Below, piece after piece: positions 1 through 64,000 of a stretch of 64,000 nucleotides of DNA. The DNA is from Deltaproteobacteria bacterium (GTDB lineage: Bacteria > Desulfobacterota > Binatia > UBA1149 > JAJCZL01), in the NCBI GenBank assembly GCA_029262415.1, contig JAJCZL010000027.1:62001-126000 (forward strand), in the 5' to 3' direction. The notes beneath the pieces are model-generated. The model saw only the letters and a list, made by a program, of their open reading frames with translations. It did no database searches and was not told the origin of the DNA. The position numbers were made by a program, and so were the translations under genes. Positions within the stretch are counted from its first letter, which is position 1, and each line of letters begins with the position of its first letter.

Positions 1-3
1 TAT

Positions 4-24
4 GCTCGTGCTACGAGCGGTTTT
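4..24 (+). terminator. possible terminator hairpin at window start
   Basis: A perfect 6-bp stem (GCTCGT at 4-9 with ACGAGC at 13-18, 3-base loop) is followed by GG and four T. It could end a gene lying before the window. The stem is short and the T run weak. Confidence 0.2.
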
Positions 25-352
25 ACAGCCGCACCTCAGGTCGTAGCGTGTCGGGCAACCGGCCCGTTCAGGGTCGGCGCCCGTTAGCAGCTCGTCCGAC
101 AACAATATCAGGCTGTATGCGGGGGCGCTGCTCTGATCGCATAGCGTCGGAAAAAGGCTGCGCACGGGAACCCGGGAAGCCGCAAACCCTTGGCAACGGC
201 GGCTTTCCGACTCCGGCGGAGAAGCCGTGGTGTTGAGACAGCGCGGGGCGGACGCTACCCTCAGGACCCGTCGGACTAGACCGTGCGCAGCAGGCGGCGC
301 CGAATGCGCTGGTGCGGACAGCGGGTCGAGCCGGCGCAACGAGAGGAGAGTC
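25..352. other. stretch without a recognisable gene
   Basis: No frame in this stretch reads like a protein, and I see no tRNA cloverleaf, riboswitch core or RNase P motif. There are GC-rich imperfect inverted repeats around 200-235. A purine-rich Shine-Dalgarno-like GAGAGGAGAG sits at the right edge, just before an ATG at 353. Confidence 0.4.
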
Positions 353-469
353 ATGGCAGCGATAAAGGCCCACGGCGCGTATATTCGGTCTCATCGTCGG
401 CAATCCGGTGCTTTATCAGACGAATTGGCAGTAGGCCCGGCAAAGGTCGTCGGGCGTTCGGGAGCCTAA
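353..469 (+). CDS. possible 38-residue leader or small protein
   Basis: A short frame opens at ATG 353 directly after a strong Shine-Dalgarno-like purine run and ends with TAA at 467-469, four bases before the TTG start of the SirB1-type gene. The product would be basic with no recognisable motif. Its only support is the ribosome-binding site and the tight spacing. It may be a leader that helps translate the next gene, or chance. No relative is recognised. Confidence 0.25.
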   Translation: MAAIKAHGAYIRSHRRQSGALSDELAVGPAKVVGRSGA

Positions 470-473
470 GCAC

Positions 474-1184
474 TTGCGTCAAAGAGAACCGCTGCGGTGC
501 GAGTCTCATCCGGCAGTCGAGATGCTGGCAGACCTGGTCACCCGCGAGGACGCCGCGATCGACCTACCTGCTGCAGCACTCGCGATCGCGCGCGTGCACT
601 ACCGTGAACTGGACCCGCTTTCATCCCTGGAGTCGTTGCGGCGCGTGTGTGCCGATGCCGCCCAACACATGGCTGCGGTCGATTGTGAAGATGCCGTCGC
701 GGAGCTGAGTTCGTTCTTCTCGGGTACGCTCGGCTTTCATGGCAACTCCAAGGATTACAACGACCCGCGCAACAGTTTCTTAAACGAGGTTTTGGTGCGA
801 CGTACCGGGTTGCCGATCACGCTTGCGGTGGTCTATATCGAAGTGGCCGCGGCATGTGGGATAGAGTGCGATGGGATCGGTTTTCCCGGGCACTTTCTCG
901 TGCGCGAACTGACCGGTGGCCGAGTCATCGATCCGTTTCACAAGGGACGCGAACTCAATGAGCCGGACTGCCATCGTCTCTTGGAGCGACAGGGACTGCC
1001 GCCGGACCGCTGGCGCGAGGAGTTCCTGCATAGCGCAAGCAAGAGCGATGTCCTCATCCGTCTGCTCAACAATCTGCACCGGTACTACGCAGGCGCCGAG
1101 GACCGCGAACGTCTCGGTGTGGTGATTGAAATGGTGCGGCTGGTGCGTGCTTCGCGCGGCACCGGCGGCGGCATGATGCACTGA
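474..1184 (+). CDS. SirB1/transglutaminase-like family protein
   Basis: A 236-residue protein of the SirB1 N-terminal / transglutaminase-like family. Family signatures are visible: a DPRNSFLN block at about 97-104, the G(I/L)PITLAVVY stretch at 112-121, FPGHFLVR at 137-144 and DPFHKG at 153-158. A predicted thiol-protease-type cysteine is not obvious in the PGH block, as in many members. Biochemical function is unknown for most of this family, which is often found near peptidoglycan, tRNA-modification or stress genes. The TTG start at 474 follows the small frame by four bases. An internal ATG at 522 would also leave the whole domain intact. The next gene on this strand is 415 bases away, so it is probably a single unit. 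Confidence 0.8.
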   Translation: MRQREPLRCESHPAVEMLADLVTREDAAIDLPAAALAIARVHYRELDPLSSLESLRRVCADAAQHMAAVDCEDAVAELSSFFSGTLGFHGNSKDYNDPRNSFLNEVLVRRTGLPITLAVVYIEVAAACGIECDGIGFPGHFLVRELTGGRVIDPFHKGRELNEPDCHRLLERQGLPPDRWREEFLHSASKSDVLIRLLNNLHRYYAGAEDRERLGVVIEMVRLVRASRGTGGGMMH

Positions 1185-1196
1185 GATTGGGCTGCC

Positions 1197-1514
1197 CTAT
1201 TGGCAGTTTTCGCGCAGCGGTTTTGTCCGCGAGCACGCCATCGAGTCGGTCACCCCCGACGAGACGAACGCGCACGCGTTGGTGATCGCGCCCTGCCTGG
1301 CTTCTTCAATGCTCACGGCACTCACGGTTCTGCACTTCTCGCGTCCCCGGTAAGCGATGCATACCTCGCAGGAGTGTCCCTGTAGGTTCATCGTTTGCCA
1401 CGCGAGGACACCGGCGATAGCGGCCATGAGAGCGAGGCCGAGAATCCCGACCCGGGTAAGCCCGAGGGAGCCCGGAAACTGTTTGGGTGGCTGTATGGGT
1501 GGGGTCGGTATCAT
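1197..1514 (-). CDS. small single-pass membrane protein, cysteine-rich
   Basis: A 105-residue protein starting at ATG 1514. A Pro-rich cytoplasmic head (about 20 residues) is followed by one hydrophobic segment (about 22-41) and an exported-looking tail with seven cysteines, including a CxxC (SCEVC) and a final ENCQ. No family is recognised. The open frame extends upstream to 1808, but the upstream part is Arg-rich shadow sequence antisense to the HEAT-repeat gene, so the ATG at 1514 is preferred. It converges with the SirB1-type gene, 12 bases apart. The tail could be a small disulphide-stabilised periplasmic domain (inference). Confidence 0.6.
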   Translation of the reverse strand: MIPTPPIQPPKQFPGSLGLTRVGILGLALMAAIAGVLAWQTMNLQGHSCEVCIAYRGREKCRTVSAVSIEEARQGAITNACAFVSSGVTDSMACSRTKPLRENCQ

Positions 1515-1598
1515 GCGCGGACCATAGCGCCTGCCGCTGCGCCGGACAACGTCGACCCCTTCCGTGCACCGTCGCGCAGTGCCCGCTATGCTTGCCGC

Positions 1599-2441
1599 GT
1601 GGTGAGCAGCCAATCCGAGACCCGCATCGTTGACGCACTCGCCGACGCCGCCCGCCGCGACCAAGCGCTTGTGGCGCTTTCGGCCCGGTCCGGGCGCTTG
1701 GAGGCCGCCGCCTTCGACGCCGTTTTCGCGCTGCTGACCGTCGCGACCAAGACCACGCGCCGTCTGGCCGCGGGTGCACTTGCCGCCGCGGTGGGCGATC
1801 CCGCACACGACTGCGCGTTGCGTGCCGGTTTGGCAAGCAATGACCCACTGCAGAGTTGGGGGGTGTGCTTCGCGTTCGCGTCTGCCGGTGAGAGCGGTCG
1901 TGAGGTCTGCCTGGCCGCGCTGCGTGCACTTGAACTAGACGATGGCGACGTGCGCTGGGCGGCAGCCGAGATCGTCGCAGCCGCAATACCCGGCGATGAC
2001 GGATTCGCGCGCGCGGTCGGCGAGACCGCGTCGGCGGGCGGGGCCAATGCCCGCAAGATGGCGCTTTACTGCTTACGCGACGCGGGTGTACCTGCGATAC
2101 AGCTTTACCTCGACGCGCTCGATGCTACCGATCCGGGTGTGAAGCTCGCGGGCTTGGCCGGTTTGCAGCGCTGCGGTCGGGAGTGTCGCGCGGACAGCGT
2201 TGTTCGCGTTATTACGTGTCTGCGCGCCGACACCGACTGTGGTGTCCGCCGCGCGGCAGCCGCGACACTCGGACGTATCACCGATTTGTCTGTAGATACG
2301 CCGGCGCGCGCCGCGCTCGACGAAGCCGCCGCGAATCTTAAAGATCGCGATTTGGCGCGCGCCGCACGACAGGCGCTCGCTATGCACGGGCCCCGATCAC
2401 CGGTAACCCGATCACCAGTCAAAGGAGTCCCCAATGGCTGA
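1599..2441 (+). CDS. HEAT-repeat-like helical repeat protein
   Basis: About 280 residues, almost entirely Ala/Leu/Arg-rich helical repeats of roughly 30 residues with the Asp-Pro and Arg-Ala-Ala turns of HEAT/armadillo-like proteins (for example LDATDPGVKLAGLAGL and DCGVRRAAAATLGR). Such proteins are binding scaffolds, and the partner cannot be read from sequence. The start is uncertain. GTG 1599 (or GTG 1602) is chosen because the frame further upstream (to 1395) reads as low-quality sequence antisense to the small membrane protein. The stop overlaps the start of the pterin dehydratase gene by eight bases, so the two are probably cotranscribed. Confidence 0.65.
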   Translation: MVSSQSETRIVDALADAARRDQALVALSARSGRLEAAAFDAVFALLTVATKTTRRLAAGALAAAVGDPAHDCALRAGLASNDPLQSWGVCFAFASAGESGREVCLAALRALELDDGDVRWAAAEIVAAAIPGDDGFARAVGETASAGGANARKMALYCLRDAGVPAIQLYLDALDATDPGVKLAGLAGLQRCGRECRADSVVRVITCLRADTDCGVRRAAAATLGRITDLSVDTPARAALDEAAANLKDRDLARAARQALAMHGPRSPVTRSPVKGVPNG

Positions 2442-2772
2442 CACGTCAGAGACGCTTGCCGACCGTCACTGTATTCCATGCCGGGGCGGAGTCCCGCCAC
2501 TAACCGAGGAAGCGATCGTGCCCCTACTCGCGCAACTCACCGGCTGGGAAGTCGAGGGTGGCCACCATCTGACCAAGAGCTATGCTTTCGCTGATTTTGC
2601 CGAGGCCTTGACGTTTGTGAACCGAGTTGCGGAAGTTGCAGAGATCGAGGGCCACCACCCCGATGTCTTCCTTGCGTGGGGCAAGGTCCGGCTCGAGGTG
2701 TGGACCCACAAGATCGATGGTCTGACCGAGAGTGACTTCGTGTTTGCGGCAAAAGCCGACGAGGTCTCCTAA
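2434..2772 (+). CDS. phhB: 4a-hydroxytetrahydrobiopterin dehydratase (PCD/DCoH)
   Basis: A 112-residue pterin-4a-carbinolamine dehydratase. It dehydrates 4a-hydroxytetrahydrobiopterin, recycling the cofactor of aromatic amino acid hydroxylases. The family signature EGHHP is at 72-76, with the third histidine in WTHKIDGLTESD at about 90-101, so the three catalytic histidines are present. The N-terminal CIPCRGG block is common in bacterial members. The ATG at 2434 has AAAGGAG seven bases upstream. No aromatic hydroxylase is visible nearby, so the substrate source is unknown. It converges on the secreted anchor/dockerin gene with a one-base gap. Confidence 0.93.
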   Translation: MADTSETLADRHCIPCRGGVPPLTEEAIVPLLAQLTGWEVEGGHHLTKSYAFADFAEALTFVNRVAEVAEIEGHHPDVFLAWGKVRLEVWTHKIDGLTESDFVFAAKADEVS

Positions 2773-2773
2773 C

Positions 2774-4612
2774 TCAGTTTTGGCCGCAGCGCCGGCCGGT
2801 AGAGACCTGCGCGACAGCCATTCTCAACACGCGTAACGCGTCGCTGGCGGTGACTTTGCCGTCTGAATCGGCGTCACACAGAGACGTTTCGCACTTTCCC
2901 TTTGCGCCCACGGCGAAGCGCAAAACGAGGACCGCATCGGTGGCGGTCACCGCACCGGTGCCGTTGGCGTCACCGCACGAGAGGGCGCAGGACTGTAGAC
3001 AGGAATCGATAGTGAAGCGGAGTTCGTCGATCCCCGCCGACCCGAACACGCTCACCCGGACCTTCGCAGCCGAAGGGGCGTCGGAGAAAAACGCCGTGGC
3101 AGCACCGTTGCCGCCGGTCTTAGGGAGAACAATGATACCGGCGACCGAGTCGTCCGCCTGAACAAACTCGATTTCTGCGGCCCGTTCGTGGTCTTCGACG
3201 TCGATGATGGTCAACTCGGATACCGTCACCGAACCGACCGAGGAGAAGTCGATCTCGAAGGTGCTGTGCTGCGCACCCTGGTCGTCTGGATCGTCGATGA
3301 GTCCATCTCCGTTGTCGTCGATGAGGTCTTTGGCGACGATCGCAATCATGCCGAGCCCGCGGTCGTTGGGCGCCTCGCCGGCTGCAGAACCTCCGGCGCC
3401 GACGCCGGGCCCAGCGAACTCCTCGTTGGGCGTTCCAAGGTCGGGGTCGTTGCCCGAACAACCGCCTGGGCACGACGAGTCAAACACCACTGCAGCGTTC
3501 TCGCCGGGGAGCAGCGGGTTGAAGGCCGAGATTGTGATCGGACCTACGCCCGCGGCTGAGAATACCTCGCCGAGGTGGGTTCCTGCGGGCAAACCTTCGA
3601 AGTCGATGACTTGGTTGCAGCGCGTCGTGGGAGGGCACTGCAGCGCCTCGCTGGTGCAAGCCGCTGAGCAACCGTCGCCGGGATTTCTATTACCGTCGTC
3701 GCAGTCTTCTCCGGCGCCAAGTGTCCCATCGGCGCACTTGCTGACGATGGGCGCTTGACAGAGCGCGTCACGAACGCAGCGAAGGTCGTCGAAGAGCGCC
3801 GCGGATGAGAACCTGCCGTCGCTTGCATCGCTTACGATCAACGTGAGCGTATGGATGCCGCCGGTAGAGCCGTCGCACGAGAGCGGCGTGCACGCCGTAA
3901 GCGTCCCGGTACGCCCCGAATCGTCGCCCGGGGTTTGCGTGAATTCGGCTTCCCAACCCGGGGTCTGGTCTGCAGCGTCGCAACCGATGTCGCTGCAGAG
4001 TTCCAGAAACGGCGAATTCACATTGGTCATGGCACCGTCCGCGTCCAGCGCAACCGCGCAGCCACCCTCAGCAGGGGTGGCATCGCAGATCGGAGAAAGT
4101 GCCAGCGGGGCCCCATCCAGGAACGCTTGCACATAGTCGCTGAAGACGCTGCCGACGAACTCGGGGAATTCGTAGGTCAGGAAGTCGTAGCGAAAACTGA
4201 GTGCGGATATGTCGGAACCGCTGAAGTCGAAGGTGAGCTCTAGGATCGCTTGGTCGTCGCGGCAAAAACCTTGTCCAATATCGATGTCGGAGATCTCGCC
4301 CGGCCGGTCGGGGTCGCCGTTGGCGAGCACGACAAAGTCGGCGCCGTCGGCAGGGAATTCGCTTGCGCCGTAAGTGGAGCGTACCGAGGCTTGAAAAGGT
4401 GCGGCTACGCTGAGTTTCGCATCGACTAAAAAGGGACGGCAGTTAAACGACAGGTTCGTCGCAAGGATCGACTCAGCCGCGAGCGCCGCGTCGGCCTGCG
4501 TCTGCCTCGTTATCGAGGTGTCGCCGGGAATAGTCTGTGCGTTTGCGCGGACGGCTAAAAAAACCGAGCCTGCCAGCGCTACTGCGACAAGCCGTCGCTT
4601 GTCTTGTGGCAT
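2774..4612 (-). CDS. secreted anchor-domain / Myxo-Cys-repeat / dockerin-like protein
   Basis: A 612-residue exported protein. Residues 1-25 form a classical signal peptide (KRR, hydrophobic core, ANAQ). Residues about 30-280 resemble a choice-of-anchor-L type beta domain. Residues about 295-325 carry a Myxococcus cysteine-rich repeat (GEDCDDGN, GDGCS). A second choice-of-anchor-like beta region with acidic DDNGDGLIDDPDD calcium-type loops occupies about 340-540. The last 55 residues are two dockerin-like repeats (GDANGTGAVTATDA and DADSDGKVTASDA). Such architecture is typical of large cell-surface or secreted proteins of delta-type bacteria. No catalytic domain is recognised. It is transcribed alone. 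Confidence 0.75.
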   Translation of the reverse strand: MPQDKRRLVAVALAGSVFLAVRANAQTIPGDTSITRQTQADAALAAESILATNLSFNCRPFLVDAKLSVAAPFQASVRSTYGASEFPADGADFVVLANGDPDRPGEISDIDIGQGFCRDDQAILELTFDFSGSDISALSFRYDFLTYEFPEFVGSVFSDYVQAFLDGAPLALSPICDATPAEGGCAVALDADGAMTNVNSPFLELCSDIGCDAADQTPGWEAEFTQTPGDDSGRTGTLTACTPLSCDGSTGGIHTLTLIVSDASDGRFSSAALFDDLRCVRDALCQAPIVSKCADGTLGAGEDCDDGNRNPGDGCSAACTSEALQCPPTTRCNQVIDFEGLPAGTHLGEVFSAAGVGPITISAFNPLLPGENAAVVFDSSCPGGCSGNDPDLGTPNEEFAGPGVGAGGSAAGEAPNDRGLGMIAIVAKDLIDDNGDGLIDDPDDQGAQHSTFEIDFSSVGSVTVSELTIIDVEDHERAAEIEFVQADDSVAGIIVLPKTGGNGAATAFFSDAPSAAKVRVSVFGSAGIDELRFTIDSCLQSCALSCGDANGTGAVTATDAVLVLRFAVGAKGKCETSLCDADSDGKVTASDALRVLRMAVAQVSTGRRCGQN

Positions 4613-4736
4613 GGGGTCCCTCCTCTACTCGGGGCCGTGAACTCTGAACCCCTAAGCATTATGCGCTCCCGTAGAGTTGCGTGCCACTAAACTCCGCGCC
4701 GACTGCGCCGGATCGACTTCTGGTTTGTGCTCTTGG

Positions 4737-6851
4737 TTACTGGTGGGACGTGCGCCCGCTCTCACCGGCGGCTTCGGCCGCGCGCAGAGCCAAGCGCGTT
4801 CCGATCCGGCCGAGGATCGAGTCGGGATGCTGGTTGCGAAAGGCAAAGCCTGCTGCGGTTGCCTCAACAGAACTTCTTGACGCAGCCAGACGGTCGCGCA
4901 GCCCGGCGAGAGACGCGACCTCGGCGCGAAAACTCCGCGGGTGTCGAGCGGCGAAGGCCGCGTAGACTCCCGGTCCGGCCGCGAGTTCCCGGTACGCGTC
5001 AAGATGGGGAAGGACCGCGGCCTCGAGCGCACTCCACTCGATCCGGGTCTCGAGCGTGAGTTGGTTCAGCAGCGGTTGGTAGTCTTGGTATTCGCTGTGT
5101 GCGCGGTCGAGTGCAGACGCGGCCATAAGAGCGAGGAGCGACCCGGGCGAGGTTGCGCTGTTGCCTCTCTGCGCGCAGGGATATGTAGCGATGATCGCAC
5201 GAATGTATTGCTCAGTGTCGTCGAGGTCGGCGCGGGCGATCTCTGCTGCGGACATGAACTGGCCACAGGCCAGAGCCCAGTCGCCGAGGCTACGTGCCTG
5301 TTCGCCGAGCGCGAATTCTTTGTCGAAAGCACTTTGCGGCTGCTTGGTGAAGTAACGGAGGATTTCGGCGTGCAGAAGAGTTGCCGCGACGAAGATACGC
5401 GCTTCGCCGGTAGGCGAATCCGAGTTCAGCCGGCCGGCCGCGTAGCGTGGCGCCAAGGATCGTTCGATGCGCGTGAGTTCGCGGATCGAAGCGAAGTAGT
5501 CGGCATTCTTGAACATTGCCACTGCGCGAAAGTAGCGTGGTACCGTGCCGGCAGCGGACGGGCTCGGTCCATAGGGCCCCCCGGGGATCTCATGGGCGAG
5601 ACGCGAGTCACCGGCGATGCTGGTGACAGCCGTCAGGTGGCGGGCTCCCGCGTTCGCGGTGACGAAATCGGTGATGCCGTCCGCGTTCAGATCTGCGGCT
5701 GCGGCTGCGCGCGGTATTGCCCCGACACGAATCGGTCGCGCAGAGGCGAACGTGCTGCGCGGGGTTCCGTAAAGCAGTACGAGGTTGTCAGGATTGTTCG
5801 TGAGCACTGCAATGTCGTCGTTGCCGTCCGAGTTGAAGTCGTCGGCGATCACGAATCGTGGTGACGGACCGACGCCGAGTTTGGCGAACAACCGGAAAGC
5901 AGCCGCGCCCGAGCCGAGAAGTACGTGTACCATGCCGGTTTCGAAAATTGGCGCTGCCAGATCTGCGCGGCCGTCTTTGTTGAAGTCGCCGTGCCCGGGC
6001 TGCCCGGCGTGAATGCCGAATGCCCCTGCCTCTTGCGCGGGTTCGAGGGAGCGCCCTCCGGAGTTCAGTATCAAGGAAATCCCCGTGCTGTTCGGCACGG
6101 TCAGCGCGACGTCGGGACGCCGGTCGCCGTTAAAGTCGCCGAGCGTCAATCCGGTAATCCCGTGAGGCTGTGCCGTGGTGGCGAACTTGGAGAAGCCGCC
6201 GCGGCCGTCGTTGAACGATATCGCAAGCAGCCCGCCTTCGGATGCTGCGATCAGATCCGGGTGGCTGTCGCCGTCGATATCGGCGAGTTCGACGCTGATC
6301 GGCCCATTGCGCAGCGGGTAGTCGGTGCGCGGACCGAACACGCCGTCGCCGTCGGAGGCGATCACTGTGACGGTGTCGGCTTCGTGGTTAGCCACCGCGA
6401 TGTCGTTGTCGCCGTCACTGTCGATGTCGGCCAGCGCGACCGATGAGAGGCCCGGCGGCGTTACGATGTCGTGGACGGTGTAGGAGGCGGGGCCGACGGG
6501 GTCGGGTTTGCCGCGCAAGTACAAGCGAATGTAGCCCTCGCGCGGCTGCGCATCTTCATCGCCCGAGCCTACCGCGACAATGTCGAGAACCCCATCGGCG
6601 TCGATGTCGGCAACCGCGACCGCGATCGCGCGCGCGTGCGCGGGAAAGGCAAGCTCAGTTGTCCGGTAGTCGGGGACAGTCCAGCCGGGGGGCAGCAGTC
6701 GCATCTGCGGTGGCGAATCGGCGCAGCTCAAGCAGAGCCCAGCCGATGCAAAGCAAAAGCAAGCGGCCATAACCGCTCGGAGCGGCCGATCCAGCAGCTG
6801 CGTAGTGCGCCCGAGTCTTTCAAGGAAGGCTACCGCCGCTACTCCGGTCAC
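4737..6851 (-). CDS. FG-GAP/VCBS seven-repeat propeller protein with helical C-terminus
   Basis: A 704-residue protein. After an N-terminal hydrophobic, Cys-containing segment (about 28-43, probable signal or lipoprotein-type anchor) come seven repeats, each with a D-x-D/N-x-D-G-x-x-D calcium-type loop (DIDADGVLD, DIDSDGDND, DIDGDSHPD, DFNGDRRPD, DFNKDGRAD, DFNSDGNDD, DLNADGITD). Seven repeats fit a seven-bladed beta-propeller of the integrin-alpha/FG-GAP type, used for extracellular binding. Residues about 430-704 are a predicted helical, Ala/Arg-rich region not matched to a family. The start is GTG at 6851, overlapping the stop of the Lhr helicase gene by four bases (GTGA), which suggests translational coupling. 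That is an odd pairing of helicase and surface protein. Confidence 0.75.
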   Translation of the reverse strand: MTGVAAVAFLERLGRTTQLLDRPLRAVMAACFCFASAGLCLSCADSPPQMRLLPPGWTVPDYRTTELAFPAHARAIAVAVADIDADGVLDIVAVGSGDEDAQPREGYIRLYLRGKPDPVGPASYTVHDIVTPPGLSSVALADIDSDGDNDIAVANHEADTVTVIASDGDGVFGPRTDYPLRNGPISVELADIDGDSHPDLIAASEGGLLAISFNDGRGGFSKFATTAQPHGITGLTLGDFNGDRRPDVALTVPNSTGISLILNSGGRSLEPAQEAGAFGIHAGQPGHGDFNKDGRADLAAPIFETGMVHVLLGSGAAAFRLFAKLGVGPSPRFVIADDFNSDGNDDIAVLTNNPDNLVLLYGTPRSTFASARPIRVGAIPRAAAAADLNADGITDFVTANAGARHLTAVTSIAGDSRLAHEIPGGPYGPSPSAAGTVPRYFRAVAMFKNADYFASIRELTRIERSLAPRYAAGRLNSDSPTGEARIFVAATLLHAEILRYFTKQPQSAFDKEFALGEQARSLGDWALACGQFMSAAEIARADLDDTEQYIRAIIATYPCAQRGNSATSPGSLLALMAASALDRAHSEYQDYQPLLNQLTLETRIEWSALEAAVLPHLDAYRELAAGPGVYAAFAARHPRSFRAEVASLAGLRDRLAASRSSVEATAAGFAFRNQHPDSILGRIGTRLALRAAEAAGESGRTSHQ

Positions 6852-9800
6852 GTAGTCTGACCCCTTTGCCGAGCACGCAGTCTGCTACGAACCTCTCCCA
6901 ACTCGCCCACATCGATGGTCTCACCTCCGCTAATCGCCAAAACCTGGAGAGAATTAGGGGAGACGCGTGGACCCGGCGTGAGGATCCCCTCGAGGTTCAA
7001 GGGATCAGCGGCAGCAACAATCAGAGTTGTCGGGTGGCCTGGCATTCGCCGTAGGCTGCGCAGGGTTTCGAGCGCTTCGGGCAGCGCGAACTGTTCGCCG
7101 ACGAAACCGGCTACGAAGCGGCCCCCGCGCACCTCTGCGCGGGCTTCCATGGCTCGCAAACTTCGCAGGATCGAACGCCACGGGGGAAGCGAGCGTTCTC
7201 TGGCGCAAACGTCTCGAAACACGACACCGTAGCGTGCGAGCAGGCGGCGGGCTGCGGCCTCGGCACGTTCGGTATCGGCGCTTTGCGCACTACACGCGGC
7301 GCGTAGCAGTGACCAACGGCCGACGGGCATCAACCGTCGCGTCCGGCCGCCGGTGACGGCGCGTAGGTGTGCCCTGCGTCGCGATGCGGAAGCGCCGGGT
7401 TTGCGCTTGGATTCCGGCATGAGGAGAGTTCTCAGGCCGGCCACCCCGTCACCCGTAACCGCGCCGGCCGAGACCAGCTGCCACAGCGCATCCTCGATTT
7501 CGCTCGGCAGGCGTCCGGTTGTTTGTGCGAGTTCGTTCAAGAAACTTGCGCCGCGTGACTCGAGCGTATCCAGAACCTCGGTCGCGGTTTGCGAGAGGCG
7601 GCTTCGCCACCCCTCTTGGTCCTCGCTCGGCGGCACGAGGATCAGCGGCATGTCCGCGCGTAGAAAGAACGCCAGCGGTGCCGAGCGGGTCGGTGCACTG
7701 TGTCTGCGTCGTGGCGCGCCCGGTTTGGATTCGGCTTCGGCCGGTGAAAGGCGGCCCCATACTATCTCGCCCGAGAGACAGAGCTGTTCTAGGTCGGCTG
7801 GGTCGTAATCCTTTATGCGCGCGGGCAGAACGTCGCGCTCCCAGCCCGGACCGGGCAGCTCGATCCCCTGTAGCTGTTCGAGTACGGCGCGAATGCCCTC
7901 GCGGCCGTGCAGTTGAGTGCCGGGTTCTAGGTGTTGCCAGCGCAACAGGAAGCGTATGAACTCAACGGGCGAAACCGGTTCTATTTCCGCCCGCAGCCGT
8001 CCGAGCGTGAAACGGTGGATTCTCGCGAGTAGGCTGCGTTCGCACCACTCGATCGGCGGTTGGTGCAGTTGGTCGGCTGCGCCGTAGGTGAAGTTTCCTT
8101 GCAGCACGCGGCCTTCATTTTCGAGCCCGGCCAGCGCGATTTGCACGGAAGTCTCCGTGCGGCCGAGATGTGCGGCGAGTGCTGCGGCGGTTACCGGCCC
8201 AAGCGCGTCCATCCAACCGCGAACAGTCGTGAGCAGCGCACGCTGCTCGTCGTGGGTCTCATCGGCACGGTGTTGCCAGGCTGAGCGCGGTGGTTGCGGC
8301 TCAAACCGTGCGCCGGCGAATAACGCGCGCATCTCGGGGGCCTTCTCCGAGGCGGCGACGAATGTCTGCTCTAGGGTACGCACAAAGAATGCGCGGCGTT
8401 CTTCGACGAGCACTACCACGTGCGGCTCCCAATCCTCGAGCCGGTCGCTGCGTATGTAGACCAGCGACAGTAGGGCGTCGTGGACTTCGTCGCGATCGCG
8501 CGCATCGGGCCACGCTTGGCGGCGGACTTCTTCGATGGCAGAGGCGTCGAGTCTGCCCAGACCGCCGGCTAGATCGGGATCGGTTCGACGCAGCGAGACG
8601 GCCCGTGCGCGGCGTTCTTCCAGGGGGGCGTCGTCGAGGAACGCATATGGATTCGCGTTGAGGATCTCATGCGACATAGGTGAAGGTGCAGCGGTTTCGA
8701 CCGCGATGGCGCGGATGCTGCCGTCGGCGAACCCGTCGATAAGGGCGCCGAGGGCGTCGACATCCATGGCCTCTTCGAGACAGTCGCGCATCGTTTCGTT
8801 TACAAGAGGGTGGTCGGGTAGCTCGATGTCACCCGCGCGGTTGTCTTGGCAGCCTAGTTGCGCGGGGAACACTGCGCCGAGCAGGTCTTCGGCGCGCATG
8901 CGTTGGATCGGCATCGGTACGCGCCGGCCACCCATGTGCCTGAGCAGTGCGAGCGATCGTGTCGCGTTCCAGCGCCAGCGGTTGGTGAACATCGGAGATG
9001 CCAGTGATGCCTGCGCGAGGTCCTCTCTGTAGGTGCTGCGGTTGAGCATCGAGAATACGTTTGCCAGCGGAAAGCTGTGCTGTTCTCCTAGCGAGAGCAC
9101 TACGCCGTCGTCTGTTGCAGCGGCTTGCAGCTCGAAGTCGAAGCTGCGGCAGAACTTCTTACGCAGCGCCAAGCCCAGTGCGCGGTTAACGCGGCCGCCG
9201 AACGGCGCGTGCAAGACGAGTTGCATACCGCCCGCCTCATCGAAGAAGCGTTCGGCAATTACGGTGTCACGTGCCGGAACGGTTCCGAGCACGGCAACCG
9301 TATCGCGGACGTAATCGATCAGCTGAACGGCTCCCTCGGCATCGACACGGCACTCGTGCTGTAGGCGCAGTTGCAACGCGTCCTGATCGCCCAGGCCGGC
9401 CTCGATATCTCGGCGCAGTTGAGTGACGGCGTCCGAGAGTTCTTCGCTACGGGCGGGTGCCTCGCCCAACCAAAACGGGATTGTCGGTGGTGCGCCTTGC
9501 GCATCGATGACGCGGATCTGGCCGTTGGTCACGCGCTTGATTCGCCACGAGCGATTGCCGAGCAGGAAGATGTCCCCGGTGAGGCTTTCCACCGCAAAGT
9601 CTTCGTTGACGGTGCCCACGAAGGTCTCGGCCGGTTCCTCGATCACGCGAAAGTCGGCGGTGTCGGGGATCGCACCGCCGCTGGTGATCGCCGCGAGCCG
9701 TGCCCCGCGTCGCGCGCGCAGATGTCCGCCCACGCGATCGTAGTGCAAATGGGCGCTTTTGCGCCCGCGCTTGGTGGAGATGCCTTCCGCGAGTGTTTCC

Positions 9801-11164
9801 AAGACCTGATCAAAAGCGCTTCGCTCCAGCGTCTTGTACGGGTAGGCGCGTGTCACCCGCGCAAAAAGTGCATCGACGCCGAGTTCTTCGGCAGCGACCG
9901 AAGCGACCATCTGTTGGGCGAGGATGTCGAGGCAGTTGGTGCGGATGTGTAAGCGGTCGAGCTTGCCTTGTAAGACCGCGCGGACTGAGGCCGCCGATTG
10001 CAGCAGGTCGTCGCGGGTCATCGGAAAGAGGATCCCTTTGGGGACCGCCCCCAAGAAGTGGCCCGAGCGTCCAACCCGTTGCAGGAGCGTTGCCAGCGAG
10101 CGTGCCGAACCGAGATGCACGACGAGGTCGATGTGTCCGACATCGATACCGAGTTCGAGCGATGCGGTTGCGACCACCACGGGCACGCTGCAGTTTTTGA
10201 GGCCTTCTTCGGCCGCTAGTCTGGTTTCGCGCGAGAGGCTGCCGTGGTGAGCGGCGACCTTATCGCTGCCGAGCAACTCAGAGAGTGCGTGCGCGACGCG
10301 TTCAACCATCCGCCGCGTGTTGGTGAAAATAATCGTCGTTTTGTGCTCGGCTGCCAACTCGGCGATGCGTTCGTAGACCTGTGCGCGCAGTTCTTGACTG
10401 GTAATGGGCCCGAGGATGTCGTCCATCGTTTCAATTGAGAGATCGAGTTCGCGTTTGTGGCCTGCATCGACGATTGCGCAACGCGGGCTGCCGTCTTGCG
10501 AGCAACGCCCGGTACCGACAAGTAGTCTTGCGACTTCTTCGATGGGATTTTGCGTAGCAGAAAGACCGATCCGCTGGAGCGGCGCTACGGCCACGGTGTC
10601 CAAACGTTCCAGCGACAGTGCCAAGTGACTTCCGCGTTTGTCTTCGGCGACCGCGTGGATCTCGTCGACGATCACGGTGCGTGCTTCGCGCAGAGCGGCG
10701 CGGCTCTTCTCGGCAGTCAGAAGTATGTAGAGCGACTCCGGTGTAGTGATCAGAATGTGAGGAGGCCGTTTGCGCTGTAGCGCGCGTTCGCGTGGTGGCG
10801 TGTCGCCCGAGCGCACCCCAATGCGGATCTCCGGAATCGTTACCCCCGAACGCGCCGCGCACTCGGCAATCTCGGCAAGTGGGCGGCGCAGGTTCTTCTC
10901 GATGTCGTTCCCGAGCGCTTTCAGCGGGCTGACGTAGACCACGTGGATCTTGTCTTCGAGCCCCTCCCGGGTTCCCTTTTCAACGAGTTCGTTGAGCGCC
11001 CACAGAAAGGCTGCGAGTGTTTTGCCTGAGCCGGTCGGCGCAGCGATCAAGGTGTCGCGACCGGCGGCGATCTCCGCCCAGCCGTCCTCTTGGACTTTGG
11101 TGGGGCCGTCGAACGTCCGCTCGAACCACTCGCGCACCGAGCCGTGGAAAGAGAGGTGTCTCAC
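6848..11164 (-). CDS. lhr: Lhr-family ATP-dependent helicase
   Basis: A 1438-residue superfamily 2 helicase of the Lhr (large helicase-related) type, near the length of long bacterial Lhr. Visible motifs are Walker A APTGSGKT (42-49), DEAH-box variant DEIH, motif III SAT (LSATQNP), and motif VI QRVGRSGH. These are followed by the Lhr-core winged helix and DEAD/H-associated region, and a long C-terminal part of repeated winged-helix character as in Lhr-CTD. Lhr translocates 3'-5' on single-stranded DNA and is linked to mutagen resistance. In several bacteria it sits next to other repair genes, but none is seen here. The start is GTG at 11164, 75 bases from the divergent sugar-dehydrogenase-type gene. 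Confidence 0.92.
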   Translation of the reverse strand: MRHLSFHGSVREWFERTFDGPTKVQEDGWAEIAAGRDTLIAAPTGSGKTLAAFLWALNELVEKGTREGLEDKIHVVYVSPLKALGNDIEKNLRRPLAEIAECAARSGVTIPEIRIGVRSGDTPPRERALQRKRPPHILITTPESLYILLTAEKSRAALREARTVIVDEIHAVAEDKRGSHLALSLERLDTVAVAPLQRIGLSATQNPIEEVARLLVGTGRCSQDGSPRCAIVDAGHKRELDLSIETMDDILGPITSQELRAQVYERIAELAAEHKTTIIFTNTRRMVERVAHALSELLGSDKVAAHHGSLSRETRLAAEEGLKNCSVPVVVATASLELGIDVGHIDLVVHLGSARSLATLLQRVGRSGHFLGAVPKGILFPMTRDDLLQSAASVRAVLQGKLDRLHIRTNCLDILAQQMVASVAAEELGVDALFARVTRAYPYKTLERSAFDQVLETLAEGISTKRGRKSAHLHYDRVGGHLRARRGARLAAITSGGAIPDTADFRVIEEPAETFVGTVNEDFAVESLTGDIFLLGNRSWRIKRVTNGQIRVIDAQGAPPTIPFWLGEAPARSEELSDAVTQLRRDIEAGLGDQDALQLRLQHECRVDAEGAVQLIDYVRDTVAVLGTVPARDTVIAERFFDEAGGMQLVLHAPFGGRVNRALGLALRKKFCRSFDFELQAAATDDGVVLSLGEQHSFPLANVFSMLNRSTYREDLAQASLASPMFTNRWRWNATRSLALLRHMGGRRVPMPIQRMRAEDLLGAVFPAQLGCQDNRAGDIELPDHPLVNETMRDCLEEAMDVDALGALIDGFADGSIRAIAVETAAPSPMSHEILNANPYAFLDDAPLEERRARAVSLRRTDPDLAGGLGRLDASAIEEVRRQAWPDARDRDEVHDALLSLVYIRSDRLEDWEPHVVVLVEERRAFFVRTLEQTFVAASEKAPEMRALFAGARFEPQPPRSAWQHRADETHDEQRALLTTVRGWMDALGPVTAAALAAHLGRTETSVQIALAGLENEGRVLQGNFTYGAADQLHQPPIEWCERSLLARIHRFTLGRLRAEIEPVSPVEFIRFLLRWQHLEPGTQLHGREGIRAVLEQLQGIELPGPGWERDVLPARIKDYDPADLEQLCLSGEIVWGRLSPAEAESKPGAPRRRHSAPTRSAPLAFFLRADMPLILVPPSEDQEGWRSRLSQTATEVLDTLESRGASFLNELAQTTGRLPSEIEDALWQLVSAGAVTGDGVAGLRTLLMPESKRKPGASASRRRAHLRAVTGGRTRRLMPVGRWSLLRAACSAQSADTERAEAAARRLLARYGVVFRDVCARERSLPPWRSILRSLRAMEARAEVRGGRFVAGFVGEQFALPEALETLRSLRRMPGHPTTLIVAAADPLNLEGILTPGPRVSPNSLQVLAISGGETIDVGELGEVRSRLRARQRGQTT

Positions 11165-11239
11165 GCTGCTTTTATGTCTAGCGTAACTGGAGAGGTTTTG
11201 TTAGCGTGGTCGAGCATTCCGCCCCGTCCGAAGGAGACC

Positions 11240-13210
11240 ATGCCGACAGTACCACGTTGTATCCCGTTCGCTTGCGCCTTTGCCGCGGGTTTGCTTGCCC
11301 TGGGCGCAGGCCTCGCGGGTTTGGCCGATGCCGCGACTGATGCCGAGAGGTGTCTGTCATCGAAACAGAAAGCGGCGGGAAAGGAAGGGTTCCTGTTCCT
11401 GAACTGCGCGGCAAAAGCTGCCAGGAAGAACGAGGCCGTCGATCCCGCCTGCATCACGAAGGCGGAAGAGAAGTTTGACAAGAGCTGGGACAAAGCCGAA
11501 GCCAAGGGCGGTTGCTCCACCAACGGAGAACGTGGACGCGTCGAAGCGATCATTCGTGCGCAAACCGACGCGGCGACCGCGGCGCTCACCCATGGCGTGG
11601 ATCAAGATTCGCAAAAGTGTGCGTTCTCGAAACGCAAAGCCACCGGCCGATATTTGTTCTCGGTGTTAAAGTGCTACGCGAAGGCCGCGACCAGGGGCGA
11701 AGCCGTAGACACCAAGTGTCTGACCAAGGCCGAAGTCAAGCTTGACGGTGCGTTCTTCAAGGCCGAGTCCAAAGCAGGCTGCGCGACTCCCGGTGATCTC
11801 GGCGCGTTGCAGACGCTGATGGACGATGCCTTCTCGGAGATCGGCGGAGTGCTGAACCCCACCTGTGGTGACGATGTTACGGCGGCCGGCGAGCAGTGCG
11901 ACGGCGCCGACGACGGCGTTTGTCCCGGACAGTGCTCGTCTTTGTGCACCTGCTGTGGTGACGGCGGGTTATTCGGTGTCGAAGAGTGCGACGACGGGAA
12001 TGCCTTGGGCGGCGACGGCTGTTCTTCGAGCTGTCAGCTCGAGGACGTGAGCGCTTTGTGTGCCGGCGTGACGGGCGCTGCGGGCACGGCTATCGACGCG
12101 GCGTTGGTCGCAAGCGGGCTGGTCAATCCAACCCAGGTAACCGCGCCTCGGTTGGATACCAGGCGCGTGTTTGTCCTCGAGCAGCCGGGACGCATCCGGC
12201 TGATCAAAGACGGCGTGCTGCAGGCTCCACCATTTCTCGCCATCGAGTCGGCGGTCGGCGATTCAGGCAACGAGCAGGGGCTCCTCGGTCTCGCGTTTCA
12301 CCCCGACTACGAGAGCAACGGCCGTTTTTTCATCAACTACACGAACAACAGCGGAAACACCGTGATAGCCCGATACCAAGCCGACGGCGGCGATGCGAAT
12401 TCCGACGTCGCCGATGTCTCGAGCGGAATTGAGTTGATTACCATCGGCCAAGACTTCAGCAACCACAACGGGGGTCAGGTCGCGTTCGGTCCCGACGGCA
12501 TGCTCTATATCGGCATGGGCGACGGCGGTTCGGGGTGCGATCCCAACGGTCGTTCGCAAGACGACAACCAGTTGCTCGGAAAGATGTTACGCATGGACGT
12601 AGACGTCGAAACACCCCCGTACTATACGGTTCCCACAGACAACCCGAACCCAGGTGCCGGGATGCCGCTCGGCCTGGTCTGGTCGAAGGGCTTGCGCAAT
12701 CCTTTCCGATTCAGTTTCGACCGTGGGTCCGGCGATCTATACATCAGCGATGTCGGTCAGAATGAAATCGAAGAGGTTTCTGTCGAGTCGGCAGGCAGTC
12801 CGGGCGGTCTAAACTTCGGCTGGAGAAACTACGAGGGCAACACCTGCGTGGGTGAGGGGGACAGTTGTCCTTCAGTCCCGCCGGGCGGATGCCCGGATCC
12901 GACCGGCTTCACCTTCCCGGTGCTCCAGTACACCCAAGCCCAAGGCTGTTCTGTTATCGGTGGCTTCGTGTACCGCGGCTGCGAGATCCCCGACCTTGAC
13001 GGAACCTATTTTTACTCGGACTTCTGTTCTGGGTGGATACGCACCTTCGAGCTGATTGGCGGTCTGGTGCAAAACCAGAGTGACGTGACTACCGATTTGC
13101 AAGACCAAGGCGCGGTGCTCAACAACCCGACCTCTTTCGGTGAGGATGCCCGCGGAGAGATTTATATCGTCGATCGCGACGGCGAGATTTTCAAGATCCA
13201 GCCGCAGTAG
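11240..13210 (+). CDS. secreted PQQ-type sugar dehydrogenase/HHIP-like propeller with Cys-repeat N-terminus
   Basis: A 656-residue exported protein. ATG 11240 has GAAGGAGA just upstream. A signal peptide covers about 1-33. Two copies of a roughly 75-residue four-cysteine repeat follow (about 35-205; pattern C..K.KA.G....L.C.AKA, D..C..KAE, KGGC.T). Then come two Myxococcus-type Cys repeats (EQCDGADDG; EECDDGN, GDGCSSSC; about 212-275). Residues about 285-655 are a glucose/sorbosone-dehydrogenase (GSDH, HHIP-like) six-bladed propeller with EQGLLGLAFHPDY, NHNGGQ and GMGDGGSG. In soluble members this fold binds PQQ and calcium and oxidises sugars. Whether PQQ is bound here is not shown by sequence alone. 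The 3' end overlaps the convergent MBL gene by 20 bases. Confidence 0.82.
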   Translation: MPTVPRCIPFACAFAAGLLALGAGLAGLADAATDAERCLSSKQKAAGKEGFLFLNCAAKAARKNEAVDPACITKAEEKFDKSWDKAEAKGGCSTNGERGRVEAIIRAQTDAATAALTHGVDQDSQKCAFSKRKATGRYLFSVLKCYAKAATRGEAVDTKCLTKAEVKLDGAFFKAESKAGCATPGDLGALQTLMDDAFSEIGGVLNPTCGDDVTAAGEQCDGADDGVCPGQCSSLCTCCGDGGLFGVEECDDGNALGGDGCSSSCQLEDVSALCAGVTGAAGTAIDAALVASGLVNPTQVTAPRLDTRRVFVLEQPGRIRLIKDGVLQAPPFLAIESAVGDSGNEQGLLGLAFHPDYESNGRFFINYTNNSGNTVIARYQADGGDANSDVADVSSGIELITIGQDFSNHNGGQVAFGPDGMLYIGMGDGGSGCDPNGRSQDDNQLLGKMLRMDVDVETPPYYTVPTDNPNPGAGMPLGLVWSKGLRNPFRFSFDRGSGDLYISDVGQNEIEEVSVESAGSPGGLNFGWRNYEGNTCVGEGDSCPSVPPGGCPDPTGFTFPVLQYTQAQGCSVIGGFVYRGCEIPDLDGTYFYSDFCSGWIRTFELIGGLVQNQSDVTTDLQDQGAVLNNPTSFGEDARGEIYIVDRDGEIFKIQPQ

Positions 13211-14123
13211 GCTGCGCTTTCGAACCTGCGGCGCGCGCGGCTTCCTCCCACGCACGCCCGATTACGAACCCGCGATCGAGGGAGATGACGGTGGGGACGC
13301 TGAATACCTCGAAGTCCTTGGCGATCGGCAGCTTGACGTTCGCTCGTGCTTCATCGACGGTCATCCCGGCCTTCACTGCGGCGCGTACCTCGCGCCACAA
13401 TTCGCGCAGGAAGGTCTGAAACTGCCTGATGCCTCTGCGGTCGGTGACCGCGCCATGTCCCGGTATGACACGGTCAAATCCCAAATCGGCGACCGCGTTG
13501 AGGGTTTCGATCCAGGCCGGTATCGACGATCCCGCTTCCAGATCGATGTTCGGCCAGTGGCTGTTGAAGACCAAGTCTCCGGCGTGGAGAACGCGGTCTT
13601 CGACGAACAGTACGACCAGATCACCGTCGGTGTGGCCGCGTCCCTTGTACATGCTCAAGATCGTCTTGCCGCCGATCTCCATCACGTGGTCGTGAACGAA
13701 GGTGTCAGCGGGGAGAGTTGCGGCGGCCTCGCCGGTCCAGTAGTCCGCGTCGATTGCAACCAGGTGCTTGCGGGTGTTCGCGGTGGCAACGAAGCGTGCG
13801 GTACCAGCGAACGCAGGGTTCCCGTGGGTGTGGTCTTGGTGGTAGTGGGTGTTGATGACGGCTCGAATCGGGCCGCCGCTGAGTCGCTCGGCGAGTTTGC
13901 GGATCCATTTTCCTTGAAAACCGAAGGTCATCGAGTCAACGACGACGGCTCCGTCGTCGGTACGCAGGATCGCAACGTTGCCGCCGAATCCCTTGACCAT
14001 ATAAACGTCATCGCTGACCTGCTCATACGAAAACGGGGAAAGCCGCGCGTACAGATACCCGGCGACCAAAATCGTAAAACAAGCGGTGCCGGCGCCCACA
14101 GCCAGAAGAACTCTTTTGACCAT
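13191..14123 (-). CDS. membrane-anchored MBL-fold metallo-hydrolase
   Basis: A 310-residue metallo-beta-lactamase-fold protein. Residues about 4-24 are a single hydrophobic anchor or signal. The zinc motif HYHQDH is at 93-98, further ligands are in KGRGHTDGD, HAGDLVF and the final PGHG, all in the expected order. Subclass B-like members of this group (SoxH/quinoprotein-relay-like) hydrolyse varied esters and lactams, and the substrate here is unknown. The start is ATG 14123. A longer frame to 14519 runs antisense through an IS remnant and is rejected. It ends inside the convergent GSDH gene. Confidence 0.85.
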   Translation of the reverse strand: MVKRVLLAVGAGTACFTILVAGYLYARLSPFSYEQVSDDVYMVKGFGGNVAILRTDDGAVVVDSMTFGFQGKWIRKLAERLSGGPIRAVINTHYHQDHTHGNPAFAGTARFVATANTRKHLVAIDADYWTGEAAATLPADTFVHDHVMEIGGKTILSMYKGRGHTDGDLVVLFVEDRVLHAGDLVFNSHWPNIDLEAGSSIPAWIETLNAVADLGFDRVIPGHGAVTDRRGIRQFQTFLRELWREVRAAVKAGMTVDEARANVKLPIAKDFEVFSVPTVISLDRGFVIGRAWEEAARAAGSKAQPTAAGS

Positions 14124-14248
14124 CGGACCCTGTATACGACGAGACGCGGCGTAGCGAAAGCAGGGCAACCCGCCGCGGCCCGCCCAGGCCTGTTCTGTGT
14201 GTCTGTCCCCGCGTCGGTGCGGGGCCCGGCAAGCCTGCAGCCCGATAG

Positions 14249-14654
14249 GGAAGCTCTGGACGAGTGTTTCAAAATGAGACAAGCACGTAAGTCGAGCGAC
14301 TCGTGAGGAGGTTGGGCGATGGGTGAGCAGCGTAGGTTCGCGTCGGTAGCGTGGAGTCAGAAAGGAACTGAAGTCGGGGACGATCGTCGAGGCGACGATC
14401 ATCGCGGCGCCGAGTTCGACAAAGAACGCGGCCAAAGCGCGCGATCCCGAGATGCAGCAGGCGATGAAGGGCAAAGCCTGGTATTTCGGCATGAAGCTGC
14501 ACGTGGGGACGGACTGCAAAGGCCGGGTAGGGCCGGCCGGCTACCTTCCGCGAGCTGAAACCGCGCTACATCCCGCGCGGAATGTGGATAACTCGGCGCA
14601 AAGTGCACCGGCGGCACGATGATCGGTCCGCTCAGTCACTTGTGCAGAGCTTCC
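14249..14654 (+). mobile_element. decayed IS5-like element, copy 1 (406 bp)
   Basis: The ends are 18-bp terminal inverted repeats (14249-14266 GGAAGCTCTGGACGAGTG; 14637-14654, reverse complement GGAAGCTCTGCACAAGTG; 16 of 18 match). Inside are broken pieces of an IS5-family transposase: the N-terminal [14 protein letters not shown] from ATG 14319, then after a deletion and frame change a stretch reading [36 protein letters not shown] and LHVGTD. The first catalytic Asp of the usual IVDATI motif is Glu here. The rest of the DDE domain is deleted, so it cannot transpose alone. Flanks are ATAG on the left and TTAG on the right. Confidence 0.85.
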
Positions 14655-14709
14655 TTAGACCCCACCGGGCTGGTTTGACCCCACCGACGCGGCGTTCGAT
14701 AGTAACGAG

Positions 14710-15393
14710 ATGAAGATGACGTCCCGACTCGTCCTCGCGCTCGTGTTTATTTTGGGTGCCGCGTCGCACGCCACAGCGGAACAAGCGACGCAACTCGACG
14801 CGCGTATGCGCACCGCGCGCGCGGTCTTCGAAGAGCTGATGTTGCTACCCGACGGCGAGATCCCCGACCAACTCGTGAGCGATGCGCGCTGCATAGCGGT
14901 GATTCCCGGTGTTATAAAGGGCGCGTTCATTTGGGGCGGCCGCTTCGGTCGCGGTGTGGTCAGCTGCAAAAGCGAAAGCGGGCGGTGGAGTCCGCCGGTA
15001 TTCGAAAGCCTCGGCGGTGGTAGCTTCGGCCTCCAGATTGGTTTGTCCTCGACCGACCTGGTTTTGTTCTTCATGAGTGAACGCGGCGCCCGCTCGTTGC
15101 TCGAGTCCAAGTTCACTCTTGGCGCCGATGCCGCGGTCGCGGCAGGGCCGGCCGGTAGGAGTGCACATGCGGGCACCGATATCCGCTTGCGCGCCGAGAT
15201 TTACTCGTACGCGCGCTCCAAGGGCCTGTTTCTGGGAGTGTCACTCGAAGGGGCGCGTCTTGCCCCGCAGGTTGAGTGGACGACCGAGTACTATGGCGCC
15301 TACAATCCCCCCGCCGACATCCTGTTCGGTGGTGCGCAGCGTTCGCTGCCGAAAAGTGCGCGGGAATTTCTCGCGGTTCTGCCGCGCGGTTGA
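14710..15393 (+). CDS. exported SYLF/Ysc84 lipid-binding domain protein
   Basis: A 227-residue protein. The signal peptide (about 1-23, ending ATAEQA) is followed by a SYLF (Ysc84-like) domain, known from eukaryotic proteins to bind phosphoinositides and common in bacteria with unknown ligand. Typical pieces are AVIPGVIKGAFIWGG, RGVVSCK, SPPVFESLGGGSFGLQIG and DLVLFFMSERGA, then LRAEIYSYARSKGLFLGVSLEGA. The start is ATG 14710. It is first of the collinear genes between the two IS remnants and lies 31 bases before the deoxyhypusine-synthase-family gene. Confidence 0.9.
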   Translation: MKMTSRLVLALVFILGAASHATAEQATQLDARMRTARAVFEELMLLPDGEIPDQLVSDARCIAVIPGVIKGAFIWGGRFGRGVVSCKSESGRWSPPVFESLGGGSFGLQIGLSSTDLVLFFMSERGARSLLESKFTLGADAAVAAGPAGRSAHAGTDIRLRAEIYSYARSKGLFLGVSLEGARLAPQVEWTTEYYGAYNPPADILFGGAQRSLPKSAREFLAVLPRG

Positions 15394-15424
15394 GAAACCG
15401 GCCACCTCGGACTATTGCGTACGA

Positions 15425-16402
15425 ATGCCGTCGCGCACCATCAGCGGTTTTCTAAAGACCCACTTTCGACACTTCAACTCTGCCGCGTTGGTCGATGCCG
15501 CACAGGGCTACAAAGACCTTCTGGACAGCGGCGGCAAGATGTTTCTCGCGATGGGCGGCGCGATGAGCACCGCCGAGCTCGGGCTGTCACTCGCGCGGAT
15601 GATTCGCGAAGGTAAGGTTCACGCGATCAGTTGCACCGGTGCCAACCTCGAGGAGGATGTATTCAACCTAGTTGCACACTCGCACTACAAAAGGATTCCT
15701 GGTTACCGAGACCTGACCCCGGCCGACGAAGAGAAGCTTCTGGCGTCTCACCTCAATCGTGTGACCGACACCTGTATCCCCGAAGAAGAAGCGATGCGTC
15801 GGATCGAGAACCACGTCCTCGAGTTGTGGAAACGCGATGACGCCTCCGGCGTGAGACGATTTCCGCACGAGTATTTCTATGAGTTGGTTCGCGAAGGGAC
15901 GCTTGAGCCATACTACGAGATCGATCCTGCCGGCAGTTGGATGGTTGCGGCGGCCGAAGCCGATCTCCCGATCTTTGTGCCGGGCTGGGAGGACTCTACC
16001 CTCGGTAACATCTACGCTGCGCACTGTGTGAAGGGCGGCGTCAAGAACGTCGCGACGGTGAAGTCGGGTATCGAGTACATGATGCGACTCGCAGACTGGT
16101 ACATGGATACCGCACCCGTGTCCCCGCTTGGGTTCTTTCAGATCGGCGGCGGCATCGCCGGCGATTTTCCGATCTGTGTGGTCCCGATGCTCGAGCAGGA
16201 CCTGCGCCGCGACGACGTTCCGCGCTGGGCTTACTTCTGCCAGATCAGCGATTCGACGACGAGTTATGGCTCCTATTCGGGTGCGGTACCGAACGAAAAG
16301 ATCACTTGGGGAAAGCTGTCGGCGCAGACCCCGAAGTACGTGATTGAATCCGATGCTACCATCGTCGCACCGCTGGTCTTCGCATACGTGATGGACGAAT
16401 GA
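15425..16402 (+). CDS. deoxyhypusine synthase family protein
   Basis: A 325-residue deoxyhypusine-synthase-fold enzyme. The eukaryotic and archaeal enzyme moves an aminobutyl group from spermidine to a lysine of eIF5A. Bacteria lack eIF5A, and some bacterial homologues are reported to work in polyamine synthesis, such as homospermidine formation. The active-site lysine of the family's WGK motif is kept (TWGKL, about K297), as are NAD-site-like blocks (CTGANLEED, GWEDSTLGN, GGGIAGDF, SDSTTSYGSYSGA). The start ATG 15425 is the first one matching the family N-terminus. The stop overlaps the ThyX start (ATGA), so the two are coupled. No spermidine synthase is visible nearby. Confidence 0.88.
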   Translation: MPSRTISGFLKTHFRHFNSAALVDAAQGYKDLLDSGGKMFLAMGGAMSTAELGLSLARMIREGKVHAISCTGANLEEDVFNLVAHSHYKRIPGYRDLTPADEEKLLASHLNRVTDTCIPEEEAMRRIENHVLELWKRDDASGVRRFPHEYFYELVREGTLEPYYEIDPAGSWMVAAAEADLPIFVPGWEDSTLGNIYAAHCVKGGVKNVATVKSGIEYMMRLADWYMDTAPVSPLGFFQIGGGIAGDFPICVVPMLEQDLRRDDVPRWAYFCQISDSTTSYGSYSGAVPNEKITWGKLSAQTPKYVIESDATIVAPLVFAYVMDE

Positions 16403-18045
16403 GCGAGCCGCGAGATTCAAGCCGGGCACTCGCGGCGCGCGCGGCGCAGACCACCGTCAGCGAGCACTTCAGCGAGCAAGAGCGCGAGATTCTATCTCGC
16501 TACTTCACTAATCACGACCGGCCGGTCTTTGTGATCAGGAATCTTCCTGAGGTCGTCAAGGGCGCGCTGTTCGCGCGTTACTCACGTTCGGCGAAGTCGC
16601 TTCGGCGGCTTTTTCTCGACGAGTTCCTTGACGACCTCGGAGGTGGAGACGCCGGTCGGTCCGAGGTCGGTCTTGCGCGGGCCGAGAAACTCTACGAGCG
16701 GGTATTCAGCGAGTACGGAGACGACTCGGTCGCACAGTTGGGCGGGGTTCACCTTGCCTGCGAATATGCATCCAACATCCTCACCAAGGTTCTGGAGTGG
16801 GGCAGGCTTGCCGCGTACCTCGAACAGTCCACGCGTTACGTGCCTTACACCGACAAACTCGCCGGTCGTTGGCGCTACTGCATCCCTGGGGAACTCGAAG
16901 GACACGCACTTCGCGACCGTTACACGAGCGTGCTCGACCGTGCCTTTGCAACTTACGCACGCTGGATCGAACCGCTCCAAGATCACTACCGTGTGCAGTC
17001 TCCGCGCGCCGAAAGCGACTCGAAGGTGGTTTACAACGCGACAATTAGGGCGAAAGCACTCGATGCGCTGCGTGGGCTGATGCCCGCTGCGACGCAGTCC
17101 AACGTCGGCATTTACGCTACGGGGCAAGCCTACGAGGCCCTGCTGTTGCGTATGCGCGCGCATCCGAGCGCCGAGACCCGTGCGTATGCCGACATGATGC
17201 TCGAAGAACTGCGCAAGGTGATCCCCGATTTTCTCAAGCGTGTTGACCGCGAGGGGCGTGGGCTCGTCTGGACTGATTACTTGGCGCAGACGCGCAATGA
17301 TACTGCGGTGGTGGCCGCGCGAATTCTCGAAGGTGTCGAGCCTGAGACAGCCGACGAGGTCGTGCTGACGGAGTTCGACCCGGAGGGCGAGGCCAAGATT
17401 GTAGCCGCAGCCTTGTATTCGGTCTCTAGATTACCCGACGCGCAGTTGCTCGCGATCGCGAAGGGCATGGGCGAGGTGCAGCGCACCGAGGTCTTACGGG
17501 CCTACATCGGTGAGCGTAGCAACCGCCGTCACAAGCCGGGCCGGGCATTTGAGCGGACCTCTTACCGCTTCGACGTACTCAGCGACTATGGCGCGTTTCG
17601 CGATTTGCAGCGTCACCGGCTGCTTACCTTGGACTGGCAAAGCCTCTCGCCCGATCGCGGATACGTCACCTCTCCGGTCATCGAGGAGGTCGGTGCCGGC
17701 GAAGACTGGCGTGTGGTGATGGACGAATCGGCCACGCTATACGGTGAACTTGTTGCTGCCGGACTCGCGCATATCGCGCCCTACGCTGTCTCAATGGCGC
17801 ACCGGGTGCGTTTTTACATGCACATGAATGCCCGCGAAGCCATGCACGTGATCGAGCTGCGGACACCCCCGCAAGGACATCCGGCTTACCGCCGTGTTTG
17901 TCAGCTCATGCACCGTGCGATTGCCGAACAGGCCGGGCATAGCGCTATCGCCGCAGCTATGAAGTACGTCGACCACAGTGAGGGGGAGCTCGGACGCTTG
18001 AATGCGGAGCGCGCCGGTGAACGCCGGCGCAAAGTTGCAGGCTGA
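16399..18045 (+). CDS. thyX: double-length FAD-dependent thymidylate synthase (ThyX-like)
   Basis: A 548-residue protein made of two ThyX-like halves; single ThyX is about 220-250 residues. ThyX makes dTMP from dUMP with FAD, NADPH and methylene-tetrahydrofolate. The class motif is RHR-x7-S followed by ExSxRY. The N-terminal half has WGR-x7-S (R136, S144) with EQSTRY intact but RHR lost. The C-terminal half has RHR-x7-S intact (R405-R407, S415) but SLSPDRGY in place of the ExSxRY element. Each half has flanking ThyX helices (YSRSAKSLRR; HRVRFYMHMNAREAMHVIELR). It is translationally coupled to the deoxyhypusine-synthase-family gene. Whether it is a working thymidylate synthase is not certain. 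Confidence 0.85.
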   Translation: MSEPRDSSRALAARAAQTTVSEHFSEQEREILSRYFTNHDRPVFVIRNLPEVVKGALFARYSRSAKSLRRLFLDEFLDDLGGGDAGRSEVGLARAEKLYERVFSEYGDDSVAQLGGVHLACEYASNILTKVLEWGRLAAYLEQSTRYVPYTDKLAGRWRYCIPGELEGHALRDRYTSVLDRAFATYARWIEPLQDHYRVQSPRAESDSKVVYNATIRAKALDALRGLMPAATQSNVGIYATGQAYEALLLRMRAHPSAETRAYADMMLEELRKVIPDFLKRVDREGRGLVWTDYLAQTRNDTAVVAARILEGVEPETADEVVLTEFDPEGEAKIVAAALYSVSRLPDAQLLAIAKGMGEVQRTEVLRAYIGERSNRRHKPGRAFERTSYRFDVLSDYGAFRDLQRHRLLTLDWQSLSPDRGYVTSPVIEEVGAGEDWRVVMDESATLYGELVAAGLAHIAPYAVSMAHRVRFYMHMNAREAMHVIELRTPPQGHPAYRRVCQLMHRAIAEQAGHSAIAAAMKYVDHSEGELGRLNAERAGERRRKVAG

Positions 18046-18060
18046 CGCAGCGGCCGACGC

Positions 18061-18459
18061 GTGCCGGTTCTTCTTCGCTACATCTTCTTTCAGGTTCCCG
18101 GTGCGGTCGTTGTCGCTGCCGCGGCGACGATTCTCCATCTCTCCTTCAGTCTTCCCAGCGGAATCGCGATCGCGATCGTCATTGGCTGGCTGATCAAAGA
18201 CGCGGTCTTGTACCGCTTCGTGCGTGAGGCCTACGTGTCGGGCGTGGCCACCGGTGTCGAGCGCCTAATCGGCCAACCCGGCGTTGCCATAGGTGACATC
18301 GAATCTGCAGGGTACGTTCGGGTTGCGGGAGAGCGCTGGCGCGCGGCTACTAGAGAGGGTGCCGGCAGAATCGCTGCCGGTGAAGACGTCAGGGTTGTCG
18401 GTTGCGAAGGCCTGCGCTTGGTTGTTGAGCGGGCTCGGCAAAGCGACGCCGGATCCTAG
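18061..18459 (+). CDS. short NfeD-like membrane protein
   Basis: A 132-residue protein. Two hydrophobic segments (about 5-28 and 31-48) are followed by an OB-fold-type C-terminal domain with the NfeD signature (LIGQPGVAIGDIESAGYVRV, then WRAATREG and VRVVGCEGLRLVVE). Short NfeD proteins are membrane partners of stomatin/flotillin-type proteins, but none is seen here. The start is GTG 18061, 15 bases after thyX. Its TAG stop (18457-18459) directly abuts the terminal repeat of the second IS remnant and lies in a CTAG, a target sequence favoured by IS5-type elements. The insertion may therefore have set or changed the C-terminus. Confidence 0.7.
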   Translation: MPVLLRYIFFQVPGAVVVAAAATILHLSFSLPSGIAIAIVIGWLIKDAVLYRFVREAYVSGVATGVERLIGQPGVAIGDIESAGYVRVAGERWRAATREGAGRIAAGEDVRVVGCEGLRLVVERARQSDAGS

Positions 18460-18866
18460 GGAAGCTCTGCACAAGTGACTGAGCGGACCGATCATCGTTC
18501 CGCCGGTGTACTTTGCGCCGAGTTATGCACATTCCGCGCGGAATGTAGCGCGGTTTCAGCTCGCGGAAGGCTCGCCGTCACGTGATGCACCCGGCCTTTG
18601 CGGTCCGTCCCCACGTGCAGCTTCATGCCGAAATACCAGGCTTTGCCCTTCATCGCCTGCTTCATCCCGGGATCAACTCCAGCAACGGCTTCCACGGTAT
18701 CACCGCGTCCATCTCGGCGAGAAATCGCTCCCGGCGCGTTATCTTTCCTTTTCTGACTCCACGCTACCGACGCAAACCTACGCTGCTCACCCATCGCACA
18801 ACCTCCTCACGAGTTGCACTCGACTTACGTACTTATCTCATTTTGAAAGACTTGTGCAGAACTTCC
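18460..18866 (-). mobile_element. decayed IS5-like element, copy 2 (407 bp, inverted)
   Basis: This is the inverted partner of the 14.2-kb element. The terminal repeats are at 18460-18477 (GGAAGCTCTGCACAAGTG) and 18849-18866 (reverse complement GGAAGTTCTGCACAAGTC). On the minus strand the transposase remnant begins [14 protein letters not shown] at 18794. In another frame it keeps KITRRERFLAEMDAV, then jumps to [19 protein letters not shown]. The deletion points differ from those in copy 1, although both share about 110 bp at each end and nearly the same final length. The left flank is CTAG; the right flank CTCC does not match it. Not autonomous. Confidence 0.85.
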
Positions 18867-18911
18867 CTCCTGCTGATGCTATCGCGCCGACGGGGCTTTT
18901 GTCTGGGCGCT

Positions 18912-20120
18912 TCAGCGCAACTCTGCCGGGGTTTGTTTCTCGACGAAACTCTTGGCGACGAACAGCGCAGCGGTACTGGGCAGAAACCGCGACAGGTTGG
19001 CGAGGAAATAGTTCTTCCACCCGGATATCACTGTCGGCTGACGGCCGAGCGCGGCGAACGCAGTGTCGACCACGTCGGCCGGCGGTTCGCCGCGCTCGCG
19101 GTTTATCTCGCCGGCGACTTCGACGAACTCGGTATCGACCGGCCCCGGCTCGACGGTGAGCACATCGATGCCGTCTTCGCGCAGTTCGCACCAAAGTGCT
19201 TCGCCGAGTCGGCTGTCGAAGGCCTTTGTCGCCGAGTACAGCCCGTGCAGAGGTAGCGACTGCCTGCCTGCGATCGAACTGGTAAACACGATCGCGCCGC
19301 GGCCGCGTTCACGCATGCCTTGCACCAGCGCACTTGTCAGCATGACCGGGGCGACGCAGTTGACCTGAATCAACTGCTTCATTCGTGCTGCGTCGAGCTT
19401 GTCGAAGCGTCCGGCGTAGCCGAGCCCGGCGTTGTTGATCAAGATTGAAATCTCGGTGTCTTTGAGTGACTCTACGAGTCGCTCTGCGCCGGTAGGCTTG
19501 GACAGATCCGCGACGGCGATTTTGGTCTGCACTCCGTAGTGATCCTCGAGTTCCTTAGCCAATTCGGTCAATCGCGGTTTGCGCCGCGCGCTCAGCACAC
19601 AGGAGACACCCTCACGCGCCAACGCGCGGGCGAACTCGGTTCCGATGCCTGCCGATGCACCGGTAACGAGCGCCCACTCGCCGTAGCGGTCGCGCATCAA
19701 CGGCCGGCGCTTACCGAACTGGTCTTGTGAATCCCACAGTGCCCTGGCGATAAGCACGAAGAACATCGTGACCGGGATGCCGAACAGCCACCCCGGCGCT
19801 CCGCCGACGTGCACGAGGTAGTAGACGACCATCGAAAACGCCACCTGCGCGACGTAGAGAGCCGCCCACGGCCACATCCACGCGCGCATTCGCCAAAACC
19901 CGTACAGTCCGAGTCCGTATACCGCCCAATGCAGCAGTGCTGTGAACTTGGCAGCGCCTCCGCGGATGATGATGCCGAACCAGACCTCGTGATCTTCCGC
20001 GATCGGCTTGATCAGCAAGTCGTAGGGCATGTACACGAAAGTCATGAATGCACAGAAGAACATCAGGATGTTCATCCACCAAGGTCTGCGATCGAGTACG
20101 TCTCTCCACCAACTTTCCAT
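18912..20120 (-). CDS. short-chain dehydrogenase with N-terminal membrane domain
   Basis: A 402-residue fusion. Residues about 15-135 form four hydrophobic helices. Residues about 148-402 are a classical SDR with TGASAGIG nucleotide motif (about 155-162), NNAG, catalytic Ser in FTSSIAG, and YSATK (Tyr/Lys). The SDR part is closest in style to the DltE/SDH7b-like group acting on lipid-type substrates, so a membrane-bound lipid or ketone reductase is plausible (inference). The start is ATG 20120. It reads toward the IS remnant, with 45 bases between its stop and the element. The transcript is probably single. Confidence 0.85.
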   Translation of the reverse strand: MESWWRDVLDRRPWWMNILMFFCAFMTFVYMPYDLLIKPIAEDHEVWFGIIIRGGAAKFTALLHWAVYGLGLYGFWRMRAWMWPWAALYVAQVAFSMVVYYLVHVGGAPGWLFGIPVTMFFVLIARALWDSQDQFGKRRPLMRDRYGEWALVTGASAGIGTEFARALAREGVSCVLSARRKPRLTELAKELEDHYGVQTKIAVADLSKPTGAERLVESLKDTEISILINNAGLGYAGRFDKLDAARMKQLIQVNCVAPVMLTSALVQGMRERGRGAIVFTSSIAGRQSLPLHGLYSATKAFDSRLGEALWCELREDGIDVLTVEPGPVDTEFVEVAGEINRERGEPPADVVDTAFAALGRQPTVISGWKNYFLANLSRFLPSTAALFVAKSFVEKQTPAELR

Positions 20121-20249
20121 GCTTAGCTCCTGTGCCCCCAGCCCGGCCCAGTTCTATCCGGTGAACCCCGGCTTTCACAAGGTCGAGGCTCGAGAGCACC
20201 CTCAAGGTGTCCGCAAACGAGAGAGGGGCGAGTGCTGGGCCAAGGTTTA

Positions 20250-20403
20250 GGCGGGCGCCGCAGCCCGTGTTGGGGCGGCGAGCCGAGTTCGCAAAGTCGC
20301 GGCGGGCCGAACCAGGGAACGCCGGCGCGCCAAATGGTTTGGCGGGGGCCGCTGCCCGTGTTGGGGCGGCGTGCCGTGATCGCAAAGTCGCGACGGCCGT
20401 ACC
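20250..20403. repeat. two direct repeats of about 63 bp, 91-bp period
   Basis: Units at 20250-20312 and 20341-20403 share GGCGGG.GCCGC, then GCCCGTGTTGGGGCGGCG, GCAAAGTCGCG and GGCCG.ACC in the same order, with only scattered substitutions. Each contains a GC-rich inverted repeat able to fold (GCCGC...GCGGC). They fill most of the gap between the SDR and GST genes and encode nothing recognisable. Function unknown; a dispersed intergenic (REP/RIP-like) repeat is possible. Confidence 0.75.
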
Positions 20404-20439
20404 TCGTTAGGGCCGACGAGACTATTGATTTCGCGGGTC

Positions 20440-21090
20440 TTAGGCAGCGACTGAGAACTGCGGCGCTTCTTCGTCGATAAGCGCTTTGAACGAAGGGCGT
20501 TCCATCATCTTGGCGACGTAGCCGGCAAGTTTCGGGTACTTGTTCGCGTCGATGGTTTCGCCGGCGTGACGCAAGTTCACCATCGGCGAGGTGATACCGA
20601 TGTCGGCAACCGAGAAGGCATCGCCGACCAAGTAGTCACTCGCGCCAATCTGGCTGTCGAGCCAGGCGAACAGCGGCGGGATCGTCTCGCTGAGCGCTTG
20701 GGTCACGGCCGCTTCATCGGTCTGTTGCCCCATCATCCGCGGTCCAACGATGCGTTGAAAAAACACCGTGCCGGTGGCTGCGACGAGCGCCGAGTCGCCG
20801 TACTCTTCGAAGAACAGTGCGCGCGCCGCGTCTTCGGGGTCTGACGGGATCAGAGCCGGTTCGGGTTTGACGCGTTCGAGGTACTGGATGATCACCGAGG
20901 AGTCGGGGATGTGTACTCCGTTGTCGGTCGTGTAGCAGGGTACCTTACCCAGCGGGCTCATCGCTTTGTATTCAGCGGATACACCGAACGGTATCACGGG
21001 GTCGTGTTCGTAGCTGATTCCTTTCTCCGCGAGTGCGACGCGTACCTTCCGTACGAAAGGTGATGCATTAATTCCATGTAGTACGCCCAT
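20440..21090 (-). CDS. glutathione S-transferase family protein
   Basis: A 216-residue GST. The N-terminal thioredoxin-fold half (about 1-80) has NASPFVRKVRVALAEKG, where Ser of ASPF is at the catalytic position, then cis-Pro KVPCY and the glutathione-binding PDSSVIIQYLE. The C-terminal helical half contains the GDAFSVADIGITSP N-capping motif. Members conjugate or isomerise electrophiles; the substrate is unknown. The start ATG 21090 has AAGGAG upstream. It lies 13 bases after the HxlR-type regulator on the same strand, so regulator and enzyme are probably one unit induced by the same stress. Confidence 0.92.
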   Translation of the reverse strand: MGVLHGINASPFVRKVRVALAEKGISYEHDPVIPFGVSAEYKAMSPLGKVPCYTTDNGVHIPDSSVIIQYLERVKPEPALIPSDPEDAARALFFEEYGDSALVAATGTVFFQRIVGPRMMGQQTDEAAVTQALSETIPPLFAWLDSQIGASDYLVGDAFSVADIGITSPMVNLRHAGETIDANKYPKLAGYVAKMMERPSFKALIDEEAPQFSVAA

Positions 21091-21103
21091 TGCTTTGTTC
21101 TCC

Positions 21104-21802
21104 TTAGTGTTGTTGGTCGGGCAGCGAGTTTAGGCCTTCTGCGGCAGCAGGGAAGTAGGCCCGGAAAAGGTTGGGGATTTGCAGCACGGCGTCGTCGTCT
21201 CCTTCGACCGACAGGCGTCCTTCGCGTACGGCCTGCGCGGCGTCGCAGTGACCGCCTGCGACGGCTAAGATGTCGTGTGCATTCCCGCTTACGGTGGCTT
21301 GCGCGTCGGCGTGTCCGTCGATGACGCTGGTGCCATTTTCGCCGCCGACGATGTGGCAGCGGCAGACCGTTGCACCGTCGAGGCATACAATATTTATGCG
21401 CACCGTCGGTGTAGCGACCTCGGAGGCGAGCATGCGCAAATAAAATCCGATCATCGTGGCGGCGGGCTGTTCACCGGGTTCGGCGGGCATCAGGAAGCGT
21501 GCACCCCAACGACCGAGTTCGCGGATCGCGGGCAGCAACTCGCGCCCGGCTTCGGCCAGTTCGTAGACCGTTGAGGCTGCCGGTGGTTTTAAGACGGTTT
21601 TTCGAATCACCCCGGCTGCTTCGAGTGTGGCCAGACGCTGGGTGAGTACACTCGGACTGACCTCGCCGAGTCCACGGCGCAGATCGCTGAAGCGTTGCGG
21701 GCCGAACAAGAGTTCGCGGATGATCAAAAGGTTCCAACGCTCGCAGAGGATCTCGGCGGCCCTGGCCAGGGCGCAGAACTGCGGATAACGAAAGGGTGGC
21801 AC
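21104..21802 (-). CDS. HxlR-family transcriptional regulator with SCP2-like C-terminal domain
   Basis: A 232-residue protein. Residues about 12-105 are an HxlR winged helix (CERWNLLIIRELLFGPQRFSDLRRGLG, VLTQRLATLEAAGVI, YELAEAGREL). HxlR regulators answer electrophiles such as aldehydes and quinones. Residues about 130-225 resemble a sterol-carrier/SCP2-like domain seen in this subgroup, which may bind a hydrophobic effector. Cys residues in ALARAAEILCERW match the redox-sensing region. The gene is divergent from a VOC protein and upstream of a GST, a natural regulon. An AT-rich palindrome lies in the divergent gap. Start chosen at 21802; it is the first in frame. Confidence 0.87.
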   Translation of the reverse strand: MPPFRYPQFCALARAAEILCERWNLLIIRELLFGPQRFSDLRRGLGEVSPSVLTQRLATLEAAGVIRKTVLKPPAASTVYELAEAGRELLPAIRELGRWGARFLMPAEPGEQPAATMIGFYLRMLASEVATPTVRINIVCLDGATVCRCHIVGGENGTSVIDGHADAQATVSGNAHDILAVAGGHCDAAQAVREGRLSVEGDDDAVLQIPNLFRAYFPAAAEGLNSLPDQQH

Positions 21803-21845
21803 AGGCGGACGATGGCGTCCCGCACTACTAAAGTCAAATCAGGTA

Positions 21846-21855
21846 GTTTTAAAAC
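21846..21855. promoter_or_regulatory. AT-rich palindrome in the HxlR/VOC divergent gap
   Basis: A perfect 10-bp palindrome GTTTTAAAAC stands out in otherwise GC-rich sequence between the divergent HxlR-type and VOC genes, flanked by GGTA and CGTAC. It is a reasonable operator or promoter core for self-regulation by the HxlR protein. A 15-bp tandem pair (GGGTACGGTGGTGG units at 21891 and 21906) follows nearby. Confidence 0.3.
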
Positions 21856-21944
21856 CGTACAAGCCTGTTTGCCACCCCGCCAGCCGGCGAGGGTACGGTG
21901 GTGGCGGGTACGGTGGTGGACTGCCTCTAGAGGAGGGGAACCGG

Positions 21945-22355
21945 GTGGAATTGGTACTAGATCACATTGTTCTAAACGTTCGAGACGTCGAAGCAGCGCT
22001 TACGTTTTACACCCGGGTGTTGGGGTTGACCCCAGAACGAGTCGAAGAGTACCGGCGAGGGCACGTCCCGTTCCCATCGGTGCGGCTGAGCAAAAACACC
22101 ATCCTCGACCTGCTGCCGGAGCAGTGGTGGAGCGCGAGCGAAGCGCACGATGAGCAGCGTACACCGAATATGAATCACTTCTGCATGGCGATGGAGAAGC
22201 AGGAGTGGCAGGACGTGTGTGACAAAATCGCGCTCGCCGACGTGGCGGTCGACAAGGGGCCAATGAATCTATTTGGCGCGCGCGGGGACGGCGTCTCGAT
22301 TTATGTCACCGATCCAGCCGGCAACCGGGTCGAGCTGCGCTACTACGAACCTTGA
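21945..22355 (+). CDS. VOC (glyoxalase/dioxygenase) superfamily protein
   Basis: A 136-residue single-module VOC protein. It has the typical N-terminal LDHIVLNVRDVEAALTFYTRVLG, a metal-ligand-type His in MNHFCMAM, and the end DPAGNRVELRYYEP with the expected Glu. Members include glyoxalase I, fosfomycin thiol transferases and extradiol-dioxygenase-type enzymes. The closeness to a GST and an HxlR regulator favours detoxification (inference). The GTG start at 21945 aligns with the family N-terminus and has GAGGGGA upstream. Confidence 0.88.
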   Translation: MELVLDHIVLNVRDVEAALTFYTRVLGLTPERVEEYRRGHVPFPSVRLSKNTILDLLPEQWWSASEAHDEQRTPNMNHFCMAMEKQEWQDVCDKIALADVAVDKGPMNLFGARGDGVSIYVTDPAGNRVELRYYEP

Positions 22356-22573
22356 GCGAGACTTTCGTGGCCGGCGCCTCGCAGTGTCGCCCCCTGAGGG
22401 GTATTTCGACCGCTTGGTGAGCAATTTCCCGCATACTGGACGCCGATGTGAGATCCTATGCGTAGTGAGGGGCCGCAGCGAGTCGGGAGTTTTCAGCCGG
22501 TGACTTTCCGTCTATCGTCTACGGATTGATCGCCGGGAGACACCCTGGCGAGCACGCCTCATCGGGCCGTTCA

Positions 22574-23704
22574 GTGAATCCGAGCGAATCTGCAAACATC
22601 CCGCGCTGGTGCGGTCAGCACGGTTACTACGAGGTGTGGTTCCTCGTCGTCTTCGAACCGGAGACCGAACGCGCGTACTGGCTGCGCTATTCCTTGTTTA
22701 CACCCGCGCCCGGTATCGAGGGTACAAGCAAGGCGGTGGTATGGACCGCGTGCTTCGATGCGGCGGCTACCGAAGCGGCTTTCGGGTTCAAAAACACTTA
22801 CAACCTACACGAGCTTGACCGCGGATTGACGGCGCAGTTCGGCATCGAAATAGGGCCTTGCCGCTTGGGGCATGGGTACGCCGAGGGGCACGCGGCCTCT
22901 GAATGGCATCACCTTCGCTGGGATCTCACCTTCGAGCCCGCGGCTGAAGTCGTCTCGCGTGAACCGGCGTTGGCTGCGATGTTAGCGGCTGCAACCATCG
23001 TCGAACGCGCCAACGCTGAGGTCTTGTTCAACGGTCGTTTGGTCGTCGACGGCGTCGAACGCGTGTTGGAGAACGCTCCGGGGATCCAGTACCACATACA
23101 TGGAACCGCGCGCCCCGAGAGTCTGCGCTGGCTGTACTGTGCTAAGTTCGACCAGCACCCGAATGCGTTGCTCGAGGCCTACAGTGTAGTTCCCTCAGGC
23201 CGTGCGATGGGAGTGATTGCAGTGCCCGAAGTGACGCCCGTGTATTGGCGAGACGCCGAAGTCTTTGACGGCACCTCGGCGACTGCGGCGTTGGCGTCCT
23301 CGTGCGAACGCGTCGGACCGCACGAGCTTCGTTTTATCTCTCGTTCTCCGCTGCGAACGCTGACGGCGCGCGCGTGGGCCGATCCGGCCGCGTTTGTCGG
23401 ATACGTTTACCGCGATCCCGGCGGTCGCGATCTATACGTCGCCCAATCCGACATCGCTTCGTGCGAGGTCGAGTTTCACCACCGGCGGTTTCCCTTCGGC
23501 GAGTGGCAGCGCGGAGAGCGTGTGACCTCGCACGCGGGCGCTGCGCTCGAGATCCACGGAACCGATCCGGTGCAGGGAATTGCCTATATTCCCTGGGATG
23601 CCGATCACCTTGAAGACCCGGTGCTCAAACCGGTGCGCGAAGAAGGCGGTGATTCGGGTCATCCGCAAGCCGGCAAACCGACTTACCCTGGACAGCGGCC
23701 GTGA
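22574..23704 (+). CDS. unknown protein, possibly calycin/CrtC-like, upstream of ECF sigma
   Basis: About 376 residues, no signal peptide or membrane helix. It is rich in Trp, Tyr, His and beta-type sequence (YEVWFLVVFEPETERAYWLRYSLFTP, HHLRWDLTFEP, HIHGTARPESLRWLYCAKF). This resembles the double-calycin AttH/CrtC/tocopherol-cyclase-like proteins in style but without a motif I can fix. The start is uncertain: GTG 22574 is chosen, and TTG 22526 would add 16 residues. Its stop overlaps the GTG start of the sigma factor (GTGA), so it is co-translated with sigma and anti-sigma. Confidence 0.6.
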   Translation: MNPSESANIPRWCGQHGYYEVWFLVVFEPETERAYWLRYSLFTPAPGIEGTSKAVVWTACFDAAATEAAFGFKNTYNLHELDRGLTAQFGIEIGPCRLGHGYAEGHAASEWHHLRWDLTFEPAAEVVSREPALAAMLAAATIVERANAEVLFNGRLVVDGVERVLENAPGIQYHIHGTARPESLRWLYCAKFDQHPNALLEAYSVVPSGRAMGVIAVPEVTPVYWRDAEVFDGTSATAALASSCERVGPHELRFISRSPLRTLTARAWADPAAFVGYVYRDPGGRDLYVAQSDIASCEVEFHHRRFPFGEWQRGERVTSHAGAALEIHGTDPVQGIAYIPWDADHLEDPVLKPVREEGGDSGHPQAGKPTYPGQRP

Positions 23705-24285
23705 CCAGAACTCGCCGAACACAACTGCCGATGCCGCCGGATCACCAGCTGATCCGGCGCGTGCGCGACGGTGATGCAGGTGCATTCGAGACTCTTTATG
23801 ACCGTCACGCGGGCTACGTTCTTGCCCTTGCGTTGCGCCTGGTGCGCAACCGTGAAGAAGCCGATGAGATCTTGCAGGCAGTGTTCGGGCAGCTATGGGA
23901 CGGGGATGTGCTTTACGACGAACGACGTGGCCGCTTTACCACTTGGCTCTTTGCGCTCGCTCGCAGCCGCAGCCTCGACAAGCTACGTGCGGTGGGCCGT
24001 GGCACGGCAACCTCGGAAGTTGACGGGGAAGAGCTGCCTTCAGGAGAAACCGCTCCAGGGATCGACGCCTACACGTATGAGCGCATTGATTGTGCGCGCA
24101 GAGCGCTCGGAGTTCTCCCGCAAGATCAGCGCAATGCGATCGAACTCTGCTTCTTCGAAGGGCTGACGCACAGAGAAGCAGCGGATAAGCTCGACCAATC
24201 GTTGGACACCGTCAAGGGTCTCATCAAGTCGGCAATGGACAAGATGCGTGCGGCGTTACGCGAGCTGACGGCGGGGGCGGTATGA
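23701..24285 (+). CDS. ECF-type RNA polymerase sigma factor
   Basis: A 194-residue sigma-70 family ECF factor. Region 2 is FETLYDRHAGYVLALALRL, EEADEILQAVF and FTTWLFALARSRSLDKLR. Region 4 is LPQDQRNAIELCFFEGLTHREAADKL with the VKGLIKSAMDKM recognition helix. The arrangement with an RskA-like partner is that of ECF19/SigK-type pairs. The start is GTG 23701. It overlaps the unknown gene upstream by four bases and the anti-sigma gene downstream by four bases (ATGA), so expression of all three is coupled. Confidence 0.93.
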   Translation: MTRTRRTQLPMPPDHQLIRRVRDGDAGAFETLYDRHAGYVLALALRLVRNREEADEILQAVFGQLWDGDVLYDERRGRFTTWLFALARSRSLDKLRAVGRGTATSEVDGEELPSGETAPGIDAYTYERIDCARRALGVLPQDQRNAIELCFFEGLTHREAADKLDQSLDTVKGLIKSAMDKMRAALRELTAGAV

Positions 24286-25151
24286 TCGCGCATGACGAAC
24301 TCCTGAGCCGAGTCTCGCTTCATGCGATCGGAGCGCTCGACGGCGACGAGCTACGTGAACTGCGCCGGCATCTGGCTGAGGGTTGTGAGACCTGCAACGC
24401 GGCGTTGCTCGAGGCCGAGGGCCTCGCCGGCGATCTGACCTATGGCTTGGACCCGGTGCAACCTTCGGAGGTCTCGCGCAGACTGCTCGTGAACCGCGTG
24501 CGTGCCGAGGCTGCACGACCGACGCGGGCGGGTAACCCGGCGACAGCCGGGCCGTCGATACCGGGCTGGATGCCGTGGCTTGCCGCTGCAGCGGTCGTCG
24601 TCGCCGCGTTCCTGGGCACACAAGTGCGCTCTCTCGACCAGCGTCTGCGTGACGAACAAGTGCGCGCGGAGCGGCTCGAGACGCAAGCCCTGCGACTGGC
24701 TGGTGACACCAAGCGGTACGCCTCTGAAGCCGAAGCGCTGCGCAACGCGGCGAGTCAGCTCGACGGCCAGTTTGCCAATGTCGAGGCCGTGATCGAGACG
24801 CTGACTTCACCATCGACGGTTCCCGTTGCGCTCGGGGGTAAAGGCGCAGCCAAGGAGGCCAAGGCGCGCGCATTCTTGGATCCGGACCGGCGCCGTTTGT
24901 TCTTGTACGTCTACGATCTGCCCGAGTTGCCCAAAGACCGGACCTACCAACTTTGGGTGATTGTCGAGGACAATCCGGTAAGCGCCGGCGTATTCGAGAC
25001 CGACGAGAACGGCAGCACGCGCTTCAGGGCCGATGAAATTCCCAAATGGAAGGGCAAGGGCGCTATCACGATTGCGGTTAGCGAAGAGCCCGCGGGCGGG
25101 GCTCCGCAGCCAACCGGTTCGATCATGCTCGCCGGCACCACTGGGTCTTAG
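24282..25151 (+). CDS. anti-sigma factor (RskA/anti-sigma-K type)
   Basis: A 289-residue membrane protein. The N-terminal zinc-binding anti-sigma (ZAS) helix has HLAEGCETC (H-x3-C-x2-C, about 31-38). A single membrane helix is at about 96-112 (WLAAAAVVVAAFLG), followed by a coiled-coil-like stretch. The extracytoplasmic anti-sigma-K domain is at about 175-289 (RRLFLYVYDLPELPKDRTYQLWVIVED, AGVFETDENG, ITIAVSEEP). It would hold the ECF sigma at the membrane until released by proteolysis or a redox signal. ATG 24282 overlaps the sigma stop. Confidence 0.92.
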   Translation: MIAHDELLSRVSLHAIGALDGDELRELRRHLAEGCETCNAALLEAEGLAGDLTYGLDPVQPSEVSRRLLVNRVRAEAARPTRAGNPATAGPSIPGWMPWLAAAAVVVAAFLGTQVRSLDQRLRDEQVRAERLETQALRLAGDTKRYASEAEALRNAASQLDGQFANVEAVIETLTSPSTVPVALGGKGAAKEAKARAFLDPDRRRLFLYVYDLPELPKDRTYQLWVIVEDNPVSAGVFETDENGSTRFRADEIPKWKGKGAITIAVSEEPAGGAPQPTGSIMLAGTTGS

Positions 25152-25199
25152 CGGTTAGACGACTTCGCCTCACCGCTGGTTCGTGGCAAATTCCAGGTC

Positions 25200-26711
25200 G
25201 TGACGACCGATTTACCGACCGTGTGTAATTCTCGTTCGAGTTGGCGGCGGTACCCCGGCGGCGGTATCGGACTGCCGGCCTTTGCTCGTGCCGTGGCTGC
25301 GATATCCTCGGCGTTTCTCGTGTGTTTTGGGGTGTCCGGCGCGTACGCCCACCCCTTAGATGCGCCTCCCCAGGCCGACAGGGAGGGAGGGCCGGAGCGC
25401 ACGGTGTTTGATCTCGCCGATGTTGCCGAAAGTTTGCGTAGGATTGATGCGCTTCTGCTCACATCGGAACCGAAGCTAAGAAAGGTTCCTTTTGACATGG
25501 TTACACGCTCGAAGGTCGCCGCTGCTTACTTAGATCGTGCGCGACTGAGCGGACTGCATACAGACTACAAGAAGGCCGAGAAACACTTCCGCGCACTCAG
25601 CTCGCTGAGTCCGGCCAATGCGGATTCAAGGTTGGGATTCGCGCTCGCACTGATGGGACAACACCGCTTCGCAGAGGCACTCCTGCAGGCGCGCGAAGGC
25701 GCCGAGATGCTCGAGCACCCGGCCGGCGTGGCAGCCATCCTCGGGGACATCCATTTTGCGCTCGGCAACTATGTCGAGGCCGAATGGGCGTATCGTAAAC
25801 TCAATAGTGATGGGCGGACGCTGCCCTCGTTGGCTCGCATGGCGCAGATCCATGCAGTGCGCGGCCGTGACGAGAAGGCCGCCAAGGCCATCAAAGACGC
25901 CTGCGAAGCCGGCGGCGTTTCGGTAGTGCCGGCGCTCGACGCATCGTGGTGCAAGCTCATGCAGGGCGAGATCGCCATAGATCAAGGGCGGGCTGTCGAC
26001 GCGGTCAGCGCTTTCGAACGGGCGCTCGAACTCGCCCCTGTTCGGCACACCGCGCGCTTGCGCACGGCCGAGGCGGCGATGATTCTCGGCGACCCCGACC
26101 GGGCTGTCGAAACGCTCGAGAAACTCATCCGAGAGCATCCGCTCCCGCGCTATCAAGCGGCGCTCGGCAAGGCGCTGAGAGACAGTGGGCGTATCGAGGA
26201 CGCGCGTGCGTGGTTCGACAAGGCGCGCGATGCTTACGAGGATGAGTTTGCGCGAGGCGACATTGGGCATATCCGCGAGTACACTGAGTTGTTGCTGGTT
26301 ACGGGTGAGAACCCGGCGCGCGCCCTCGAGCTCGCGCGCCGGGAGTTTGCGGGGATCCGCCAAGACCTCGGTGCCCACGTAACGCTGGCCAAGGCGCTTG
26401 CAGCGAACGAGCAGTACGAGGCTGCCGCTGACCGCATCCACCGGGCGTTGCAGGTCGGCAGCCGCGCCCCTTGGCTGGTGCGCAGCGCCGGTGTTCTGTT
26501 TGCGCGTGCGGGGCGCCTTGCCGAGGCCCAGCTGTACTTGACTCGCGCGTTACAGACGCCCGATGCATACGCCACGGCCGAAGGCGCCGAAGCCCGCGCA
26601 GTTATGCAGGCGGTAGATACGGAAGTTGCGCGCCGAGCGGCGGCAAAGGCTGCGCGGGCAGCGCCGCAACAGCCTTCGCCTAGGTCGGCCGCCGAGGTCA
26701 CTCCGCACTGA
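25200..26711 (+). CDS. exported TPR-repeat protein
   Basis: About 503 residues from GTG 25200. The first 60 residues contain a basic stretch and hydrophobic core ending in GAYAHP, a likely signal peptide, so translation may really begin further in. From about 110 to 490 are tetratricopeptide repeats (for example FAEALLQAREGAEML, AVSAFERALELAP, EARAWF-type pairs, YEAAADRIHRALQVG, LAEAQLYLTRALQTP). Such proteins scaffold periplasmic or outer-membrane complexes. It lies 48 bases after the anti-sigma gene and may be part of the same transcript or a target of that sigma factor (inference). Confidence 0.8.
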   Translation: MTTDLPTVCNSRSSWRRYPGGGIGLPAFARAVAAISSAFLVCFGVSGAYAHPLDAPPQADREGGPERTVFDLADVAESLRRIDALLLTSEPKLRKVPFDMVTRSKVAAAYLDRARLSGLHTDYKKAEKHFRALSSLSPANADSRLGFALALMGQHRFAEALLQAREGAEMLEHPAGVAAILGDIHFALGNYVEAEWAYRKLNSDGRTLPSLARMAQIHAVRGRDEKAAKAIKDACEAGGVSVVPALDASWCKLMQGEIAIDQGRAVDAVSAFERALELAPVRHTARLRTAEAAMILGDPDRAVETLEKLIREHPLPRYQAALGKALRDSGRIEDARAWFDKARDAYEDEFARGDIGHIREYTELLLVTGENPARALELARREFAGIRQDLGAHVTLAKALAANEQYEAAADRIHRALQVGSRAPWLVRSAGVLFARAGRLAEAQLYLTRALQTPDAYATAEGAEARAVMQAVDTEVARRAAAKAARAAPQQPSPRSAAEVTPH

Positions 26712-26743
26712 GCGAGTCGAGCAGCCTAGCGAGCGTTGCGGTA

Positions 26744-26767
26744 CGGTTGGCGCTCGAGCGCCGACCG
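26744..26767. terminator. hairpin between convergent genes
   Basis: A 10-bp stem (26744-26753 CGGTTGGCGC with 26758-26767 GCGCCGACCG, one G-U pair) and four-base loop lie between the convergent TPR and glutamate-dehydrogenase-family genes. There is no long T run, so rho-independent function is not certain in either direction. Confidence 0.5.
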
Positions 26768-26768
26768 T

Positions 26769-28070
26769 TCAGCTCTTGCCGTTGAAGTACTTTTTGGTCC
26801 CGCGTGTTTCGATCGTCTCGCCGATCCGGCGAAGTGCGCGGGCGTAGGCGGCGTCGCGCAGGGGGAGTGTTTCTTCTTCCGCGATCTTCCAGACGGCGTC
26901 GAACGCCGTGGTCAGCGTCGCTTGTAGACGCGCACGCACCGATTCGAGTGTCCATGAGTAGCCTTGACGGTTCTGTGCCCACTCGAAGTAGCTCACCGTT
27001 ACACCGCCGGCGTTAGCCAGGATGTCGGGAACCACGGTGACGCCCCTGCCGGCGAGCTCGTCGTCGACCTCGGACAGAATCGGTCCGTTGGCAACCTCGA
27101 CGATGTTCCCGGCCTTAATCTTCGCGGCGTTGCCCTCGGTGATGACACCGCCGAGTGCCGCGGGCACGAGGATATCGACATCGAGCTCAAGCAACTCTTC
27201 GTTCGAGATCGTGTCGTGGTCGATGAGTTCGCAGACCGAGTCTCGGCAGTACACTCCCTTGAGTTCACGCGAATCCTGCTTTTCTCGGTACACGCTCTCG
27301 ATGTCGAAACCGTCTTTCCTGTATATCCCGCCCTTGCTGTCACTGACCGCGACTACTTTGTAGCCTTCGTCGGCCAATAGCCGTGCGGTATAGGAACCGG
27401 CGTTTCCAAACCCCTGCACGGCGACCGTGGTCTGTTTCGGTTTGAGGCTCTTCTTCTCGGCAAGCTTCTGGATGACGATGAACGCGCCGCGCCCGGTTGC
27501 CTCATCACGGCCCTGACTGCCGCCAAGGATGATCGGCTTACCGGTGATGACCGCCGGCGCTTTGGTGCGTTTGATGGTCTCATACTCATCGGCCATCCAA
27601 CCCATGATGCGCGCGTTGGTGTTGACGTCGGGCGCGGGAATGTCAGTGTCGGGACCGATAAAGTCGGCCATAGCGCGGATGTATTGGCGCGAGAGTCGTT
27701 CGAGTTCCAGATGCGAGAGTTCTTTGGGGTCCAGCGTAACGCCGCCTTTGCCGCCGCCGTAGGGGATCTCTACGACCGCGCATTTGAGCGTCATCCACAG
27801 CGCCAGTGCGGTAACCTCGTAGGCGTCTACCCCGGGGTGAAAGCGGATCCCGCCCTTGGTGGGGCCGAGCGCATCGTTATACCTGCACCTATAAGCCGGG
27901 AAGTGACGGGTAGACCCGTCGTCCATGCGCACCCGCAGGGTTGCTTCGAGGATTGCCATAGGACGCGACAGTTCGTCGATGACCTCCGCGCTGATCCCAG
28001 TGGTTGTGCCGATTCGGCGCAGCCGCGCCAGTGCATTCTCAAAATGGTTCTGTTCGGTGTGGGCTGTCAT
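26769..28070 (-). CDS. Glu/Leu/Phe/Val dehydrogenase (glutamate dehydrogenase type)
   Basis: A 433-residue amino acid dehydrogenase, normal length for hexameric NAD(P)-glutamate dehydrogenase. Substrate residues are K72 in GPTKGGIRFHP, K96, and the catalytic-lysine block PYGGGKGG (103-110). D in PAPDVNTN and the dinucleotide fold QGFGNAGSYTARLL are also present. It interconverts glutamate and 2-oxoglutarate with ammonium. The subgroup (430-residue Gdh versus leucine dehydrogenase) cannot be fixed by eye, but length and GPTKGGIR favour glutamate. The start is ATG 28070. It has its own transcript, ending at a hairpin shared with the TPR gene. Confidence 0.9.
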   Translation of the reverse strand: MTAHTEQNHFENALARLRRIGTTTGISAEVIDELSRPMAILEATLRVRMDDGSTRHFPAYRCRYNDALGPTKGGIRFHPGVDAYEVTALALWMTLKCAVVEIPYGGGKGGVTLDPKELSHLELERLSRQYIRAMADFIGPDTDIPAPDVNTNARIMGWMADEYETIKRTKAPAVITGKPIILGGSQGRDEATGRGAFIVIQKLAEKKSLKPKQTTVAVQGFGNAGSYTARLLADEGYKVVAVSDSKGGIYRKDGFDIESVYREKQDSRELKGVYCRDSVCELIDHDTISNEELLELDVDILVPAALGGVITEGNAAKIKAGNIVEVANGPILSEVDDELAGRGVTVVPDILANAGGVTVSYFEWAQNRQGYSWTLESVRARLQATLTTAFDAVWKIAEEETLPLRDAAYARALRRIGETIETRGTKKYFNGKS

Positions 28071-28136
28071 CTAATTAGCCGGCGCAAACCGAGTAACACG
28101 AACGCGATGCAGAAGCCTGCCGAGTGGGGCGGGTTC

Positions 28137-28814
28137 TCATCGCGCGATGAAGTTCAGGGGGGCGGTGGCTCTGAGCACACCGCTCGGCGCGCAATCGCCG
28201 TCGGTCCCCGCATCACGCACGCGAAGGCGGCGTTCGCCGACAAACACGCATACCGTGCGCGGACGAGTGCCGGGGTTGGGGGCGAGTTCGATCGCATGTC
28301 CGGGCAAGTGTCGTCCACCGACGACCGCATCAATGATGATGGGTTGACCGTGGCGCAGTGGTGCGTCGTCGATGCGGCGGACCTCGTCAACGTCGAGGTC
28401 GAGCGAGACAAATGTTTGTGATGCCGACAATCGTAGATAATCGACAGTGTTCCCCGAGCCGTTGTGCACGAGAAAGCGCACCTCGGATTGCACTTGGTTG
28501 CCCGGCCATGGGCTCAGTACCAGAGTGTGTTCGTTGCGCCAATGGCGGTAAGGAAACTCTCGGGCGAAGCCACCGTGAAATCCATCTCCGGACCATACCG
28601 ATTGCGCAGACACGACGTTGCGCTCGCCCGAGCGGACACTGAGGCGCGCCTCGGCGTCGCAGAACAGATCAGAGGAACAGGTTTCGCTGTGGCCGGAGAG
28701 TTCGGCGGTGTAGGTTCCGTCCGGTGAGCGCAGCGTTTCGAAACTGCGATCGGGGGCGCTGGGAAAGCCCTGCGCGACCAAGGTTGCACTGAGTGCCAGA
28801 CCAAAAAGACTCAT
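28137..28814 (-). CDS. secreted protein of unknown function
   Basis: A 225-residue exported protein starting at ATG 28814, with a short signal peptide (about 1-15, ALSATLVAQG). The mature part is beta-rich with two close cysteines (ETCSSDLFCDAEARLSV) and two more near the C-terminus (VCVFVGE, GDCAPSG). No family recognised. The frame is open upstream to 29168, but that part is Arg-rich shadow antisense to the VTT gene region, so the ATG with signal peptide is preferred. It lies between gdh-type and VTT genes on the same strand. Confidence 0.55.
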   Translation of the reverse strand: MSLFGLALSATLVAQGFPSAPDRSFETLRSPDGTYTAELSGHSETCSSDLFCDAEARLSVRSGERNVVSAQSVWSGDGFHGGFAREFPYRHWRNEHTLVLSPWPGNQVQSEVRFLVHNGSGNTVDYLRLSASQTFVSLDLDVDEVRRIDDAPLRHGQPIIIDAVVGGRHLPGHAIELAPNPGTRPRTVCVFVGERRLRVRDAGTDGDCAPSGVLRATAPLNFIAR

Positions 28815-28948
28815 AATCACCGCCTTGCTGAGAGCGTCGCAGCAGATGCTCTCGCCAGGGGACAATGATCGCACGGTGGACGCTGCGGCGTCGGAAAACC
28901 TGGTTGGGGGCCGGTATAGGGACTTCTTATGTGGCGTCTGCGGGTGCC

Positions 28949-29677
28949 TCAGGCAGCGATCTTCTCGTCGGTTGCTTCCTGCAGGGCTTTGCGAGCGGTA
29001 CGGGTCACTACCACAGTTACTGCGATTGTTGCCAGTAGGCCGAGTCCTTGTACGACGTAGGTCGCGGTGCTCTGGGCCGGGCTTCCTTGCCCGGCGGCCG
29101 CGGCAAGTCCGCCTCCGACGTAGCCAAGGTACACGTACAGTATCGTCCCCGGCAACATGCCGATGCACGCGAGCGCGTAGTCCGTAAAGCGGACCTTGGT
29201 CAGCCCCAGTGCATAGTTGAGCAGGTTGAATGGAAATATCGGCGAGAGCCGTAAAAGGAAGACGATCTTGCGGCCGTTGTCGGCGACCGCTCGATCAATG
29301 GCCTCGAAACGCTTGTCGCCTTTAACCCGTTTCTGCACCGCGCGACGTGCGAGGTTGCGCGAGACCAAGAAAGAGGCGCAAGCGCCGATCGTAGCGCCGA
29401 TAAACACCAATACGACGCCCTTGCCAAGCCCGAATATCGCTCCGGCCCCCAGTGTAAGCGCCGAGGCGGGAACGAATGCGACTACTGCCGCGGCGTATCC
29501 GAAGATAAAGACTACCGGTCCCCAAATCCCGAGGCCGTCAACCCAGTCGGCAAATGCGGGGATGTATCCGCCGGCGACGCGACCCAGCGCTACTACGGCT
29601 ATCACAGCGGCCGCCGCAATCACGATTTTTGCCGGAGATGCCCCGGCCGCCTTCTTCTCAATCACTTCAGTTCTCAT
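28949..29677 (-). CDS. TVP38/TMEM64 (VTT-domain) membrane protein
   Basis: A 242-residue integral membrane protein with about six hydrophobic segments. The central VTT/DedA-like domain is clear: VPASALTLGAGAIFGLGKG, then FLLRLSPIFPFNLLNYALGLT and the re-entrant-loop glycine set GMLPGTILYVYLG. VTT proteins act as lipid scramblases or transporters in membrane homeostasis. ATG 29677 is the start. It is divergent from the zinc-ribbon cyclase, about 120 bases apart. Confidence 0.92.
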   Translation of the reverse strand: MRTEVIEKKAAGASPAKIVIAAAAVIAVVALGRVAGGYIPAFADWVDGLGIWGPVVFIFGYAAAVVAFVPASALTLGAGAIFGLGKGVVLVFIGATIGACASFLVSRNLARRAVQKRVKGDKRFEAIDRAVADNGRKIVFLLRLSPIFPFNLLNYALGLTKVRFTDYALACIGMLPGTILYVYLGYVGGGLAAAAGQGSPAQSTATYVVQGLGLLATIAVTVVVTRTARKALQEATDEKIAA

Positions 29678-29798
29678 AGCATCCCCGCCTTTCTGCTGCG
29701 TGTGTTACCCCGATCTACGCAGCGCGGCCGCAGAAGTTGCGGCAATAGGCGGCGCGTTTTTCCCAACCGCGCCACAGTAGTACCCTTACCGGCCAGAC

Positions 29799-32700
29799 AT
29801 GCAGTGCCGCCAGTGCCATAGCGAGAACCCCGAGTCAGCCAGATTTTGCATGGAGTGCGGGGCGCGGCTTGCGCCCTGCTGCAGGCGTTGCGGTACCGAG
29901 TTGCCATCGCGGGCCAGGTTCTGCATGGGGTGCGGCCTAGGGGCTGCGGACGACGAACCTATCGCGACGGTCGCGGATCCGGTGACGAATCCGCAGGCGC
30001 CGGCCCCGCGGTCCTACACCCCGAAGCATTTGGCCGAACGTATTCTCACCTCGCGCTCGGCTATGGAGGGTGCGCGTAAGCATGTCACCGTTCTTTTCGC
30101 CGACGTCAAAGAATCGATGTCTTTATCCGAGGAGGTCGACCCCGAAGAGTGGCACACGATCCTCGATGAGTTCTTCCAGATCCTCTCGCGCGGCGTTCAC
30201 AAGTTTGAGGGTACCGTCAACCAGTACACCGGCGACGGTATCATGGCACTGTTCGGTGCGCCGATCGCGCACGAAGACCACGCGCAGCGCGCGTGTCTAG
30301 CAGCCCTCGAGCTTCGCGACGAACTCGCCTTGTACGCAGAAAAGCTGCGGCGCACCAAGGGACTGAACTTCAGCGTGCGCATGGGACTGAACTCGGGTGA
30401 GGTTATTGTCGGCAAGATCGGCGATGACCTGCGTATGGACTACACAGCCAAGGGCCACACCGTCGGTCTTGCCGCACGGATGGAGAGTCTGGCGGCGCCT
30501 GACCAAGTGTATCTAACCCAGGCTACCGCTTCGCTGGTCGAGGGCTACTTCGAACTCCGCGCGCTCGGAGATTACGCCATCAAAGGCGTCAGCGAACGTC
30601 TTCAGGTGTTCGAACTCAGCGGCCTCGGTGCATTTCGCTCTCGGCTGGATGCCTCGCGGGTGCGTGGGTTCTCACGATTCGTCGGCCGCGAGCAAGAGTT
30701 ACAGGCTCTGGAGAGCGGGCTCGCCGAAGCCGCGGCCGGCCGCGGTACCACGATAGGCGTGGTTGCCGAGGCGGGCTCGGGCAAGAGCCGGCTGTTTTAC
30801 GAGTTCGCCGAGAGCTGCCGCGCCCGTGGCTACGAAGTGATCGAGGCGCACTGTGTGGCGCACGGCCGCATGTTGCCGTTTCTGCCGGTCATCGAGCTGC
30901 TGCGTGGCTACTTTAAGATTGGCGCCGAAGACAGCGAGCGCAGTTCACGCGAGAAGATTGCGGGAAAGCTGCTGCTTCTCGACGAGGGTCTCAAAGAGAG
31001 CGTCCCGTATGTGTTCGAGTTCATGGGCCTGACCGATCCCGAGCGGCCGCCGCCGCAGGTCGACGCCGAGATCCGTCGTCGCTTGATGTTCGCAGCGATG
31101 GAGAAAATGTTTTGCTTCGACGGCAACAGCCGTCCCGAGTTGCTGGTGTTTGAAGATCTGCACTGGGTCGACGAGGGCAGTGAGGGCGTGATCGGCGAGA
31201 TCGTTGACATGCTGGCCGGATGCCGTGTCTTGATGCTGCTCAACTATCGCCTTGAGTACGCGGTTCCGTGGGCTACCCACCCGGGGTTCAGCGAGATCGC
31301 GTTGCATCCCTTGGGTCCGAAGGAGATCGATGCGCTTTTGCTCGATCTGCTGGGCTCGGACCCGAGCATTGACGGGTTCGCGCAGCGCGTGCGTGAGCAC
31401 ACCGGAGGCAACCCGTTCTTTACTGAAGAGGTTGTTCAAGCGTTGGTTGATGCCGGTACGTTAACCGGCGCCAAAGGGGCTTATCGTCTCGGAGGCCCGG
31501 TATCCGAACTGATCCTTCCGCCGACCGTCCAAGGCATTCTCGGCGCGCGCATCGACAGACTACCGGAGGCCGAGAAGTCGTTGCTCGAGACCGCCGCGGT
31601 GTTCGGTAAGGAGTTCGACGAAGACGTGTTAGTGCGACTGGTGGGGGAGGCTCCCGACGAAACCTCTGCGCTGCTCGCGCGCCTTCGCGATGCCGGTTTT
31701 CTCTACGAGCTCAGCCGTACGCGCAGCAAGACTTGGGGGTTTAACCATCCGCTCACGCAAGAGGTCGCCTACCGGTCACAGCTCGGCGAGAAGCGCGCGC
31801 GTGTCCACCTAGCGGTTGCCGAGGCCTTCGCCGAGTTGTACGTGGACCACTTGGATGAGTTCGCCGCGCTCATAGCCCACCACTACGACAGCGCGGCAAG
31901 TAGGACACAGGCGGCGCGCTGGCGCGTGCGGGCGGCCGAACATGAAACCGGCCGCGACAGTCTCGCCGCGCTACGTCATTGGTCGCGTCTGCGCGAGATT
32001 GTCGGCGACGACCACGACGACGCAGAGATGCTCAGGCTCGCGTTGCGTTCGAGGATCGCAATTCTCGAGGAGTCGTGGAAATCCGGGTTGCCTGCCGACG
32101 AAGTGCAACAGCTTTTCGACGAGGGCATGAAACTCGCCGAAATCTGCGACTGTGACCACTCGCGCGCGCGCTTGCTGGCCGCGATGGGCATGGCCAAGAA
32201 CTTCGCGGGAGAGATCAACGAAGCTTCCGATTATCTGAAATGTGCGTTGGCGTTGACAGAGGCCCAAGGCGTGGCCGACGCAGAGCAGCTGCGCCTGACC
32301 TTGCTGGGACGGCTTGCCTACAACAACTTGCTCTCCGGCCATCTGCATGAATCCTTGGCATTGACCGAGCGCACGGTTAGTGAGGTTGCCGGGCGCTGGC
32401 CCGATGCGCGCGCGTTTCGTGCGTGGCCACGCATGTATACCGGAGACCTGCGCGGGGCGGTGTCTGACCTTGAAGCCGCCCGTGGTCTGGTCGGGACGCA
32501 AAATCTTCCGGGCAGCCTGGGGGTGATCCACGGAACCTATGTCACCTATGCTTGGTTTTGCGGAGATGCGGATCTCGCGATGCTGCATGCGCAAGCGCAG
32601 TTCGAGATCGCTGAGAGAGTGCGCACCGTGACCATGCGCGTCGGCGCGCGCGATTCGATGGGCATCGCCCTGATGATGGACCGCCAATGGTGCGAAGCCG

Positions 32701-33224
32701 TAGTGATGATCGAGGAAGCGATCGCGATGGTGCGCGCGAAGTCAGCGATGCTTCAAGGCGAACCCGTAATGCTTTGCAATCTCTCGGCGGCTTACCTTGG
32801 AGCGGGCGAGACCGCTAAGGCGATAGAGTCTGCGCTCGAAGGGCTGCGAACCGCGCGGCTTCGCGGCACCCGTATGCATCAGTGCCGTGCGCTGCTGTTC
32901 CACGCGGGTGCATTGCTACGCGGCGACGTTGCGGTTGTGGCTGACCAGGTTGCGAATGAACTAGCCGAAGCGATGGCGATCGTTGAGTTTTGCGGTGCGA
33001 AAGCCTATGAACCGTTCATCCGTGAGGAGACGGCCCGCCTCGCGCGCGCGCGAGGCGACCGAGAGGGGTGGGTAGGTGAGATCGGTCTTGCACTCGCGGT
33101 CTTCGGCGAAATTGGGGCTACCGGCCACGAGGCGCGTCTCGCCACCGAGGTGCGAAGCGAGGGCATCCAAGCCGGCGAGGGCCGCGAAGGCGGCGAGAAG
33201 TCGGCGTTGGAACCGGCGCGCTGA
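29799..33224 (+). CDS. zinc-ribbon / class III cyclase-like / AAA ATPase / TPR-like regulator
   Basis: A 1141-residue soluble protein. Residues 1-50 hold two double-zinc-ribbon motifs (CRQCHSENPESARFCMECG; CCRRCGTE, ARFCMGCG). Residues about 85-270 are a class III nucleotide cyclase-like domain with metal Asps in LFADVKES and YTGDGIMALFG. The adenine-selecting Lys is Gln, and the catalytic Asn of the usual TVNLAAR is Gly (TVGLAAR). Residues about 295-650 are an STAND-type ATPase with Walker A EAGSGKS (about 323-329) and Walker B LLVFEDLHW, followed by winged-helix and TPR-like helices to the end. Such proteins are one-protein signal integrators. Substrate and activity are doubtful given the missing residues. 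Confidence 0.85.
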   Translation: MQCRQCHSENPESARFCMECGARLAPCCRRCGTELPSRARFCMGCGLGAADDEPIATVADPVTNPQAPAPRSYTPKHLAERILTSRSAMEGARKHVTVLFADVKESMSLSEEVDPEEWHTILDEFFQILSRGVHKFEGTVNQYTGDGIMALFGAPIAHEDHAQRACLAALELRDELALYAEKLRRTKGLNFSVRMGLNSGEVIVGKIGDDLRMDYTAKGHTVGLAARMESLAAPDQVYLTQATASLVEGYFELRALGDYAIKGVSERLQVFELSGLGAFRSRLDASRVRGFSRFVGREQELQALESGLAEAAAGRGTTIGVVAEAGSGKSRLFYEFAESCRARGYEVIEAHCVAHGRMLPFLPVIELLRGYFKIGAEDSERSSREKIAGKLLLLDEGLKESVPYVFEFMGLTDPERPPPQVDAEIRRRLMFAAMEKMFCFDGNSRPELLVFEDLHWVDEGSEGVIGEIVDMLAGCRVLMLLNYRLEYAVPWATHPGFSEIALHPLGPKEIDALLLDLLGSDPSIDGFAQRVREHTGGNPFFTEEVVQALVDAGTLTGAKGAYRLGGPVSELILPPTVQGILGARIDRLPEAEKSLLETAAVFGKEFDEDVLVRLVGEAPDETSALLARLRDAGFLYELSRTRSKTWGFNHPLTQEVAYRSQLGEKRARVHLAVAEAFAELYVDHLDEFAALIAHHYDSAASRTQAARWRVRAAEHETGRDSLAALRHWSRLREIVGDDHDDAEMLRLALRSRIAILEESWKSGLPADEVQQLFDEGMKLAEICDCDHSRARLLAAMGMAKNFAGEINEASDYLKCALALTEAQGVADAEQLRLTLLGRLAYNNLLSGHLHESLALTERTVSEVAGRWPDARAFRAWPRMYTGDLRGAVSDLEAARGLVGTQNLPGSLGVIHGTYVTYAWFCGDADLAMLHAQAQFEIAERVRTVTMRVGARDSMGIALMMDRQWCEAVVMIEEAIAMVRAKSAMLQGEPVMLCNLSAAYLGAGETAKAIESALEGLRTARLRGTRMHQCRALLFHAGALLRGDVAVVADQVANELAEAMAIVEFCGAKAYEPFIREETARLARARGDREGWVGEIGLALAVFGEIGATGHEARLATEVRSEGIQAGEGREGGEKSALEPAR

Positions 33225-33241
33225 GTTACCGCGTGTGTCGG

Positions 33242-33727
33242 CTAGGCGACGACGAGACCGCTGGCCGCGAGTTCCATGAGGTGATCACGATGAATCGCGT
33301 GCATGCCCTGGAATTCGAGTTCTGGAATCACCTTGCCAAGCTCACCGAGAAAGTCTTCCTTGCGCTCCGGCGAGATCAGTACGTTCAGGTGGCGTCCACC
33401 CGATTTGTAACCGATCTGCAAACGATCGGCCGAAAGCGCCGGTGCGCTGGTGATATCGGTTGTCGGGAACACTTCGTAGACAGCGTCGATGGCGATCGTT
33501 TTCGTGATTGGGCCGCAACGAATCACGACTGCGGACGGTCCCAGCTCGTAGCTGGTATCGTGCATACACCAGATCGTCAGATGTGCGCTGCCAAGCAGAG
33601 CCACAGCCATGAAACCCGTCGGGCTGTCGCCCGCGAACATCAAATGACACGCGATGGCGATCATCGACATCGCCGCGGTCGCCATCATCGTTGTAATCCA
33701 GGTGTCGCGCTTGGAACGAAAAACCAT
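33242..33727 (-). CDS. bacterial PH-domain (bPH_4/DUF1200-type) membrane protein
   Basis: A 161-residue protein starting at ATG 33727 (MVFRSKRDTW). Two membrane segments (about 10-27 and 32-50) are followed by a small bacterial pleckstrin-like domain with its signature set: Y-ELGPSAVVIRCGP, IAIDAVYEVFPT, SAPALSADRLQIGY and VLISPERKEDFL. Function of the family is unknown, often membrane-associated. The frame extends upstream to 33844, overlapping the divergent cyclase, but that part is not conserved-looking. It converges on the zinc-ribbon cyclase with a 17-base gap. Confidence 0.8.
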   Translation of the reverse strand: MVFRSKRDTWITTMMATAAMSMIAIACHLMFAGDSPTGFMAVALLGSAHLTIWCMHDTSYELGPSAVVIRCGPITKTIAIDAVYEVFPTTDITSAPALSADRLQIGYKSGGRHLNVLISPERKEDFLGELGKVIPELEFQGMHAIHRDHLMELAASGLVVA

Positions 33728-33837
33728 ATGCCAGCCCTCTCTATGGCCCGTGCTGCGTTCAGCTCTGAGAGCCCAAGCCAAAATTGTAACAGCAACTTGC
33801 GGCCTCTCGGGCGAGTAATTGAGGCGCGGTGCGTCAG

Positions 33838-35430
33838 ATGACACAACCGATCACAAAGCACTACGGATGGCGTTGCGCGATGCCGGTCGCGGCGATGTCC
33901 GCGTTCAGCAACGCGTTGGCGGTGTATGCCTCGCGGATGACTACCGAGTTGATGCGCGGGGTGACCGAGTTCGCCGAGACTGTCCGTGCGCGCGATGTCG
34001 CCATCGTCGACGTCTACACGCCGGTGATGTTTGTGCTTTTACCGGTCGTGTTCGTCATTTGGATGTGGCCGATCTTCAGTTATCTCGGCCGCACCGAAGG
34101 CCACCAACCGACTGAGGCGGTCAAACGGCGCACGCTGAGCGCTCCGCTGGTCGTTGCATTGTTCGGGTTTGCCCCTTGGCTGCTCGCCGTTTTCCTCTTT
34201 CCGGTTCTGACCGTTATCCAGTTCGGTCATTGGCACCCGGACCTGGTCTCGCAACATATCCTGTCTCCGCTGGTCGGCGGCTTTCTCGCCGCCACTTCGA
34301 CCTACCTACTCGTCGATTGGTACTTTCGTCGTGCGATCATTCCGCGCGTATTTCCCGACGGTCGCTTGCGCGCGACTACCGGCGCGACCGCTCTCGGAGT
34401 TCAGGGCAGGTTGTTCGTTTATCTGATCGCAGTGGCGTTCGCGCCGACGTTTACCATGGTCGGTCTTATCCGTTCGGCCTCAGACCGTATGGCCGCGGGG
34501 GGTGTGCCGGCCGAGGTCATGGGTGTGCTCGACAAGGCCGGCCGCGTGACCTGGGGACTGTACACGGTGCTCGGTATCGGTTTGACCGTGCTGTTGGCGC
34601 GTACATTGACGGTACCTCTCGGACGCATGGCGCGTGCGCTTGAACGCGTCGAAGCGGGCGATCTTGACGTCGACCTCGAGGTTGATTCGGCCGATGAGGT
34701 GGGGGCGCTCGAAGACGGTGTGAATTCGATGGTCCACGCCCTGCGTGACAGAGACGAGATCATGCAAGCCTTTGGCCGGGTCGTAGAACCGGCAGTCCGC
34801 GACCGCTTGCTCGCAGGCCGACTAAAGCTCGGCGGCGAGATGCGCGAGGCCAGCGTGCTCTTCATTGATCTACGTGGGTTCACCGCGATTGCTGAACACA
34901 GCGAACCGGAAGCAGTCGTCGCGACGCTCAACGCGTTCTTCACCGTGATGACCCGTTGGGTGCGTGAGTGCGGTGGTACCGTCGACAAGTTCATCGGCGA
35001 TGCGATGCTGGTGGTGTTTGGGCTGTTTGACGCCAAGCAACCCGGTGGCGCCCTGACTGACGCAGGTGCGGCAGAAGGGCTGCGCTGTGCGCTGGGAGTC
35101 ATGGAGCGGCTCAGAGAGCTCAACGAAGACCGTGAGCGTTCGGGGCAGCCGCCTCTGGCCGTCAGTATGGGCCTTCACACCGGTTCGGTGCTGGCCGGGA
35201 CGATCGGTGCAGAGGACCGCCACGAGTACACGGTGATCGGCGACACCGTCAACGTCGCGGCCCGCCTACAGCAAGCATGCAAACAACAGGAGCGTGAGTT
35301 GTTGGTCTCCGAGGCGACACTCGAGCGCGCGCGCGATACCGACGCCGCGCTGCGCTTGGAGGTTAGTGATACGATCTCACTGCGCGGCCGCAGCCAGCCG
35401 GTGCGCGTGTTCAGCCTGGCCGGTGCCTGA
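33838..35430 (+). CDS. membrane adenylate cyclase with HAMP domain
   Basis: About 530 residues (ATG 33838; GTG 33829 also possible). The N-terminal half has six hydrophobic segments ending near 250, then a HAMP linker (LGRMARALERVEAGDLDVDLEVDSADEVG). The class III adenylate cyclase domain covers about 335-530. The full catalytic set is visible: metal Asps in FIDLRGF (about D344) and FIGDAML (about D388), adenine-selecting Lys in DKFIGD, Asp of GDTVNVAARL with the catalytic Asn and Arg. It should make cAMP from ATP in response to a membrane signal. It is the second cyclase within 6 kb and, unlike the zinc-ribbon one, looks active. Confidence 0.92.
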   Translation: MTQPITKHYGWRCAMPVAAMSAFSNALAVYASRMTTELMRGVTEFAETVRARDVAIVDVYTPVMFVLLPVVFVIWMWPIFSYLGRTEGHQPTEAVKRRTLSAPLVVALFGFAPWLLAVFLFPVLTVIQFGHWHPDLVSQHILSPLVGGFLAATSTYLLVDWYFRRAIIPRVFPDGRLRATTGATALGVQGRLFVYLIAVAFAPTFTMVGLIRSASDRMAAGGVPAEVMGVLDKAGRVTWGLYTVLGIGLTVLLARTLTVPLGRMARALERVEAGDLDVDLEVDSADEVGALEDGVNSMVHALRDRDEIMQAFGRVVEPAVRDRLLAGRLKLGGEMREASVLFIDLRGFTAIAEHSEPEAVVATLNAFFTVMTRWVRECGGTVDKFIGDAMLVVFGLFDAKQPGGALTDAGAAEGLRCALGVMERLRELNEDRERSGQPPLAVSMGLHTGSVLAGTIGAEDRHEYTVIGDTVNVAARLQQACKQQERELLVSEATLERARDTDAALRLEVSDTISLRGRSQPVRVFSLAGA

Positions 35431-35434
35431 GGAC

Positions 35435-36400
35435 TCAGCCGGGCTTGGCGGCGGCTAGACGCAGGACGTCGGTGTAGCCGTCTTGAATCCACGCGTCGGC
35501 AAGAACCCCACGTTCTTTCAGCATCGTGTGCATACGTCGCAGGTTGTAGTGCGGCACGGTCATCAACAGGTGGTGCTCGAGGTGGTAGTTGACGCAATTG
35601 GGTGCGAGCAGTAGCCGCTCCCACCACGACGCCAGAGTGGTTCGCGAGTTCTTGAGAGGATCGCCGGGGTCGGGCGCCATCGCGTGTTCGGCGATCGAGC
35701 GTAGCCGCATCACGAAGCTGTATGTGGTGAACCAGGCGCCGACCCACAACAGATACAGCAGTGGGTGTCCGACGGCGGTCAGCACGCCCAATAGCGCGAG
35801 GTTGCTGAGAGTTACGCCTACGAGGTTGCGGCCGCCGATGAAATCGAGCCGCTGCACCTTGCCCCGTGAGCTGCCAAGGTCGCGCGCAAGCGTCGCTTTG
35901 GCTCTCTTCCAGCCGGTTTGCCCGCTGAGGTCTCGCCAGATCTTTCGTTTCATGCTCGCCCTGGTGATGGGGAAGGGCGTTGCAAGGCTCAGGTCGGGGT
36001 CTTCTTCCGTCCAGTTCTTGGTGTGATGCTGCAGGTGGTAGCCGCGGTAGGGGCGGAGATCGGCCCACACGGGGTAGGCGCACAACCAGTTTACGACGGT
36101 GTCGTTGACTTTGTGGTTGGTAAACATCGTGCGGTGTGAGGCCTCATGCATGAGAACCGCGAAGCCGAGCTGGCGGGCGCCGATGACGAGCAGTGCCGCG
36201 ATGATCGTGAGCGGGTTCGGCCACACGGCCACCATCGCCATCGCGGTGGCGACGATCGCCCAGTTAAGCGCGATCGACCACGCCGAGCGCAGATTGCTGA
36301 GCTGCAAGAGCTCGCGGATCTCCTCTCGTGACAACGCGTCCAGCCGGCGTGTCGATTCTATTCTGTGGTTTGGGGGTGGCGTTGGAGTCACGAGGTCCAT
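35435..36400 (-). CDS. membrane fatty acid desaturase
   Basis: A 321-residue integral membrane di-iron desaturase. All three histidine boxes are present: HEASH (85-89), HLQHH (122-126) and HLEHH (273-277), with about four hydrophobic helices. The HxxHH third box and the size fit acyl-lipid desaturase / beta-carotene-ketolase-like members acting on lipid or terpenoid chains. The exact substrate is unknown. Its start (ATG 36400) lies inside the 3' end of the PaaX-type gene (13-base overlap), so the two are one operon and the regulator may control it. It converges on the adenylate cyclase with a 4-base gap. Confidence 0.9.
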   Translation of the reverse strand: MDLVTPTPPPNHRIESTRRLDALSREEIRELLQLSNLRSAWSIALNWAIVATAMAMVAVWPNPLTIIAALLVIGARQLGFAVLMHEASHRTMFTNHKVNDTVVNWLCAYPVWADLRPYRGYHLQHHTKNWTEEDPDLSLATPFPITRASMKRKIWRDLSGQTGWKRAKATLARDLGSSRGKVQRLDFIGGRNLVGVTLSNLALLGVLTAVGHPLLYLLWVGAWFTTYSFVMRLRSIAEHAMAPDPGDPLKNSRTTLASWWERLLLAPNCVNYHLEHHLLMTVPHYNLRRMHTMLKERGVLADAWIQDGYTDVLRLAAAKPG

Positions 36401-37257
36401 CCTTGTTCCCGAATCGGGAATCTCGTCGAGTTGTACAGGTGGCGGGTATCGGCAGGCGCCTGGTGCTTGACGACACCGTGCGCGCTAAGCAGTGCCGTCC
36501 AGCACTCGCGACCGAGTCGGTCGTAGTGCTCCAGCGCTTCGATCAACGCAACGCGCTCGCAGGCGGGAACGATTTCATCGGGCAGCAGTGGGTCGAGGAC
36601 AAGCTGGCGGATCGCCGCGCCGCCGAGTTTGAAGGTTTCGACCATCGCCTCATCCGCGCTTTTCATGGCCAGAGCTCTCTCGCTTTTCTTGAGCGTTTCG
36701 ATCGTGCTGCGATACCCGTTGCGAATGTGGTCTGCCTTCCAAAGTGCGCACGCGGCGTTCGCGGTTGCTTCGTCGAGGTCGGATACTTTAAAAACCGGGG
36801 CCGATGGGTCGAGACCGAGGTGTATCAAGGTCCCGCGCATCCCGTTCACGCCGCCTGCCAAGTTGTTCGGGCGAATTTCCCAACCGCCGCGGAATGGTTT
36901 GAAGCCGTTAAGCGAGAGGGCGCGGGTTCGAGCACGCATAGCGCGTCGGCTCGCCCTGGTAAGCAACAACGAGTGGACCGCGATCCACGACTGGTCCCAC
37001 GGCACGAGGCGATCAGCGAGGCAGCGCCAGGAGACGACTCTTTCTTGGACGCCTGCGGCTTGCGGCCCAAGCCGGTAGCCGCCGCGTTCGGTTTTCTCTA
37101 CCATTCCTGCCGATGTGAGTCGTGAAAGCGCGACACGCACGCTGTTCTCCTCGATAGCGAAGAGCGCGCTCGCTGTGACGATAGCTCGCACCGGCATCGA
37201 TCGTCCACGGATTGACGAGAGCAGGTCTAGGATCAAGCTTCTCGGAGCAGGATTCAC
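36388..37257 (-). CDS. PaaX-family transcriptional regulator
   Basis: About 289 residues from GTG 37257 (TTG 37293 would add 12). The PaaX N-terminal winged helix is clear (PRSLILDLLSSIRGR, ENSVRVALSRLTSAGMV, GGYRLG), followed by the central ferredoxin-like and C-terminal domains (WDQSWIAVHS, LGLDPSAP). PaaX represses phenylacetate catabolism in response to phenylacetyl-CoA. Relatives answer other acyl-CoAs. No paa genes are visible, so an acyl-CoA from the neighbouring fatty-acid genes is a likely effector (inference). It overlaps the desaturase by 13 bases. Confidence 0.87.
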   Translation of the reverse strand: MNPAPRSLILDLLSSIRGRSMPVRAIVTASALFAIEENSVRVALSRLTSAGMVEKTERGGYRLGPQAAGVQERVVSWRCLADRLVPWDQSWIAVHSLLLTRASRRAMRARTRALSLNGFKPFRGGWEIRPNNLAGGVNGMRGTLIHLGLDPSAPVFKVSDLDEATANAACALWKADHIRNGYRSTIETLKKSERALAMKSADEAMVETFKLGGAAIRQLVLDPLLPDEIVPACERVALIEALEHYDRLGRECWTALLSAHGVVKHQAPADTRHLYNSTRFPIREQGWTS

Positions 37258-37341
37258 ACAGACATTGTTACAGAACTTTGACAGGTGATGCAATCACCGT
37301 AATGAACGGCGACGGCTGTGCACGACGATCCTCGAAGCGCG

Positions 37342-38958
37342 TTATCTGCCTGATTTCACTAGTTCTTTTGCTCTGAGCGTGACGCCCTTGTAATCCATCT
37401 TTCCGGCCGGCGAACGGCCGAGACTGTTCACGCAGAAGACCCGTTTGGGAATCTTGTAGCCCGCCAGGTTCCGGCGGACGTGGTTGCGTAGATCGTCCTC
37501 AGCGAGATTTCCGCCGCCGCGAACGGTTACCAGCGCGGTGATGGCTTGCCCCCACTTATCATCCGGGAGTCCGACAACCGCAGCGTCCTCCACGCCGGGG
37601 TGGCGCTTGAGCACTTCTTCGACTTCTTCGGGGAAGACCTTTTCTCCGCCGGTATTGATGCACACCGATCCGCGCCCGAGCAGTGTCAGGGTGCCGTCTT
37701 CTTCGACGGTCGCGTAGTCGCCGGGAACCGCGTAGCGCGTTCCTTCAAAAGTGATGAAGGTCTCAGCGGTTTTCTTGGCGTCTTTGTAATACCCGATCGG
37801 GATGTAGCCTGCGCGTCCGACGCGCCCGCGTTCGCCGCTCCCCGGCAGCACCTCGCGTCCGTCATCCGTGAAGCACTTCACGCGGTTGCCGATGCTGAAC
37901 CTGGCCAGCGTTGTTTCGCCGCCCGCGGCGGTTACCGAGATGCCCAGTCCGGTGGCTTCAGAGGATCCATAGCTGTCGATGATCATCATTCCGTCGTGAT
38001 GGTCGCTGAGCGCGCGTTTGCACGCCGGCGAGAACATGATCCCGGAGGACACGATCGAGCGCAGGCTCGAGAGGTCGTAGGGGTTTTTGTCGAGCTCGGT
38101 GATCATCGGTCGCGCGAAGACGTCACCGACGATCGCGAGCGCGTTAACCTGTTTAGACTCGACCTCACGGAACAACTCAGCGGCATCGAACTTGCGAGAG
38201 GGTAACGTCACTACACTGCCGCCCATCGATAGCGCGTTGATTGCAGTAAGGAGGCCGGTCCCGTGCATCAACGGACAGCACACCGCAAGCCGCAGCCCAC
38301 CGTCGCGTACCCGATCGGTATGCTCAGCGACGCTCTCGGGTTTGCCTTCGCCGGTGATCAAGTCGCCGCCGCCGCCGAGGGAGAACCAGATGTCTTCTTG
38401 CCGCCACATGACGCCCTTCGGCATACCGGTGGTTCCGCCGGTGTAAATGAAGAGCAGATCGTCGGGGCTGCGTTCGATCTCAAGCGGCGAGGTGTCCGCG
38501 CACGGCCCGGCAACTGCTTTCTCGTAGTCCTCGGCCCAGTCAGGAGTCGGCTCGCCGTCGTCGAGAACCAGCATGGTTCGCAGTTTCGGAAGCTTGGCGC
38601 GGATCGCATCGACGTTTTGCGCGAAACCGGCCGCAAAGACCGCGGCTACAGCATCAGAGTTGTCGAAGATGTAGGCGAGTTCTTCTTCTCGGTAGCGGTA
38701 GTTGATGTTGACCGGCACCATACGGGCTTTGAAAGCTGCGGCGACAGCTTCGACCCATTCAGGGCGGTTGTAAGAATAGATCGCGAGTTTGTCGTTCGGG
38801 CGTGCGCCGGACGCGATCAGGTGCGCCGCGAGCGCATTGGTCCGTCGGTCGAACTGGTTCCACGTCACCGTGCGGTCGGCGTGCAACAGCGCGGGGGCGT
38901 CGCCGCGCGCGGCAGCCACAGCCTCCCAAATATCGGCAAGATTCCAGTTGATCGTCAT
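37342..38958 (-). CDS. acyl-CoA synthetase (AMP-forming)
   Basis: A 538-residue ANL-superfamily enzyme that activates a carboxylic acid to its CoA thioester through an acyl-AMP. The phosphate loop YTGGTTGMPKG is at 172-182, the adenine motif DSYGSSEATG and the hinge region GYIPIGYYKD follow, and the C-terminal catalytic lysine is in GRSPAGKMDYKG. The start ATG 38958 has the family N-terminus (WNLADIWEAVA); the frame further upstream is low-quality. Similar to FadD-type enzymes associated with steroid or branched-chain acids in actinobacteria (weak inference). Divergent from the acyl-CoA dehydrogenase pair. Confidence 0.92.
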   Translation of the reverse strand: MTINWNLADIWEAVAAARGDAPALLHADRTVTWNQFDRRTNALAAHLIASGARPNDKLAIYSYNRPEWVEAVAAAFKARMVPVNINYRYREEELAYIFDNSDAVAAVFAAGFAQNVDAIRAKLPKLRTMLVLDDGEPTPDWAEDYEKAVAGPCADTSPLEIERSPDDLLFIYTGGTTGMPKGVMWRQEDIWFSLGGGGDLITGEGKPESVAEHTDRVRDGGLRLAVCCPLMHGTGLLTAINALSMGGSVVTLPSRKFDAAELFREVESKQVNALAIVGDVFARPMITELDKNPYDLSSLRSIVSSGIMFSPACKRALSDHHDGMMIIDSYGSSEATGLGISVTAAGGETTLARFSIGNRVKCFTDDGREVLPGSGERGRVGRAGYIPIGYYKDAKKTAETFITFEGTRYAVPGDYATVEEDGTLTLLGRGSVCINTGGEKVFPEEVEEVLKRHPGVEDAAVVGLPDDKWGQAITALVTVRGGGNLAEDDLRNHVRRNLAGYKIPKRVFCVNSLGRSPAGKMDYKGVTLRAKELVKSGR

Positions 38959-39177
38959 GGGTTCTTTACTCCACCGCCGCGGTATCGAGCCGACTGTTAT
39001 GCGCGCGGACGGCTCGCCCGTCAAGGCGTCTGACCGCGCGTCGCGGGGTGTTTCGGCCCACAGGCACGCACTGGCCTTGTCTTGGTCGCTCGGTTACGAT
39101 CCCACGTTTGGCCGATCCGGCGCCGGCCCGGCAGGTCGGTGCCGCCGCAACCGAAGAGATAAACAGGAGCAACCGGA

Positions 39178-40350
39178 ATGGACCTTTCGTTTACCGCGGA
39201 GCACGAGAAGTTTCGCACCGAGGTGCGCGCGTGGATCGCGGACAACCTCAAACAGACCTGGAGCGACGCGCTCCGTGACCCGAACAACGGCGAGCACGAG
39301 CTCATCGAGGTGCGCCGTGCATGGCAGCGCGCACGCTACAAAGCCGGCTATCTCGGCATGAGTTTCCCGAAAGAGTGGGGTGGCCGCGGTGCTACCGGGG
39401 TCGAGGAAGCGATACTTGCCGAAGAGCTCGCCCGCGCCGACGCGCCCGAGCACGTCAACTTTCTCGGCATCGGACTGTGCGCACCGGCGTTGATCCACCA
39501 TGGCAGCGAGGAGCAACGTCGGCGTTTCATCCCGCCGATGCTCGCGGGTGACGAGATCTGGTGCCAGGGCTTCAGTGAGCCCGGCGCCGGCTCCGACCTC
39601 GCCTCGTTGCGCACGAAAGCCGAACTCGACGGCGATTCGTTCATCTTGAACGGACAGAAGTGCTGGACGACCTTCGGCCCTTGGGCCGACTGGGTCTTTG
39701 TTCTCGCGCGCACCGACCCCAACGATCGCTACGGCGGCATCTCGTTCATCCTTTGCGACCTCAAAAGCGAAGGCATCGATATGCGTCCGCTTAAGCAGAT
39801 TACCGGTGAGAGTGAGTTCGGCGAGGTGTTCTTCGAGAACGTCCGGGTGCCCAAGGAGAACCTGGTCGGGGAGGTCGGCGAGGGCTGGAAGATAGCGATG
39901 ACAGTGCTCGGTTATGAGCGCGGCGCAGGAACGATGTCGACCGCCGCCCATCTCGGCAACGGACTGCGCAATCTTGTCAAGACGGCGAAAGAGCTGGGTC
40001 TTGACGACGTAGGCACGCGCCGCAAACTCGGCAAGCTCGTCGTCGACTGGCAGACTCTTTACTCCAACGGGCTGCGCACCCTGGCTAACATGGCCGATGG
40101 TAAGGCGCCCGGCCCGGAGTCCTCGATCGAAAAACTGTTCTGGAGCGAGTTCGACCAGCGTCTGCGCGAGACGGCACTCGAGCTGCTCGGCGCCGGCGGG
40201 CAACTCAGCCGGTTTTACAGCGGCGCACGCCCAGACGTAGATTGGCCGCGCGACTTTTTGTGGTCGCGAGCCGAGACGATCTTTTCCGGGTCTTCGGAGA
40301 TCCAACGCAACATCATCGCCAAGCGCGTGCTCGGCTTGCCGCAAGCCTGA
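39178..40350 (+). CDS. acyl-CoA dehydrogenase, probable alpha subunit
   Basis: A 390-residue FAD-dependent acyl-CoA dehydrogenase introducing the alpha-beta double bond. FAD and substrate blocks are CQGFSEPGAGSDLASL, GQKCWTTFG and RHVLGLP-like end (AKRVLGLPQA). At the usual MCAD base position there is Ser (IFSGSSEIQR), while a Glu sits at E247 in GYERG, the alternative base position of isovaleryl-/long-chain and actinobacterial steroid-type enzymes. The neighbour downstream (14 bases) is a shorter homologue, suggesting an alpha2beta2 heterotetramer as in steroid FadE pairs. ATG 39178 has AGGAGCAACCGG upstream. Confidence 0.9.
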   Translation: MDLSFTAEHEKFRTEVRAWIADNLKQTWSDALRDPNNGEHELIEVRRAWQRARYKAGYLGMSFPKEWGGRGATGVEEAILAEELARADAPEHVNFLGIGLCAPALIHHGSEEQRRRFIPPMLAGDEIWCQGFSEPGAGSDLASLRTKAELDGDSFILNGQKCWTTFGPWADWVFVLARTDPNDRYGGISFILCDLKSEGIDMRPLKQITGESEFGEVFFENVRVPKENLVGEVGEGWKIAMTVLGYERGAGTMSTAAHLGNGLRNLVKTAKELGLDDVGTRRKLGKLVVDWQTLYSNGLRTLANMADGKAPGPESSIEKLFWSEFDQRLRETALELLGAGGQLSRFYSGARPDVDWPRDFLWSRAETIFSGSSEIQRNIIAKRVLGLPQA

Positions 40351-40364
40351 AAGGATAACCCCCG

Positions 40365-41417
40365 ATGCGATTCGAACTCTCTGAAGACCAAACACTCTTG
40401 AAGGATGCGACGACGAGTTTTTTTGCCAGCGAGTCGCCGATTGAGACCTCGCGCGAAGTCAGTGAGGCCGACGGCGAAGGTTTCTCGCGTGGTCAGTGGA
40501 AAAAACTGGCTGAACTCGGCTACCTCGGCCTCATCGCCGCGGAATCGGCGGGCGGAGCGGGCCTCGGTGCGATCGAACTGTCGGTCGTTTTGCAGCAGGC
40601 CGGCCGCGTGTGCTTTCCGGGACCGTTGCTCGATGTCGTCCTCGCAACCAGAGCCTTGACGGCTGCCGGAGGACAAGACGAGACGATCACACAGATCGCC
40701 GCCGGCGAGAAGATCGTCGTCCTCGCGCAGTCCGACCGTGTATGGCCGGATGATATAGGCGGCGCGACTTTCGCCGACGGTCACGTAAAAGGAAGCAAGG
40801 TCTTTGTTCCGTTTGCCGCATCGGCCGACGCGCTGCTGGTCACTACCGATGCGGGCTTGGTTCTGGCCGAGGGGCCGTTTGCCTGTGAACCGATGCCGAC
40901 CGTCGATGAAGCGCAGCGCTTCGCACGCGTCGAGTTCGACAACGCGGCTACGCTGATCGGTGACAACACTCTGGTCGAGGGGGTGTGGGAACTCGCCCAC
41001 GTCGGTGCTGCGGCGCTCGCACTCGGTGTTTGCGAAGCGGCCGGCGAGGCGACCATCCGTTACTCGACCGAACGCGAGACCTTCGGCAAGCCAATCGGCG
41101 TCTATCAGGTGTTGCAGCACCGCATGGCCGATATGGTGCTGCGCACTGAATCCAGCCGTGCGATCGTCTTTCGTGCGGCCTGGTCGCTCGACAACGGCGC
41201 GGCCGACCGTGGGCTGGTGGCGGTGTCGGCGAAGCAGTACGCGGTCGAGTCGGCCAATGAGATCACGCTTGCTTCGGTGCAGATCCACGGCGGCAACGGC
41301 TTTACCTGGGAGTACAACGTGCACCGCTGGCTCAAGCTGGCGATGACGTTGGACCATCACTACGGCGCGCGCAACGATCTCCTCGAGCGTGCATTGGAGC
41401 AGGTCGAAGCCCAGTGA
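40365..41417 (+). CDS. acyl-CoA dehydrogenase, probable non-catalytic partner subunit
   Basis: A 350-residue acyl-CoA dehydrogenase homologue. N-terminal helices (ELSEDQTLLKDA, AELGYLGLIAAESAGGAGL) and C-terminal helical domain (GEATIRYSTERETFGKPIGVYQVLQHRMADM, IHGGNGFTWEYNVHRWLK) are standard. The middle beta-domain is shortened and the catalytic Glu of the MCAD type is missing at the C-terminal position. This is the pattern of the beta partner in heteromeric FadE complexes, so it probably works only with the preceding gene. Its stop overlaps the following DUF2461 start by four bases. Confidence 0.87.
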   Translation: MRFELSEDQTLLKDATTSFFASESPIETSREVSEADGEGFSRGQWKKLAELGYLGLIAAESAGGAGLGAIELSVVLQQAGRVCFPGPLLDVVLATRALTAAGGQDETITQIAAGEKIVVLAQSDRVWPDDIGGATFADGHVKGSKVFVPFAASADALLVTTDAGLVLAEGPFACEPMPTVDEAQRFARVEFDNAATLIGDNTLVEGVWELAHVGAAALALGVCEAAGEATIRYSTERETFGKPIGVYQVLQHRMADMVLRTESSRAIVFRAAWSLDNGAADRGLVAVSAKQYAVESANEITLASVQIHGGNGFTWEYNVHRWLKLAMTLDHHYGARNDLLERALEQVEAQ

Positions 41418-42121
41418 GCGACAAGTTCGAGGGCTTTCCTGCAGACTTCTTCAAGTTCTTCCGCGAACTCTCGAAGAACAACGACCGCGATTGGTTCGCC
41501 GCGAACAAGCAGCGCTTTAAAGATTCGGTACAGGTGCCGATAAGCGCGTTCATCTCGGCGATGGATCCGCGCCTGAACAAGCTGACGGATTGTTTTATCA
41601 CCGACCCGCGCCCCAACGGCGGGTCGATGTTTCGGATCTACCGCGACGTGCGTTTTTCGCACGATAAGAAGCCGTTCAAAGAGCACGCCGCCTGTCACTT
41701 CCGCCACATCAGCGGCAAGGATGCGCACGCACCCGGGTACTACATGCACTTTGAGCCCGGCAACGTGTTCTTCGGAGGTGGGATCTGGACGCCGCCGACG
41801 CCGGTGCTGACCAAGATCCGCAATGCGATCGTCGACAACGCCGGCGAATGGAAAAGTCTTACGCGATCGGCTTCGTTCAAAAAGCGTTTTGGCGAGCTAC
41901 GCGGAGACGGGCTCAAGCGCGCACCGGTCGGTTTCGACCCCGATCACCCGATGATTGACGATCTGCGCAGAAAGAGTTTCTTTGTCATGCAAGAGGCCGA
42001 CGAGGCCACCGCGCGTTCTGCGAAGTTTGCTACCGAGGTTGAGAAGGCCTTCAAGGCTATGACGCCTTTCATGGAGTTCCTGACCGAGGCCGTAGGCGTG
42101 CCCTTCGACCTGGACGCCTAG
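41414..42121 (+). CDS. DUF2461 (TIGR02453) family protein
   Basis: A 235-residue member of DUF2461. Family landmarks are visible: FPADFFKFFRELSKNNDRDWFAANK at the N-terminus, SMFRIYRDVRFSHDKKPFKEH, then YYMHFEPGNVFFGGGIW and RAPVGFDPDHP. Function unknown. In many genomes the gene stands alone or beside lipid genes. The start is GTG 41414, overlapping the acyl-CoA dehydrogenase partner gene (GTGA). The 3' end overlaps the convergent alpha/beta hydrolase by four bases. Confidence 0.92.
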   Translation: MSDKFEGFPADFFKFFRELSKNNDRDWFAANKQRFKDSVQVPISAFISAMDPRLNKLTDCFITDPRPNGGSMFRIYRDVRFSHDKKPFKEHAACHFRHISGKDAHAPGYYMHFEPGNVFFGGGIWTPPTPVLTKIRNAIVDNAGEWKSLTRSASFKKRFGELRGDGLKRAPVGFDPDHPMIDDLRRKSFFVMQEADEATARSAKFATEVEKAFKAMTPFMEFLTEAVGVPFDLDA

Positions 42122-43113
42122 CGAGGGGCGGCATTTGCCGCCCGCGCATCATTCGCCGAGCGTAGAAACTCGATGACGATAGCGTTCCACGCGATGGGGT
42201 TCTCGAAATATGGAGAGTGCCCGGTGTCCTCTATCTCAATGACCTTAGATCCTGCCAGATAAACAGACGCCTTGCGGATCACGCTCGGCGCGAATATCGC
42301 GTCGCGTGAACCGACGACGAAGAGCGCGGGGATCCGGTTGCCGGCCAGTGCCGCGTGGTCGAAGCCGAACGCACCAAGTTGCGGGCCGATTCGCGCGGGC
42401 GAGGGGGCACCGAACATCGACAGCGCCTGGTACAGGTATGCGTGTTCGGGCTCTCGCGCTGCGAACTGCGCATCGACGGCGGGGTGAACCCCGAGACGCG
42501 TCGGCGCGTTGGCGAACTCGCGTGCCTGTCGCATCATCGCGGTGAAGTGGTCGGCTATCGCGTCGTCACTTATTCCGGCAAGCGAATCGGCGATTACGAT
42601 TGAGCGCACACGTTCCGGGTGCCACAGCGCCATGCCGAGCGCCGTCCAGCCGCCCATCGATTGACCGACGATGTGCGCGCGTTCGATTCCGAGGCCGTCC
42701 ATGACCCGAGCGAGGTCATCGACCAACAACTCGGGTAGGTATTTGCGTTGACCGCCTCCGGACGGAGCAAACCCGCGCTGGCTGATCGCGACAACGGTGT
42801 GCTCGCGCGCGAAGGCCGGAACTTGATTGAACCACACGGCATGGTTGCCGCCGAGGCCGTGTACGAAGACCACGGCCGGTCCCTGGCCGGTCTTTGCGTA
42901 AAACAGTTCGGTGCCGTCGGCTGCGGCCACGCGCCCGCGCTCGAGGACGGGGGGCGGAGTGTCGGTTTGCATCGCAGTGGTACGCGGAGACGTCGGTGGG
43001 CCAATCCTCTCGCCGATACCCGAACAAGAAGCGCTCAGTGCGACGCTCACCGCGAGCGTTGCCGCGACAAACCCAGTCGCAGGCCTGGGCCCCTCCAGCG
43101 CCGGGCCCGTCAT
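42118..43113 (-). CDS. exported alpha/beta-hydrolase
   Basis: A 331-residue alpha/beta-hydrolase with an N-terminal hydrophobic, Cys-ending segment (about 14-30, LSASCSG), so probably exported or a lipoprotein. The oxyanion block VFVHGLGGNHAVW, nucleophile elbow GQSMGG, acid Asp in VVGSRDAIFAP and final His in EDTGHSPYFENP complete the triad. It probably acts on esters or lactones; substrate unknown. ATG 43113 overlaps the stop of the AidB-like dehydrogenase gene by four bases, so the two are coupled. Confidence 0.87.
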   Translation of the reverse strand: MTGPALEGPRPATGFVAATLAVSVALSASCSGIGERIGPPTSPRTTAMQTDTPPPVLERGRVAAADGTELFYAKTGQGPAVVFVHGLGGNHAVWFNQVPAFAREHTVVAISQRGFAPSGGGQRKYLPELLVDDLARVMDGLGIERAHIVGQSMGGWTALGMALWHPERVRSIVIADSLAGISDDAIADHFTAMMRQAREFANAPTRLGVHPAVDAQFAAREPEHAYLYQALSMFGAPSPARIGPQLGAFGFDHAALAGNRIPALFVVGSRDAIFAPSVIRKASVYLAGSKVIEIEDTGHSPYFENPIAWNAIVIEFLRSANDARAANAAPR

Positions 43114-44888
43114 CGATGGTCCGATGTTTCGTGTACGGCGGAAACTGCGCTCATGCGTTCGAGATCGGCGGCGAGGATACGGTCGATACGATCACTCCAG
43201 TCGCGATCGGCCTCGGGCGCGTAGCCGGGGATGAGGTGGCGGCGGATGAAGAAAGCGGCGACATCGGCTTTTTCGCTGCCTACGCCGCGTGCACTTTCCG
43301 CTTCGGCTTCGATGAGCAGTCGCGTCGCCTGCAACAGCCGCGTGAGTTCAGTGAGCTGACGGCGAAAGTGCGTCTCTCCGTGTTGGGTATTACTCAGCGA
43401 CGTCTTGATGCGCTCGCGCAGCGCGCGTAACGACGATGACAACGCCGCAGCATCCTCGGCTGGTGAGGCACCGTCGCGACCGTCGAGGCCGCGCAGACCG
43501 TCTTCGACTTCGGTGTAGACCTCATCGAGGATGCCCATGCGCACCGAGTCGCGCAATACCTGGTTGCTGAGCACGTTGTGGGTTCCCTCCCAGCTCTCGA
43601 ATACGATGTTGTCGCGTAGCAGGCGTGGCACGGGCGAGAAGTCTTCGATCGTGCCGTTGCCGCCGAGCACTTCGACGGCCATGCGGCACGATTCGCTCGC
43701 AGCGATCGACGTAATGTACTTATTGGCGTTGACCACGAATCGGTACAGTGCGCGGTGGTGCTCGTCGGCACGCCCGGTGTCGATTCGGTCGATCAACCCG
43801 GTCAGGTACATCGTCGAAGCGAGCGCAGCGGCTTCCTCGCACTTAATCGTTGCCAGTGTCTCGCGGATGAGAGGATATTCGGCGATGGTCTTTCCGAATG
43901 CGGTGCGGCACGAAGCGTAGGACGCGGCTTCTATGTACGCGCGCCGCATCACGCCGGTTGAGCCGAGTGCGTTGATCCAGCGCGAGCAATTGAGCACAAC
44001 CCCGACCGCAATCTTGAAACCGTCGGCCGGGTCTCCGATCGGGTATCCGACAGCGCCCTCGAAGTCGATCTCTGCGCTGGCCATCGCACGGGTACCGAGC
44101 TTGCTTTTGAGGCGGCGAATTCGGAAGTGATTGACGCTACCGTCGCGCAGTCGGCGCGGAACCAAGAAGGCGCCGAGCCCCGCCGTCCCGCTGCCCGGCC
44201 CGGCGACCCGTGCCGTCATGAGAAATTGATCGGCGTTTGCGACTGAGCAGAACCATTTTTCTCCGGATATGCGCCATGTACCTTCGGACTCGGGGTCGGG
44301 TTCGGCGCGCACCAGATTTGCGCCGACGTCACTTCCGCCCTGTACTTCGGTCAGGTATTGCGCGCCGATGTCGGCGTTGTCGTAGTCGCGGTCGATGAGC
44401 GGTGGCAGGTATTTCTCGCGCAATTCGGCCGGCCCGTGTTCGCGCAGGGCGCGGATCAGTCCAGCTGTGCACGCGACGGGGCAAGCGTGTCCGCCTTCGC
44501 CTTGGTGACACAGCAGGTAAAAGAGCGCCGCCTGTTCAAAGGCTCGGCTCGGCTCGTTATGCAAGGCGAGAAGGCCGGCGCGCCACACGTGGCGGCCCGC
44601 CTCTTGGTAGGAGGAGTGGAATTCTATGTGCTCGGTGCGCTCGCCGATCCCGTCCCATCCGCGCAACACCGGTAAGTTCTCGATACGTTCGCAGTCGGCG
44701 ACCAGTGGCTCCAACGCTTCGCCGACCGTGCGGCCGAACTCGTGTAGCCGCTCTGCCATCTCGTCGAGGGCTTCGCAGCCGGCCGAGGTTCGCAGCACTT
44801 CGGCCAGATTCGGGTTGCAGGCGTAGTAGTCGGTCGGTTTGCCGGCCATCCATTTTCTAAGCAGCGCGCGTCCGGGGTTGTCTTCCAT
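43110..44888 (-). CDS. AidB/ACAD11-like acyl-CoA dehydrogenase
   Basis: A 592-residue long acyl-CoA dehydrogenase of the AidB type. It has an N-terminal extension (YYACNPNLAEVL), ACPVACTAG, TEVQGGSDVGAN, SGEKWFCSVANADQFL, the catalytic Glu region FESWEGTHNVLSNQVLRD, and an extra C-terminal helical region of about 120 residues. E. coli AidB protects DNA against alkylation and has weak isovaleryl-CoA activity. Members beside lipid genes are ordinary acyl-CoA dehydrogenases, which is more likely here. ATG 44888 is chosen, since the frame upstream to 45017 is shadow. Coupled to the alpha/beta-hydrolase. Confidence 0.9.
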   Translation of the reverse strand: MEDNPGRALLRKWMAGKPTDYYACNPNLAEVLRTSAGCEALDEMAERLHEFGRTVGEALEPLVADCERIENLPVLRGWDGIGERTEHIEFHSSYQEAGRHVWRAGLLALHNEPSRAFEQAALFYLLCHQGEGGHACPVACTAGLIRALREHGPAELREKYLPPLIDRDYDNADIGAQYLTEVQGGSDVGANLVRAEPDPESEGTWRISGEKWFCSVANADQFLMTARVAGPGSGTAGLGAFLVPRRLRDGSVNHFRIRRLKSKLGTRAMASAEIDFEGAVGYPIGDPADGFKIAVGVVLNCSRWINALGSTGVMRRAYIEAASYASCRTAFGKTIAEYPLIRETLATIKCEEAAALASTMYLTGLIDRIDTGRADEHHRALYRFVVNANKYITSIAASESCRMAVEVLGGNGTIEDFSPVPRLLRDNIVFESWEGTHNVLSNQVLRDSVRMGILDEVYTEVEDGLRGLDGRDGASPAEDAAALSSSLRALRERIKTSLSNTQHGETHFRRQLTELTRLLQATRLLIEAEAESARGVGSEKADVAAFFIRRHLIPGYAPEADRDWSDRIDRILAADLERMSAVSAVHETSDHR

Positions 44889-45123
44889 CCCGGTAGTGTT
44901 GCCGCGTGCACGGTTACTCACAAGCGCGGGCCGATCGGGGCGGCAGCGCGGCTGCCGCATTGCGTCAGGAAAACCTTCCACGAACTGGGACACTTGCGCC
45001 GCAACCCCGCGCTGCATACTTTGTCGCGCGGCCCGGATGACCCGGAGCCGTCAGCGATCGCGCCCTTACTGAGGCGCGCGTCCCCCGGCGGCCGCTTTTG
45101 GCACCGGAGACCCGGAGACATTG

Positions 45124-45690
45124 ATGGAGAAGGTTCAAGCTACAAACCTACGACCCGGCATGGTTATCGATTACGAAGGCAACCCGTGCCGCGTACTCAC
45201 TTTCACGCACCGCACGCCCGGCAAAGGCAACGCGGTCGTCCAGGCCAAACTTCGCAACATTAGGACCGGCATCCAGACGGAAAAGCGCTTCATATCCACA
45301 GAGACCTGCGACCGCATCTCGGTGACGGGTCGCGACATGAACTACTTGTACGCCGAAGCCGACGGCTACGTGTTCATGGACCAAGAAACCTATGAACAGC
45401 TCACGCTACCCGCCGACATGCTCGAGGCCGAGGCGCCGTGGCTGGATGAGAACATCAAGGTTACCGTTCAGTACTTCGGTGATGAGCCGATGGGCATCGA
45501 GCTTCCGCGTTCGGTCGAGATTGTGGTTGCACAGACTGAGCCGGGAATGAAAGGCGCGACGGCAACGGGTGGGCCGAAGCCTGCAACCTTGGCCAACGGC
45601 GTGGTGATCAAGATCCCGCAGTTCATCGAGCAGGGTGAGCTGCTTCGCGTCGATCCCGTCGAGGGCAAGTACATTGAGAGGGTACGTTGA
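45124..45690 (+). CDS. efp: elongation factor P
   Basis: A 188-residue EF-P, which rescues ribosomes stalled on polyproline. Domain I holds the loop TPGKG with K34, the residue that is beta-lysylated in E. coli or carries aminopentanol in Bacillus. The Arg-type (EarP) sequence is not used. Domain III is complete (KGATATGGPKPATLANG, VKIPQFIEQGELLRVDPVEGKYIERV-like end). No epmA or earP is visible. The stop is followed with zero spacing by an SDR gene, whose family also contains the Bacillus EF-P-modifying enzyme YmfI. Start ATG 45124; TTG 45121 is also in frame. Confidence 0.96.
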   Translation: MEKVQATNLRPGMVIDYEGNPCRVLTFTHRTPGKGNAVVQAKLRNIRTGIQTEKRFISTETCDRISVTGRDMNYLYAEADGYVFMDQETYEQLTLPADMLEAEAPWLDENIKVTVQYFGDEPMGIELPRSVEIVVAQTEPGMKGATATGGPKPATLANGVVIKIPQFIEQGELLRVDPVEGKYIERVR

Positions 45691-46458
45691 ATGAAACTTG
45701 AGAATGTAAACGCGGTTGTCACCGGCGGTGCGTCGGGTCTCGGGCTGGCCACGGTCAAGGCGATCGTCGCCGGCGGCGGACGCGTAACGATCCTTGATCG
45801 TGCGCAGTCCGACGGTGCCAACGTCGCAGCGGAACTTGGTGATGCAGTGATCTTCAGCGCCAGCGACGTGACCAGCGAAGAGGCTGTCAACACCACGCTG
45901 GATGCGACCGTGAAGGCCTTCGGTTCGGTCAACACAGCGGTCAACTGCGCCGGTGTCGGCACTGCGATGAAGACCACCGGCAAGGGCGGTCCGATGCCGC
46001 TCGATATGTTCAAGATGACGGTTGAGATAAACCTCGTCGGTACCTTCAACGTGACACGGCTCGCGGCCACGCGGATGCTCGAAAACGCTGCCGACCAGGA
46101 CGGGGAGCGTGGAGTGATCGTCAACACCGCATCGGTTGCGGCGTTCGATGGCCAGATCGGCCAAGTGGCCTACAGTGCCTCCAAGGCAGGGGTCGTCGGC
46201 ATGACACTGCCGATCGCGCGCGACTTGAGCCGCGTAGGAATCCGCTGCTGCACGATCGCGCCGGGTACCTTCGACACGCCGATGCTCGCGTTGCTTCCCG
46301 ACGAGGCACGCGAGGCTCTGGCGGCCGGTATTCCGTTCCCGTCGCGCTTGGGACACCCCGATGAGTTCGCGATGCTCGCTTGCGAGATTATTCGTAACCC
46401 GTACCTGAACGCCGAAACAATTCGGCTAGACGGTGCGTTGCGCATGCCTCCGCGCTGA
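45691..46458 (+). CDS. SDR, type 2 3-hydroxyacyl-CoA dehydrogenase-like (HSD10-like)
   Basis: A 255-residue classical SDR. TGGASGLG is at 11-18, NCAG at about 88-91, catalytic Ser in NTASVAAFDGQ, and YSASK (Tyr/Lys) follow. The block GIRCCTIAPGTFDTPML and FPSRLGHPDEFA are typical of type 2 3-hydroxyacyl-CoA dehydrogenases (HSD17B10-like), which oxidise 3-hydroxy-2-methylacyl-CoA and steroids. It starts at the base after the efp stop and is followed by a MenB/BadI-type crotonase, fitting acyl-CoA or alicyclic-ring degradation. A role in EF-P modification cannot be excluded from context. Confidence 0.88.
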   Translation: MKLENVNAVVTGGASGLGLATVKAIVAGGGRVTILDRAQSDGANVAAELGDAVIFSASDVTSEEAVNTTLDATVKAFGSVNTAVNCAGVGTAMKTTGKGGPMPLDMFKMTVEINLVGTFNVTRLAATRMLENAADQDGERGVIVNTASVAAFDGQIGQVAYSASKAGVVGMTLPIARDLSRVGIRCCTIAPGTFDTPMLALLPDEAREALAAGIPFPSRLGHPDEFAMLACEIIRNPYLNAETIRLDGALRMPPR

Positions 46459-46507
46459 CGCGCGGTTAGGCCGCAGCCGCTCACCGGCTGCACGGAGGGG
46501 CGTCCCG

Positions 46508-47299
46508 GTGTTGTACGAAGACATCCTATTCGAGAAGGCTGACGGCACGGCCTGGCTGACGATCAACCGCGAGGACAAGGGCAACGCCTTCCGCCTGCAG
46601 ACGGTTGGCGAACTGATCGATGCGCTCGAACACGCGCGTCGCGATGTTTCGGTGCGCACCGTCGTTATCACCGGCTCAGGCCGGAAGTTCTTCTGCATCG
46701 GCGGCGACCACGATGCTGCTCACGATGAGGAAGACGGCTTGTTACACTACCGAAACACCTTCCCGGTCGTCGACCTTTACGATCTGATAGACAAACTTCC
46801 GGTGCCGGTGATCGCGATGGTCAACGGCTTCGCGGTTGGTGGCGGCAACGTGCTTGCGATGGTTTGCGATCTTACGGTTGCGTCCTCCGCTGCTGTGTTC
46901 CGTCAGGTTGGGCCCTCGATGGGTAGCTTCGACGCCGGATACGGCACCTGGTACCTGGAGGAAACCATCGGGCGCAAGCGCGCGAAAGAGGTCTGGTACT
47001 TCAACCGAAAATACAGCGCCGCGCAGGCCATGGATATGGGCCTGGTCAACGAGGTGGTGGCGCCGGATCAGCTCCGCGCCAGGGTATCGGCGCTGTGCGC
47101 AGAGCTTTCAGAACGGGGGCCTCAAGCGCTCGCAGCACTCAAAGCATCGTTTCATGCACGGCACAGCGGAGTTACGGGCCTTTCGCGGGTCGCGCTCGAT
47201 TTGCTCACCCCGCATTACTACCGAGGCGAGGAGTCCAAGGAACTTGCTCGTGCGTTCGCTGCGCGCGAGAAGCCGGACCAGAAAAAGTTCTTCAAGTAG
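46508..47299 (+). CDS. crotonase-fold enzyme of MenB/BadI type
   Basis: A 263-residue enoyl-CoA hydratase/isomerase-fold protein. It has the CoA-oxyanion blocks FFCIGGD (61-67) and NGFAVGGGN (106-114), then QVGPSMGSFDAGYG (133-146) and AKEVWYFNRKYSAAQAMDMGLVNEVV-type helix. This QxGPxxGSxDxGYG block separates MenB (dihydroxynaphthoyl-CoA synthase) and BadI (2-ketocyclohexanecarboxyl-CoA hydrolase) from ordinary hydratases. BadI opens an alicyclic ring to pimelyl-CoA. With an SDR upstream and no other men genes here, a BadI-like ring-opening role is favoured (inference). The start is GTG 46508 after GGAGGGG; the frame upstream to 46433 overlaps the SDR. Confidence 0.8.
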   Translation: MLYEDILFEKADGTAWLTINREDKGNAFRLQTVGELIDALEHARRDVSVRTVVITGSGRKFFCIGGDHDAAHDEEDGLLHYRNTFPVVDLYDLIDKLPVPVIAMVNGFAVGGGNVLAMVCDLTVASSAAVFRQVGPSMGSFDAGYGTWYLEETIGRKRAKEVWYFNRKYSAAQAMDMGLVNEVVAPDQLRARVSALCAELSERGPQALAALKASFHARHSGVTGLSRVALDLLTPHYYRGEESKELARAFAAREKPDQKKFFK

Positions 47300-47316
47300 G
47301 CGATTGAGACAGTGCA

Positions 47317-48564
47317 ATGAAGGACGACCAACCCAGAGCCGCGGTCGGGTGGCGCGCGGCCCCTTGGTTCATGTTGGCGGTTCTTACCTGCGTCAACGCC
47401 ATCAACTGGGCCGACCGTCAGGTTGTTCCGATCCTTTTCCCGGCTATCCGTTCCGAACTGGGATTGACCGACACCCAGCTCGGCGTCGTCGGGGGTCTCG
47501 CTTTCTCGATGATTTATGCGATCTCCGCTTTCGCGTTCGGCCGCGCGGCCGACCGTTCGATACGCCGTAACCTCATCGTCGGGGGCTTGGTGGTATGGAG
47601 CGTAGCGACCGCCGCGAGTGGTTTGGCCGACGGCTTTGGCAGCCTCTTCGCGGCCAGGTTCTTCACCGGCATAGGTGAGGCGAGCCTCTATCCTTGTGCG
47701 GTCTCGCTCATTTCGGAGCGCTTTCCGGCCGCGGCACGGGGCAAGGCGATGGGGATCTTCGGTGCAGCGGCAGCGGTCGGCAGCGGTGTCGGGATCGGCT
47801 TGGGCGGTGGACTGGCCGAGAGCGCCGGCTGGCGCACGGTCTTCTTCTACTACGGCGGCGTCGGCTTGCTGTTCGTGCCGCTTTTGATGCTGGTCCGCGA
47901 AGATCGCAGACCGTCGACAGAGGATCACAAGGTTCCGTTCCGCGAGGTGATCGGTGGGCTGCTGGGTGATGTCCGCCTTGTCACCGTATGGATCAGCGGG
48001 ATGATCATGATCGGATGCGCGGTCGGTTACTCGGCGTGGGTTCCTTCGTATTTTGTGCGTGAACGCGGCTTTGAGGTATCTGAAGCAGGCCGCCTGTTCG
48101 GTTTTGGTTACCTCGCCGGCGGCGTTGTCGGCAGCCTGCTTGGGGGTTACTTCGTAGACCGCCGCCGAAGGGTGCGTTTTGCAGGAGACATGGACGTGAG
48201 CGCGGCGTGCGCGTTCATCGCGGTACCGATCGTGTTGATCACCTTGCTCGTGGACTCACCGATCGCCTACACGGCATCGGCGATTCTCGGGCCGGTCGCG
48301 ATCTTCGCGTACTTTCCTGCTCTGCAAACCATTCTTGCCGACTTGGTTCCGCAGCGGCGCCTCGGCCTCGCCTACGCTGTTCATATCCTCTTTCTCGGCG
48401 GTATCGGCTCGGCAGCAGGGCCGTTCGTGATCGGCGCTGTTTCGGATGCGGCCGGTAGTTTGCTGCTCGCAATGTACGTTCCAATCGTGGGCATGGTTGC
48501 AGCCGGCTTGCTTGCTTGGTATTCCGGAACGCTTATCCGTCGGCTGACCCCGCCCGATGGATGA
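47317..48564 (+). CDS. MFS transporter (Spinster-like)
   Basis: A 415-residue transporter with twelve hydrophobic segments. The N-terminal half has NWADRQVVPIL, FGRAADRSIRRN (MFS loop 2-3 motif A) and RFFTGIGEASLYPCAVSLISERFP. The style is that of Spinster-like MFS carriers, which in bacteria often carry organic acids or lipids. ATG 47317 lies 17 bases after the MenB/BadI-type gene, so it may import or export the substrate of that pathway. Its 3' end overlaps the next gene by eight bases. Confidence 0.9.
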   Translation: MKDDQPRAAVGWRAAPWFMLAVLTCVNAINWADRQVVPILFPAIRSELGLTDTQLGVVGGLAFSMIYAISAFAFGRAADRSIRRNLIVGGLVVWSVATAASGLADGFGSLFAARFFTGIGEASLYPCAVSLISERFPAAARGKAMGIFGAAAAVGSGVGIGLGGGLAESAGWRTVFFYYGGVGLLFVPLLMLVREDRRPSTEDHKVPFREVIGGLLGDVRLVTVWISGMIMIGCAVGYSAWVPSYFVRERGFEVSEAGRLFGFGYLAGGVVGSLLGGYFVDRRRRVRFAGDMDVSAACAFIAVPIVLITLLVDSPIAYTASAILGPVAIFAYFPALQTILADLVPQRRLGLAYAVHILFLGGIGSAAGPFVIGAVSDAAGSLLLAMYVPIVGMVAAGLLAWYSGTLIRRLTPPDG

Positions 48565-50101
48565 CCGGTTACTCACGGTGGAGGATTGGTTGCGCCGACA
48601 CGGCGCGGATTCTCCTATCTTGGTCGTCGCACCGCACGGTGGCCGCCGCACGCGTCCGGTGCGACGCAGCGACGGCGTAAACGACCTCCATACTGCCGAG
48701 ATAGCCGAAGAGATCGCCGAGCGGCTCGGTGCACGCGCGTTGATCAACCACAGTTTGGATCGCAACGAAGCAGATCTGAACCGGATCAGCGATCTGTGCG
48801 AAAAGGCCCCGGAGTTCCTCGCGGCGTTGCGCGAGCACGTCGAAACCGTGCCCGGCGGCCGCGCGCTCGCGCTCTTCGTTCACGGTTGGAACATGACGCT
48901 GCCGTGCTGCGACATCGGCGTGGGGCTAAAACGGCATAAAAACAAGCTGTTCGGGCGTTATCCTACGGTTTCGCGTGAGTTCTTTGATGCTGCTCTACCC
49001 GCACTCGAGCGTGCCTTTACCGAGCGTGGTCTGACCGCCGAACTCGGCATGCGCTACCCCGGTATCGGCGCAGATAATGTCATGCAGCTTTTCAGTGGTC
49101 GCCATCACGACCATCGCCACGAGGATGTTCGCGTGCTCGCCGGGTTGGCCGTCGCAGGCCGTGTCGAGGCCGTCCAGCTCGAGCTGGGAATCCCGTTGCG
49201 CTGGCGCGGGCCGCGGCGCCGCGAAACTATCGATGCGATCGTAGAGGCGATTACCGGTATCGATCTGCAGATGCGCGGACCGCGGGCGTTGTGGAAGTTG
49301 CCTGCGGCAAACAAGACCGTCGCCGGCAACGCGGTGGTCGAGGCCGGCTACGGCTTGCAGGCCGCCCTTGCGCAGCCCGGCATCGGTCTGTTCGCCGGTG
49401 TCGAAGCGACCGGCAAGACTTCGATGGCTGTGCGCATTTGTCTGGTGCGTGAGGACGGCACGATGTTGTTGTTCGTCGCCGAGAGTAGCTGGGACGGTAG
49501 CGCGGGTTGCTACCAAACCAATGGTCTCTCTTGGCGGGTCGGCGATGACGGCGCTTGGCGTGCGCGTTTTGCAGGCCCGATGGTGGCCTACCCGACACAC
49601 GACGCCTACGAGGATCTGGAGACGGGGTTGGCCGATTCAACGCTGGCCGAAGCGGCAGTTGAACTCGACGCATATGAAGACAATGAGCTGCCGCCACCGT
49701 TTCGACGCCTGCGCTATAAGCTGGTCTGGCGTGGCGCGCAGGGAGTGCCCGACGGAGACTTATCGGGGAGCTGTGTCGCGGTATGCGAGCGTGGCGGTCG
49801 GCGCGGCTCGGCTGTGCAGCGGCCGCCGACCGGCGCAGGCAGCGATAGCGCACGGATCTTCTTCACTGTCGGGCGAGCCCCGGAGGCTGTAGGTGACGCG
49901 CTTATAGACTCCGACGGCTGCGTTCACAGCGGTCGCGGAGCGGGCACCCGGGTCACGGCGCGTGTACCGGTGTGGCGGCCGATGCCGGGCGGTGTTCTGA
50001 CACGTTTCACTTTCGGCACTTTGCGCAGCGCCGACGGTGAGCGCATGGCCGTTTACGATCGCCTCGAAGTCTTCACGGCGGCGCCAAAACGACCGACATA
50101 G
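48557..50101 (+). CDS. N-formylglutamate amidohydrolase-like protein with unknown C-terminal half
   Basis: A 514-residue protein. Residues about 18-215 show the zinc-dependent N-formylglutamate amidohydrolase (FGase) pattern: HGG (27-29), DLH (43-45) and RNEADLNR (69-76), then a His-rich GRHHDHRHEDV. FGases free glutamate from N-formylglutamate or act as related carboxypeptidase-like enzymes. Residues about 240-514 have no match I recognise, being beta-rich with LLFVAESSWDGSAGCY, FRRLRYKLVW and VRVPVW-like strands. ATG 48557 overlaps the MFS gene stop by eight bases, so it is cotranscribed with the transporter. It has no signal peptide. Confidence 0.65.
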   Translation: MDDRLLTVEDWLRRHGADSPILVVAPHGGRRTRPVRRSDGVNDLHTAEIAEEIAERLGARALINHSLDRNEADLNRISDLCEKAPEFLAALREHVETVPGGRALALFVHGWNMTLPCCDIGVGLKRHKNKLFGRYPTVSREFFDAALPALERAFTERGLTAELGMRYPGIGADNVMQLFSGRHHDHRHEDVRVLAGLAVAGRVEAVQLELGIPLRWRGPRRRETIDAIVEAITGIDLQMRGPRALWKLPAANKTVAGNAVVEAGYGLQAALAQPGIGLFAGVEATGKTSMAVRICLVREDGTMLLFVAESSWDGSAGCYQTNGLSWRVGDDGAWRARFAGPMVAYPTHDAYEDLETGLADSTLAEAAVELDAYEDNELPPPFRRLRYKLVWRGAQGVPDGDLSGSCVAVCERGGRRGSAVQRPPTGAGSDSARIFFTVGRAPEAVGDALIDSDGCVHSGRGAGTRVTARVPVWRPMPGGVLTRFTFGTLRSADGERMAVYDRLEVFTAAPKRPT

Positions 50102-50239
50102 CATCTGTCGCACGCGGTGCATGGTAGTGCGCAAAAAAGGCACGCCGGTACTCACCCGTCCGGGTGGGTGCGGTGCCGCCGGCGTGTAGTCAGCCGCACA
50201 AAGTGGCGCTAGGATTCGAGTCTACGGAGGTTAACCCAA

Positions 50240-50596
50240 ATGACTCGTTCCAAAATTTCTTCCAAACTAACCCTAAGTACGCTGTTGGCGTCGGCCGCGA
50301 TCGTGACGATCCTCGCCGGTCCGGCTGCCGCCGAGTACCCCTTCGACTACCAGCGCGGGCATGACGACAACTTCATGCGTGTCGCGGTACCGCCGGTATA
50401 TCTGGCCGGATTCATCCTCGATTGGGCTATCTACCGCCCGGTTCACGCCATCATGCGCGTTACCACTGGTGGCCATGAGCACCACATCAACAGGTACTCA
50501 AATGACCGCACGGGCACACGCGTGCACAACATAATCCACGGTGACGGCGAGCGTATCGACGCCGGCACACAGATCGTTGACGCGCGTTTGTACTGA
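50240..50596 (+). CDS. small secreted protein of unknown function
   Basis: A 118-residue exported protein. ACGGAGG sits upstream of ATG 50240. The signal peptide is about 1-31 (LASAAIVTILAGPAAA-E). The mature part has YPFDYQRGHDDNFMRVAVPPVYLAG and a His/Gly segment GGHEHHINRYSNDRTG. No family recognised. It stands alone before a hairpin. Confidence 0.6.
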   Translation: MTRSKISSKLTLSTLLASAAIVTILAGPAAAEYPFDYQRGHDDNFMRVAVPPVYLAGFILDWAIYRPVHAIMRVTTGGHEHHINRYSNDRTGTRVHNIIHGDGERIDAGTQIVDARLY

Positions 50597-50689
50597 GCCT
50601 GCGCATTCACCCGGGCCGAACGAGTTTTCGCCGGAGTCTGTTTAGGGGGGGAGGGCGCGACCGCTACAGGTGAGCGGTCTGCCCGACTG

Positions 50690-50724
50690 ATTGCCGCCGT
50701 CCGCTTTTAGCCGACGGCGGCAAT
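50690..50724. terminator. perfect 12-bp hairpin between convergent genes
   Basis: ATTGCCGCCGTC (50690-50701) pairs perfectly with GACGGCGGCAAT (50713-50724) around an 11-base loop. It lies between the small secreted protein gene and the convergent tpx. A second, smaller hairpin (50659-50665 with 50673-50679) precedes it. There is no T run, so it may act through RNA stability or a factor rather than as a classical rho-independent terminator. Confidence 0.6.
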
Positions 50725-50755
50725 CCCATGTCTGGGGCTTTCTGCCTTACTCGCT

Positions 50756-51259
50756 CTAGCCCTTGGCCGCCGCAAGCGCGGCGTCGTAGTCGGGCTCTTC
50801 GGCGATCTCCGGGACCAGTTGAGCGTATGTGACATTGTTGTCGCCATCGATCACGAAGACCGCGCGAGCGGTAACGCCTTGTAAGGGCCCGTCGGCAATC
50901 GCCACGCCGTAGCGCTCGCCGAATGCGCGGTCGCGCAGGTCTGAGCACGCCGATACCGATTCAATACCCTCGGTTTCGCAAAAGCGCTTCATCGCGAATG
51001 GAAGATCCGAACTCACGACTAACACCTCGGTGTTGCCCAGAGCTGCGGCTTTCTCGTTGAACTTGCGCGTCTCGGTCTGGCATACCGGGGTATCCAGACT
51101 CGGCACGGTGACGATGATCTTCGTCTTTCCGGCAAGTGAGTCGAGTGTCACCGGCGACAGATCCGATTTTGTAAGATTGAAAGCGGGAGCTTTGCCACCG
51201 ACAGCCGGCATTGTTCCGCGTAGATTGCAGGGATTTCCTTTTAGATTGACGGTCGCCAT
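50756..51259 (-). CDS. tpx: thiol peroxidase (atypical 2-Cys peroxiredoxin)
   Basis: A 167-residue thiol peroxidase that reduces peroxides with thioredoxin. The peroxidatic block VPSLDTPVC has Cys60, and the resolving Cys94 is in RFCETEG, matching the C61/C95 pair of E. coli Tpx. The FAMKRF and VIDGDNNVTYAQLV regions are typical. ATG 51259 aligns with the family start; an upstream frame to 51298 adds nothing conserved. Divergent from the GT9 gene. Confidence 0.95.
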   Translation of the reverse strand: MATVNLKGNPCNLRGTMPAVGGKAPAFNLTKSDLSPVTLDSLAGKTKIIVTVPSLDTPVCQTETRKFNEKAAALGNTEVLVVSSDLPFAMKRFCETEGIESVSACSDLRDRAFGERYGVAIADGPLQGVTARAVFVIDGDNNVTYAQLVPEIAEEPDYDAALAAAKG

Positions 51260-51474
51260 AGCGCCCTTATGCCACGACGGTGCGTGCTTGCAATGCACGG
51301 TCGCCGGTTCGGCCGATTATCGCCGGATATTGGACTGCGCAACCGGCGCGCTCCCGGAGCGTCTGTGTGGATCCGGCCGCGCAACCAGCTAGACTCTCGC
51401 TCGACGATTGGCGCGCGCACATCGTTCCTGAACGCATCAAGAGTGCGCGCGCAATGCACGGAGAAGAGCGGGAG

Positions 51475-52536
51475 ATGGCGGAGGTCAAAGCCGGGCGAGT
51501 CTTGGTGGTGCGTCTTGGCGCGATCGGCGATTGCCTGCGTACGCTCCCCGCGGTGCGTCGCTTGCGGCGCGACAACCCGTTCGCGCGGATCGGCTGGTGC
51601 GTTGACCACTCGGTGTTTCCTGTTCTAGACGGTAACCCCAGCGTCAACGTTTTCCACGTTCTCGACAGGCGCGCGTTGCGAAGCGGGCCCAGATCGGCTC
51701 TGGTCGAAGCCCGCCGCATAGTCGAAGAGATCCGTGCGGAGAAATACGACACCGTTCTCGACTTTCACGGCCGCATTAAGTCGGGCCTGATCGGGCGTCT
51801 CTCGGGTGCGAAGACGCGTATCGGTTACGCGCGAAAAGATGTCGGCGAGCTCAACTGGCTCTTCAACAACGTTAAGGTCGAGTTGCCTGACACGTGGGAG
51901 AACCGCGTACTTCGTTTTCTCCATCTGCTCGAGCCGCTCGGCCTCGACACCACCTTCGATCCGTCAGATACCGGCGTCTGGGTCGCGCCGGGCGTCCGCG
52001 ACAGAGCGGAGCGTTGGTATGAGGAGGCGGGGCGGCCGCAGTTGGCGGTGTATCCGGGCACCAGCAAGGCACGCGAGCGCGACCGCTGGCCGTTGGCAAA
52101 GTGGGCGGAACTGTTAACCCGCCTCCACGGTGCGGGCGTCAGCTCGATGGTGTTCTGGGGCCCCGATGAACTCGACTTGGTTTCAGCCATCGCGCGCGAT
52201 GCCGGCGAGCACACGAGGTTCGCGCCACCGACCACTCTGCCGGAGATGGCGGCGATGATCGCGCGTTTCTCGTGTTATATCGGTTCCGACACAGCCGCTA
52301 TGCACATGGCATGGCTTCAGGGGGTGCCTACGGCGAGCTTCACCAGCCCGAAACCGGTGCGCACGTTCTCGCCGCTGGACCCGGTTCCGCACAGAATTCT
52401 ACGCGCCGAGCGCTATCTCCTCGACGCTGTACGCGAGAGCAAGCAGCCACGCGAGGTCGTCACCGAGGTCGAGGTGGGGGAGGCTTTCGATGCCGTCGTG
52501 TCGCTGTTAGGCTCGCCACAAGATGGCACTGCTTGA
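51475..52536 (+). CDS. glycosyltransferase family 9 (heptosyltransferase-like)
   Basis: About 353 residues of a GT-B fold GT9 enzyme, the family of ADP-heptose:LPS heptosyltransferases. Visible are the N-terminal GRVLVVRLGAIGDCLRTLPAVRRL, YDTVLDFHGRIKSG, and the nucleotide-sugar part PGTSKARERDRWPLAKWAEL followed by YIGSDTAAMHMAW (the D..xH motif). ATG 51475 is chosen (AGAAGAG upstream). GTG 51367 would add 36 residues of plausible coding sequence. The gene overlaps the DUF4254 gene by 14 bases, a common pairing in delta-type genomes. Confidence 0.88.
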   Translation: MAEVKAGRVLVVRLGAIGDCLRTLPAVRRLRRDNPFARIGWCVDHSVFPVLDGNPSVNVFHVLDRRALRSGPRSALVEARRIVEEIRAEKYDTVLDFHGRIKSGLIGRLSGAKTRIGYARKDVGELNWLFNNVKVELPDTWENRVLRFLHLLEPLGLDTTFDPSDTGVWVAPGVRDRAERWYEEAGRPQLAVYPGTSKARERDRWPLAKWAELLTRLHGAGVSSMVFWGPDELDLVSAIARDAGEHTRFAPPTTLPEMAAMIARFSCYIGSDTAAMHMAWLQGVPTASFTSPKPVRTFSPLDPVPHRILRAERYLLDAVRESKQPREVVTEVEVGEAFDAVVSLLGSPQDGTA

Positions 52537-53137
52537 GGCCGACAAGATCCCCGCGTTTCACGACGCCGCGTTGCAGGCGTGGTATGACAGCGACGGCAAC
52601 GCCATAGAGGATGCAGCTGATCCCGCGGCCGATAGCGCAGTCCGCAAACTCGTGCTCGAGCAACACCGGCGAAATTTCCGGCTGTGGAACTTGGAGGACG
52701 AAGCGCGGCGCACCGACTCGACCGACGTCTACATCGCCGACATTAAGCGCTCGATCGATAGCACCAACCAGCAGCGAAACGACCTGATCGAGAAAATCGA
52801 CGAAGCGATCCTAGCAGACCTTTCCGACCCCGACATCTTAAACGCCGAGCAGCACTCCGAGACGGCGGGAATGATGATCGATCGCTGCTCGATCCTAGCA
52901 CTGAAGATTCATCACATGCGCCTGAACGCCAAGCGTGCAGCCGATGATGAACTGGCGAATGAGTGCGGCGGCAAGGTCGAGGTGCTGACGGTTCAGCGTA
53001 CCGATCTTGCAGCCTGCGTCGGCCGATTGCTCGAGGATTTCGCGGTGGGCAAGCGGTTCTACAAGCTCTATCGTCAGTACAAAGCCTACAACGACCCCCG
53101 CTTGAATCCGGCGCTGCGCGGCAAAAACCGTGCTTAG
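52523..53137 (+). CDS. DUF4254 domain protein
   Basis: A 204-residue all-helical protein of DUF4254, usually encoded next to GT9 heptosyltransferases as here. It has a central helix pair with IADIKRSIDSTNQQRNDLIEKIDE and a C-terminal helix (FYKLYRQYKAYNDPRLNP). Function unknown, but context points to LPS core or surface-glycan work. Overlaps the GT9 gene by 14 bases. Confidence 0.85.
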   Translation: MALLEADKIPAFHDAALQAWYDSDGNAIEDAADPAADSAVRKLVLEQHRRNFRLWNLEDEARRTDSTDVYIADIKRSIDSTNQQRNDLIEKIDEAILADLSDPDILNAEQHSETAGMMIDRCSILALKIHHMRLNAKRAADDELANECGGKVEVLTVQRTDLAACVGRLLEDFAVGKRFYKLYRQYKAYNDPRLNPALRGKNRA

Positions 53138-53164
53138 CCGGGTTGTTCTCAGAGGAATGCCCGA

Positions 53165-54043
53165 TTGAAGGCTCCCACACCTGAGCAAATCACGATCCAA
53201 GCCAACGGTGTAGGCTTTGCCGCGCTCTCTTACGGAAGCGGCCCGCTCGCGATCTGTCTGCACGGGTTCCCCGACACCCCAGCGACCTTCGAGCATCAGC
53301 TGCCGTTGCTCCTCGAGGCCGGCTACCGGGTGGTCACCCCGTTCATGCGCGGCTATGCACCGACGCAAATACCCGCGGGCGGCTGTTATGAAGGTGCCAT
53401 GCTCGGGCGCGACGTTATCGCGCTGATCGATGCGTTGGGAGGCGCGCCTGCGCTGGTGGTCGGGCATGACTGGGGAGCGGTTGCGGCGTCACACGCAGCG
53501 CTGGCCGCGTCTGAAAAGATTCGCAAGTTGGTTACCATGGCGGTCCCGTGTGGTCCGGGTGTAGCCATCACTGCGATGACAAATTTCGAACAGCAGAAAC
53601 GGTTTTGGTACCAGTACCTGTTTACCCTGCCGATTGCGGAAACGCTGGTTGCGATGAACGACATGGCCTTTATCCGCGCTCTCTGGCAGAGCTGGTCTCC
53701 CTCCTGGAAGTTCGGCGAGGCCGAGATCGCTCCGGTACTCGAATGCCTGGGGACACCGGGCGTGCTCGCGGCGGCGTTGGCCTACTACAAGCCGATCTAT
53801 GATCCGGCCGTGCAAAACCCCGCGTTAGCAGCGGCTACGTCAGCGTGGGGGATAACGCCGATACAGGTCGAGACTCTGCACGTTCACGGTGCTGAAGACG
53901 GCTGTCTCGGGACAGAGACCTGTGAAGGGATGGAGAGCGTCTATCCGCAGGGGTTGGACTTACGCATTGTTGAAGGCGCTGGGCATTTCGTCCACCGAGA
54001 ACGGCCCGACGAAGTCAACGCGGTTCTGCGCGACTTCATATAA
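53165..54043 (+). CDS. alpha/beta-hydrolase, epoxide-hydrolase type
   Basis: A 292-residue alpha/beta-hydrolase. The oxyanion block HGFP (33-36), MRGYAPTQIP, and nucleophile elbow GHDWGA (100-105) have Asp102 as nucleophile, as in epoxide hydrolases and haloalkane dehalogenases. The final His is in GAGHFVHRERPDEV. The TTG start 53165 follows GAGGAATG. Substrate unknown; an epoxide from lipid or aromatic metabolism is plausible. Its stop is 45 bases from the convergent response regulator, with a hairpin in the gap. Confidence 0.88.
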   Translation: MKAPTPEQITIQANGVGFAALSYGSGPLAICLHGFPDTPATFEHQLPLLLEAGYRVVTPFMRGYAPTQIPAGGCYEGAMLGRDVIALIDALGGAPALVVGHDWGAVAASHAALAASEKIRKLVTMAVPCGPGVAITAMTNFEQQKRFWYQYLFTLPIAETLVAMNDMAFIRALWQSWSPSWKFGEAEIAPVLECLGTPGVLAAALAYYKPIYDPAVQNPALAAATSAWGITPIQVETLHVHGAEDGCLGTETCEGMESVYPQGLDLRIVEGAGHFVHRERPDEVNAVLRDFI

Positions 54044-54053
54044 GAGACAGCAG

Positions 54054-54075
54054 CCTCCCGGCTTGCGCCGGGGGG
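54054..54075. terminator. GC-rich hairpin between convergent genes
   Basis: A 9-bp stem (54054-54062 CCTCCCGGC with 54067-54075 GCCGGGGGG, one G-U pair) and four-base loop lie between the epoxide-hydrolase-type gene and the convergent response regulator. There is no T run. Confidence 0.5.
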
Positions 54076-54087
54076 CAACCCGCCCGT

Positions 54088-54519
54088 TTAGATGCTGGTG
54101 CCGACGGTGCCGAGGTCGCGGGTAATACGGCGCACCTTAAGCTGGGCTTGGACACGCTCGAGCAGTTCGGTGCGCGTGAAGGGTTTGCATATGAAATCGC
54201 TGACGCCGAGCTTCATGCCTTCGTGTCGGGTCTTGAAGTCGTCGAGGCCGGTCAGGAGGATGATCTGCACTTCTGCGTAACGTGGGTTTTGGCGGAGCTT
54301 TGCGCAGACCTCCAAGCCGGTCATGCCGGGCATCATCACGTCGAGCAGAACCAGGTCAACGTCCTCACGCGACAGAACCTCGAGGGCGTCCATGCCGGAG
54401 TTGGCGGTCAGTAAATTGTAGTTCTCTTTCTCGAGTAGACGCATGACGACCTTGGTCGAATCGGGGTCGTCGTCAACCAGAAGGATCGTGCCTTTGTCTT
54501 GGTTTGTTGCAGTAGTCAT
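54088..54519 (-). CDS. single-domain response regulator (CheY-like)
   Basis: A 143-residue receiver domain with no output domain. The acidic pair is in LLVDDDP, the phospho-acceptor is D60 in LVLLD, Thr/Ser is in LLTGLDD, and Lys is in FICKPF. It ends about 20 residues beyond the receiver. It follows, by 11 bases, a sigma-54 activator that lacks a receiver of its own, so the two may form a split NtrC-type system. Start ATG 54519. Confidence 0.93.
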   Translation of the reverse strand: MTTATNQDKGTILLVDDDPDSTKVVMRLLEKENYNLLTANSGMDALEVLSREDVDLVLLDVMMPGMTGLEVCAKLRQNPRYAEVQIILLTGLDDFKTRHEGMKLGVSDFICKPFTRTELLERVQAQLKVRRITRDLGTVGTSI

Positions 54520-54530
54520 CCGGCTGTTCC

Positions 54531-55523
54531 TCAGTAGTTGTATGCCTGCGGCGCCGTGTAGTCGGCGTCTCGCTTGCGGCGGAGTTTTGCGACGAGTGTC
54601 GTGCGCTTCAGGCCGAGCAATCTAGCGGCAGCCTGCTTGTTGCCTTTGGTGCGTCGAAGCGCTTCATCGATGATGCGGTTTTCGAACTCCTCGACTGCGG
54701 CGTTGAGGTCCATGCCTTCTTCGCTGAGTTTGGGACGCGGAATCTTCTTCTCGGATAGAAACGAGCGGATGTTTGCCGGTAATTGGTCGGGCCGTACCAC
54801 CGGAGAATCTGCGAGGATTACTAGGCGTTCGAGTGTGTTCTCGAGTTCACGTACGTTGCCGGGCCAGTCATACTCCCAAAGCAGCACCATGGCTTCTTCG
54901 GAGATCGTGATCGGGTAGGGACGTCCCTCGTTGTGCTTGTGGAGAAAGTGTTCGATGAGGATAGGAATATCTGATCGACGGTCACGAAGCGGCGGCAGCA
55001 TGATAGGAATGACCTGCAAGCGGTAAAAGAGGTCTTCGCGGAATCTACCCGCTTCGACTTCGTGTGCCAGGTCCTTGTTGGTTGCCGCGATGACCCGGAC
55101 ATCCACTTTGAAGGGCATGTCTGCGCCGACCGGACGGATCTCGCGGTCTTGAAGAACCCGCAGAAACTTTACTTGCATGACCGGATTCATCTCGCCGATC
55201 TCGTCGAGGAACATGGTTCCGCCGTGGGCAAGTTGAAACATTCCGGGCCGGTGGCCGATAGCGCCGGTAAACGAGCCCTTCTGGTGCCCGAACATTTCCG
55301 ACTCGAGTAAGTCGCCGGGGATAGTACCGCAATTCACCGCTACGAAGGGCTGCGCGTTGCGCAGGCTCTGCTCATGAAGTTTGCGAGCAACCAGCTCCTT
55401 ACCGGTCCCAGACTCGCCGCTTATGAGCACAGTCGTTTCCGTCCTGGCGACTTTCTGAATCAGATGGTGGAGTTTCTGAATCAGCGCGTGGGTGCCGATG
55501 ATCTGAGTCGTGTTCTGTGCCAT
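54531..55523 (-). CDS. sigma-54-dependent activator without receiver domain
   Basis: A 330-residue protein that begins directly with the AAA+ domain. It has Walker A GESGTGKE, the sigma-54-contact loop GSFTGA (usually GAFTGA), Walker B GGTMFLDEIGE, sensor I/II (FREDLFYRL, PGNVRELEN), and a C-terminal Fis-type helix-turn-helix (NKQAAARLLGLKRTTLVAKLR). It would open sigma-54 promoters. Control must come from elsewhere, most simply the adjacent lone receiver. ATG 55523 is the start. The frame upstream to 55709 has no receiver signature. Confidence 0.93.
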   Translation of the reverse strand: MAQNTTQIIGTHALIQKLHHLIQKVARTETTVLISGESGTGKELVARKLHEQSLRNAQPFVAVNCGTIPGDLLESEMFGHQKGSFTGAIGHRPGMFQLAHGGTMFLDEIGEMNPVMQVKFLRVLQDREIRPVGADMPFKVDVRVIAATNKDLAHEVEAGRFREDLFYRLQVIPIMLPPLRDRRSDIPILIEHFLHKHNEGRPYPITISEEAMVLLWEYDWPGNVRELENTLERLVILADSPVVRPDQLPANIRSFLSEKKIPRPKLSEEGMDLNAAVEEFENRIIDEALRRTKGNKQAAARLLGLKRTTLVAKLRRKRDADYTAPQAYNY

Positions 55524-55814
55524 TAAACCTTCCAGTCGGTGTCTACTTCTTGCCGGGCCGACAAAATCGTTGCCAGTACAAAAGTAACACTCACCCGCTC
55601 GCAGCCGCTGCAAAAACGTCCGCCCGCGTGTCAAATCCGCAGTGTTGTCGTCGTATACGGCGAATGAGCATGGCAAGCGATCTGTTGGTGGCCATGCTGG
55701 TCGGCGCAAACGGCGCGTGGTAGGCCTATCCTATCCCGAGGCGTGAGCCTGGCGTCGGTTTTTCGACGCGACCGTCAGCAGCGGGTGAGTACCCCACGTG
55801 GTGAACAAATAGCA

Positions 55815-56549
55815 ATGAAGATCGAACGAGTAGATGGACGAACCCCCGACCAGAACCGGACCGTTACGATTGAACCCGGGTACTTACAGAACCCTGAGGG
55901 CTCGGCGCTCATTTCTGTGGGCCAAACCCGTGTGATTTGTACGGCCTCGGTGGAGGAGGGCGTACCAAGGTTCTTGGCCGATAGCGGGCGAGGCTGGGTC
56001 ACCGCTGAGTACGGGATGTTGCCGCGCTCGACCGATACGCGCATGGACAGAGAGGCGGCACGTGGAAAAATCGGTGGTCGCACGATGGAAATCCAACGGC
56101 TTATCGGCCGCAGTTTGCGCGCAGTCGTTGATATGGAGCGGCTCGGGGAACGCACGATCAAGATCGATTGCGATGTCATCCAGGCTGACGGTGGTACCCG
56201 TACCGCGTCGATAACCGGAGCGTACGTCGCCATGGCGCTCGCGTGTCGCCGCCTCCGAAAGGAAGGACGGCTCACCGTTGATCCGTTGCCACGCGCAGTC
56301 GCTGCAGTCAGTGTCGGAGTTGTCGATGGCAACCCGCTGCTCGATCTCTGCTACAGCGAGGACTCGCGTGCCGAAGTCGATATGAACGTGGTGATGACCG
56401 ACGAAGAAGAGTTCGTTGAGATCCAGGGCACCGCAGAAAGCGTGACCTTTTCGAAGGCGGTGCTCGATTCGATGACGCGCCTTGCATGGACGGGCATCCA
56501 GGAGCTCTTTCAGGCCCAGCAAAAAGCGCTCTCGTCGGCCGCCGAGTAG
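55815..56549 (+). CDS. rph: ribonuclease PH
   Basis: A 244-residue phosphorolytic 3' exoribonuclease that trims tRNA ends. Visible family blocks are [53 protein letters not shown], and the phosphate-binding and acidic region [19 protein letters not shown] and [22 protein letters not shown] 55815 is the start. The rdgB gene follows, the usual rph-rdgB order, and two tRNA genes lie just after. Confidence 0.97.
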
Positions 56550-56566
56550 GTGGCGTCATCGAGGTC

Positions 56567-57193
56567 GTGCTTGCAACCACCAACCGCGGCAAACTCGCGG
56601 ACTTCGCTAGGCTGTTCGCCGACACCGGGCTCTCGTTCTCGCTGCCCGAAGACCACGGTGTTCAGTTGGACGTCGAGGAGACCGGCACGACGTTCGCGGC
56701 AAACGCCTTGTTGAAAGCCGAGGTCACCCTAGAAGCGACCGGTCTCGCATCGCTTGCCGATGATTCGGGTCTCGCAGTTGATGCTCTCGGAGGCGCTCCC
56801 GGTGTGTACTCGGCACGTTACGCCGGGCCGGCGTGCGACGACCACGCAAACAATCGGAAAGTCATCGTCGAACTGGCGAAGGTCGCGCCAATGCCGTCTG
56901 ATGGAGCAGCACGGCTCCTGGATTCGGGGCGCGGCGCGGCGTTCGTGTGCGCCTTGGTGCTCGCCCTGCCCGACGGGCGTAGGTTCAGTGCCGCGGGCGA
57001 GTGTCGCGGCTTTATCCTCGACCAGGAGCGTGGCTCAAACGGATTCGGCTACGACTCGCTCTTCCTCCGCGCCGACCTCGGGTGCACCTTCGGCGAGGCG
57101 ACCCCGGAACAAAAGAATACCCGCAGCCATCGCGCTGCAGCAGTTAAAGCATTGCTTGAGGATCTGCGCCGCAACGGGCTTTTGCCGCGTTAA
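56567..57193 (+). CDS. rdgB: XTP/dITP diphosphatase (non-canonical purine NTP pyrophosphatase)
   Basis: About 208 residues of a RdgB/HAM1 enzyme that removes dITP and XTP from the nucleotide pool. Blocks seen are ATTNRGKLADFARLF, FAANALLKAE, LADDSGLAVDALGGAPGVYSARYAG, GFGYDSLFL and HRAAAVKALLEDL. The start is unclear. GTG 56567 gives MLATTNRGK, slightly short of the family's first strand, and no better canonical start follows the rph stop. ATG 56486 inside rph would add 27 residues. It is coupled in context to rph. Confidence 0.93.
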   Translation: MLATTNRGKLADFARLFADTGLSFSLPEDHGVQLDVEETGTTFAANALLKAEVTLEATGLASLADDSGLAVDALGGAPGVYSARYAGPACDDHANNRKVIVELAKVAPMPSDGAARLLDSGRGAAFVCALVLALPDGRRFSAAGECRGFILDQERGSNGFGYDSLFLRADLGCTFGEATPEQKNTRSHRAAAVKALLEDLRRNGLLPR

Positions 57194-57274
57194 ACCCATA
57201 TTTCCTGCCCGTTGTCGTCGTGGGTGGCCGGGCGCTGTTGAAAGACCGGCCCGCGTGCGCGAGAATCCAGGCCA

Positions 57275-57348
57275 CGGGGTGTGGCGCAGCTTGGTAGCGC
57301 ACCTGCTTTGGGAGCAGGGAGTCGGAGGTTCAAATCCTCTCACCCCGA
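57275..57348 (+). tRNA. tRNA-Pro(UGG)
   Basis: A 74-base cloverleaf. The acceptor CGGGGTG pairs with CACCCCG. The anticodon stem CCTGC/GCAGG encloses loop TTTGGGA with anticodon TGG, and the T arm GGAGG/CCTCT encloses TTCAAAT. The CCA end is not encoded. It lies about 80 bases after rdgB. Confidence 0.95.
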
Positions 57349-57427
57349 TTTTTCCACTCCTTCTGAGCGAGCCGGCGAGCTCTGAAGAATGTGTGGAAAA
57401 ATGTAGAGCATCGTACTCCACACTCCA

Positions 57428-57504
57428 GCGCCAGTAGCTCATCCGGATAGAGCACCGGCCTTCTAAGCCGGCGGTAGCAGGTTCGAGTCCTGCCTGGCGC
57501 GCCA
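57428..57504 (+). tRNA. tRNA-Arg(UCU)
   Basis: A 77-base cloverleaf. The acceptor GCGCCAG pairs with CTGGCGC, followed by discriminator G and an encoded CCA. The anticodon stem CCGGC/GCCGG holds loop CTTCTAA with anticodon TCT. The T arm is GCAGG/CCTGC around TTCGAGT. It is the second of two tRNAs 80 bases apart. Confidence 0.95.
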
Positions 57505-57655
57505 CCCCCCGTAACCCATGTCTCGGGTACGATATACCTATGCCGTGCTACTGTTGAGTTGGTTTGGCCTCGGCGCCGCACGGCCTTCTCGATTCCGATG
57601 CTCGGAGCCGTTTTTGCATGTATCGTATGGAATCAACCTTTTTGAGGTTCAACGG

Positions 57656-59125
57656 ATGCAACCCATGTTCAAGAAAATCGTTACTTTGATAGCCGCCACT
57701 GCCGTTTTGCCGCTAGTCGCTGTGCCGCCTGTATGGGCGCAAGCGACGCCGCTCGGCAGTGAGTTCCGTGTCAACACCCAAACCGCATATGGCCAAGAAA
57801 ACCCTTCAATTGCGGCCACATCCGCCGGCGGTTTCGTTATCGTCTGGGAGTCCGGTGGCGCTCAAGACGGCGATGCCTACGGGATCTTCGGCCAACGCTT
57901 CGATGCCTCCGGCACAGCGGTCGGCACTGAGTTTGCGGTCAACACCTACACCACCGGCGGACAGATCGAGGCTGTGGTTGATTCCGATGCGAACGGCAAA
58001 TTCGTGGTGGTGTGGCAAAGCGCTGGGCAGGATAGCTACGGTGCCGGCATTTTTGGCCAGCGCTACAATGCCGACGGCTCGGTCCTAGGCAGCGAGTTTA
58101 TGGTCAACACGTTCACGACCGGTGCACAGTCCGGACCCGAGGTCAGCATGGGGCTCGACGGAAGCTTTGTCGTCATGTGGAACGACGATGTCACCGAGGG
58201 CAACGGCAGCGGCGTATTCGCCCGGCGTTTCGATGCCGCCGGTGCGGCGGTCGGCGCGGAGTTTTTGCTCAACACTTTCACGACCGGCAACCAGAACGAC
58301 GTTGCTATCGGTATGGCCGCCGACGGCAGCTTTGTCGCCGCCTGGGTGAGCTCGTCCTTCGACGGCTCGGCTACGGGGATTGCCGCGCGTCGGTTCGACG
58401 CGTCCGGGGTTGCTGCAGCGCCCGAGCTTCTCGTAAACACCTACACCACCGGCTCACAGTCTCGCCCGAGTGTCGGCGTACGCGCTGACGGCTCGTTTGT
58501 GGTGGTCTGGGAGGGCTATGTCGACGCAGTAGCGCGCGCCGACATCTTCGGTCAGGCCTTTGACAACACCGGGGCTACGGTGGGTACGGAGTTTCTTGTT
58601 AACACTTTCACGACCGGCAACTCTGCGCAGTCTGCAGTTTCGTCGGAAGGCGACGGTTTTATCGCTACCTGGAGCAGCCTCGGTCAGGACGGCTCCGGCG
58701 ACGGCGTGTTCGCTCGTCGGTTCGGCGTCGACGGCACGCCTTTGAGTGATGAGTTCTTGGTTAACACGTTTACCGCCGGCGTCCAGCGCGACGCTGTTGC
58801 AGTCGAGACCGGTAGCTTTGTAGCTACATGGCTCAGCATCGGCCAGGATGGAGACGCGGGCGGTGTTTATGCCCAGCGCTTTGCCGGTCTCGCCGTGACC
58901 ACGACGACGACCTTGCCGCCGCCGGGTTGCGGCGATCCCAGCGGCGACGGCAACGTTACCGCCGGCGATGCGCTGCTGGTCTTGCAGGCCGCCGTCGGTG
59001 CGGGCGTGTGTCTACCCTGCATCTGCGATGTCAATGATGTTGGCGGCATCACCTCGACCGACGCGCTGCTGGTATTGCAAGCCGCCGTTGGACAACCGGT
59101 GACGTTGACCTGCCCGCCTTGCTGA
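57656..59125 (+). CDS. secreted seven-repeat propeller protein with dockerin-like tail
   Basis: A 489-residue exported protein. ATG 57656 (or 57665) follows GAGG; the signal peptide is about 1-27 (VPPVWAQA). Then come seven repeats of about 57 residues, each with E(F/L)xVNT(F/Y)TTG and a FVVVW strand and ending xIFGQRFDASG-like. Seven repeats suggest a seven-bladed propeller. A Thr/Pro linker (TTTTTLPPPG) leads to two dockerin-like units (DPSGDGNVTAGDALLVLQAAVG, then DVNDVGGITSTDALLV). No catalytic motif. It probably adheres or is displayed at the surface (inference). Style matches the anchor/dockerin protein at 2.8-4.6 kb. Confidence 0.78.
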   Translation: MQPMFKKIVTLIAATAVLPLVAVPPVWAQATPLGSEFRVNTQTAYGQENPSIAATSAGGFVIVWESGGAQDGDAYGIFGQRFDASGTAVGTEFAVNTYTTGGQIEAVVDSDANGKFVVVWQSAGQDSYGAGIFGQRYNADGSVLGSEFMVNTFTTGAQSGPEVSMGLDGSFVVMWNDDVTEGNGSGVFARRFDAAGAAVGAEFLLNTFTTGNQNDVAIGMAADGSFVAAWVSSSFDGSATGIAARRFDASGVAAAPELLVNTYTTGSQSRPSVGVRADGSFVVVWEGYVDAVARADIFGQAFDNTGATVGTEFLVNTFTTGNSAQSAVSSEGDGFIATWSSLGQDGSGDGVFARRFGVDGTPLSDEFLVNTFTAGVQRDAVAVETGSFVATWLSIGQDGDAGGVYAQRFAGLAVTTTTTLPPPGCGDPSGDGNVTAGDALLVLQAAVGAGVCLPCICDVNDVGGITSTDALLVLQAAVGQPVTLTCPPC

Positions 59126-59447
59126 GAAGCATCCCTGTCTATCGACGGACGCGCGTCCAAAAAAGGCTTGCGCGGCCGTCGTCGATGTAGCCAACAACTG
59201 GCACCACCAGGCCGCGTTTGCCTGTTGGAGTATGTCCGAGCGCAAACAACCACCGGCTGCGGGGAGGTTTAGCGCAGGCCGGTTGTAGAGGACAGTTATG
59301 GATTTGCCGTTGCAGACTTAACGCTTTTTTACATCCCGCGGGGTTGCCGTTTGATAGCATCACACAGGGTCGGCACAGCGCCTGACGCTGGGGTTGTGTG
59401 GCTATCCGTTGGGTGGTGGAGTTTCGCGTAGGTTGCTGAGGACGAAT
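59126..59447 (+). other. gene-free stretch upstream of the kinase operon
   Basis: No convincing frame lies on either strand. It includes a palindrome GGACGCGCGTCC followed by an A run near 59143-59160, and a slightly AT-richer part around 59310-59360 that could hold the kinase-operon promoter. I see no sigma-54 consensus (TGGCAC-N5-TTGC). Confidence 0.4.
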
Positions 59448-60779
59448 ATGGCTGTATCTGCGCCGTTTCATCGCCGAGAGGACAGTGGGCCTACCGGGGG
59501 CATGATGAGGATTTCTACTGGGCATCGCGGCGAAGAGTTTTCGGTACTCCTTGTAGAGGACAACCCAGGGGATGCATTCCTGTTGCAGGAAGCGGTCGAT
59601 AACGGGCGGTCTCCACTGTTTCGCTTCAAGCACACGGCGACGTTGACCGAGGCGATCGAGGTGCTGGACGCTACGCCGAATTTCGACGTTATGCTCGTGG
59701 ACCTGTCGCTGCCCGACAGTTTCGGGATCGACACTCTCCAACAAATCCGCGCATACGCGCCGACCACCCCGGTGGTGGTTCTTACCGGCCGTGACGACGA
59801 TCGGCTCGCGCTCGATGCGCTGCAGGCAGGCGCAGAAGACTATCTGACCAAAGGCGTCGTTGACGGCGGGACGCTTACGCGCGTGATTCGCCACGCGATC
59901 GAGCGCAGCCAGGCGACGCGCCGGATCCATGAACTGAACACAGAGTTACGCTCGACACTGGATGATCGGCTTGGAGAACTCAGCGCTACGCAAGAGCAAA
60001 ACATTCGCCACGAGCGCCTCACCGCGCTCGGAACCCTGGCCGGCGGCGTTGCGCACGAACTCAACAATCCGTTGATGGGCGTGATCAACCATATCCAATA
60101 CGCGATCAAGAAGCTCGGGCCGGAGGCGCAGGCGATCGAGAGTTCGTTGTCCGAAGCGCTCAAGTACTCGCGCAGATGTGCCGAGATTGTACATGACCTA
60201 CTGTCGTTTTCACGACGGGGAACAATAGTGCACATGCCGGGCGGCGTTGTCGGCGACATGAACACCGCCGTGCGCGAGGCGCTGCGCGATGCACGTGCAG
60301 CGACCGACGCCGCAGACATAGAGGTGCACTTGGAACTCGCCGAAGCGATCGCTGCTGTGGCCATAGACGAAAGCCGTCTGCGTCAAGTGATTCTGAACGT
60401 GATCTGCAATGCCTGCCAGGCAATGGACGGCTGCGAAGAGCGACGTTTAGTGTGTCGGACGGTGCCGGGGGATCGCGATGCGACCGTGTACATAGGCGAC
60501 ACCGGGCCGGGTATGGACGAGGAGACGTCAAGGAAAGTGTTCGACATGTTCTACACCACCAAAGCGCAAGGCGAGGGCACAGGAATCGGCTTGGCGCTGT
60601 GTCACAGCCTTATCGACAGTGTTGGTGGACGAATCTGGGTCGAATCCGTACCAGGCCGAGGCACGGTGTTTGCAGTTACAGTCCCTGCGGCAGCGGGCAC
60701 GACTGCGACTCACACGAGCGAAGACAACCCAACGGCGGAATACAGCCCAACGGCGGAAGAGAGTTTGACGGAGCATTGA
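59448..60779 (+). CDS. receiver-histidine kinase hybrid (receiver first)
   Basis: A 443-residue soluble kinase, ATG 59448 after GAGGA. The N-terminal receiver (about 32-150) has phospho-Asp D85 in MLVD and Lys in YLTKG. A coiled linker follows. The dimerisation helix has catalytic H203 in LAGGVAHELNNP. The ATPase domain has the N box NVICNACQAM, G1 DTGPGMDEE and G2 GEGTGIGLAL. The last residues are a short repeat (NPTAEYSPTAEES). A kinase with its receiver at the N-terminus and no sensor or membrane domain takes its input from a protein partner. It is first in an operon with a lone receiver and the KaiB-fusion gene. Confidence 0.93.
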   Translation: MAVSAPFHRREDSGPTGGMMRISTGHRGEEFSVLLVEDNPGDAFLLQEAVDNGRSPLFRFKHTATLTEAIEVLDATPNFDVMLVDLSLPDSFGIDTLQQIRAYAPTTPVVVLTGRDDDRLALDALQAGAEDYLTKGVVDGGTLTRVIRHAIERSQATRRIHELNTELRSTLDDRLGELSATQEQNIRHERLTALGTLAGGVAHELNNPLMGVINHIQYAIKKLGPEAQAIESSLSEALKYSRRCAEIVHDLLSFSRRGTIVHMPGGVVGDMNTAVREALRDARAATDAADIEVHLELAEAIAAVAIDESRLRQVILNVICNACQAMDGCEERRLVCRTVPGDRDATVYIGDTGPGMDEETSRKVFDMFYTTKAQGEGTGIGLALCHSLIDSVGGRIWVESVPGRGTVFAVTVPAAAGTTATHTSEDNPTAEYSPTAEESLTEH

Positions 60780-60780
60780 G

Positions 60781-61179
60781 ATGCGAATTTTGGTGATTGA
60801 TGACGAAGAGGCGGTCCGTACGTCCTTCCACCTAGCCTTGGAAGGCTTGCCTTACAGGTTGGGTACAGCTGCGACCGGTGAGGCCGGACTCGAGGCGCTC
60901 CGCAGTGAACCTGCAGACCTGATCTTTCTCGATCTGCACATGCCGGGGATTGACGGCGTCGAGACGCTGCGACGCTTACGTAGGGCGGGCATCGAGACTC
61001 CGGTCTATGTGATTACCGCATTTGCCGATGAGTTCATGCAGCGTCTGCAGGAAGCCGTCGATGAGGGGCTCGACTTCGAGTTGGTTCGTAAGCCGATTGA
61101 ACTCGACGACATCGCGAACGTCGTACACGAGGTTCTGGCCGACGAGTCGGAAATAGGCGTCGACGGACACGCGTATTAG
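60781..61179 (+). CDS. single-domain response regulator
   Basis: A 132-residue CheY-like receiver, starting one base after the kinase stop, so clearly its partner. Acidic pair D7/D8, phospho-acceptor D51 in LIFLDLHMPG, Thr in VITAF, Lys in LVRKP. No output domain, so it signals by protein contact. The KaiB-fusion gene follows 33 bases later. Confidence 0.94.
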   Translation: MRILVIDDEEAVRTSFHLALEGLPYRLGTAATGEAGLEALRSEPADLIFLDLHMPGIDGVETLRRLRRAGIETPVYVITAFADEFMQRLQEAVDEGLDFELVRKPIELDDIANVVHEVLADESEIGVDGHAY

Positions 61180-61212
61180 GTAGCCGACATTGCCGAAGGA
61201 AGAGGTGAGTGT

Positions 61213-62613
61213 GTGAGTCCGAAAAGCCTGATCGATATGCTGAGTGAGCCCGGCAGTGAATCGCACCGCCACCAGCTGGAGCTGTTTGTAAGCGGATGCA
61301 GCCGACACTCCGCGGCGGCTGTCCGCTCTGTTCGCAAGATTTGCGAAGAGGAGTTCGGGGACGTCTATCGCTTCAAGATCATCGATGTTCTCAAGAACCC
61401 GGCGGAAGCACGCCGAGCCGACGTTGTCGTCACGCCGACGCTGATTGTGCGTACGCCGTTGGTCGAGACTAAGAGTATCGGCCGCTCGATCTACGATCCT
61501 GCAAAGCTGCGTATCCTGCTGCGGCTCGACGAGCAAGTAAACGACCCGACCCCGGCAGGGTCGCAATCTGAGGGTGTGGCGTCAAATGCACAGGTCGGCG
61601 GATCCGCCGCTGACGTGCAAACCTCTCAAGACAAACCGTTCGGGCTGTACATCGTCGAAAGCGACCGTAAGATCTCCGAATTGCTCGAGCCCGCGCTCAT
61701 CGAACTGTCACTCGGTTATCGGTGGTTTGGGAAAGTAAAAGACGCGATTCATGCCCTGTTGACGCTTGAGTTGGAAAGCCTCGAAGTCAAGCCGGTGGTG
61801 CTCGTCGATATGCTGTGCGACCCGTTGGTTCTGCGTAAACTGCGCGCTTTGTACGAGCTCAAACCAGACTCGTTCCAGTTTGTGCTGGTTGATAATGTCG
61901 CTGCGGGAGTTGCCGACAGCGATACCGCAGATCTAGGCGCATCGGTGTGTCTGAGCTCGCCTTTGGATATAGCGGAACTGGCAGTCCAGATTCAAAAGTT
62001 TCTACGTTTGGGCGACCGCCCGTGTCCCTACTGCGGACAAAGCCTCGCCAATGCGCCTCGCTTGCCCGCAGCTGAAAAGCCTCAGCAGCGCTTTGCCGGC
62101 CCCGCGCACCTGGTTGTCACCGCTGATGTCGCCGATGTCGTCATGGGCGTAGCGCCGGTTACCGCCGCCGAAGCGCACGAGGACTTTGCGGAGGCGCCCG
62201 AAGCGGTCGCCCGCCTTGAAGCCGGTACTACGGCGACACCCGAACCTGCGCCGGACTTCGAACCCGACCCAGACTTCGAACCCGATCCCGACTTCGTACC
62301 CGATCCTAACTTCGATACCGTTGCTGAGACCGAACCGGAAATCTACGGAGAGCCGATTTCCTCGTACAGCAGCGAAGCCGCGGAGCCGGACACCTGCGAG
62401 GTTACCGACAAAGCTCGGGCGAGCGCAGACCAAGCGTCCACAAGCGCCGCGGTCGCCGACCTCGGCAAAGCTGCCGCTCCCGGCATCGGTGGTAGCGGCG
62501 CTGTTCCTGAGCCTGCCTTACCAAAGGTTGGGGCAGGCGACCGGCAAGCCGACACGAGTTCAGAGCCGCAAGTCAAAACCGACCGCGCCGTCTGGCGTTC
62601 GCTCCTCGACTAA
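61213..62613 (+). CDS. KaiB-fold / degenerate receiver / CxxC / acidic-tail fusion protein
   Basis: A 466-residue protein from GTG 61213. Residues 21-106 match the KaiB thioredoxin-like fold: LELFVSGCSRHSAAAVRSVRKICEEE, then KIIDVLKNPAEARRADVVVTPTLIV with cis-Pro region P75 and LRILLRL end. Residues about 143-266 look like a receiver with altered key sites: the acidic pair replaced (IVESD), an Asp in VVLVD (D199) kept, and the Lys-Pro replaced by Ser-Pro (S249). A lone CPYC (271-274) follows, then about 190 residues of acidic, Ala/Pro-rich low complexity with DFEPDP repeats. KaiB partners kinases in the cyanobacterial clock. Here it is encoded with a kinase and receiver. Confidence 0.75.
   Translation: MSPKSLIDMLSEPGSESHRHQLELFVSGCSRHSAAAVRSVRKICEEEFGDVYRFKIIDVLKNPAEARRADVVVTPTLIVRTPLVETKSIGRSIYDPAKLRILLRLDEQVNDPTPAGSQSEGVASNAQVGGSAADVQTSQDKPFGLYIVESDRKISELLEPALIELSLGYRWFGKVKDAIHALLTLELESLEVKPVVLVDMLCDPLVLRKLRALYELKPDSFQFVLVDNVAAGVADSDTADLGASVCLSSPLDIAELAVQIQKFLRLGDRPCPYCGQSLANAPRLPAAEKPQQRFAGPAHLVVTADVADVVMGVAPVTAAEAHEDFAEAPEAVARLEAGTTATPEPAPDFEPDPDFEPDPDFVPDPNFDTVAETEPEIYGEPISSYSSEAAEPDTCEVTDKARASADQASTSAAVADLGKAAAPGIGGSGAVPEPALPKVGAGDRQADTSSEPQVKTDRAVWRSLLD
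62254..62316 (+). repeat. 18-bp tandem repeat encoding DFEPDP units
   Basis: Three and a half units of an 18-bp repeat, starting at 62254, 62272, 62290 and 62308, code for acidic DFEPDP-like blocks in the tail of the KaiB-fusion protein. They are likely to vary in number by slippage. Confidence 0.85.
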
Positions 62614-62619
62614 GGCTTT

Positions 62620-62645
62620 ACGGCGCGGACATCGCACCGCGCCGT
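62620..62645. terminator. perfect 9-bp hairpin between KaiB-fusion gene and phoU
   Basis: ACGGCGCGG (62620-62628) pairs perfectly with CCGCGCCGT (62637-62645) around an 8-base loop, followed by CTTTG. It sits in the 37-base gap between two convergent genes and could serve both. Confidence 0.65.
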
Positions 62646-62650
62646 CTTTG

Positions 62651-63346
62651 TCAGCTCTTGGTTCCGTCGGTAGGTCGCGGCTCGGTCGCGAGGTTTGAGT
62701 GACGGACGATGTCACCTTCGGTCATGTAGATCACATCTTCGGCAATGTTGGTCGCGTGATCGGCAATTCTTTCCAAATAGCGCGAGGCCGATAAATAACA
62801 GGTGTAGAGCGATGCGTGTTCCGGCCTTGCGCCTACCGCGGCAATAAACCAGGCGTAGGTGCTGCGGTGCAAATCGTCGACGACGTCGTCTGCGATGCAG
62901 ACCCTGCGCGCCTCTGCCGCGTTGATATTGACGAGTGAGTCGAGGCTCGACCGCACCATAGCACGGGCGCGCGTGACCATCTCGCCGATGTGCGAGGGCA
63001 TCTCGGGTGGGGAGTCGGCAGCCGAGAGCGCGACCGCCTGCTCGGCGATGTTGACTGCGAGATCGCCGATTCTCTCCAAGTCGTTGTTCAGCTTGAGTAT
63101 CGCAATTACATAACGCAGGTCAGTAGCGACGGGTTGGTGAAGCGCAAGAATCTTCAGGCAATCCTCCTCGACGTTTACCTCTTCAGCGTCGATCAACACA
63201 TCGGACGCGACGACCTCGGCGGCCAATATGTGGTTGCGGTCGATAACTGCGGCAGCGGCCTTATCGAGCGCGCCTTCCACGAGCGCTCCAAGCGCAAGGC
63301 TCTTACACTTGAGTTGTTCGATTTCCTTATCTAAGTGGCGTTTCAT
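62651..63346 (-). CDS. phoU: phosphate transport regulator PhoU
   Basis: A 231-residue two-repeat three-helix-bundle protein. Each repeat has the metal-binding E/D-rich DxExN..D pattern (LKLNNDLERIGDLAVNIAEQA; ASRYLERIADHATNIAEDVIYM). PhoU silences phosphate-regulon signalling through the Pst transporter and PhoR. ATG 63346 matches the family N-terminus (MKRHLDKEIEQLK). It is the last gene of the pst-phoU set, 39 bases after pstB. Confidence 0.96.
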   Translation of the reverse strand: MKRHLDKEIEQLKCKSLALGALVEGALDKAAAAVIDRNHILAAEVVASDVLIDAEEVNVEEDCLKILALHQPVATDLRYVIAILKLNNDLERIGDLAVNIAEQAVALSAADSPPEMPSHIGEMVTRARAMVRSSLDSLVNINAAEARRVCIADDVVDDLHRSTYAWFIAAVGARPEHASLYTCYLSASRYLERIADHATNIAEDVIYMTEGDIVRHSNLATEPRPTDGTKS

Positions 63347-63385
63347 TGTGTGCTCCAGGCCGAAGGTGTTCACTTGCGCGTCCGT

Positions 63386-64000
63386 TCAGCCGAATTTGCC
63401 GGAGACGTAGGCTTCGGTGCGTGGGTTGTGAGGCCGCGTGAAGATCTGCTGGGTCGGCCCGAATTCGATCAGGTCGCCCTCGAACATGAAAGCCGTGTAG
63501 TTGGAGAGGCGGGCGGCCTGCTGCATGTTGTGGGTGACGATCACGATCGTGTAGCGCGTGGCCAGTTCGAGCAGCAGTTCTTCGATGCGCGCCGTCGAGG
63601 TCGGGTCGAGAGCCGAACAGGGCTCGTCCATGAGCACCACTTCCGGGTTCATCGCGATCGCGCGCGCGATGCACAGGCGTTGCTGTTGGCCGCCTGAAAG
63701 CGCTAGGCCGCTTTCGTTCAGTTTGTCTTTAACTTCGTCCCACAGTGCGGCTTTCCTCAGCGATTCTTCGACCAACGCCTCGGTCTCGCCGTTCATGCCG
63801 TTGAGCTGAGGGGCCCACGCGATGTTCTGATAGATCGACTTGGGGAACGGGTTGGGTTTCTGGAACACCATGCCGATCCTACGCCGCACCTCAACCGGGT
63901 CGATATCCTTGCCGTAGACGTCGGTACCGTCGAACAATACCTCGCCGTCGATCGACACGGTTGGGACGAAATCGTTCATACGGTTAAAGGTTCTGAGCAG
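63386..64000 (-). CDS. pstB: phosphate ABC transporter ATP-binding protein PstB (partial)
   Basis: The C-terminal 205 residues or so of PstB; the start and Walker A lie beyond the window end. Q-loop [22 protein letters not shown], signature LSGGQQQR, Walker B VVLMDEP, D-loop [15 protein letters not shown], and switch His in IVTHNM are all present. The sequence up to the edge ([13 protein letters not shown]) matches the region after Walker A. The rest of pst is expected just outside. Confidence 0.95.

Follow-up and report, generated by a model that had tools for sequence, protein, structure and literature searches.

What does a KaiB domain do when it is fused to a receiver-like domain and encoded next to a histidine kinase, in a genome where no kaiC is found? 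This question is raised by three genes near one end of the window, the 64,000-nucleotide stretch of DNA from a Deltaproteobacteria bacterium of the class Binatia that is analysed here. A sequence-only reading of the locus had proposed that the fusion protein gates the kinase in a redox- or time-dependent manner. We re-examined each domain of the three proteins, the rest of the genome and its relatives, and weighed this proposal against other explanations.

The three-gene locus and the domains of the fusion protein

The three genes lie on one strand, in the order REC-kinase, lone receiver and KaiB fusion, with spacings of 1 nt and 33 nt that suggest a putative operon. The first gene (59448–60779, plus strand, 443 amino acids; alternative starts are a TTG upstream at 59394 and internal ATGs at 59502 and 59505) encodes a soluble REC-HisKA-HATPase_c histidine kinase, in which the Pfam matches are over the cut-offs. 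Its N-terminal receiver (residues 33–137) has a complete catalytic quintet (E37/D38, D85, T113 and K135) and is followed by HisKA (residues 194–258, 34.2 bits, with His203) and HATPase_c (residues 307–415, 85.7 bits), with the H, N, G1 and G2 boxes all present. No sensor domain was found in this protein besides the N-terminal receiver, in agreement with the sequence-only reading, which had described a soluble kinase with its receiver at the N-terminus and no sensor. The second gene (60781–61179, plus strand, 132 amino acids), which starts 1 nt past the stop codon of the kinase gene, encodes a lone receiver (PF00072, 80.8 bits; complete quintet D7/D8, D51, T79 and K104) and, again as first described, no output domain. 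The third gene (61213–62613, plus strand, 466 amino acids) has a GTG start 33 nt past the lone receiver gene, and its codon-position GC is coding-like in every part, including the tail. Downstream and convergent with it lies phoU (62651–63373, minus strand); upstream, the three genes are flanked by an unrelated secreted-type protein that ends at 59125. Scans for sigma-70 promoters and terminators gave matches at chance level only. The secreted-type protein itself (57518–59125 in the window) contains repeated EFxVNTxTTGxQ units, a Thr-rich linker and a C-terminal dockerin-like repeat pair, and elsewhere in the window (54088–55709, minus strand) a sigma-54 activator with a Fis-type helix-turn-helix precedes a lone receiver encoded on that strand.

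The KaiB domain of the fusion protein occupies residues 21–108 (61273–61536, plus strand). PF07689 matches residues 24–100 with 46.4 bits, for a cut-off of 27 (49.9 bits in the genome-wide search, which identifies the fusion as the sole KaiB of the genome), and solved KaiB structures match the domain at E 1e-10. A KaiB-like domain had been proposed at residues 21–106, and the HMM search that might have placed it in another thioredoxin-fold family returned KaiB. The domain is also closer to KaiB than to SasA (E 2.8e-11 with the KaiB model versus 0.15 with the SasA model). KaiB-family identity is therefore well supported. The cut-offs of the circadian KaiB equivalogs are not reached (42.5 bits versus 145.3 for TIGR02654 and 43.4 bits versus 110 for NF006798). 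The sole structural model covering the KaiB part, a single-sequence AlphaFold prediction of residues 1–276, has a pLDDT of 36, a confidence too low for use.

The second domain, residues 142–267 (61636–62013, plus strand), has no Pfam match. A receiver profile scores 13.0 bits on this region, compared with 7.6 for the best of 1000 shuffled sequences, and when residues 1–276 are used as query, receiver domains of other genomes align to this region with E values from 2e-4 to 8e-4. Matches at E < 1e-3 in three genomes (G031, G276 and G406) were considered as fusion relatives and rejected; the match in G031 is part of an NtrC-like regulator, namely its receiver, while G406 contains an ordinary receiver. 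Because a mixed alignment of KaiB and receiver sequences placed receivers onto the KaiB part, the second domain was modelled alone. AlphaFold2 then gave a (beta-alpha)5 fold with a pLDDT of 78, from an alignment that includes 21 receivers, 14–22% identical, which bias the model to a receiver fold. The structural matches listed for this model are receivers, at Z 14.5–16; the pseudo-receivers of CikA and KaiA are absent among those listed, which carries no weight for or against. The model is consistent with a receiver fold, which we propose with moderate confidence. Among the five catalytic positions, the phospho-acceptor Asp199 is kept and Glu149, the first of the acidic pair, is still acidic, while three are changed: the second of the pair is Ser150, the Thr is replaced by Asp227 and the Lys by Ser249. 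A pseudo-receiver is defined as a receiver fold in which one or more of the five catalytic residues are missing (PMC12632262), and by this definition residues 142–267, as judged from sequence and model, are a pseudo-receiver (PsR). The earlier idea of a receiver mimic holds, weakly by sequence; its account of the catalytic site did not include the retention of Asp199.

The protein ends in an acidic Ala/Pro-rich low-complexity tail, residues 277–466 (62041–62610, plus strand), with 36 D/E and 12 K/R among 190 residues and three PDFxPDP-type repeats near residues 347–366, much as the long acidic repeat tail had been described from the sequence.

A KaiB domain in a genome where KaiC was not found

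The genome (3.9 Mb in 83 contigs, 96.8% complete) was searched with the KaiC profile and no kaiC was found: the matches over the cut-off, named by reading their sequences, are RadA, DnaB, RecA and another P-loop protein that is built differently. With a KaiC protein of the class as query, the best match in the genome is 16 bits. No kaiA was found in the 96.8%-complete genome either, which extends to the whole assembly what had been said of the locus, that no kaiC or kaiA was in view. A kaiC gene could lie in the missing 3% or so of the assembly. KaiB is found over the cut-off in 15 of the 148 genomes of the class, and in none of the 12 other genomes of the order; a strong KaiC match accompanies it in 12 of these 15, all but the present genome, G129 and G087. 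The genome of locus L073 was also considered as lacking KaiC and was rejected, as a KaiC-like gene is present there. According to a survey published in 2017, KaiB occurs in Bacteria and Archaea only together with a full-length KaiC (PMC5520375). In the present genome, by comparison, and in at least one more of the class (G129), a diverged KaiB adjoins signalling genes and no KaiC was detected.

The KaiB domain of the fusion has diverged most in a conserved loop. It scores under all 143 reference KaiBs in both halves and is worst at the loop, where residues 82–94, PLVETKSIGRSIY (61456–61494, plus strand), replace the conserved PxPRRxIGDLS motif and again fall below all 143 references, with a z of –6.7 (S. 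elongatus positions 69–80). Positions are numbered on what we take to be the S. elongatus KaiB sequence, which agrees with the PDB chain over residues 7–87. The degenerate loop sits in the half of KaiB that fold-switches and faces KaiC. The loop is lost too in the diverged KaiB of G129 (z –7.4), where no KaiC was detected, and is retained (z –0.2) in the KaiB of G055, whose N half is equally diverged and whose gene is adjacent to kaiC. Loss of the loop and absence of KaiC are not strictly coupled, since the KaiB of G087 has a normal loop although KaiC was not detected in that genome.

Two further residues bear on the fold of the domain. Residues 102–104, Leu-Leu-Arg (61516–61524, plus strand), are aligned with S. 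elongatus Gly88-Leu89-Asp90. The first position is Gly in 137 of the 143 reference KaiBs and Leu102 in the fusion; the last is Arg in none of the 143 and Arg104 in the fusion. This placement needs a one-residue insertion in the loop alignment, and without it the two residues become Ile and Leu, so that Gly and Asp are absent in either case. The Asp-to-Arg change at Arg104 also occurs in 5jwo_B, a KaiB chain locked in the fold-switched form, and the substitutions G88A/D90R (G89A/D91R in T. elongatus) favour the fold-switched, thioredoxin-like form of KaiB (PMC12618002; PMC6378743). Judging from these two residues, the KaiB domain of the fusion is probably locked into its thioredoxin-like form. 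In the CikA type of interaction, KaiB and the PsR contact each other by their beta2 edges; the edge of the present domain that corresponds to the CikA contact differs in part from that of S. elongatus, with Arg53 in place of Ala40 and Lys55 matching Lys42. In a KaiB tree the fusion has the longest branch of all rows (4.47) and is joined with the KaiB of G129. Both branches are very long and the join may be false, and we claim no shared origin. The G129 gene (L044:5797–6216) lies directly upstream of a gene for a PAS-PAS-GAF protein that is interrupted by the contig end, and in G087 a S-adenosylmethionine-synthetase-like frame overlaps the KaiB region (L021:1483–1776, minus strand) on the opposite strand.

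Proposed action at the neighbouring kinase and alternative explanations

The reading that we prefer, with a probability of roughly 0.4, is that the fusion is a KaiC-independent KaiB module which works outside a clock, tethered to a PsR, and which would regulate the neighbouring two-component pair by protein–protein contact. Gating of the kinase appears to be the most plausible class of function. The KaiB domain would be held in its thioredoxin-like, fold-switched form, and the PsR would bind the neighbouring REC-kinase at its HisKA domain, lowering the kinase's autophosphorylation or phosphotransfer, in the manner of the PsRs of CikA and ShkA: the CikA PsR inhibits its own kinase and binds fold-switched KaiB (PMC6378743; PMC12632262), and the ShkA PsR binds HisKA (PMC12632262). 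The KaiB domain may in turn compete for PsR docking or modify it, in cis or via a partner, as fold-switched KaiB does on the PsR of CikA. The PsR would thus be the kinase-facing part and KaiB the regulating part of a protein acting in trans on the kinase, and phosphorylation of the lone receiver would provide the output. Several points count against this reading: no orthologue of the fusion turned up in the genomes searched, the locked fold depends on two residues and on where the one-residue insertion is placed, the KaiB edge that CikA would contact is altered in part, G087 keeps a normal loop although KaiC was not detected there, and the missing 3% or so of the assembly could hold kaiC. If confirmed, the fusion would offer a natural, clock-free case in which to look at KaiB's own role, and one of a metamorphic protein that loses its second fold.

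Because Asp199 is kept, the fusion may instead be a weak response regulator, and this is the chief rival of the proposed KaiB–PsR module, although we consider it unlikely. The fusion would then be the output of the kinase, inefficiently phosphorylated on Asp199 so as to expose the KaiB domain as an effector to another partner. The retention of Glu149 as well as Asp199 fits this explanation, as do the position of the gene after those of the kinase and receiver and the suggestion that PsRs keeping the Asp may be less efficient response regulators (PMC12632262). However, three of the five catalytic positions are changed (S150, D227 and S249), including a Thr that has become acidic, and a complete lone receiver adjoins the kinase and is a likelier substrate.

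A more specific form of the preferred module, which we regard as quite unlikely, is a one-chain switch free of KaiC, in which KaiB, fixed in the thioredoxin-like form, would bind the PsR of its own chain and release it to gate the neighbouring kinase. If this were true, KaiB could serve as a general two-component regulator.

The divergence of the domain could also mean that the locus is the remnant of an ancestral kaiC-kaiB-kinase cluster that lost kaiC, leaving kaiB to drift with no selected role. The longest branch of the KaiB tree, the loss of the conserved loop, the common occurrence of the kaiC-kaiB-kinase layout and the failure to find an orthologue in the relatives searched are all compatible with decay. 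We nevertheless find it distinctly unlikely: the 466-codon frame is intact and coding-like throughout in its codon-position GC, the N half is recognisable as KaiB, the kinase and the lone receiver are catalytically complete, and decay would not be expected to add a linker and an entire receiver domain.

There is a slimmer chance that the fusion is a redox sensor, gating the kinase through its thioredoxin-like KaiB domain or through a CPYC pair that would bind a metal or form a disulfide. The protein has seven cysteines, including those of a single CPYC motif (62023–62034, plus strand; residues 271–274, where it had been noticed from the sequence), and the fold-switched KaiB fold is thioredoxin-like (PMC6378743). 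On the other hand, the KaiB domain lacks a CxxC where thioredoxins have their active site, Cys29 standing alone there, the CPYC lies in the low-complexity linker, and no other RPCPYCG-type motif was found in the KaiB loci compared. The redox dependence put forward by the sequence-only reading is therefore not supported, nor is its time dependence, since KaiC was not detected and the domain lacks the loop that KaiC-linked KaiBs conserve. That the fusion is still a Kai timer, driven by a kaiC missing from this 83-contig assembly or by a non-homologous ATPase, is very improbable: KaiB does nearly always accompany KaiC (named loci; PMC5520375) and the assembly is 96.8% complete, but neither the profile nor the class KaiC protein found a KaiC, the kaiC gene that adjoins kaiB in most relatives is not there, and the loop is gone.

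Rarity of the fusion and its relation to known systems

The KaiB–PsR fusion is known from one genome only. It was not found in 145 genomes of the class, in 395 genomes of the phylum or in 80 named bacterial and archaeal KaiB loci, where at most 24 residues follow the KaiB domain, versus about 360 in the fusion. When the fusion by itself served as pattern in a genome-wide scan, no relative emerged, nor did one in viral contigs; plasmid matches cover the KaiB part only, with no fusion, and kaiC or kinase genes adjoin in the two that were inspected.

The fusion brings together two domain types that meet in the output of the cyanobacterial clock, with an Arg at the position of the engineered Asp-to-Arg lock. 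Like the pair formed by the CikA PsR and fold-switched KaiB, it combines these two types, but in the CikA system the PsR is on the kinase, KaiB is a separate chain and KaiC is present, whereas here KaiB and PsR share one chain, the kinase is separate and KaiC was not found. In SasA, too, a KaiB-like domain is tied to kinase signalling; there it is on the kinase chain and binds KaiC, whereas here KaiB is on the PsR protein and the kinase is a separate gene. Naturally fold-switched KaiBs have been described, namely the elongated cyanobacterial KaiB-4 and KaiB-TV4 and the KaiB of Legionella, which has a non-circadian role (PMC10808063). KaiB-4 has an extra domain as well, but this lies at the N-terminus and its homology is unknown, while the PsR of the fusion is C-terminal, and no receiver fusion is known for Legionella KaiB. 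Osp, a single-domain receiver-like protein, inhibits the kinase CckA, and inhibitors of this type act directly on the transmitter domain of the kinase and, unlike the fusion, have no KaiB domain (PMC9430884). The altered KaiB domain, its fusion to a PsR beside a kinase and a receiver, and the lack of a detected kaiC suggest that a clock part has been reused as an ordinary signalling adaptor.

The layout had been put forward as one without described example. This is true of the fusion and of the missing kaiC, which are what is new here; a kinase adjoining kaiB is ordinary. A kinase gene beside kaiB was described earlier in non-cyanobacterial kaiC-kaiB-(kaiB)-histidine kinase clusters (PMC3164672), in which, as here, KaiB is encoded with a kinase and receivers. 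Those clusters have kaiC, and their KaiB, about 100 residues long, stands alone and carries the PxPRRxIGDLS loop, in contrast with the absence of kaiC, the C-terminal PsR and the broken loop of the present locus. The usual layout in the named loci is kaiC-kaiB-kaiB followed by a kinase, and annotated kaiB loci show the same arrangement. In the KaiB tree, the tandem KaiBs that follow kaiC (L050–L129, bacteria and archaea) form two fairly distinct groups by position, the first copy adjoining kaiC and the second copy adjoining the kinase.
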